A stretch of 26,486 nucleotides of DNA from a virus. The notes under the pieces are model-generated. The model ran no database searches, was not told the origin of the DNA, and saw only the letters and a program-made list of their open reading frames with translations. Positions within the stretch are counted from its first letter, which is position 1. The number at the start of each line of letters is the position of its first letter. The translations under genes were made by a program, and so were the position numbers. The stretch covers positions 1 through 26,486 of the IMG/VR virus record IMGVR_UViG_3300042924_002095; one strand, given 5' to 3'. This document shows, piece by piece, positions 1 to 26,486 of the stretch.

Positions 1-327
1 GGATAGGACGCTGGCTCTTTCAACAGTGAAAGCTAAAGCAAGATCCTCGGAGTAAGTTGCTAAATTCGTCCTACTCTCCTCAATGAGAAGCCCCTTGCTT
101 GCGAGGGTGACGGGGTCGTGGTCGAAACGGGCGGTGTTGATTGCAGCAGATTGGATAAGCCCATCACTCCCAACAAAGGTAGCCGTAGATGCTCGCGTAA
201 ACGTAGGGGTAGGACCTTTGCGAGCCGTAAGGGTCTTGTCGGTAGCGAACTGGAGGTTAAGGGAAAGCTTGTCTGGGTTAAGACTGCCGTTATTCCCACC
301 AAGCATATTTCCTAAAGAATAATTCAT
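1..327 (-). CDS. Tail fibre/spike-like structural protein, N-terminal part (cut by window edge)
   Basis: The reading frame opens with ATG at 327 and stays open for 109 codons to base 1, so the C-terminus lies outside the window. After a short N-terminus (MNYSLGNMLGGNNGSLNP) it contains the hallmark pattern of many phage tail and head-fibre proteins: TFTRASTATFVGSDGLIQ, then ARFDHDPVT, then GLLIEESRTNL, at about residues 42-88. This block (F-x-R-A-S-x-A-T ... R-F-D-H-D-P ... G-L-L-I-E-E-x-R-T-N-L) is known to precede carbohydrate-binding or beta-sandwich modules in fibres and spikes. The start lies one base after the stop of the connector gene (TAATATG), so the two are probably translationally coupled. 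The family-level role is well supported; the receptor-binding end is not visible. Confidence 0.8.
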   Translation of the reverse strand, partial: MNYSLGNMLGGNNGSLNPDKLSLNLQFATDKTLTARKGPTPTFTRASTATFVGSDGLIQSAAINTARFDHDPVTLASKGLLIEESRTNLATYSEDLALAFTVERASVLS

Positions 328-328
328 A

Positions 329-955
329 TTAGTAACTCCAACGTGATTGCATACTTGCGTTTGTAGATATACGAGGCGAGATTAGCCCGCTAGTTCGCAT
401 CTCGTCAATCCTAAGCAACTCATCAGTTACCTTGTCGATAGCTTCAGCATCAGCTAAAGTAGCCTTTTCCATTTGCCCTTCAGCACGGAGGTAATCGGAA
501 TAAGTGCCATGAGCTAGATACTCAAACCACTCGTCTGGAACAAGAACTTCAGTTCCGCTTGTGCCATCCCCATACGTGCTTGTTAATTGCTTCTTGTAGG
601 TAACGAATGTGCTTGTGCTGTTCAACCCACCGTCAAGTAGTTTAGCACCCGTGTTATCCACGTAGAAGTCCAAATCTTGTGCGCTAGCGATCTCATAAGG
701 TGCAGTCCGATGGATGCGGATATAAGTATCAATCGAACTAAGAGAAGTCTGATCCCACGGCACATATCCATTCGTTATATTTCTTTCTTCTGCTACAACT
801 AAGAACCTAGGCCAGAAGTCACTCATTCTAAACGCACGTTTGGCACGACTGTTAATCATTGCCTTAATCCGTGGTAACTCAATAGCTGCAAATTCAGCCC
901 CGCAAAGTGACTTGATTAACGGCAAAAGGTCAGTTGTGTAGTTTTTAGTTTGCAT
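329..955 (-). CDS. Head-tail connector/adaptor protein
   Basis: 208 aa. The sequence has the look of podovirus head-completion adaptors that dock under the portal: an N-terminal helical part (LLPLIKSLCG, then RIKAMINSRAKRAFRMSDFWPRF), a central beta-rich part with RIHRTAPYEIASAQDLDFYVD and STSTFVTYKKQLTSTYG, and a C-terminal helical part (VPDEWFEYLAHGTYSDYLRA followed by a long charged helix). I recognise this combination from connector genes next to capsid genes in phages with P22-like portals; this is from memory of the family, not a search. It lies after the capsid genes and directly before the fibre gene, as expected for a protein joining head to tail. No Shine-Dalgarno sequence precedes the ATG. 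Confidence 0.7.
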   Translation of the reverse strand: MQTKNYTTDLLPLIKSLCGAEFAAIELPRIKAMINSRAKRAFRMSDFWPRFLVVAEERNITNGYVPWDQTSLSSIDTYIRIHRTAPYEIASAQDLDFYVDNTGAKLLDGGLNSTSTFVTYKKQLTSTYGDGTSGTEVLVPDEWFEYLAHGTYSDYLRAEGQMEKATLADAEAIDKVTDELLRIDEMRTSGLISPRISTNASMQSRWSY

Positions 956-960
956 AGATA

Positions 961-1275
961 TTAAATCTCACGTGCCATCGAAATCTTGTTACTCGCCATT
1001 GTTGGCTCATTCTTTTGGAAATCACGGACAAACTCCCTGTCGTCCCAGCACTCAGCTCCATACTTTTGTGCCATTTGTAGATACTCACGCTGCGGGATTT
1101 CCGCTAGGTGAATCATCTTTGCTCCTTTGCGCCGTCCGATATTACGGTAGTCTTTCGCAATTTGGGCAGCTTCAATCTCACGCCGCTTCTGCAACGAATC
1201 TAAGAACTGCCTACCAGAACATAGCTCTTTAATTAGAGCATCTGTCATTGCATCTTCGCTTGCTTTTAAAATCAT
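961..1275 (-). CDS. Hypothetical small phage protein in capsid-connector interval
   Basis: 104 aa, not recognised. It is helical and charged, with a basic middle (QKRREIEAAQIAKDYRNIGRRK) and a C-terminus with REYLQMAQKYGAECWDDREFVRD. No signal peptide or membrane segment is visible. It sits 5 bases before the connector gene and 62 bases after the decoration candidate, in the same direction, so it is presumably co-expressed with the head genes. The first ATG (1275) was chosen; an ATG nine codons later (1248) is an alternative, and neither has a clear ribosome binding site. The upstream gap contains a small inverted repeat (TAGGG at 1304-1308 and CCCTA at 1316-1320). Confidence 0.6.
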   Translation of the reverse strand: MILKASEDAMTDALIKELCSGRQFLDSLQKRREIEAAQIAKDYRNIGRRKGAKMIHLAEIPQREYLQMAQKYGAECWDDREFVRDFQKNEPTMASNKISMAREI

Positions 1276-1337
1276 TGGTTTGTGGAAAAGGATAAGGACG
1301 GCATAGGGGATAGAACCCTACACCGCCCAATTTAGTT

Positions 1338-1796
1338 TTACTCAGCGAACTGAGTAAGATTAAGGATACGCATCCCGATAACAATCTGACCAGCAGTGAT
1401 ACTTGCAACAGCAGCATCAGTTACTTTGATGTAGATTGGGGTATCAGCAGACACGGGTTTTGCAGGGCTTACGCCAGCAAGAACAGTCGTAGTTCCAGCG
1501 GACTGAAGCATTGTGTCACCAGTGTTAAAGGTCGGCAGACCAGTGGTCATTGCATCAACATCAAGTGCGTTGATGAACTCATCGGGGTCAGCAAGGGTAG
1601 TGCCAATATCAATGACAAGGCTTGTTGATCCAGCGATAGCAACAGTTTCAATAACCGCTACCAGTTCAACAGCACCACCAGCGGGGATAGAACCAATTAC
1701 TTTAGTTCCACCGTTGCCGATAGCGATGAGGTCTGCTGCGTTAAGTGTGATTGCGTCCGTGTAAGGGGAACGTTCGTTATTTGCAAGTTTAGCCAT
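1338..1796 (-). CDS. Putative capsid decoration/head protein
   Basis: 152 aa, rich in Ala, Thr, Val, Ile and Gly with very few aromatic residues, a composition typical of small all-beta virion proteins. The middle contains GTTLADPDEFINALDVDA, which reads as a loop between beta strands, and the C-terminus has ITAGQIVIGMRILNL. It follows the major capsid gene by 29 bases, the usual place for a decoration or cement protein. The function is inferred from position and composition; a small structural protein of another kind is possible. The leader before ATG is A/T-rich (AAATAAATAAAATTATG) without a Shine-Dalgarno sequence. Confidence 0.5.
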   Translation of the reverse strand: MAKLANNERSPYTDAITLNAADLIAIGNGGTKVIGSIPAGGAVELVAVIETVAIAGSTSLVIDIGTTLADPDEFINALDVDAMTTGLPTFNTGDTMLQSAGTTTVLAGVSPAKPVSADTPIYIKVTDAAVASITAGQIVIGMRILNLTQFAE

Positions 1797-1825
1797 AATT
1801 TTATTTATTTAGTATTTAGTTATAA

Positions 1826-2812
1826 TTAGTAAGCAATTTTACCGTGTGCTTGTGGCGATTTGCAAACAAGGGTGCAAGCCGTTTTGACGTATCCACGCTC
1901 ACCTGCACCTTGGTTCTCAAGGACAACAGACTCAAGTGGAAGCAAGGTACCAATACCAAGATACTTAGGATCAAGGACGTAACCAACATTGGTGGTTGCG
2001 GTTGGCATACAAGCTGGGTTGCCGTTTACAAGTTTGATAACACCGAAGTCAGTATCGAAGAGCGATACGCTAAGGGTGATTCTACGTGACACAGCATCTT
2101 CGTTTACGTTGTATGCTTTAGCGGTGGTCGTTCCTTCAGCACGGGTAAAGTTAGCGATAACTTTACGAAGTGCTACGTTAGCAACAAGCGTAAGATTACC
2201 CATTTCACCAGTCTCGGAGAAGATACTTCCAAGCAAGTTGTTAAGGGTAGCTTCGGTTACGGTTGCGCCAAGGATAGAAGCAGACGGCGTGCGATAAGCA
2301 GCAGGCACATCAGATGGGCCAGCGGAATCAAGCCAATCACCGAGTCCACGGAGCTTGTAAGGATTCGTGCCATCTTCAGCTTGGCGGTCATTGTTGGAAG
2401 CAACTGCTAACTCGATGTCGCGTTTGATTTCACGCAATGCTTTAGCTTTTGCTTGGGCAACGTCTGCTGGGCCAACGCTTGCGCTTGCGTTCTGCAAGTC
2501 GGAAACAAGGTAATCCTTACGGAAGATTTGGGTGTAGTTACCAAGGCGACCACGCGAAGCAAACTTGTTGCTGAACGAAGTAACATCGGAAGTCTCACCA
2601 ATACCATCTGCGTTAGGAGCTTCAAGACCATCAATTACCCACTCATGGAGAACTCCATTAGCTTTTGCTTTAGCGCAAAGGGAAGTGATAGGGGTTTGTT
2701 CTGGCTCAAGCATGGTCAACATCGAAGAAAGATCTTCGCGGTTACCTTTGTTTGATCCAACGGATGAACTAGTGCTAGGAACACTAGGGCTATATGTATT
2801 TGAAATAGGCAT
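1826..2812 (-). CDS. Major capsid protein, SU10/DUF5309 family
   Basis: 328 aa. The pattern matches the SU10-type major capsid protein family (DUF5309, a HK97-fold shell protein): an N-terminal segment with EPEQTPITSLCAKAKANG followed by HEWVIDGLEAPN, then NYTQIFRKDYLVSDLQNA, then the helix AKAKALREIKRDIELAVASN and the segment RQAEDGTNPYKLRGLGDWL. The Phe/Tyr-rich C-terminal half, ending near YLGIGTLLPLESVVLENQG, suits the axial domain. It follows the scaffold gene by 19 bases, the normal order for procapsid assembly. The length agrees with members of the family as I know them. No Shine-Dalgarno sequence is seen; the leader is A/T-rich. This is one of the safest assignments in the window, based on recalled family patterns. 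Confidence 0.88.
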   Translation of the reverse strand: MPISNTYSPSVPSTSSSVGSNKGNREDLSSMLTMLEPEQTPITSLCAKAKANGVLHEWVIDGLEAPNADGIGETSDVTSFSNKFASRGRLGNYTQIFRKDYLVSDLQNASASVGPADVAQAKAKALREIKRDIELAVASNNDRQAEDGTNPYKLRGLGDWLDSAGPSDVPAAYRTPSASILGATVTEATLNNLLGSIFSETGEMGNLTLVANVALRKVIANFTRAEGTTTAKAYNVNEDAVSRRITLSVSLFDTDFGVIKLVNGNPACMPTATTNVGYVLDPKYLGIGTLLPLESVVLENQGAGERGYVKTACTLVCKSPQAHGKIAY

Positions 2813-2831
2813 ATTATTAGGTGTTTAGAAT

Positions 2832-3860
2832 TTATTTATATTTTTGTGCAGCAACCCAATCTTCAGCAGAACCACTACTTTCAAAACGCTTCATGGCATC
2901 AGCATATTTGCTGGTTTGTCCCTGCCCTTGCCGTGATGCTCCAGCTCCAACAGGGGAAGCGGGTGGTTTCACCTTCAACTTCTGTCCTGCGCCTTGCACT
3001 ACTTTCTTGGCACTTCCAAACTTAGACCTTGCGGCGTGAGCGAGTAAGTATTCTATCTGAACCCCTAGTTGTGGGAGCTTCTCTTTCAGTTCAATTACTA
3101 AAGGATCATTCACAAGCTGACTGTATGCTTTACCGATTTCCGTTTTTTCGTCAGAAATCTCAGGCACTTCTTGTTTCGCCATGTCCTGCCATTGCTGGTT
3201 TGCTACAACGTAGTTTTGCAGAGTTTGCAGGTGAGCTGCTTGGGCTGGTAAGTATTTAGCTACCGCATCCCTTGCGTTTCTATTGGCTAGTTTGACCTGC
3301 TTCTTGGTGAACTGTTGATCGCCAACCTCAATAATATCATCGTTGCTGTAATCATCATATTCCTCAAGTAGCCTATCCGTAGTTTCCAAAGTCGATTCAA
3401 ACGCTTCAAACTTAGCTTTGATTTCCTCAGCGGTTTTAAGTTGTCCAAATGGATTCTGTTCTGTCGGTATAGTCCTTACGCTCGATTGCTTCATCCCAGC
3501 TTCTTCAGCTTGTGCCTGGAGTGCTTTGTTTTTCGCTGTCAGTTCCCCGACACGCTCAAGTAGGCGGCTCTTATGCTTTTTAGCTAATGCTTGGAATTGC
3601 TCTGGCTCAAGACTAAGTAGGTCTATTTCGTCAGCGGTTTCTTCTTCGGTTGCTTCTTCCTCAGTATCATCAGAAAGCTCTTCAGTTTCGGTTTCTTCAA
3701 ACCCTTCTTCTTGCTCTTCTTCTTCTACTTCAGTTTCTGCTTCTTCAGCTTCTACCTCTTGTGGTTCTCCTTGGGTAAGTTGGCTGATTAAGGCCTCCAT
3801 ACTAAGGTTGTCATTAACACTGGATTCCTCCCCAGCGATGGAGTCTTGGTTTGCTTTCAT
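2832..3860 (-). CDS. Capsid scaffolding protein
   Basis: 342 aa. The architecture is that of phage internal scaffolds: a short N-terminus, a strikingly acidic stretch at about residues 33-80 (long runs of Glu with Thr and Ala), an alpha-helical centre with coiled-coil character (KSRLLERVGELTAKNKALQA), further helices, and a basic, flexible C-terminus (GAGQKLKVKPPASPVGAG) ending in a small helix that would bind the inner face of the capsid. It lies directly upstream of the major capsid gene. The start at 3860 begins about 100 bases downstream of a terminator-like hairpin and a 17-base inverted repeat, so scaffold and capsid may form their own transcription unit. Confidence 0.82.
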   Translation of the reverse strand: MKANQDSIAGEESSVNDNLSMEALISQLTQGEPQEVEAEEAETEVEEEEQEEGFEETETEELSDDTEEEATEEETADEIDLLSLEPEQFQALAKKHKSRLLERVGELTAKNKALQAQAEEAGMKQSSVRTIPTEQNPFGQLKTAEEIKAKFEAFESTLETTDRLLEEYDDYSNDDIIEVGDQQFTKKQVKLANRNARDAVAKYLPAQAAHLQTLQNYVVANQQWQDMAKQEVPEISDEKTEIGKAYSQLVNDPLVIELKEKLPQLGVQIEYLLAHAARSKFGSAKKVVQGAGQKLKVKPPASPVGAGASRQGQGQTSKYADAMKRFESSGSAEDWVAAQKYK

Positions 3861-3924
3861 ATTTTGTTACACCAGTTTACGCCTTGGCGGTGGCGAATGG
3901 ATATACATAAGCAGATTGCTAATG

Positions 3925-3941
3925 ATTAGTGAAGCACTAAT
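3925..3941 (-). promoter_or_regulatory. Perfect inverted repeat upstream of scaffold-capsid operon
   Basis: ATTAGTG-AAG-CACTAAT is a perfect 7-base inverted repeat with a 3-base centre, located 65 bases before the scaffold start in a 211-base non-coding gap. It could be an operator for a dimeric regulator or a short RNA hairpin in the leader. No strong promoter boxes could be assigned beside it. Confidence 0.4.
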
Positions 3942-3971
3942 GTAAAACGTGCGTTTGACAAATAGGCAAAA

Positions 3972-4007
3972 CAAAGGGCTAACCAGTTTTACCCGATTAA
4001 CCCTTTG
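3972..4007 (-). terminator. Terminator-like hairpin between packaging and head modules
   Basis: CAAAGGG (3972-3978) pairs with CCCTTTG (4001-4007), and further bases continue the pairing past one mismatch (TAA with TTA). Read on the minus strand the stem is followed by TTTTG, as in a weak Rho-independent terminator. It lies 65 bases after the stop of the gene at 4072-4272 and upstream of the scaffold gene, so it may reduce read-through from the packaging genes. Confidence 0.45.
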
Positions 4008-4015
4008 CACAAACC

Positions 4016-4045
4016 GTATGTGGGAAAGACAAAAAACTCACATAC
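4016..4045. repeat. Second inverted repeat in the same intergenic gap
   Basis: GTATGTG (4016-4022) and CACATAC (4039-4045) are perfect complements separated by 16 bases containing an A6 run. On the minus strand the loop contains TTTTTT. It is just downstream of the gene ending at 4072 and next to the terminator-like hairpin, so the two may act together as a tandem terminator. Confidence 0.35.
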
Positions 4046-4071
4046 TGCTGGATAAAATAATGTATTACCGA

Positions 4072-4272
4072 CTATTTGTCAAGAAATCCTAGCAATTCAT
4101 CCATAGATGCTATCGAACCAGCAATCTTCATTACATCGTGCGGAGTCTCAGCTTGGCGTAAATCGCTAAAGAAACGGTCACGCTCGTCTTTGATATACTG
4201 CACAATTACTTTGTATTCGTCACGCTCAGACAAACCTTGCACGGATTGTTCTAGTGTTGGTTTTGGAATCAT
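4072..4272 (-). CDS. Small helical phage protein of unknown role
   Basis: 66 aa, mostly alpha-helical by appearance: a proline-containing N-terminus (MIPKPTLEQ), then DEYKVIVQYIKDERDRFFSDL and a second helix ending in IASMDELLGFLDK. Small proteins of this two-helix form are common between the portal and capsid genes of podoviruses, but I cannot name a function. It is the last gene before the terminator-like hairpins, which suggests it ends the packaging transcription unit. The ATG follows an A/T-rich leader without a Shine-Dalgarno sequence. Confidence 0.6.
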   Translation of the reverse strand: MIPKPTLEQSVQGLSERDEYKVIVQYIKDERDRFFSDLRQAETPHDVMKIAGSIASMDELLGFLDK

Positions 4273-4293
4273 TAGTATTTTAGTAAGGATTAT

Positions 4294-4422
4294 TTATTTA
4301 CGTTTAGCTTTCTTTTTAGGCATCCTACCCATCTTGATTTCAATCTCGACATAGCCCTTACCTTTTTTGCCTTTTCCGTATTCTTTGCTTTCGTTTTCGC
4401 AGCTATTTTTTTTGTTTTTCAT
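4294..4422 (-). CDS. Very small lysine-rich protein
   Basis: 42 aa (start MKNKKNSCENESKEYGK, end GRMPKKKAKRK), with about a third lysine. The start at 4422 was chosen because it lies 4 bases after the stop of the preceding gene, whereas the longer open frame upstream runs antiparallel to good coding sequence in another frame. A strongly basic peptide suggests nucleic-acid contact, but nothing in the sequence proves this. It belongs to a chain of three small basic genes (4812 to 4294) that touch or overlap. Confidence 0.55.
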   Translation of the reverse strand: MKNKKNSCENESKEYGKGKKGKGYVEIEIKMGRMPKKKAKRK

Positions 4423-4426
4423 AGAT

Positions 4427-4669
4427 TCATTTAGTTGATTTGCTACCTTTGCACTTCCATTTTTTACGGCTAAGATTGTTTGGGCTATTAGGATCGTCTC
4501 TCCAATCACCCTTGATCTTAGCACTACGAGCGCAGTACGCATCAGCTTTTTTGGTAGAAGGTCTAATGCGGTCTTTGCCATCACTTGCCATTCCTGCCAA
4601 GCCATAGCGAATTGTGTTCTTCCTTCCCGTTTCTGGGTTGGTAACTACCTTCTTAAATCGCTTCTTCAT
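4427..4669 (-). CDS. Small basic phage protein with CARSAKI motif
   Basis: 80 aa, very basic. It begins MKKRFKKVVTNPETGRKNT, continues with YGLAGMASDGKDRIRPSTKK and DAYCARSAKIKGD, and ends with PNSPNNLSRKKWKCKGSK. The pattern (NPETGRK ... RPxTKKxDAYCARSAKI ... NSPNxLSRxKWKCxGxK) recurs in small genes beside portal and capsid genes of many environmental phages, as I recall them. Its two conserved cysteines (in CARS and KWKC) could bind metal or form a disulfide. The role is unknown; binding of DNA or of the procapsid interior is a guess. The start overlaps the preceding stop (ATGA). Confidence 0.7.
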   Translation of the reverse strand: MKKRFKKVVTNPETGRKNTIRYGLAGMASDGKDRIRPSTKKADAYCARSAKIKGDWRDDPNSPNNLSRKKWKCKGSKSTK

Positions 4670-4812
4670 TTCTTTTTGGCAGTCTTAGCTGAGTCGCGGA
4701 AGTCTTTTGCAGTCGGTGCTTTTTTGCTCCCAACCTTGTTCATCTTCTCGCCGCTACCTGCTGCGATACGTTTGCGTTTAGCATTGATATTACTATACAG
4801 TCCTTGTTTCAT
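4666..4812 (-). CDS. 48-aa conserved-looking basic phage protein
   Basis: A short frame, MKQGLYSNINAKRKRIAAGSG followed by EKMNKVGSKKAPTAKDFRDS and a lysine-rich end, stop overlapping the next start in ATGA. The pattern GLYxNIxxKRxRIxxGSGEKMxKxGSKxAPTxxxFxxSAKTAK is one I know from small genes of many unrelated phages, usually next to a second small basic gene as here, which argues strongly that this is a real gene despite its size. No function is established. It starts 15 bases after the stop of the 200-aa gene, with an A/T-rich leader. Confidence 0.72.
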   Translation of the reverse strand: MKQGLYSNINAKRKRIAAGSGEKMNKVGSKKAPTAKDFRDSAKTAKKK

Positions 4813-4826
4813 ATTATTATTTTTAT

Positions 4827-5429
4827 TTATTTTCTGTATGCAGTAGCAAGTTTTACTGCGTTCATTATCATTTCTGATGTGTTTGGCTTGCTCTTATTTT
4901 CTTGATCTACAAGCTTTGTTTCAACTTTTTTTATTTCATTTTTAAGCTCATCGGTAAAATCTGGGACGTTTGGATCTCCTCCTATAAATCTTGAAATAAC
5001 AGTTTGTCTAAAAGCGTTGTCGTCATTTAAATAAGCTTCCCCCGCTGAACCAGCATTTTTAAAGTTTTTTTCTCTCCATTTTTGCATTTGGGGAGTTATA
5101 TTAAATTTTGGATTGTAATCGTTTTCACTCATCCAATGGCGAGATGCCTCTAGCTTAACCAAGGCGTTATATCCACGAGGATCTCCCTTAAAATAGTTTT
5201 GGTTTGGAATAATAGACGGCTTCTCGCCTCGTCCTTGACCAATAGGATTTTTAGTTCCTCCCCATGCCATTCCTGCTACTTCCTTACCATCTTTATTGTA
5301 AAAATCTTCAAGCTGCATACTTTTAGCAGAGATAACAGGATAACCACCATAAGAAGTTAAAGGTTTAACTCCATAAAGATCCATAGCACTAGGCTGTCCA
5401 AACGCTTTTAATGGTGAGAACATTGGCAT
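4827..5429 (-). CDS. Hypothetical protein following the portal
   Basis: 200 aa, not recognised. The N-terminus is rich in Gly, Pro, Tyr and Met (MPMFSPLKAFGQPSAMDLYG, then TSYGGYPVISAKSM); the centre contains NYFKGDPRGYNALVKLEASR; the C-terminus is lysine-rich and helical (DELKNEIKKVETKLVDQENK). No membrane segment is visible. It begins 2 bases after the portal stop, and this is one of the few genes here with a usable ribosome binding site (GGGAG, 9 bases before the ATG). Its base composition is more A/T-rich than the portal gene. It could be a virion component or assembly factor. Confidence 0.6.
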   Translation of the reverse strand: MPMFSPLKAFGQPSAMDLYGVKPLTSYGGYPVISAKSMQLEDFYNKDGKEVAGMAWGGTKNPIGQGRGEKPSIIPNQNYFKGDPRGYNALVKLEASRHWMSENDYNPKFNITPQMQKWREKNFKNAGSAGEAYLNDDNAFRQTVISRFIGGDPNVPDFTDELKNEIKKVETKLVDQENKSKPNTSEMIMNAVKLATAYRK

Positions 5430-5431
5430 AA

Positions 5432-7489
5432 TTATTCTCCCATGTTCTGGGTAGATACTCCACCCATATTAGCTTCCTGCGTTCCGATACGTCCCGTCAC
5501 AGCGTTCTGTGCTTGCATTATCATCATCTGATACTGACCTGCGTATTTCTGGATACGTGCCGCAAACGTCTCGTCTTGTTGTAAGCGTTGGGCAATGTCT
5601 GGTTGTTGCGCGTATGATTGGACAAGCTGCATTGCAAAGTCTGCACCGTTCGGACGTGCTGGCATTTCGATACCTGCATAGATTTTAGCAAGGTCGTCCG
5701 ATACATCTTTAAGCATCTTGTCTTGTGCCTCTTGTTGTGGCTGCAAGATATAGTCTGCCATAAATGGGTTAATCTGTGCCGTGAGAAGCTCAAGCAGTTT
5801 ATTAACGTCAATACGTCCATTACGGTCGATCTGCATCAATGTAGCCATGTTCTTCATCTGCGTCTCAATGGTGTTTGGATCTGTCTCGCGTGAGTCAAAC
5901 GTCACCATGATGCTAAAGTTATCATCAGCATCACCCTTAGTCATCACTTGGTTTTCTGGACTACCTGTAACTTGGAAGAATACTTCATCTTGCCCCATGC
6001 GTTGGAACAACTTGAACGACAACGAAAGAATATCTTTAACGTGGTCAAGGAACTTATTAACGATGAATTGCTGCCTTACAGAAGCTAACGGGTTCTCCAT
6101 GTCCAGACCAACAGCTTTGTCAGCTTGGCTAATCATCTGGGCTTCGATACGCTCACTGCCAGGATCAAACTGTGGAATCGGAGCAAAAGCAACTTCACCC
6201 ATACGGCGATACGGGATACGTCTGCCAGGCCCCCAATCTTTTGGTGGATGCCCAGCAGGATGCAGGAGCGGTGGCAATGTTGCCAAGCTCGCACGGTCAA
6301 TACGACTATCACGTTCTGTCTTAACTTGGTATTGCGGGCCACGTAGAATGTCAGCAAACGATGTCGTTTCATACATACGTTTTTGGTTATCATTCAGCCT
6401 AGTCACAATGAAGGGATAATCATCGTAGCCGTTAAGCAATTCATGCTTGGCAAATCCTTCTGTGGTTGGATGAAAAGCGGTGCAATAAATACCTTCGCTG
6501 CCATCTTCCTCGTCAATCAAACGCTGGTAAGCATATACAACTAGAATAAGGTCGTTATCGTCACTTAGATCGTTTTGTTTGCCACGGTCACTAGCTGTAT
6601 CCATTTCATTGGAATCAACGCCACGTAGGTTTTCAATTGCGTTATCAACCCATTTCCTGTCCCAGCCTTCGGTAGCTACTTTTTTCTCAAGCTCTTGGGC
6701 AGTGTAAAATGTTCTCCAGAAAACGTATGGTGCGCGTTGTGGATCGGTAACGTAGGAAGGAAAGATAATCTCACCATCTGGCTCACAGCTATGCACAATC
6801 GGGCAGTCAACGGATATACGTGGGATACTCACTTCGGCTACACCTTTAAAGCGTAGGTCTTTAATTGCCTTACGAACCCTAGAACGTTTCATGTCTGGGT
6901 AGGCATTGGCGATAAAGTCCTCGGCTTCTTGGGTATTCTCGCCTAAAATAGCTTCAACAAGTTCTGGCATTTGTCCTTGTAGTTCTTCAAGAGTAACCGT
7001 CTGCAAGAACGTACGCTTCTCACGTTTCCAACCAACGTAGGATACCATGATACCTTTCTCAAGCAGGTGGTTAGCACCTAGCTCCATCTGCCGTTTAAAG
7101 TCAGGGATGTAACTCTTGCACATCCATTTAAGGAATAGCGATGTTACAGAAGCCTTAGCTACGGAAGCATGGGATGTAGGAAAAGCTTTGATATTACTAC
7201 GGTCTAGTGCCTGTGATAGCAATGCCACGTAAGTATCAATACGCTCACCAATGATATTAACCTCCATGTCGGAAGCTCCCTCCCAAGGGAAAGCATTAGA
7301 ACCATGTTTCCTTAGATCGTCACCTTTGCCAGGCCAGATGTTGCGGCGGTCATTATACGCACGTTCACAAGATTCAATATACCACTCTTGGTCTAGCTTT
7401 GCTCTGTCATATACGTTTTGTAGGATCGAGATATTAGGCTCGCCATCGGTATAGACTGTTGCTTCATCAGCGTCTTCTTGGTAACTCAT
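5432..7489 (-). CDS. Portal protein
   Basis: 685 aa. The portal is the dodecameric ring at one capsid vertex through which DNA enters and leaves and on which procapsid assembly starts. The sequence matches P22-like podovirus portals in size and pattern: an N-terminal region with AYNDRRNIWPGKGDDLRKHG and FPWEGASDMEVNIIGERID, a central body with DCPIVHSCEPDGEIIFPSYV and the DYPFIVTRLN / YETTSFADILRGPQYQVKTE segment, and a C-terminal half with QMISQADKAVGLDMENPLAS and long helices rich in Gln and Met that would form the wing, stem and barrel. It lies downstream of the large terminase and a small gene, overlapping the latter by four bases (ATGA). Confidence 0.88.
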   Translation of the reverse strand: MSYQEDADEATVYTDGEPNISILQNVYDRAKLDQEWYIESCERAYNDRRNIWPGKGDDLRKHGSNAFPWEGASDMEVNIIGERIDTYVALLSQALDRSNIKAFPTSHASVAKASVTSLFLKWMCKSYIPDFKRQMELGANHLLEKGIMVSYVGWKREKRTFLQTVTLEELQGQMPELVEAILGENTQEAEDFIANAYPDMKRSRVRKAIKDLRFKGVAEVSIPRISVDCPIVHSCEPDGEIIFPSYVTDPQRAPYVFWRTFYTAQELEKKVATEGWDRKWVDNAIENLRGVDSNEMDTASDRGKQNDLSDDNDLILVVYAYQRLIDEEDGSEGIYCTAFHPTTEGFAKHELLNGYDDYPFIVTRLNDNQKRMYETTSFADILRGPQYQVKTERDSRIDRASLATLPPLLHPAGHPPKDWGPGRRIPYRRMGEVAFAPIPQFDPGSERIEAQMISQADKAVGLDMENPLASVRQQFIVNKFLDHVKDILSLSFKLFQRMGQDEVFFQVTGSPENQVMTKGDADDNFSIMVTFDSRETDPNTIETQMKNMATLMQIDRNGRIDVNKLLELLTAQINPFMADYILQPQQEAQDKMLKDVSDDLAKIYAGIEMPARPNGADFAMQLVQSYAQQPDIAQRLQQDETFAARIQKYAGQYQMMIMQAQNAVTGRIGTQEANMGGVSTQNMGE

Positions 7490-7734
7490 GCTAGGAACTT
7501 GTAATGGTTTTCTTCCTCGCCGTCAATCCTAGTCGCTTTCATCCATTTACCGATTAACGAGTTACGCATACTAGCCTTTGGAACTTGGATAGCACACTTA
7601 GCTGAATCCCTTGTCATGCCACGCATCCAAACTGGGTTAGGACATACGCCAATGGCGTACACATCTACTGCCTCGTCAATTTGTTCCTCGATAAGTTTAG
7701 CCTTTTCAATACTCTTTTTAATTTCTTTTTTCAT
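7486..7734 (-). CDS. Small hypothetical protein between terminase and portal
   Basis: 82 aa. A lysine- and glutamate-rich N-terminal helix (MKKEIKKSIEKAKLIEEQID) is followed by VYAIGVCPNPVWMRGMTRD and a C-terminal part with SMRNSLIGKWMKATRIDG. The VCPNPVW segment and the spacing of basic residues do not match a family I can name. It starts 3 bases after the terminase stop and its stop overlaps the portal start, so its expression is tightly tied to the packaging machine. A role in motor-portal docking would be pure guesswork. Confidence 0.6.
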   Translation of the reverse strand: MKKEIKKSIEKAKLIEEQIDEAVDVYAIGVCPNPVWMRGMTRDSAKCAIQVPKASMRNSLIGKWMKATRIDGEEENHYKFLA

Positions 7735-7737
7735 AAT

Positions 7738-9339
7738 TTAATATCCTCCAGAACCTTGTCTGGTTATTTCAAGTGAACCTGCCCCTACGTGGTCAATACC
7801 ATAAACAGCAGCGTAACGCAAGGTATCCAACGGATCTTTCCATGCCTCCTTTAATCCTTGCTCACCTGTGTATTCCGATAATGCCGATATGACGTTACCG
7901 CATTCTTCGCTAACGTAGAACTTCGGACGGTTTAAACTGTCCATTGGCTTACTGGTATCCCAACTCATCTTGGAGATAAGTGCTTGCAATCCATCCTCGA
8001 TATCTAAGCCAGGTGCAGGGATGCAGATAATATCGTTCTCAGCTAGATCCTCAATGATCGAACTACTGCCATCCTGTGCTTGATACTTTGCAGCTCCAAG
8101 GCGGGGGTCGATAATCCTACCGTAGATTTCCTCGTCACCCTCAAGCTCATGGATAAGGTCAACGTAGTCTTTCATACCGTAGCCTAGCCCCTTAGCTCCT
8201 TCTCCAGATGCCCACTTGCCGTTCTTCCACTCAGCCCAATCGCCAATGGTTGTGTCAGGCCATTCACGATAAACGTAATACGTTCCGCTGCCATCAACCG
8301 CGATCCACGACATGAACCAGTTCTTACTGCCAGCAGGGTCGATAATGTGATACCGAGTAATGCCTTTGCTTGGCATAGTCTCATGCGGCACTACGTTGAC
8401 TTCCTTGTTAAACTTAGGGAACTTGGTAGCTTGTGACTTTACTGGAACGCCATAAGCACGGATAAGTATCTTCTCGCGGCTCTCGTTCCTAAGATCGTTT
8501 GCAAGCCTTTCGTAACCAGAGAACGGGTTATCTATGGTGTGGAAGTAGTGGATGGAAGCGTTACGTTTGTGGCTATGCTGGATGTATGGCAGTATCTCCC
8601 CGTTTAGCAATTCAGCCTCGCGTGTCTCAATGGTCTTAGCTTTATCTAAGTAGTCCTTAATAACTTCAGTCCAGCCATCAATCGGCGTGAACGTCACAAG
8701 CATCTTACTGTTACGGGTAGCAAGACGGAAACGCATCGTGCTAATCAAGTCCTCACCAAGTAGATACTCATCTAGCCAAACCCCGATATTGTGCCACGTA
8801 GCACTTTTAGAACCAAGCTCTGCACCTTCGATAAACGTAGGATTGTTTTGATACTGCGAGTAGGTCTTAAATAGAATCTGGCTTTTGTTTGGAAGGATCA
8901 AGCTGTTATCCGTAAAGCCGTTCTTCAGTGTGTAGCTAATGTAAGCATTGCTGCTAGTCTGCTTCATGCGATACTCTGGTGGTAGCCAGTTATATACCGC
9001 ACTTTGTTGCTGACGGATGCTAACCTCAGAGCTTTGGGCAAAGCACATGATGATAGACGCAGGGTTTTCCATTGCTGCTTTTACTACACTATACGCACCA
9101 AACTGAGTTTTGCTTGAGCGATTTCCTCCAAGCACCAATGCTTCATCACGAACTACAAGCTCATCCCATACTTTCTGCCAATGCTTAAACTTAAACCCAT
9201 ACCTAAACGGGTCTTTATTAGAGTTACGGATAGCCTCTTCCCGTGCAGCGTATAGCTCAACAAGCTCACTAGCTTCCATTTCAGCAATCTCATCGTCAGA
9301 CGGGATGCTTAGTATTTCGTGGGGTGTCCAATTAAGCAT
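7738..9339 (-). CDS. terL: Terminase large subunit (packaging ATPase and nuclease)
   Basis: 533 aa. The motor that drives DNA into the procapsid and cuts it. The ATPase domain shows a Walker A-type loop GGNRSSKT (residues 71-78), a Walker B with catalytic glutamate in VWLDE (187-191), and a coupling motif in TFTPIDG (216-222). The nuclease domain shows acidic residues expected for an RNase H-like fold: IIDPAG (Asp334), IIDPRLG (Asp411) and DPLDTLRYA (Asp502/Asp505). All key residues are present and the length is normal. Its start overlaps the stop of the sigma region 4 gene by eight bases (ATGCTTAA), and the portal follows downstream after one small gene. Confidence 0.93.
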   Translation of the reverse strand: MLNWTPHEILSIPSDDEIAEMEASELVELYAAREEAIRNSNKDPFRYGFKFKHWQKVWDELVVRDEALVLGGNRSSKTQFGAYSVVKAAMENPASIIMCFAQSSEVSIRQQQSAVYNWLPPEYRMKQTSSNAYISYTLKNGFTDNSLILPNKSQILFKTYSQYQNNPTFIEGAELGSKSATWHNIGVWLDEYLLGEDLISTMRFRLATRNSKMLVTFTPIDGWTEVIKDYLDKAKTIETREAELLNGEILPYIQHSHKRNASIHYFHTIDNPFSGYERLANDLRNESREKILIRAYGVPVKSQATKFPKFNKEVNVVPHETMPSKGITRYHIIDPAGSKNWFMSWIAVDGSGTYYVYREWPDTTIGDWAEWKNGKWASGEGAKGLGYGMKDYVDLIHELEGDEEIYGRIIDPRLGAAKYQAQDGSSSIIEDLAENDIICIPAPGLDIEDGLQALISKMSWDTSKPMDSLNRPKFYVSEECGNVISALSEYTGEQGLKEAWKDPLDTLRYAAVYGIDHVGAGSLEITRQGSGGY

Positions 9340-9826
9340 GGAACAGTAATCTTAATGGTTCATTACTTACTATCTCCTTAATCCAATCTTCGTATTTTAA
9401 GCGTTCTTTATTCACTGTAATTTCATCCCTGTTCCTCTCCATATTCTTTTTATAATCCACATCATCATCACCAATAGACAGCCCAAATAAACCAGCTAAT
9501 TCATTTAACTTTCTTATGCGGTCTGGATGGCGCAACTTCCTTAATGCTCTTGCTTCAACTTGTCTTATTCTTTCACTTCCTACGCCCATAGCCTTTGCGA
9601 TAGTCGCAAGCGTCTCACTAAGGAAGAATCTTCTCCTTATTATTTCTTGTTCTTTTTCTGATAATGTATTTAATACGCTAGATATAATACTATCAACTTC
9701 TTGGCTTTCGCTATTGTTTGGCTCATAAGTTAATCCGTATAAGTGTTCCTTACCTATAAGTTCATCTACTGTTTTATCAATAGTTCTAAGTTCGATTCGT
9801 CTTTCGTTTGTCAGTTTGTTGTTCAT
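9332..9826 (-). CDS. Sigma-70 region 4 protein (no region 2), putative transcription regulator
   Basis: 164 aa. Residues about 50-105 match region 4 of primary sigma factors: VLNTLSEKEQEIIRRRFF (4.1), then ETLATIAKAMGVGSERIRQ and VEARALRKLRHPDR (4.2, the helix-turn-helix that reads the -35 box). The first 45 residues and the last 55 show no region 1.2, 2 or 3, so it cannot melt a -10 element by itself. It could act as a region 4 substitute, a DNA-binding activator, or a regulator like the sigma-4-like late activators known from other phages. It sits between the TerS candidate and TerL, overlapping TerL by eight bases. A/T-rich codons, with an AAAAAGACA leader before ATG. Confidence 0.85.
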   Translation of the reverse strand: MNNKLTNERRIELRTIDKTVDELIGKEHLYGLTYEPNNSESQEVDSIISSVLNTLSEKEQEIIRRRFFLSETLATIAKAMGVGSERIRQVEARALRKLRHPDRIRKLNELAGLFGLSIGDDDVDYKKNMERNRDEITVNKERLKYEDWIKEIVSNEPLRLLFHA

Positions 9827-9833
9827 TGTCTTT

Positions 9834-10376
9834 TTATTCTACCACTTCCGCATCAATAACCTTTTGTGCGCGTTTCTGCTTGGATGCTTCAATCAGCACT
9901 AATGCGTCCTCGATAGACAGTCCAGCTTTTTGTCCAACTCCAGCGTCAGTAATGCCAGCAAGCGAGGATGATTTGTCCTGCATGATACCAACCGTAGTAG
10001 CTAACTTCTCTGGCGAAATGTCGTCAAGCAAGTCTGGGTTATCGTGGATACGCTCTGCCTTCATAAATAGCAGGTCGGTATATTCCATTGCTGCCATAGC
10101 ATAGCGGGTAGAGAACTCCTTACGTTTCTTCTCCAGCGTAGTGTTGTGATCCCACTCCAAACGCCTAATCGTCTCATGCGACAACCGAGTAATACGGCGA
10201 ATCTCCGTGTATGGTGCGCCTTGGGATAATAACCACAATGCTTTAACCGCAACGTCTGGCTTGGTATTCTCAATACTATTAGACGGCAAGTCCTTGGCAC
10301 GATCCTTAATGGCATCCATGAACTTAATCATAGCTGCCTTACTGTCGATTAGTGAGTTGTCTTTACCGTCATCCAT
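9834..10376 (-). CDS. terS: Putative terminase small subunit
   Basis: 180 aa. An N-terminal helix is followed by a helix-turn-helix at about residues 53-74 (GAPYTEIRRITRLSHETIRR), a helical core (STRYAMAAMEYTDLLFMKAER) and the segment ISPEKLATTVGIMQDKSSSL, ending in a basic and then acidic tail (ASKQKRAQKVIDAEVVE). This is the plan of phage small terminases: DNA-binding head, oligomerising helices, tail that contacts TerL. Its place two genes before TerL supports this. The sequence of the first domain is only a generic HTH, so a transcription regulator remains possible. It starts 40 bases after the stop of the 1000-aa gene, with no Shine-Dalgarno sequence. Confidence 0.65.
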   Translation of the reverse strand: MDDGKDNSLIDSKAAMIKFMDAIKDRAKDLPSNSIENTKPDVAVKALWLLSQGAPYTEIRRITRLSHETIRRLEWDHNTTLEKKRKEFSTRYAMAAMEYTDLLFMKAERIHDNPDLLDDISPEKLATTVGIMQDKSSSLAGITDAGVGQKAGLSIEDALVLIEASKQKRAQKVIDAEVVE

Positions 10377-10416
10377 AAAGCTGGAATGTATCTATAATGC
10401 TGCTTTTAGCAAGCTA

Positions 10417-13400
10417 TTATTTCTGTTGTGTCTCAAGAGATTTGATGGATTCCTCTTTAACAATCCTAAGAATCTCTGGGAATTGCTGTGCAAATTCTGG
10501 GTCATTTCTAGCTTGTTCAGCAGCTAATTTAATACCAGCACTTGTCGCAACGGTAGATTTAATGAGTATATCCGTATTTCTTCTATACGTTTCCTCACTA
10601 ATATTTTTAGATAGTGACTTCAAAAATGGTTTTAATGTATTAGAACCGTATGCTGAAGCTAAAGTCCATTGCATAGGATACTCTAGGGTTGAATATATCT
10701 TGAATGCTAACCCACCATTTTGACCAGGACTAGCCATGGTTCGCAATGTTTGATACAAAGGTTCTCCAGTAGGGGTAACTGCGGATAAGTTTTTAGAAGC
10801 TGAAATGAAAAGGTCTGCAAGTTCCTTACTTCCAGATATAGCATCTAGTTTTTGAACAATGTTTGGCGCGTTTGGTTTTCCTCTTGTCCAAGAACCAATA
10901 TCTTTATTGAATTTATTATGATCCCACAATGGTTGTCCAAGCCTTGTTCTATTTGAAGTATCGCTATATTGTTTAAACATTACAGCCATCATATCAGTCC
11001 CGAAATCTTTTCTGATTTGTGGTGGTAATTTTTGTGCTATCTCTAAAACGTCAGTTGTTCTTGCTGTTTGCAATGATTTTAAGACAGCCTCATTATCAAG
11101 AAGATCAATATTCCCACCTTTAATTTGTTTTATATAAAGATTTTGAGCTAATTTATCTTCTTCTTTAATAGCTTGATCTCTTACTGCAATGCTTTTGAAT
11201 AGTTTTCTTTTTTCAACTTCTGGCATTAATTCAGTCAACGCCATTGCATCTTTTTGAGATATATTTGCAACATCGACATTAGTTAATTTGTTAAGATCAT
11301 TAATATTTTTTGTTACATAATCTGCTCTAAGACCAAAAAGAGCTTGCATTTTAGCAGGATCGGGGTCTTTAAGTTTTCCTCCTACGGCCTTATTATTTGA
11401 AAATCCTAATTCTTGAAGATAAGCTTTTTGAAATGTATTTTTTAATTGTTCATACCCAGCTTCATCACCAGAATCTCTTACTCCTTTTAATACGGAATTA
11501 ATTGATGCTGAATCTGCAAGTGCTGTTTGTACAATTTTCTCTGGGGACATTTGTAGCTTGCCAAATTGATCCCTAGACATTTGACCTAGTTGACCTTCAC
11601 GAAATGGAACAAATTCATCTCCATATACTGACTTAACCTCATCCCATTGTTGAGTTAATCCAACTTTATCTACTTCATTCCGAAGAACTTTTTCTACTGC
11701 ATCTGCGGAATCCGCTGAAATTAAATCTTTTCTTCCTGTTCCAACCATTACATCTGGAACAAGTTGACGTACTTCATCAATTAAATCTCTAGCAGCTTTA
11801 GCCCCAAATGGTTGTGAATAAGCCTCTAAATCTCTAAGTTGTAATTTAAGTTCTGTTGAAACAGTTTGCCCACTGTTTTCCATTTGAGCTATTTGCTGCC
11901 TTAAAATATTTGCTTGTTGAGCATCTGTTGGTGCATTTGAAAGCCTTAGAAGAAGATTATCTATTTTAGGATTTCTGGCAACTTTCGAATTTAAAACTAC
12001 ATCTTCAATAGCTTTTGCAAATCTTTCTGGTTGAATAACTAATCCTGCTTGATCTGCTGAATCTTCAAACCCAGAAAACGCTTGGTTTTTCTTTTCTGTT
12101 ATAGCATTTTTTGCTTGAGTCACAATATCAGCAGTCATTTCTCCCGCTTTAATCTGGTCAATAGGATCAACTGCAATACGATTAAAAGCTCTTTCTGTTG
12201 AGTTTTTAACACTATTTTGAATTCTAACGTCAGAAGATTTAGCAAGTCCTTGTAGATTTTTTAAATCAGTATCAATTTTTTGAACAACTTGTTTTGGTAT
12301 TTCTCCTTTTGATTTATTAATAGTTGTATCCATGAAACCAGCAAGTGCTTGTCTTGATGCTTCGTTTCTTCTTCCAAGTGAAGAATTAGGGAATTGTCCA
12401 GCAAGGCGGTTATAGAAATCAAGTCCAGCTTGTCCAGTTCTTGCAGTAAATGGGAATTCGGTATTTATACCCGCTCTATTAAGATTTGCTTGAGCAACTC
12501 TAAGATCAGTTTCAACAAGGTTTTCTACTCCTTCGGTGAGTAGTTTGTTTTTAAAAAATTTACCACCTCCTAGTGTAGCGTAATCTAATCCAGTTCCAAC
12601 AACGAAATCAGTTCCTGCTTGTGTTGCTATTTGTCCTGGACGCATCTCGACATCATTAGCTCCTCTGTAAGCTGCTGTTTGCAATCCTTTAGTCGCTGAA
12701 TAAGCAGCATTAAATGCAGGAATGGATGCTGTTCCGTATGAAGGGCCAGCAGCAGCTATGGCAGCAGTTCCTCCCGCAATTAAAGCTGGTGCTTCAGTTG
12801 TAGCTGTGGCAACAACATCCTTACCTTGAATTCCAGTAGGAAAAACTAATCTTGAAATTCCCTCTTCATCTTCAACTAAAAAGTTATTTTTTCCAGCTAC
12901 TGTTAATGGAATGACTTTATTAGGATATTTCTGTTGCAATAGTTCAAGTTGAGCTACTTGATCGCCTAATCCTTCAAGATTAATTGTTCTTCCATAACTT
13001 AATCCATCAGTTACGTTTATTTTCTTAACGTCTTTGCCTGTAAAATTTGAAATCTCTCCTGCAAGTTTTTTATTATTAATTATTGATACTGGTTGCTCAT
13101 AAGATGATGGAACTCCTGGCATACCATATGATGGAACATATTGTTTGCGTGTTTCTTTATCGCTAATGCTTTCACCACTAGCAATACCCTCTAATGATTT
13201 TCTCGATATAGACTCAATCTCTTGATTAGATGCTTTTTGAATCCTTTCGTATTCATTAATAATAGGAGCTATTTTTTCATTAGTTAGCTTACTTGCCTCA
13301 ACAGTAAGATTTTTATTCATAAGTTCTAATGCTTGATTCTGAAGTTCATCAGATTTAGCTTTTAGAGCGCTTAGTGAATCTTGGGTCTTTTGAGTTATTT

Positions 13401-13419
13401 TTTTTACAATGGATTCCAT
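10417..13419 (-). CDS. Very large internal virion (ejection-type) protein
   Basis: 1000 aa. Mostly helical, rich in Lys, Asn, Gln and Ala. The N-terminus is coiled-coil-like (QDSLSALKAKSDELQNQALE). An Ala/Gly-rich, weakly hydrophobic segment lies near residues 205-240 (ATTEAPALIAGGTAAIAAAG), followed by long helical stretches to the C-terminus. I see no lysozyme, transglycosylase or protease signature. Size, composition and position with two other large proteins between fibre and packaging genes fit podovirus proteins stored in the head and ejected to span the cell envelope, as in T7 and P22. The gene is clearly A/T-rich compared with the portal gene, suggesting separate evolutionary history or looser constraint. 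Confidence 0.7.
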   Translation of the reverse strand: MESIVKKITQKTQDSLSALKAKSDELQNQALELMNKNLTVEASKLTNEKIAPIINEYERIQKASNQEIESISRKSLEGIASGESISDKETRKQYVPSYGMPGVPSSYEQPVSIINNKKLAGEISNFTGKDVKKINVTDGLSYGRTINLEGLGDQVAQLELLQQKYPNKVIPLTVAGKNNFLVEDEEGISRLVFPTGIQGKDVVATATTEAPALIAGGTAAIAAAGPSYGTASIPAFNAAYSATKGLQTAAYRGANDVEMRPGQIATQAGTDFVVGTGLDYATLGGGKFFKNKLLTEGVENLVETDLRVAQANLNRAGINTEFPFTARTGQAGLDFYNRLAGQFPNSSLGRRNEASRQALAGFMDTTINKSKGEIPKQVVQKIDTDLKNLQGLAKSSDVRIQNSVKNSTERAFNRIAVDPIDQIKAGEMTADIVTQAKNAITEKKNQAFSGFEDSADQAGLVIQPERFAKAIEDVVLNSKVARNPKIDNLLLRLSNAPTDAQQANILRQQIAQMENSGQTVSTELKLQLRDLEAYSQPFGAKAARDLIDEVRQLVPDVMVGTGRKDLISADSADAVEKVLRNEVDKVGLTQQWDEVKSVYGDEFVPFREGQLGQMSRDQFGKLQMSPEKIVQTALADSASINSVLKGVRDSGDEAGYEQLKNTFQKAYLQELGFSNNKAVGGKLKDPDPAKMQALFGLRADYVTKNINDLNKLTNVDVANISQKDAMALTELMPEVEKRKLFKSIAVRDQAIKEEDKLAQNLYIKQIKGGNIDLLDNEAVLKSLQTARTTDVLEIAQKLPPQIRKDFGTDMMAVMFKQYSDTSNRTRLGQPLWDHNKFNKDIGSWTRGKPNAPNIVQKLDAISGSKELADLFISASKNLSAVTPTGEPLYQTLRTMASPGQNGGLAFKIYSTLEYPMQWTLASAYGSNTLKPFLKSLSKNISEETYRRNTDILIKSTVATSAGIKLAAEQARNDPEFAQQFPEILRIVKEESIKSLETQQK

Positions 13420-13438
13420 TAATAAATTCCTATTAAAA

Positions 13439-15193
13439 TTATTGGTTTAGCATTTTTTGAATCTCTGGATTTATTTCAATCCTTTCAAATATATTTATTT
13501 CTTTTGTTTCTCTAGGAACAGCTTGTCCCCTATCATTAATTTTAATAGGTGGGTATAAACTTTCAACATAATCAAATGATTCTTGGTCAATATCACCCGA
13601 TTTTAATTTAGCTTTTCTTTCTGATTCAGTTCCATGAATGGTATCTAAAAATCTCATTTGCACTACATAAAGACCTTCCTGTAATTTTTTAGGATCTTTA
13701 ACTGAGTTAAGAGAAACAATAGAATTCTTAAGAAGTTGAATATCTGCGTTAGAAGTGTTTCCCAATGCTCCCCCAGTAGGTGAAGATATTCTCATTTTAT
13801 AGAGGGAATCAGAAGCAATAACATTGTTAATTGTTTCAAGTGATTGGTCAAGTTGAGCAACGCTTGAGTTTGGAACGTATTTGCCTAAAGCTGCTCTCCA
13901 TGCTCCTCCAGCAAATCCTTCTCCTTGAGGAACTTTAGAAATATCAGTTAAGGCATTGTTAATGTTGTAAAGAATCGCATTAGCTTGACTATTTTTATAA
14001 TCTTCTAATCTTAATTTCTTTTCATTCTCTCCTTCGTTTTTGCGTTTTTCACCTTCAGCATCAAGCTCGGCTTTCTTAATAGCTAAACTATTAAGTTTCT
14101 GTTGTTGTTCTGCTGGTGTTCCAGGTATTGCGTATGCTGTTATTTGTCCATTTGAATCAAAACTTGGAATAAGCTTATCTTCTCCAACTGCTTGCAAAAG
14201 CTTTGCTTGCTCCGCAGTAATATTGTTTGGGTTAAACCCATTGATTTGATTTGGTGCAACCGTTGGAGCAGCTCCACCCATATTTAAACCATTATTAACA
14301 CTAGCTGCTGTTTGGCTAGGTGGTGGAGTAACGGGTGCACCAGTTCTAGTGCCAAATGCAAATCCGTTATTAACATCGTTTATAACTCGTTGTGCATAGG
14401 GGCTTTGTTGCACTGTTCCTTGAAGCGGAGGCAATACGCCTGGCGCGCCATCAATAAATATTGCTGGTGTTGCGTTATCAACAGAACCGTCTGGATAGGT
14501 ATTAACTCCTGTTATTGGAGTATCAGTCGCAGTTCGAATACCATTTGGAAAATTGTTACTAGCACCTGGAGTAGGTAAGAAACTAGATGGGTTTTGTGGA
14601 GCGAAACCAAATACTCCATCTTTCATAAATGGAGTAACTCCACCTGCACCGACTCCTTTTCCTTGCAATGTTTCAACCATTAAGTTCCCGAATTGATCTC
14701 TACCTACAATTTTAGGATCGTAACCAGCTTTTCTAAAGCTATCCAATTCAGCGGGAGTATAAACCATTACTGTTTCTTTATTTTGAGCTGCTGCAATTTT
14801 AGCCGCTAATTCATCTTGTTGAATTTTAAGTGCTACATCTGCTCTACGCTCTTGATTGCCAAGAAGTGACATTTGCATTGCTTCTTTAACTCCTGCTAAA
14901 GCAAGTAGTTTATCATTTGTAGAATGATCGGCATTTGAAAGATTGTCAATTACTTCATCAGCCATACTACCTAATGCTGGAACGGCTTTCTTCATAGCAG
15001 TCGCCATTTTTATTCCACCCGCAATTTCTTTTTCATTTTCATTGCGTTTTTTAATAGTGTCACCAATTTGCTGCCCAATGTTAGCAAGAGCGTTTCCTGT
15101 AATCGCAGCAGCATTAGTAAAGCCGCTATAATCGGCTTGCATAAACCTTGGGTCAATCGTCTCGCCTAGTCTCTGTCCGCTTCCGTATGGCAT
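13439..15193 (-). CDS. Internal virion protein candidate
   Basis: 584 aa. The N-terminal third is helical and Ala-rich (GFTNAAAITGNALANIGQQI, then KKRNENEKEIAGGIKMATAM). The centre is low-complexity, rich in Pro, Gly, Asn and Thr (for example GAPVTPPPSQTAASVNNG), and the C-terminal third is helical again and charged. It has no signal peptide and no catalytic motif that I recognise. It is between two other internal-virion candidates, is A/T-rich like the 1000-aa neighbour, and starts 37 bases after the preceding stop behind an A/T-rich leader. A role inside the capsid and in DNA ejection is inferred from composition and context. Confidence 0.62.
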   Translation of the reverse strand: MPYGSGQRLGETIDPRFMQADYSGFTNAAAITGNALANIGQQIGDTIKKRNENEKEIAGGIKMATAMKKAVPALGSMADEVIDNLSNADHSTNDKLLALAGVKEAMQMSLLGNQERRADVALKIQQDELAAKIAAAQNKETVMVYTPAELDSFRKAGYDPKIVGRDQFGNLMVETLQGKGVGAGGVTPFMKDGVFGFAPQNPSSFLPTPGASNNFPNGIRTATDTPITGVNTYPDGSVDNATPAIFIDGAPGVLPPLQGTVQQSPYAQRVINDVNNGFAFGTRTGAPVTPPPSQTAASVNNGLNMGGAAPTVAPNQINGFNPNNITAEQAKLLQAVGEDKLIPSFDSNGQITAYAIPGTPAEQQQKLNSLAIKKAELDAEGEKRKNEGENEKKLRLEDYKNSQANAILYNINNALTDISKVPQGEGFAGGAWRAALGKYVPNSSVAQLDQSLETINNVIASDSLYKMRISSPTGGALGNTSNADIQLLKNSIVSLNSVKDPKKLQEGLYVVQMRFLDTIHGTESERKAKLKSGDIDQESFDYVESLYPPIKINDRGQAVPRETKEINIFERIEINPEIQKMLNQ

Positions 15194-15230
15194 ATTATTT
15201 TAATTAGTAAAAGTATTATGTTATCTATCT

Positions 15231-16076
15231 TCAAGCCATAAATCCACCAGCTGCACTACCAATTCCTTGGAATATTCCAGATGCGTAAGTTGATTGTGCT
15301 TGGGCGTTTGCTCCAGCAGCAGCAACTTGGTTAGCTCTGTTCTGCATGCCGAGATTAACGCCAGTATCTGGGTTGATCATTTGCGGAACAGCACTACCAA
15401 TAGCACCCAAACCAAGTTTAAGTTGGTCTTGGCCAAGTTGATAAGACAACGGTGTATTGCCAAGGGCTTGTAGTCCAGGTGCGGTGTAGAAGTTTTGAGC
15501 CATATTAAACGCTCCAGTGCGTGCTGCGTCGGCTTCTTGTCGTTTGGCTGCCATTACGTTTGATCTGCCTAATACTTCAGCTCCAACCGATCCTCTGCTA
15601 TCTAGCATACCACGGGAAGCAAATGCCTCACGTGACGCTTGATCGCTCATACGTTGCTCTTCTGGGGTAAGTTGCCGTGCTGCTTGGGTAGCTGCGGCGG
15701 CTGCTTGGGTGGAAGCATCTACTTGTGCTTGTGCCTCTGGGGATAGTGCTTGTGCAAATCCACGAAACGCACCAGTTTGCCCCGTCATGGAAGCTAATTC
15801 AGCAGCTCTAGCGTCTGCAATGCTTTGTCCAGTTTGTTGCTGTGCTGTTCTACCAAGATCGTATAGACCTTGCTGACCTTGTGTTCCCTGCAAGAACGTA
15901 TTTACGTCTCCAAGGTTTAAACCAAGGAACTCTGGGCGGTATTGCCGTTCAGCAGATAATACTCCAGGCAATGCTTGTTTATAGCCAGTAACATATTTAT
16001 TTATGTCACCACCAATATCCATTTTAGGTGCTTTAACCTTATCTGGCCCCGATATAAGTGTTTTTAATCCGCCCAT
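15231..16076 (-). CDS. Small internal virion/ejection-type protein
   Basis: 281 aa. After a short N-terminus (MGGLKTLISGPDKVKAPKMD) comes a segment with QYRPEFLGLNLGDVNTFLQG and then long Ala/Gln-rich helices (for example SPEAQAQVDASTQAAAAATQ and EEQRMSDQASREAFASRGML). The C-terminus is Ala/Gly-rich and weakly hydrophobic (GIFQGIGSAAGGFMA). This layout is typical of the smallest of the three podoviral internal proteins that leave the head with the DNA. The start overlaps the upstream stop by one base (TAATG). The assignment rests on composition, pattern memory and place next to the two larger candidates. Confidence 0.62.
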   Translation of the reverse strand: MGGLKTLISGPDKVKAPKMDIGGDINKYVTGYKQALPGVLSAERQYRPEFLGLNLGDVNTFLQGTQGQQGLYDLGRTAQQQTGQSIADARAAELASMTGQTGAFRGFAQALSPEAQAQVDASTQAAAAATQAARQLTPEEQRMSDQASREAFASRGMLDSRGSVGAEVLGRSNVMAAKRQEADAARTGAFNMAQNFYTAPGLQALGNTPLSYQLGQDQLKLGLGAIGSAVPQMINPDTGVNLGMQNRANQVAAAGANAQAQSTYASGIFQGIGSAAGGFMA

Positions 16077-16417
16077 TATATTTTTGAGTATAGTTGTTTA
16101 AAATTGTATGTTCTAAAGCGAGGATCGCCTTTTATTTCTCTTTGAAAGGTTACATAAGGAACATTATCTACAAGCAATTCAAGTCCGTCTTTCATAGACC
16201 CGCAAAGGTAAGTCATGCACAAGCAATTAGCTTCCTCTAAAGGAACTGCTACTTGCTCTTTGCCCTTTACGCACCAGTAACCCATACAGAAAGCTACTGG
16301 AATAGATATAACAAAACCGTGAACAAGATGCCACCCAATTTGCTTATGGAAATCTCCACCAGCAAGGGCATATATGTTCTTAGCTTTATCAATCATTGTA
16401 AGGAATGTATTACTCAT
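16076..16417 (-). CDS. Small phage protein of unknown function downstream of fibre
   Basis: 113 aa. The core HLVHGFVISIPVAFCMGYWC could be read as a membrane segment, but the pattern (HGFVIS-P--F-MG--V ... EANCLCMTYLCGSMKDGLEL ... VPYVTFQREIKGDPRFRTYN) also resembles small soluble proteins found next to fibre and ejection genes in many phages, in which the same positions carry His, aromatic and Pro residues. The function of those is not known to me. Its start overlaps the fibre stop by eight bases (ATGAGTAA) and its stop overlaps the next start by one, so it is coupled on both sides. Confidence 0.6.
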   Translation of the reverse strand: MSNTFLTMIDKAKNIYALAGGDFHKQIGWHLVHGFVISIPVAFCMGYWCVKGKEQVAVPLEEANCLCMTYLCGSMKDGLELLVDNVPYVTFQREIKGDPRFRTYNFKQLYSKI

Positions 16418-17303
16418 ACATGATGTTTACTGATCCTGCGTCAAAGGTATTAACGCCACCAGCAGTAGTAAGGCGTATGCGGTCTAGTGTTGCGGATAGT
16501 GTTTTGCTACCGCCACCTACATAGGTTTGTGCTGCGTTAGAGCAACCTCCAGCAAAGGAGTAAACCCATATATTGCCAGATAAATTAACTATTGTTGCAA
16601 TACCGTAGGCTACATCACTTGCGGATAAAGATGTCAATACACCAAATCCAGTCGTGAACAAATCAGAATCGGGAGTTGATCTTACTTCTGTGGCACTACC
16701 TAAGTAATCAGTTATTTCAAAACCACCAGAATCACCAAGTTGGAGAATAACAGGGCTAGTTCCGTTTGTGCTAACTCCAGACAGCATTACGGTAATGCGT
16801 TTAACCGTGGATGGTATAGATGTAAAATCAACACTTGTTCCGCTAGTTGTAGCTACCGCTGTTCCTCTTGTGATTACTGCTGCTACTTTGGTATCAGTAT
16901 AAGCTTTAATGCTTTGCTGTGTAGCTAATGACGTTGCACTGTCGCTTGCCATATTATCCTCATCAAGGATAGAAACTTCTGCTACAACTCCTAATGAACC
17001 AGAAACATTGCCTAATGCTTTCATGTTAGCTACCCGTTGCACTTTGGCATAGGTAACTCCATCAGTAGCTAAGGTTGAATCGGGTAATTTAGAAGTAGTA
17101 ACTGCACTAGCAGCAATCTTAGCCGAAGTAATACCAAGGTCTTTAACCTGCAAGCGTCCACTTCCGTTTACCTCAAGCGAAGTGTTGTCAGTAGTGCCAC
17201 TCGCACCCGAAACAAACGCCGCAGAATCAACAAGGTTGTTCAACTTTGTGCTTGTAACCGAATCAGCGTTGGCAAATGTTTGTCCCTTTGTAAGAATAGC
17301 CAT
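16410..17303 (-). CDS. Tail fibre protein
   Basis: 297 aa. An N-terminal attachment-like part (LTKGQTFANADSVTSTKLNN) leads to a Ser/Thr/Ala-rich shaft containing the recurring pattern LGITSAKIAASAVTTSKL, then a trimeric coiled-coil-like linker SLATQQSIKAYTDTKVAAVI (about residues 125-144), and a C-terminal beta domain (about 150-297) beginning SGTSVDFTSIPSTVKRITVM. The last domain is a type I associate with the tips of fibres in many phages and is the likely host-contact part. It lies 3 bases after the nozzle gene stop. Together with the partial gene at the left edge the phage has at least two fibre-like proteins. Confidence 0.8.
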   Translation of the reverse strand: MAILTKGQTFANADSVTSTKLNNLVDSAAFVSGASGTTDNTSLEVNGSGRLQVKDLGITSAKIAASAVTTSKLPDSTLATDGVTYAKVQRVANMKALGNVSGSLGVVAEVSILDEDNMASDSATSLATQQSIKAYTDTKVAAVITRGTAVATTSGTSVDFTSIPSTVKRITVMLSGVSTNGTSPVILQLGDSGGFEITDYLGSATEVRSTPDSDLFTTGFGVLTSLSASDVAYGIATIVNLSGNIWVYSFAGGCSNAAQTYVGGGSKTLSATLDRIRLTTAGGVNTFDAGSVNIMYE

Positions 17304-17306
17304 AAA

Positions 17307-19829
17307 TTAGTATTGTGTAATAGTTTGCCCATTGGTCTTTGTAGATTCAATAGCAATGGATGTAACTTTAGGGCGACCTATCGCAGCCGATCCTACAATT
17401 TTTCGCTTGATTGTCAATACACCGTAAACTCCACGTGGATTTCCAAGTCTAAAACTAAAGTCTGCGTTCTCGCCACCATCAAGTTGCCCAGGTAATCCAA
17501 TACTAGGATCTAGCATGGTAGCAATATCAGTAACAAAACCGTTTGCACTATCTGGATCTTCAGTTGAAAAAAGAAAGTCCACATCGGATGCGTTAAATTC
17601 ACCAGATTGCATTTGGATCGTGGCTTTTTTAAATTTTTTTCTGCCGTAATCCTTAAAGGTGTAACCCCTAGTCTGTAATTCGTAGTCAATAGCTGCCTGT
17701 AATTCAGAACCCGTAGTGCTGATCGAGTAATTGTCTTGGGCTTCTTCGTTAGCGTCAGCTAGGTGAATACCACCGTTATCATTTACGATGTATAGCTCAT
17801 TTCTTTCCTCTGCTTGGCCTTTAAGTAGGTTAGTAATGTTAAAATCGTTGTCACCAAAGGTATCAATACTTTCCCACGCCTTGTTTTTCATGTTGAATAC
17901 AAGTAAAGAGTTATTTCCTTGGGCATCGTTAGCACCAACCGCACTATCCAACGGAACAGCTAGGAAATAACGGTTATCAAAGTAGATTGCTACGGAGCTT
18001 GCCGCTAAACCTTTGTTAATTCTGTCAATAAACGGCTGAATTGCCTTGCTAAGTGGCTCTTCTGTCCCACGTAAGTTGTATTGGTCAATGAAATCAAGGG
18101 CGTAAACCCCATCATCACTCAAAAATAGAATAGTATTACCTTTTGTCACAATAGATTTACGTGCAACACAGCCAACTTCTCTGGTCATTTCACGCAGAAC
18201 CGTATCACTTAGCGTTCCTTGTGTTCCAGTAATCATATGAATACTGTTTCTGTTGAAAACAATCATGTTGTCCTCATAGAATGGGTGCATTGCAACAAGG
18301 TAATCAGCTATTCCAGCCGTAATTCTAAACTGGGAAGCAATAGAATCAAAGGTGCTTGAATCAAGAATATCACTAGCACAAATTTCATCACGTAATTTCC
18401 TATCTGTATAGGTAGGTGAAACAGAAGTTCCTTCTGGCTCGTAGAAATACGGACACCACAACCTACGCTGGAAGTAAACGCCATACTTAGGAGCTGGCAT
18501 GTGGGTAAATCCAAGCCCTATGCTAAAACGACTACCAAACTCAATAAAGTCAGAACCAGTTCCGCTGCCAAATGTAACGTTGGGAATAGGTGCTTCAAAG
18601 TAAATATCAGTAGCGGTAGCAGATGTTACGGTATATTGCTCCCCAATAAAAGCAGTCAGAATAGAAACATCGGTATTTGTAATTTTTATCGTATCACCAG
18701 CTACAATAGTAGTATTACCTGCAACTTCAAATCGAACTAAACCGTTTGTAACACCATATTTATTGCCGCCTATGTTAAAGAATTGCGGTTGGGTGTATAC
18801 CCCAGCTGGAACTAATGTAAAGCCAGCAGCTACCATCAAGCCAGTTGCTACGGTGTAGGTTTCATTTCCGCTTCCTGTTGCAATTACATACTGAAAGTTA
18901 TCAGCATCAACGTTAGTTGTTACTATATGCGTTCCATTTGGGTCTGCTATTGGCGGCGTTCCAGAAAAAGTAATACCAGAAACAGTAATGCTATCACCAG
19001 CTTTCAAGCCATGGTCTTTAACCGTAACATTAACTATGCCTGTTGCGCTCGTGTAAGACGATGCTAATACGTTACGCCCTTGCGGAATATACTCAAATGC
19101 CCTAGCTTTTTCGCGGAATAAGTAAATACGGTCAAAGGCTTGTAGCATCTCTACGCTTGTGGAAACAACTTCACCAGTTGGGTATGGCAAATCTGTAATG
19201 CTGTAATCAAAAAGGTTAATGCTTTTAGCTTCGTTGTTTGTAGCTACAATAATGCTTTCATCTAAGTTGGAAGCAGGGTTACTAAACAAGCACGATCCGT
19301 AAATAGCACTTACCGCATTGTTATCTATAATGGTGGCTATCTTACCATATGTGCCATTAACCGTTAAGCTACCACTGTCCGTCCCAACATTAGCAAAGCT
19401 CAAGCTATCGGCATCAACGTAACTCATTAAGTAAGAACCAGCATCAATCCCTGTGATTGGTTGCGTAGCAACGCTCGGTGTTCCCAAGGTAATATAAGCT
19501 GGTAAGTCTAAGCTTGCAATACCATGGGCAGCAGATAGGTTAATCGTAACAACATTACTCGTCCTCGATGCCGTGCTTATGGTCTTAGGCGAATCAATAA
19601 CAATAAACGGCAGGATCAATGGGTTAGCACTGTTCGCTAGTTGCCCACTTTTTAAATCAATGCCTTTCCTTGGCTGCCAGTAACCGTCTATACGCCCGTT
19701 CTTACTAAGCACAATCTCGCCAGCCTTTAACTGACTAGGACGCTCACGCTGGTTAATACCAACAAAGCCTACGTCCCCATCAATCAATGGTTGATCGTCT
19801 AAACCACCAAATGAGCGATAGGATGCCAC
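17307..19829 (-). CDS. Large tail nozzle/tubular-type protein with inserted beta domains
   Basis: 840 aa, starting with GTG at 19829. It begins SYRSFGGLDDQPLIDGD and QRERPSQLKAGEIVLSKNG, typical for podovirus tail-nozzle proteins (T7 gp12 and SU10 nozzle type). From about residue 520 it has propeller-like repeats (DNMIVFNRNSIHMITGTQG, GNTILFLSDDGVYALDF, YFDNRYFLAVPLD, NNSLLVFNMKNKAWESID). Three beta-sandwich-like insertions interrupt the first half, near residues 84-160, 258-330 and 350-430; the second is clearest (GIVNVTVKDHGLKAGDSITV ... NVDADNFQYVI) and resembles small Ig-like or FCCH-like domains in phage tails. The ring would close the tail and hold the DNA in. It follows the 83-aa gene after 3 bases. 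Confidence 0.8.
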   Translation of the reverse strand: MASYRSFGGLDDQPLIDGDVGFVGINQRERPSQLKAGEIVLSKNGRIDGYWQPRKGIDLKSGQLANSANPLILPFIVIDSPKTISTASRTSNVVTINLSAAHGIASLDLPAYITLGTPSVATQPITGIDAGSYLMSYVDADSLSFANVGTDSGSLTVNGTYGKIATIIDNNAVSAIYGSCLFSNPASNLDESIIVATNNEAKSINLFDYSITDLPYPTGEVVSTSVEMLQAFDRIYLFREKARAFEYIPQGRNVLASSYTSATGIVNVTVKDHGLKAGDSITVSGITFSGTPPIADPNGTHIVTTNVDADNFQYVIATGSGNETYTVATGLMVAAGFTLVPAGVYTQPQFFNIGGNKYGVTNGLVRFEVAGNTTIVAGDTIKITNTDVSILTAFIGEQYTVTSATATDIYFEAPIPNVTFGSGTGSDFIEFGSRFSIGLGFTHMPAPKYGVYFQRRLWCPYFYEPEGTSVSPTYTDRKLRDEICASDILDSSTFDSIASQFRITAGIADYLVAMHPFYEDNMIVFNRNSIHMITGTQGTLSDTVLREMTREVGCVARKSIVTKGNTILFLSDDGVYALDFIDQYNLRGTEEPLSKAIQPFIDRINKGLAASSVAIYFDNRYFLAVPLDSAVGANDAQGNNSLLVFNMKNKAWESIDTFGDNDFNITNLLKGQAEERNELYIVNDNGGIHLADANEEAQDNYSISTTGSELQAAIDYELQTRGYTFKDYGRKKFKKATIQMQSGEFNASDVDFLFSTEDPDSANGFVTDIATMLDPSIGLPGQLDGGENADFSFRLGNPRGVYGVLTIKRKIVGSAAIGRPKVTSIAIESTKTNGQTITQY

Positions 19830-19832
19830 GGC

Positions 19833-20084
19833 TTATTGATCGTATGCAATGCAAGTGCCACTCGATACAGTAACCGCTGTGAAGTTGCCTCCAAGCCCAG
19901 TTCCTGCCAGGTGCGTAATTGTTTGCAAATCTGCAATGTTTGTAAGGTTACCAGCAAGGTTGCTAAATACGGTGTCCTCAACGATCTGAATCCACCGATA
20001 GGTCTTGCCCGTCTGTGCGCCTTCACCCGAATTAAGAACGTGGCCGCCTGAGCCTCCTTGTAAATTAAAAGCTGTAGAACTCAT
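19833..20084 (-). CDS. Small virion-type beta protein
   Basis: 83 aa. The pattern GEGAQTGKTYRWIQIVEDTVF, then SNLAGNLTNIADL, then AGTGLGGNFTAVTVSSGTCI and a final AYDQ is that of a small protein family found next to capsid or tail genes in many phages (a beta strand with Phe, a Leu-rich turn, then a G-x-F-T-x-x-x-L/V-x-S-G segment and an IAY end). The exact place in the particle is not known to me. It is directly upstream of the nozzle gene with only 3 bases between. A good promoter candidate lies so close before its ATG that the transcript leader would be only a few bases long. Confidence 0.68.
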   Translation of the reverse strand: MSSTAFNLQGGSGGHVLNSGEGAQTGKTYRWIQIVEDTVFSNLAGNLTNIADLQTITHLAGTGLGGNFTAVTVSSGTCIAYDQ

Positions 20085-20087
20085 AAG

Positions 20088-20123
20088 TAAGACGGTATTA
20101 ACCTATCGCCACTAACTTGTCAA
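20088..20123 (-). promoter_or_regulatory. Sigma-70-like promoter before the virion structural run
   Basis: On the minus strand a perfect -35 box TTGACA (20123-20118) is followed after exactly 17 bases by TAATAC (20100-20095) as a partial -10 box (3 of 6 consensus positions). Transcription would start near 20088, about four bases before the ATG at 20084. It sits in a 55-base gap before the small virion protein and nozzle genes. The -35 match and spacing are good; the -10 is weak. Confidence 0.4.
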
Positions 20124-20139
20124 CCACTATGCAAACCGC

Positions 20140-20325
20140 CTATTCCGCATCAAAATAAATATCAATACCTTCACGACTAAACCCATAGCCTATCAAAGCT
20201 GGCTTAACCAAGTATTCCATAATCTGCGTCAAATCCAAATAGTCAAATGGCAAATCAATAATAACCTTTGGTGATGTCGTATCTGGACTATTTGTAAACA
20301 AAGTTGGCTCTAATGTAATTTTCAT
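20140..20325 (-). CDS. Small hypothetical protein
   Basis: 61 aa (MKITLEPTLFTNSPDTTSPK, then IIDLPFDYLDLTQIMEYLVK and a Tyr/Phe-containing acidic end). Not recognised. It looks like a compact alpha/beta protein without membrane segment or metal site. It starts 4 bases after the stop of the zinc-finger-like coiled-coil gene, with the leader AAATAAAAATATG shared with that gene's stop region. The promoter candidate for the virion genes begins 17 bases after its stop. Confidence 0.55.
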   Translation of the reverse strand: MKITLEPTLFTNSPDTTSPKVIIDLPFDYLDLTQIMEYLVKPALIGYGFSREGIDIYFDAE

Positions 20326-20329
20326 ATTT

Positions 20330-20656
20330 TTATTTACTACGATACAATTCCTTTAACTCCAACCCAGCAGCTACATTACGTTTAACTAGCTCAGAACGTT
20401 CATTCTTTAAATCTTTAACCAAGGCTTTCAGCTCCTTATTTTCCACAACCAAATCAGCATACCTAGTAAGCAAAGATTTATACGGCGATAATTCATCAGG
20501 TAATACACTGCTCGGCTGAACATACTCCTGATACTCCCTATACCTAGCGCACTCTGGACAGATAGGCTGACTAGCACGTGCCGACATACTATTCCCCCTG
20601 CGACCTTTAAAACCGCAAAGCTCACACACATACCTTCTTGATCCAAATAGTTTCAT
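20330..20656 (-). CDS. Zinc-finger plus coiled-coil small protein
   Basis: 108 aa. The N-terminal part has two CxxC pairs, YVCELCGF (Cys11, Cys14) and PICPECAR (Cys33, Cys36), 18 residues apart, the spacing of a four-cysteine zinc ribbon. The C-terminal part (about 64-106) is a charged, Leu-rich heptad-like helix (YADLVVENKELKALVKDLKN). This is a plausible DNA- or protein-binding adaptor that dimerises through the coil. It follows the cysteine-rich gene at 20662-20871 after 5 bases, giving two neighbouring metal-site proteins at the head of the leftward unit. Confidence 0.65.
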   Translation of the reverse strand: MKLFGSRRYVCELCGFKGRRGNSMSARASQPICPECARYREYQEYVQPSSVLPDELSPYKSLLTRYADLVVENKELKALVKDLKNERSELVKRNVAAGLELKELYRSK

Positions 20657-20661
20657 AATAA

Positions 20662-20871
20662 TTAGCTTATATCCAATTCCCCATACTTAGGCAAGGTATC
20701 ACTGCTCCATTCACAATCCAAGTTCATACAGATATACTTACTAGCTCTCCTTGTCCACAACGCTCCTCGCCCACAGGCACAGCACTCCACCACGTTATGC
20801 GTAGGGCAAACATCCTCACCGTCCATCACCAACATCGAACAAAACTTACACGCTTTACGCTCCTTACTCAT
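20662..20871 (-). CDS. Small double zinc-ribbon-like protein
   Basis: 69 aa, starting MSKERKACKFCSMLVMDGED. Cys8/Cys11 with Cys22/His25 form one possible metal site, and Cys30 or Cys31/Cys33 with Cys48/Cys53 a second. The start at 20871 was chosen because the stop of the preceding 58-aa gene lies one base before it; the longer open frame upstream runs through that gene in another frame. No other domain is visible. Such small zinc proteins in phages often bind host factors or nucleic acid, but nothing here shows which. Confidence 0.6.
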   Translation of the reverse strand: MSKERKACKFCSMLVMDGEDVCPTHNVVECCACGRGALWTRRASKYICMNLDCEWSSDTLPKYGELDIS

Positions 20872-20872
20872 A

Positions 20873-21049
20873 TCACTCAAATTCAATCTCAAAGTCACCA
20901 CCATCACGGCTATCCTCCCATATCTCCAGCTTGGCACACTCTAATACGCCCAACACCCCAGCTATGGTCAAATCAAACTCATGCCGATACCGATCAATTA
21001 ACTTACCTAGATCTTCCGCAAACGCATCCACTTGTTCTCGCTCAGTCAT
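20873..21049 (-). CDS. 58-aa acidic helical protein
   Basis: A short gene: MTEREQVDAFAEDLGKLIDR, then YRHEFDLTIAGVLGVLECAK and an acidic end (EIWEDSRDGGDFEIEFE). It has a good ribosome binding site (GAAGAGG, 4-5 bases before ATG), which is unusual in this window and supports a real gene. Its stop is one base before the start of the next gene (TGATATG), so the two are coupled. It is probably a small two-helix protein; I do not recognise a family. Confidence 0.6.
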   Translation of the reverse strand: MTEREQVDAFAEDLGKLIDRYRHEFDLTIAGVLGVLECAKLEIWEDSRDGGDFEIEFE

Positions 21050-21075
21050 ACACCTCTTCTACCAGATCAATAAAA

Positions 21076-21351
21076 CTATGCAAGCTTAGGCAAATCATTC
21101 AGCCCAATCGTCCATCCAAATACCTTAACCCAAAAAGATCCTCCCTCTGGCGTTTCAACCCAATCAATATGCCTAATCACATCAAACTCATTCTTAAACT
21201 TTAACTTCTTATACCTCCTATCCAACCTCAAATCAATCAATCTCCTTACCTCTTCATTCGGGATACATTCCAATACCTCATTGTAATCAAGGTAATTAGC
21301 CTCACCCTGCAACATACTCAACACCTCTTGCTCTGTTCTATACGGTTTCAT
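21076..21351 (-). CDS. First gene of the leftward unit, hypothetical
   Basis: 91 aa (MKPYRTEQEVLSMLQGEANY, then VLECIPNEEVRRLIDLRLDR, then a basic patch RRYKKLKFKNEF and an aromatic C-terminal end GGSFWVKVFGWTIGLNDL). The start at 21351 was chosen because GGAAG lies seven bases before it; longer forms from 21414 or 21402 are possible but would add a Leu/Ser-rich extension and cover the 10-base direct repeat region. Not recognised. It is the first gene downstream of the divergent control region. Confidence 0.55.
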   Translation of the reverse strand: MKPYRTEQEVLSMLQGEANYLDYNEVLECIPNEEVRRLIDLRLDRRYKKLKFKNEFDVIRHIDWVETPEGGSFWVKVFGWTIGLNDLPKLA

Positions 21352-21411
21352 AACTTGTCTTCCAATCACTCTACTTACCAAATACCACAAACTATGCAAG
21401 CTCATTTGTCT

Positions 21412-21444
21412 CAAATCACAATGCCGAAACGTGACAAATCACAA
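21412..21444. repeat. 10-base direct repeat before the leftward unit
   Basis: CAAATCACAA occurs twice, at 21412-21421 and 21435-21444, 23 bases apart (about two helical turns), 60-90 bases upstream of the first leftward gene. The spacing places both copies on one face of the DNA, as for tandem binding of a regulator. No protein can be named. Confidence 0.45.
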
Positions 21445-21556
21445 GCCCCTTTAGAACATTTTTTATTGGGCTAGTTGACCGATCTAGATTCACCAGCCGC
21501 AGCAGACCAGACCGCCTCCCCCCACCTGATCAAGCGAACACTGCTCAATCGAACAG

Positions 21557-21882
21557 TAAACGACCGTTTAAACCAGCTTATTCCGTGGAACAATCGCCAA
21601 GTTTGCCTGCAGTCTCGCCAAACCCTTACGCTATAAGCATTTTGAACGATCGTTGGAGTTGGCATTTTACATGTTGTAACAAGTAGAGTATGCACAATGT
21701 AAAGAATTGTTTGGAATCTGCTTGGTATGTAAAGCCTGGCTTGACCTAGCATGTAATAGTTAAACAATCGCTTAAATCATAGCCTAGCGCGTTGGCTTTT
21801 TTTCTCTTGAGAGCCAACCGATTAAACGACCGATTAAACTGCCTATTTGCTAGGCACTTAGATTAAACTCTCGTTTGATTAA
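21557..21882. repeat. Cluster of spaced TTAAAC-N3-CG-N-TT motifs
   Basis: Four related sites occur at 21557-21573 (TAAACGACCGTTTAAAC), 21760-21776 (TTAAACAATCGCTTAAA), 21822-21839 (TTAAACGACCGATTAAAC) and 21863-21882 (TTAAACTCTCGTTTGATTAA). A weaker fifth site is at 21643-21655 around the palindrome AACGATCGTT. All share TAAAC or TGAAC, three variable bases, then CG. The third site also forms a 12-base tandem repeat of CCGATTAAAC. The half-palindromic design is that of operators or replication iterons. Confidence 0.5.
21791..21818. repeat. Hairpin within control region
   Basis: GTTGGCT (21791-21797) and AGCCAAC (21812-21818) are perfect complements enclosing a T-rich loop with a smaller CTC/GAG pairing. 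It is directly beside the third motif site. No T-run follows on either strand, so it is not a standard terminator. Confidence 0.45.
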
Positions 21883-22004
21883 GCGCTTGTTTGATGGTAA
21901 CGCTTGGCTTGTCGATTAACTAGCCTTGCACGGTGTCCTTGCTTTGTGGATCGAGCCTGGATGATGTACTTGATACCTAGCGTCTTGATGATAGCTTGTA
22001 GCAT
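21879..22004 (-). CDS. Possible 41-aa basic protein in control region
   Basis: A short open frame on the minus strand: MLQAIIKTLGIKYIIQARST, then KQGHRARLVNRQAKRYHQTS and a final Ala. The composition (Ile/Leu-rich start, Arg/Lys/Gln-rich end) looks protein-like rather than random, but there is no ribosome binding site and the stop overlaps the last copy of the control-region motif. It may be a chance frame. Confidence 0.22.
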   Translation of the reverse strand: MLQAIIKTLGIKYIIQARSTKQGHRARLVNRQAKRYHQTSA

Positions 22005-22543
22005 GGCTAGTGGTAACCTGGTTAGTTAGCTATCGGCATTGGATGGCTATCGTAAGTCGATCTTGCTTGTTTGCTGTCTTGTTTGCTTTGTCTCTTATTT
22101 AAAGATTGACTAAAAGAAAGAAAGACTAGCTGGGCTGCAAGCGAAGCGAAGTGGGACGAGCTTCCAACTTGTTACATCGTAGTGGCGTAATAAGTACCAT
22201 TAACTACATCGCCCGCGAAGCTAATGCGTAAAAATGGAAAGCTTGTCAATACTAGACTCTCTAAGCCTTTCAGCTTATAGCTTACAGCGTTTCATCTAAC
22301 TTTCTAATGTTTTCAAAAAATACAATTTTGTTTGCGTGATTTGAATGCCATTTATGTCTCAAAATGTAAAAAATGGAGTTTTGCATGGAGAAATAGCGTA
22401 AAAAACGAAATTATTTTCCTATATGTTTAAAGGGATTGCTGACAATCTTTGGAAAAAGATGAAAAAGAAGTTGCAAAGAATCAATCGTCTGCCATTGTCT
22501 CCATATCGCCAACGCGACAACACAAACCAAACAAACAAACATT

Positions 22544-22783
22544 ATGAAAACAAAATTATCACAAATCCTATTACCCGAAGGTTTCGTCATTACTCATTTG
22601 TCGCTTGGAAACATGGTTGCACAAAAAGATTCGCTTACCATGCGCGCTTGGCGGTGGGAGGGTGGACGTTTAATAGAGCGGCACGGAAACCCCCCAAATC
22701 TAACGGAAGATTTTGACTGCAATATTGATGCGACAATTGAAATTGCCAAAAGAGTTGGCGGCGAAATCATTCTCGATTTTTAA
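22544..22783 (+). CDS. First gene of the rightward unit, hypothetical
   Basis: 79 aa (MKTKLSQILLPEGFVITHLS, then a Trp-rich middle MRAWRWEGGRLIERHGNPPN and an acidic C-terminus with FDCNIDATIEIAKRVGGEII). Not recognised; probably a small alpha/beta protein. The start was preferred over an overlapping frame beginning at 22423 because the bases before 22544 (CAAACCAAACAAACAAACATT) form the A/C-rich leader type seen before other rightward genes. The longer frame would translate this leader. Confidence 0.6.
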   Translation: MKTKLSQILLPEGFVITHLSLGNMVAQKDSLTMRAWRWEGGRLIERHGNPPNLTEDFDCNIDATIEIAKRVGGEIILDF

Positions 22784-22821
22784 TTTAAACCAACCAAACA
22801 AACCAAACGAAAGGCAAACTT

Positions 22822-23034
22822 ATGAGAATAAAAGAAAAACATATTGGAGAGATAACTAAGGGCGATCTTGTTTTATGCTCTGACGGTATAATCCGGACAG
22901 TAACAGCTAACAACATCAAAAAATGCGCTTTCATGGGAATTACTATTTTTGGCGATTCTTACGCGCTTGGAAATAAACCCGTGCAAGTAGTTATAAACTA
23001 TTGCTTGAACAAATCTTTTGAGGATAAAAACTAA
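22822..23034 (+). CDS. Small hypothetical protein, rightward unit
   Basis: 70 aa (MRIKEKHIGEITKGDLVLCS, then DGIIRTVTANNIKKCAFMGI and FGDSYALGNKPVQVVINYCL). The pattern GEITKGDLVLCSDGIIRTVT, with alternating hydrophobic residues and a G-D-x-V turn, suggests a small beta-barrel fold such as SH3-like or Hint-like, without catalytic residues. The leader is A/C-rich (AACCAAACAAACCAAACG) with a weak AAAGG nine bases before the ATG. Confidence 0.55.
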   Translation: MRIKEKHIGEITKGDLVLCSDGIIRTVTANNIKKCAFMGITIFGDSYALGNKPVQVVINYCLNKSFEDKN

Positions 23035-23052
23035 ACCAAACCAAACCAAACC

Positions 23053-23526
23053 ATGAAAACACACTACTGCATTTACCAATCAGGAAAAACCAACATTGAA
23101 ACCGCTTGCCTGGCAAGTGATGGAGAAACGCTAAAGAGTCCTTACAGCGGGGAACTTTTTGACGATTTGATTATTGAGCGGAATGCCAAGCGGGAAGCGG
23201 GAAGCCCTGCTTTTCAGATTATGCTATTGGATGAAGCCATGCCACTCATTGAGGAGGCACAGCGCGCCAAGTATTGCAGCGACTGGCAAGAAATCACCGA
23301 GGAAGAATGGTACGAAAAACTTGAGGTGTTACCGCCTGAAAAATGGGAAACCGTGCGTGGCGTGAACATTTTTAGAATGTGCGAGTATTTAACGGGAAAC
23401 ATCACGGCACACTTTGCAAAGCTCAACGGCAAGTTTTTCACCCGTAACTGCTCAACCCGTGAAACTTACAAGCAACTCGCGGAGCAAGTTGCCGCTAAAT
23501 GGTTTGAAACTGATAATAAAGCATAA
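23053..23526 (+). CDS. DUF1419-like hypothetical protein
   Basis: 157 aa. The C-terminal half reads EITEEEWYEKLEVLPPEKWE, then VNIFRMCEYLTGNITAHFAK and NGKFFTRNCSTRETYKQLAE. The order (acidic 'EEEWYEKLEVLPP' segment, 'GVNxFRMCEYLTGNITAHFA', 'GKFFTR') recalls the small DUF1419-type domain of plasmid and phage proteins; this is from memory and uncertain. No enzyme site is visible. It is directly preceded by four tandem AAACC units ending at the ATG (leader AAACCAAACCAAACCATG), the clearest example of the A/C leader. Confidence 0.55.
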   Translation: MKTHYCIYQSGKTNIETACLASDGETLKSPYSGELFDDLIIERNAKREAGSPAFQIMLLDEAMPLIEEAQRAKYCSDWQEITEEEWYEKLEVLPPEKWETVRGVNIFRMCEYLTGNITAHFAKLNGKFFTRNCSTRETYKQLAEQVAAKWFETDNKA

Positions 23527-23529
23527 GCC

Positions 23530-23664
23530 ATGAAAGCCATACTATCCTTTACAGTAGCCTTGGCGGTTGTTGTCTCACCCGCTTTACTCGATCAAATCCC
23601 TACATTCGACTTCATGCCTGCTCTCGTGGCGGGCTTTGAGGCTCTAATTAACTTGCTTAAATAA
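23530..23664 (+). CDS. 44-aa small membrane-type peptide
   Basis: MKAILSFTVALAVVVSPALL is a hydrophobic N-terminus with one lysine, fitting a signal peptide or single membrane segment; the rest is DQIPTFDFMPALVAGFEALI and a short NLLK end. It starts 3 bases after the preceding stop behind GCC, and the next gene starts 4 bases after its stop. A small inner-membrane or exported peptide is likely. A holin is possible in principle, but no endolysin is next to it, so I do not claim this. Confidence 0.5.
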   Translation: MKAILSFTVALAVVVSPALLDQIPTFDFMPALVAGFEALINLLK

Positions 23665-23668
23665 ACTT

Positions 23669-23818
23669 ATGAAAACCTACAGAATAACTTGGAAAGAATA
23701 CGGAGAATTGCGTCAATGGTTTTGCAAGGCCTTGAGTAGAGGTCATGCGATTGAAAAGTGGATTGATCCAGATTCTGGATATACTTTGGAAATGATTGAT
23801 GCAGTAAACAAAATTTAA
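23669..23818 (+). CDS. 49-aa hypothetical protein
   Basis: MKTYRITWKEYGELRQWFCK, then ALSRGHAIEKWIDPDSGYTL and EMIDAVNKI. A small alpha/beta protein with a regular mix of aromatic and charged residues; not recognised. It starts 4 bases after the preceding gene, with the AAACTTATG start context shared by the genes at 22822 and 23888, and it ends just before a terminator-like hairpin. Confidence 0.55.
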   Translation: MKTYRITWKEYGELRQWFCKALSRGHAIEKWIDPDSGYTLEMIDAVNKI

Positions 23819-23827
23819 AGAATCCAA

Positions 23828-23872
23828 ACCTAGCAACGCCTCATCCTCTCGCGGGGATGGGGTTTTCTAGGT
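23828..23872 (+). terminator. Nested hairpin with T-run
   Basis: An inner stem CCTCATCC (23839-23846) with GGATGGGG (23855-23862), one G-U pair, is followed by TTTT, and the whole is enclosed by ACCTAG (23828-23833) and CTAGGT (23867-23872). The inner part looks like a Rho-independent terminator; the outer pairing could make a competing structure. It separates the genes at 23669-23818 and 23888-24085. Confidence 0.5.
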
Positions 23873-23887
23873 GCAAACCATAAACTT

Positions 23888-24085
23888 ATGCAAACAATGA
23901 CAAAGACAAACTACCAAGCTCTTTTAGAGCGTATCAAATCAGCCAATACTAAAACCGAGCTTATACATCGTGAGAATCAAATCACAAGGCATTACAATGC
24001 AGGAACAATTAGCGTTTCAGAGCTTTCCCGCTTAGACACAAAGATCATGGTTAAACTTGCAAATCTTGAGGAGGTGAACGCATGA
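23888..24085 (+). CDS. Small helical early-type protein
   Basis: 65 aa (MQTMTKTNYQALLERIKSAN, then TKTELIHRENQITRHYNAGT and ISVSELSRLDTKIMVKLANL). The pattern 'I...T.T....R...I..HY.AGTI...EL.RLD..IM' occurs in small genes of other phages and suggests a helical hairpin; the role is unknown. The leader has AAACTTATG and follows the nested hairpin. Its last codons (LEEVNA) contain GAGGAGGTG, which acts as the ribosome binding site of the next gene, and its stop overlaps the next start (ATGA). Confidence 0.6.
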   Translation: MQTMTKTNYQALLERIKSANTKTELIHRENQITRHYNAGTISVSELSRLDTKIMVKLANLEEVNA

Positions 24086-24294
24086 AAACAAGCAGGCGTG
24101 ACCAGGTAAACGACATTCAAGCGATTGACGAGCAAGGCAAGGTGCAAATCTGGCAGCTCTTCAAAAGCGAAGCTGGGTTATGGACATTGAGAGACGCGCA
24201 AGGTATTGAGATTGAGTTTGAAACAACTTTAAACCGATCCAAGCAAGCAATGCAGCGTTGCCTTCAGAACCGTGGATTGACGGCCAAAATTTAG
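24082..24294 (+). CDS. Small hypothetical protein
   Basis: 70 aa (MKTSRRDQVNDIQAIDEQGK, then VQIWQLFKSEAGLWTLRDAQ and a helix with NRSKQAMQRCLQNRGL). It appears to be a small beta-beta-alpha protein. It has the best Shine-Dalgarno sequence in the window (GAGGAGG, within the upstream gene) and overlaps that gene by four bases, so translation is coupled. Confidence 0.6.
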   Translation: MKTSRRDQVNDIQAIDEQGKVQIWQLFKSEAGLWTLRDAQGIEIEFETTLNRSKQAMQRCLQNRGLTAKI

Positions 24295-24324
24295 ATTGAG
24301 AGAGAAACTAAATAAATAAATAAA

Positions 24325-24537
24325 ATGAGAACTATTAAAAAAGAAAGAAAAGCAGGATATGAGAACGGAAAGATTGATGCTGAAAACCGCGATCGTCCAT
24401 TAGTATGGGATAATATTAGAAAGGCTAAAATGCCCAAAGACCATTGCTCGCCATTAATTGCGGCATACTGGGCAGGATGGATTGAGGGATTCAATGAAAA
24501 ATTGCCGCCCGAATTGTGCATAACAATAGCAGCCTAA
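24325..24537 (+). CDS. Small hypothetical protein
   Basis: 70 aa (MRTIKKERKAGYENGKIDAE, then NRDRPLVWDNIRKAKMPKDH, then CSPLIAAYWAGWIEGFNEKL and a short hydrophobic end). The 'AYWAGWIEGFNE' segment and the G-Y-x-x-G pattern resemble small helical domains that recur in phage early genes; I cannot name a family. The leader AAATAAATAAATAAAATG has no Shine-Dalgarno sequence. Confidence 0.58.
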   Translation: MRTIKKERKAGYENGKIDAENRDRPLVWDNIRKAKMPKDHCSPLIAAYWAGWIEGFNEKLPPELCITIAA

Positions 24538-24541
24538 AACC

Positions 24542-24751
24542 ATGAAACATAAAACCATCGGACAAGATACGCCTTTTTTAACCTATGCAATCTTTAAACG
24601 GATCGCAGCCAGGAAAGCTAAGGAAGATAAACGCAAGTTACTTAAAAAGAGAATAAAAGCTGAATTGAGAACCGTTATTTATAATCTTACTGGTTGGCGT
24701 TCTGACGCTTCTGAGGACGCAATCAGCATTGAGAAGCAAACCCAGTATTGA
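24542..24751 (+). CDS. Small basic helical protein
   Basis: 69 aa (MKHKTIGQDTPFLTYAIFKR, then IAARKAKEDKRKLLKKRIKA and ELRTVIYNLTGWRSDASEDA). A long basic helix rich in Lys and Arg in the middle suggests contact with nucleic acid or acidic partners. It starts 4 bases after the preceding stop, with AAAACCATG before the start, and is followed by 116 bases without a gene that contain further copies of ATTGAG. Confidence 0.52.
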   Translation: MKHKTIGQDTPFLTYAIFKRIAARKAKEDKRKLLKKRIKAELRTVIYNLTGWRSDASEDAISIEKQTQY

Positions 24752-24867
24752 GAGCCAATCTCATGCGTTTTACGTCCAAAGCACGGGAAAACCGATATTG
24801 AGGAACAAAACGCTTGCTTATTTAGTAAGAGAATATAAAAACAACGCACAAATTAGAAGAAAAAGAC

Positions 24868-25053
24868 ATGAAAACAAACATTGAGAACACAATTAGCATT
24901 AACGCAAAGCAAGCTTTTGATAATTACGTCATGTGGCTTGGATGGTATCCAGGTGATTACGCAGGTGCTACGGAGCAAGCAGGATTATTTATTGATAACA
25001 CCCAAGAGCTAGATCAGCTAGAGGGTCTATTGAGAGAGGTAGCTGGAAAATGA
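24868..25053 (+). CDS. Small hypothetical protein
   Basis: 61 aa (MKTNIENTISINAKQAFDNY, then VMWLGWYPGDYAGATEQAGL and FIDNTQELDQLEGLLREVAG). Acidic, with a Trp/Tyr/Gly-rich centre; not recognised. The start context is AAAAAGACATG. The stop overlaps the next start (ATGA). Confidence 0.55.
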   Translation: MKTNIENTISINAKQAFDNYVMWLGWYPGDYAGATEQAGLFIDNTQELDQLEGLLREVAGK

Positions 25054-25328
25054 TTGACGACAAACAAACTAGATACCCAAGGGCAAACAACGCTTACCAT
25101 AAGGCTAAGCGTGACAATGAAGAACGAGTTGACGCATTACTGGCAGAGTGCGAGAAAATGGAGGACGAATTGAGGGACAGAAATTACCTAATCAAAACAA
25201 TTTCCCATACGGTAAACTATTGGGAGGAAGTTTCCGAGCATGATTGCGAGTGCCGTTTTCCAATAGGCGGGTGCTTAAAGTGCGATATGAGAAGGATTAG
25301 GGAAGGAATAGAAAAATTAACACAATAA
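25050..25328 (+). CDS. Coiled-coil protein with cysteine cluster
   Basis: 92 aa. A charged helix with heptad-like spacing (NEERVDALLAECEKMEDELR) is followed by SEHDCECRFPIGGCLKCDMR, in which four cysteines (CEC ... C-x-x-C) could bind a zinc ion, and a final helix. It may be a small dimeric zinc protein; the function is unknown. It overlaps the preceding gene by four bases. Confidence 0.58.
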   Translation: MIDDKQTRYPRANNAYHKAKRDNEERVDALLAECEKMEDELRDRNYLIKTISHTVNYWEEVSEHDCECRFPIGGCLKCDMRRIREGIEKLTQ

Positions 25329-25332
25329 AGAC

Positions 25333-25557
25333 ATGAAACAAAGAAAAATAGTATTTAACTATGAGCAGGAGCTTGACCGAATAGACTGCCCTAATGAAGA
25401 TGTTGGGCAATGGCTTGAGAAACAAGCCCAAGAGATTCATTACAGAGAAACTGGAGAGGCTTACCACGTAACCCAAACAAGGCTTTTAATTCAAGAAGAT
25501 GGCAGTCACTTATTTTTTGTAACCTTACAGCCTTATTTCCAAACAATTAACCAATAA
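25333..25557 (+). CDS. Small hypothetical protein
   Basis: 74 aa (MKQRKIVFNYEQELDRIDCP, then NEDVGQWLEKQAQEIHYRET and a beta-like end with TRLLIQEDGSHLFFVTLQPY). Likely a compact alpha/beta protein; not recognised. It starts 4 bases after the preceding stop in the sequence TAAAGACATG, the same spacing and bases as before the following gene. Confidence 0.57.
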   Translation: MKQRKIVFNYEQELDRIDCPNEDVGQWLEKQAQEIHYRETGEAYHVTQTRLLIQEDGSHLFFVTLQPYFQTINQ

Positions 25558-25561
25558 AGAC

Positions 25562-25876
25562 ATGAATGAACAATTTAACACGCTCGTTGAGATAGTTTGC
25601 AGGCACTACAACGCCGATCCAAACTTCGTATTGAGCCGCAACCACAAGCACACAAGCACCACGCCGCGCAACATCATTGCAACGCTATGGAGTCGAGGAA
25701 CAACGCTCCAAGAGACTGCTAACCTACTTGGCTGGAAGTCAGCGCAACAGGTCTGCCACGCTAAGCACCGAGTCGCAGCATTAAGCGAGCTGCCTAGCCA
25801 TGCTTACCGCTTGAGATTGATTCTTGAGGAAGTAACCGAGAAGATTCCGTTTCTTACCGCCGAGATTGAGAAATAA
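25562..25876 (+). CDS. Stand-alone DnaA domain IV-like protein
   Basis: 104 aa. The pattern follows the C-terminal DNA-binding domain of DnaA: an N-terminal helix IVCRHYNADPNFVLSRN (the family's V-x-x-x-Y-x-V-x-x-x-x-L-x-S), then TPRNIIATLWSRGTTLQETA (PRNI at 35-38, matching PRQIAMYL), then NLLGWKSAQQVCHAKHRV (HAKHRV at 66-71, in place of HA-x-x-K-I). The ATPase domain is absent. Domain IV of DnaA reads DnaA boxes at origins; a free domain could bind the phage or host origin or occupy DnaA sites. Other Trp-repressor-like folds are possible. It starts 4 bases after the preceding stop (TAAAGACATG). Confidence 0.68.
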   Translation: MNEQFNTLVEIVCRHYNADPNFVLSRNHKHTSTTPRNIIATLWSRGTTLQETANLLGWKSAQQVCHAKHRVAALSELPSHAYRLRLILEEVTEKIPFLTAEIEK

Positions 25877-25905
25877 AACAAAACAAACAAACAAAGATAA
25901 AAAAT

Positions 25906-26283
25906 ATGAACATTGACGAATTAACACTAGGACAAATTAAACAAATCCAAGCACTTATTGGAAACGCGCAACCACCATTGACAACCTTACAATCAACTCA
26001 TCCGATGATCGGGCGGCGTTGCTTAATCCGCACCTATTCAGCAGGTGTTCACATTGGAACAGTGTTGGATGTGCAAGGTATGGAGTGCCATCTAAAAGAC
26101 TCATTGAGGCTCTGGAAATGGGGGGGCGGTGGATTATCGCTTTCAGCAGTAGCAAACAATGGTATTTCTGGCGGCAGACTAAATAAGACAGGAGAAGTTT
26201 ATTTAACCAACGTGATTGAGATTATCCCTACTACACCAGTTGCAGAGAAAACATTCACCAAATTTATTGAGGATGAAAAATAA
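25906..26283 (+). CDS. DUF6948-like phage protein
   Basis: 125 aa. The core matches a small phage family I know as DUF6948: MIGRRCLIRTYSAGVHIGTV, then CHLKDSLRLWKWGGGGLSLS with the Leu-Trp-x-Trp motif, then AVANNGISGG and VYLTNVIEIIPTTPV near the end. Members are found in early or accessory regions of many phages; no biochemical function is known to me. The N-terminal 33 residues are an extra helical part (DELTLGQIKQIQALIG). The leader is A-rich (AACAAACAAACAAAG). Its end overlaps the next gene. Confidence 0.72.
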   Translation: MNIDELTLGQIKQIQALIGNAQPPLTTLQSTHPMIGRRCLIRTYSAGVHIGTVLDVQGMECHLKDSLRLWKWGGGGLSLSAVANNGISGGRLNKTGEVYLTNVIEIIPTTPVAEKTFTKFIEDEK

Positions 26284-26446
26284 TTTAAAAGACGCTCACC
26301 ACGGCCACGAAGCTAATACTGGCTTTAGCTATGGCTCTGGCTATGGCTATGGCGATGGCTCTGGCGATGGCTATGGCTCTGGCGATGGCTATGGCGATGG
26401 CTCTGGCTATGGCTCTGGCGATGGCTCTGGCGATGGCTATGGCTAA
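26273..26446 (+). CDS. Gly-Tyr/Ser/Asp repeat protein, possibly shortened by a stop
   Basis: 57 aa from ATG at 26273: MKNNLKDAHHGHEANTGF, then an uninterrupted Gly-X repeat (X is Tyr, Ser or Asp) to a TAA at 26444. This start was chosen, rather than one 19 codons upstream, because the longer form would be read inside the DUF6948-like gene and the chosen ATG overlaps that gene's end (ATGAAAAATAA). The stop lies inside the repeat: unit 21 reads GGCTAA instead of GGCTAT, and six more units follow. A one-base change would extend the protein beyond the window. The function is unknown; such Gly/Tyr/Asp-rich chains are flexible and may bind metal or self-associate. Confidence 0.55.
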   Translation: MKNNLKDAHHGHEANTGFSYGSGYGYGDGSGDGYGSGDGYGDGSGYGSGDGSGDGYG

Positions 26447-26486
26447 GGCTATGGCTCTGGCGATGGCTATGGCGATCGCTCTGGCT
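26321..26486 (+). repeat. Hexanucleotide tandem repeat GGC-NNT, 27 units, reaching the window edge
   Basis: 27 six-base units plus four bases follow without a break. Almost all are GGCTAT, GGCTCT or GGCGAT; exceptions are GGCTTT and AGCTAT at the start, GGCTAA (unit 21) and CGCTCT (unit 27). All three + strand frames are nearly free of stops: one gives Gly-X, one gives Ala-Met/Leu, one gives Leu-Trp/Arg-Trp. Unit gain or loss keeps the frame. Confidence 0.9.

Follow-up and report, generated by a model that had tools for sequence, protein, structure and literature searches.

A glycine-dipeptide repeat gene is the second gene of a widespread two-gene phage cassette

Introduction

The window analysed here, the whole of a 26,486 nt stretch of the IMG/VR viral record IMGVR_UViG_3300042924_002095, ends inside an array of hexanucleotide GGC-NNT units that stays open in more than one frame and carries a stop codon. 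This raises the questions of which frame is coding, whether the stop is real and what such a gene might do in a phage. We compared the array with that of a sister contig, IMG/VR 3300042475_002644 (L007/L009), which is practically the same phage, and with repeat loci in other phages, prophages and viral contigs. The features of the window are the following.

25906..26283, plus strand: DUF6948 gene (Pfam PF22253), 125 aa; N-terminal helix and predicted five-stranded Sm/LSm-like small barrel
26273..26283, plus strand: overlap of 11 nt between the start of the repeat gene and the end of the DUF6948 gene
26273..26486, plus strand: Gly-X dipeptide-repeat gene, truncated where the contig stops; its product is 84 aa long in the sister
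26333..26486, plus strand: hexamer array GGC-[TAT/TCT/GAT] of regular units, the last one incomplete
26444..26446, plus strand: TAA inside the array, in the 21st GGC unit; TCT in the near-identical sister contig; probable contig-end error
26477, plus strand: C where the sister contig has G (CGC versus GGC), the last of the three mismatches; probably an error at the end of the contig

The repeat array in the window

The repeat gene starts with an ATG at 26273, and its frame reads MKNNLKDAHHGHEANTGFSYGSGYGYGDG... with Gly as every second residue in the array. An earlier note on this DNA had described 27 GGC-NNT units. The 27 GGC codons up to the contig end are confirmed, but two of them (26303 GGCCAC and 26321 GGCTTT) precede the regular array and the last unit is cut. 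The hexamer array has a TRF score of 183-230. A collagen-like phage protein was rejected as an identity, since it needs Gly at every third residue.

A tblastn search of the repeat protein against phages returned no matches, probably because BLAST masks low complexity. The matches that the repeat itself gives in PHROG and Pfam (TrAA12, keratin head) seem to be artefacts of its composition. Some matches to the repeat pattern are (GGCTCT)n arrays read as (GS)n; these look like the antisense of other proteins and were set aside.

Pairing with an upstream small-barrel gene

The gene directly upstream of the repeat gene is a member of DUF6948, a family to which Pfam assigns no function (E 3.7e-20, 72.3 bits versus a Pfam cut-off of 27). 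DUF6948 loci were collected from phages, prophages and viral contigs; in 98 of the 108, the repeat gene lies directly downstream, and the remaining ten are contig ends or carry degenerate Gly-rich genes. When loci were instead sampled by the repeat, DUF6948 was found just upstream in 50 of the 59 with enough upstream sequence. The nine exceptions were inspected by eye: six (L047, L064, L104, L117, L148 and L151) have a divergent barrel-like gene in the same place, ending within the repeat gene or beside it, in L091 such a gene stands a little more upstream, and for L124 and L145 no relationship is apparent. The divergent small proteins from these loci define two further barrel families, which were then queried without reference to the repeat. 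The repeat gene is downstream in 75/77 and 70/71 of their loci, and a control on the 900 nt upstream of the same families finds the repeat in 0/74 and 1/68.

The repeat gene is the second gene of a widespread two-gene phage cassette, tied to an overlapping upstream small-barrel gene in hundreds of phages. Related Gly-Tyr-Gly-Asp proteins, whose existence in phages the earlier note had left to a search, do occur, downstream of barrel genes. Among the sampled hosts are Desulfovibrionaceae, Nitrosomonas, Neisseria, Sphingomonas, Bacteroidota, Syntrophomonadaceae and Pectobacterium. The gene pair is near-obligatory and occurs in the phages and prophages of many bacterial phyla. In plasmids, no DUF6948 relative of the window's protein was found. 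Overlap with the barrel gene is common among relatives, where the start of the repeat gene is mostly offset by -4 to -29 nt, and the two genes are probably translationally coupled.

Several loci depart from the simple pair. One phage carries two modules in succession (barrel, repeat gene, second barrel, repeat gene; L248:3001-4617). In L340, from a match at 2001 to the contig end, a second-family barrel gene is followed by a repeat protein that is not of the Gly-X type, LxG[ND]VTGLYGDVTGLSGDV; a scan of the collection with the pattern LxG[ND]VT matched this contig only. The phrog_18306 profile matches the repeat in its middle and DUF6948 at its end, which suggests a fused gene, but no example of a fused barrel-repeat gene was found in the loci scanned. 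In L278, an Ala-Met-frame array runs into a DUF6948 frame instead.

Predicted fold of the barrel proteins

The three barrel families are homologous by hhalign, with probabilities of 97.8% (E 1e-12), 93% (E 3e-7) and 79% (E 1.5e-5), compared with 0.1-0.2% for reversed negative controls. The AF2 model of the window's DUF6948 protein has a pLDDT of about 94 over most of the barrel. The model of the second family has a mean pLDDT of 94 and lacks the N-terminal helix. Both models show a five-stranded small barrel with a short inserted helix. The best 50 PDB matches of the DUF6948 model are Sm/LSm-type entries, with Z up to 9.0 (rmsd 2.0, 66 residues aligned), and the Foldseek matches listed for the second-family model are also Sm/LSm proteins with few exceptions (designed TIP60 particles). 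The best Z for this second model is 6.8, with Sm/LSm-type folds in the rows listed. Since the Foldseek E-values to Sm proteins exceed 0.001 and a Z of 6.8 is within the background range, the case for the fold rests on the uniformity of the matches.

Pfam LSM (PF01423) has no match in the window at E <= 10. Against Hfq and archaeal Sm profiles hhalign gives less than 1%, where the Hfq-Sm positive control itself reaches only 11.7%. Hfq is not among the structural matches listed, an absence that excludes nothing with this method. The barrel is thus predicted from the models to be Sm-like by fold, which is distinct from proven membership of the Sm family.

The coding frame of the array

To decide on the frame, we compared arrays from loci that had been chosen by the barrel gene. 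The encoded residues remain Gly-[Tyr/Ser/Asp/Asn], whereas the codons vary from phage to phage: Gly is GGC, GGT or GGA, X is TAT/TCT/GAT or TAC/TCC/GAC, and Ser is written as TCY or as AGY, depending on the phage. With these swaps, including those of the T/C third base, the residues in the frames other than Gly-X change entirely. Residues that are kept while codons differ point to selection on the protein between phages. The alphabet is also narrow: an NNY codon can specify 15 residues, of which X is mainly Y/S/D/N, whatever the codon set; in one barrel family, Ser is largely replaced by Asn/Thr. Within an array, the mean pairwise difference is 0.10 and 0.06 at silent sites and 0.46 at the variable positions X1/X2, and low silent-site with high X1/X2 variation is also the trend in the two other barrel families. 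The near-uniform silent sites indicate that unit turnover homogenizes them.

In frame ahead of the array, the repeat protein has an N-terminal motif that is specific to the barrel family: M.NLLK..HHGH, variants with MA.L[IL].G, or [KR]TINFEDSQNSY. In several loci of Bacteroidota type, the reading frame of the array continues into a conserved C-terminal domain that has no Pfam hit in the proteins scanned.

L063, L087, L276 and L277: C-terminal domain of roughly 150 aa, ...IDGxPTIIxSVRGNVAKGYIL...FAHGxTLxEA...GSCxxGRxxF...

The earlier note had read the gene as open in all three frames. Openness does hold inside the repeat, but the unit leaves no other outcome, since neither GCN-NTG nor CNN-TGG can include a stop. 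In the third frame, a stop immediately precedes the array; this frame is open only within the repeat, so it is no gene. Meaningful coding in all three frames is not supported: the openness is a by-product of the unit, and the products of the other two frames change with the T/C third base. The note had also allowed for another frame being the conserved gene; the homologues conserve the residues of the Gly-X frame despite codon change. The hexanucleotide repeat gene of the window is real and codes in the Gly-[Tyr/Ser/Asp] frame, and the two-gene cassette together with this coding frame can be regarded as practically certain. Gene finders at times pick the wrong frame for the array, and the cassette is annotated only as 'hypothetical protein'. 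Two public annotations, CV133_gene25 (L274:2786-3031) and UOF77468 (L278:1505-2077), either use the array's Ala-Met frame or start out in it, and are probably wrong-frame annotations.

The strongest competitor of a protein-level role, though an improbable one, is that the Sm-like barrel binds the array itself as (GGNNNY)n mRNA or DNA, possibly as a two-tier G-quadruplex, and that the peptide is incidental. Sm-fold proteins usually bind RNA, every array has GG every 6 nt, and third bases are near-invariant within an array. However, a nucleic acid ligand does not account for nucleotides that vary between phages while the residues stay Y/S/D/N, for the family-specific motif that precedes the array in frame, or for the Bacteroidota-type arrays that continue in frame into a conserved domain.

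Hypervariability of the array

The array is among the fastest-changing coding sequences in this analysis, beside a fold best known from RNA biology. In eight Pectobacterium/Dickeya phage isolates the DUF6948 gene is always 399 nt, whereas the repeat gene ranges from 162 to 270 nt with differences in multiples of 6. The flanks of phages Ymer and Amona have 0 mismatches over 1,704 bp and 4,057 bp (5.76 kb), but the arrays between these flanks are of different length and word order. These two arrays share more common order than shuffled ones (0/300 shuffles as good), but for most other isolate pairs the shared order is no better than shuffled, even for Ymer and Taid, whose partner genes are 99.7% identical. 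Pairs from IMG/VR with 100% identical flanks have arrays of 81 versus 141, 129 versus 225 and 300 versus 408 nt. Tandem paralogues of the repeat gene also carry a different array in each copy: five at L047:1692-2968, which have identical ends (MGLKAFLKF...EPNLTSAGATVVEE), and several on the minus strand of L104.

The isolate genomes are metaSPAdes assemblies of Illumina 300-cycle data (PMC11445585), so some of the order could be misassembled. Ymer and Abuela have identical arrays, so the differences are not noise in every assembly. We consider it highly probable that the arrays are hypervariable. The expectation that copy-number change alters length and keeps the frame is borne out by relatives differing in multiples of 6 nt, and a length-variable phage protein in the Gly-Tyr/Ser/Asp frame is strongly supported by near-identical phages that differ in unit number. 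A phase-variable contingency locus was rejected, as the unit is 6 nt, and the isolate length changes are multiples of 6 within the frame. For a diversity-generating retroelement, no reverse transcriptase family appears in the Pfam tallies of genes beside the sampled modules.

The array changes through hexamer units being gained, lost and reshuffled. Turnover via slippage or out-of-register annealing is the simplest explanation, as it would keep the frame and homogenize silent sites, and nearby recombinases (RecT, Erf and Bet in several relatives) could aid it. Selection would hold the X alphabet while the units turn over. One might dispense with selection and regard the array as a neutral or selfish microsatellite: any GGC-NNT hexamer would be expanded by slippage, and the pairing would reflect hitch-hiking within a single mobile cassette. 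Length and order that vary wildly between near-identical phages, and homogenized silent sites, are what slippage predicts. The restriction of X independently of the codon set argues against this reading, as does a pairing kept across barrel families that have diverged almost beyond recognition, and neutral repeats are expected to be lost, frame-shifted or altered in residue content. We judge it slightly less probable than the nucleic acid role.

The stop codon inside the array

The window carries TAA at 26444-26446, as the earlier note had stated for unit 21, but this stop is probably spurious. In the sister contig the position reads TCT, and the repeat gene there (L007 4001-4255) is open throughout, giving a protein of 84 aa (MKNNLKDAHHGHEANTGFSYGSG...GYGSGE). 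The two contigs differ by three mismatches (26445, 26446 and 26477) in an overlap of 4,581 bp. All three are within the last 42 bases of the window, and the preceding 4,539 bp have 0 mismatches; the probability of this placement, were the mismatches random, is about 8e-7. The TAA is therefore most likely a terminal assembly or sequencing error, a conclusion we hold with good confidence.

A single base toggling a long and a short form, as had been proposed, does not fit, because TAA and the sister's TCT are two base differences apart. A phage population with TAT/TCT and TAA forms of unit 21, and hence two protein lengths, would agree with the TAA standing in the submitted contig; against it, two base changes would be required, a further odd base (CGC at 26477) stands 31 nt beyond the TAA, and the 4,539 bp ahead of these positions are free of mismatches. 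No in-array stop was noticed in the printed arrays of relatives, read by eye rather than counted systematically. Such a toggle is quite unlikely. In the sister contig, the repeat gene is followed by a 244-aa gene with a RecT-like sequence, the family being assigned by eye.

Possible joint action of barrel and chain

The best overall explanation, to which we give a probability of roughly 0.6, is a cassette in which the barrel and the chain act jointly. The first gene (DUF6948 or one of its two sister families) encodes a small barrel protein of predicted Sm/LSm fold, and the second a disordered (Gly-X)n chain, with X being Tyr, Ser, Asp or Asn, on the short family-specific N-terminal motif. This motif may dock on the barrel. 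LSm domains of EDC3/LSm14 bind short peptides, and the SMN Tudor barrel binds (GR)n tails, a precedent for binding of a dipeptide repeat by a barrel. Direct interaction of the two proteins is slightly favoured.

The Tyr-bearing, Gly-spaced and Asp-solubilized chain could serve as a multivalent 'sticker-spacer' tail, so that barrel and chain might come together as an assembly or condensate inside infected cells, with an accessory function. Tyr/Gly low-complexity domains form condensates, and by this analogy a condensate-type mechanism is conceivable, if doubtful. The full two-component assembly system, in which an Sm-type barrel, possibly a ring, docks a hypervariable Tyr/Gly/Asp chain to build a condensate, the chain's length and word order being tuned by rapid hexamer turnover, is marginally more doubtful again. 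Its action is perhaps directed at nucleic acid or defence of the host, and that the role is an accessory or a counter-defence one is a guess. A modified peptide precursor with a microcin B17-like Gly-rich core and the barrel as modification or immunity factor, suggested by the short leader-like motif before a Gly/Ser-rich core, is very improbable, as the neighbour tallies are without YcaO, dehydrogenase, protease or exporter families (with the exception of one repressor-type S24 peptidase), the core order is not conserved and Ser is largely Asn/Thr in one family.

Relation to known systems

For joint action of barrel and chain, the closest parallels are eukaryotic SmD1/SmD3 and LSm4, Sm/LSm proteins with Gly-dipeptide tails, which likewise combine a small Sm-fold barrel with a Gly-alternating disordered chain. 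In phages, however, the chain is a separate gene, X is Tyr/Ser/Asp and not Arg, the array is hypervariable, and the barrels are outside Pfam LSM. Silk fibroin (Gly-X)n and the FUS/hnRNP [G/S]Y[G/S] low-complexity domains, whose composition is prone to assembly, share Gly at every second residue with Ser/Tyr, or a disordered Tyr-Gly-Ser composition; the phage chain is much shorter, Asp-rich, phage-encoded and paired with a barrel. The collagen-like (Gly-X-Y) tail-fibre repeats of phages are also Gly-periodic and variable in length, but here the period is two residues and the structural-gene context is absent. The C9orf72 GGGGCC repeat is likewise a dipeptide-coding hexanucleotide with several frames open, whereas here one frame with a normal start is conserved and the others are by-products.

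Searches for DUF6948, the peptide strings and related terms found nothing relevant in the literature covered, the scope of which excluded subscription papers and preprints. The paper on the Ymer-genus phages (PMC11445585) does not contain the words glycine or hypervariable, and 'repeat' there refers to CRISPRs. Tandem repeats as such are not new, but an Sm-like barrel with a near-obligatory hypervariable Gly-dipeptide partner is apparently undescribed. If barrel and chain assemble, the cassette would provide an experimentally accessible counterpart, encoded by phages, of the Sm/LSm proteins that carry low-complexity tails, and the importance of sequence order in disordered chains could be studied in a natural setting. 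The pair further provides a concrete first test of what DUF6948 does.

Genomic context

The genes next to the module are diverse early or accessory genes, including C5 and N6/N4 methylases, RecT, YqaJ, HTH proteins and AAA_24, with one Acb2/Tad1 hairpin, and this diversity yields no functional hint. In Ymer, the gene pair forms an island whose coding strand is not that of the genes directly beside it. Diverse neighbours and an opposite-strand island give the pair the look of an accessory cassette. In the window, the gene at 25562-25876, two genes upstream of the repeat gene, has a match to the DnaA C-terminal HTH domain that falls short of the Pfam cut-off (E 1.3e-4), and 1826-2812 encodes an SU10-type major capsid protein (E 1.8e-51). 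The window's structural genes are encoded by the minus strand, and the small genes that surround the repeat by the plus strand.
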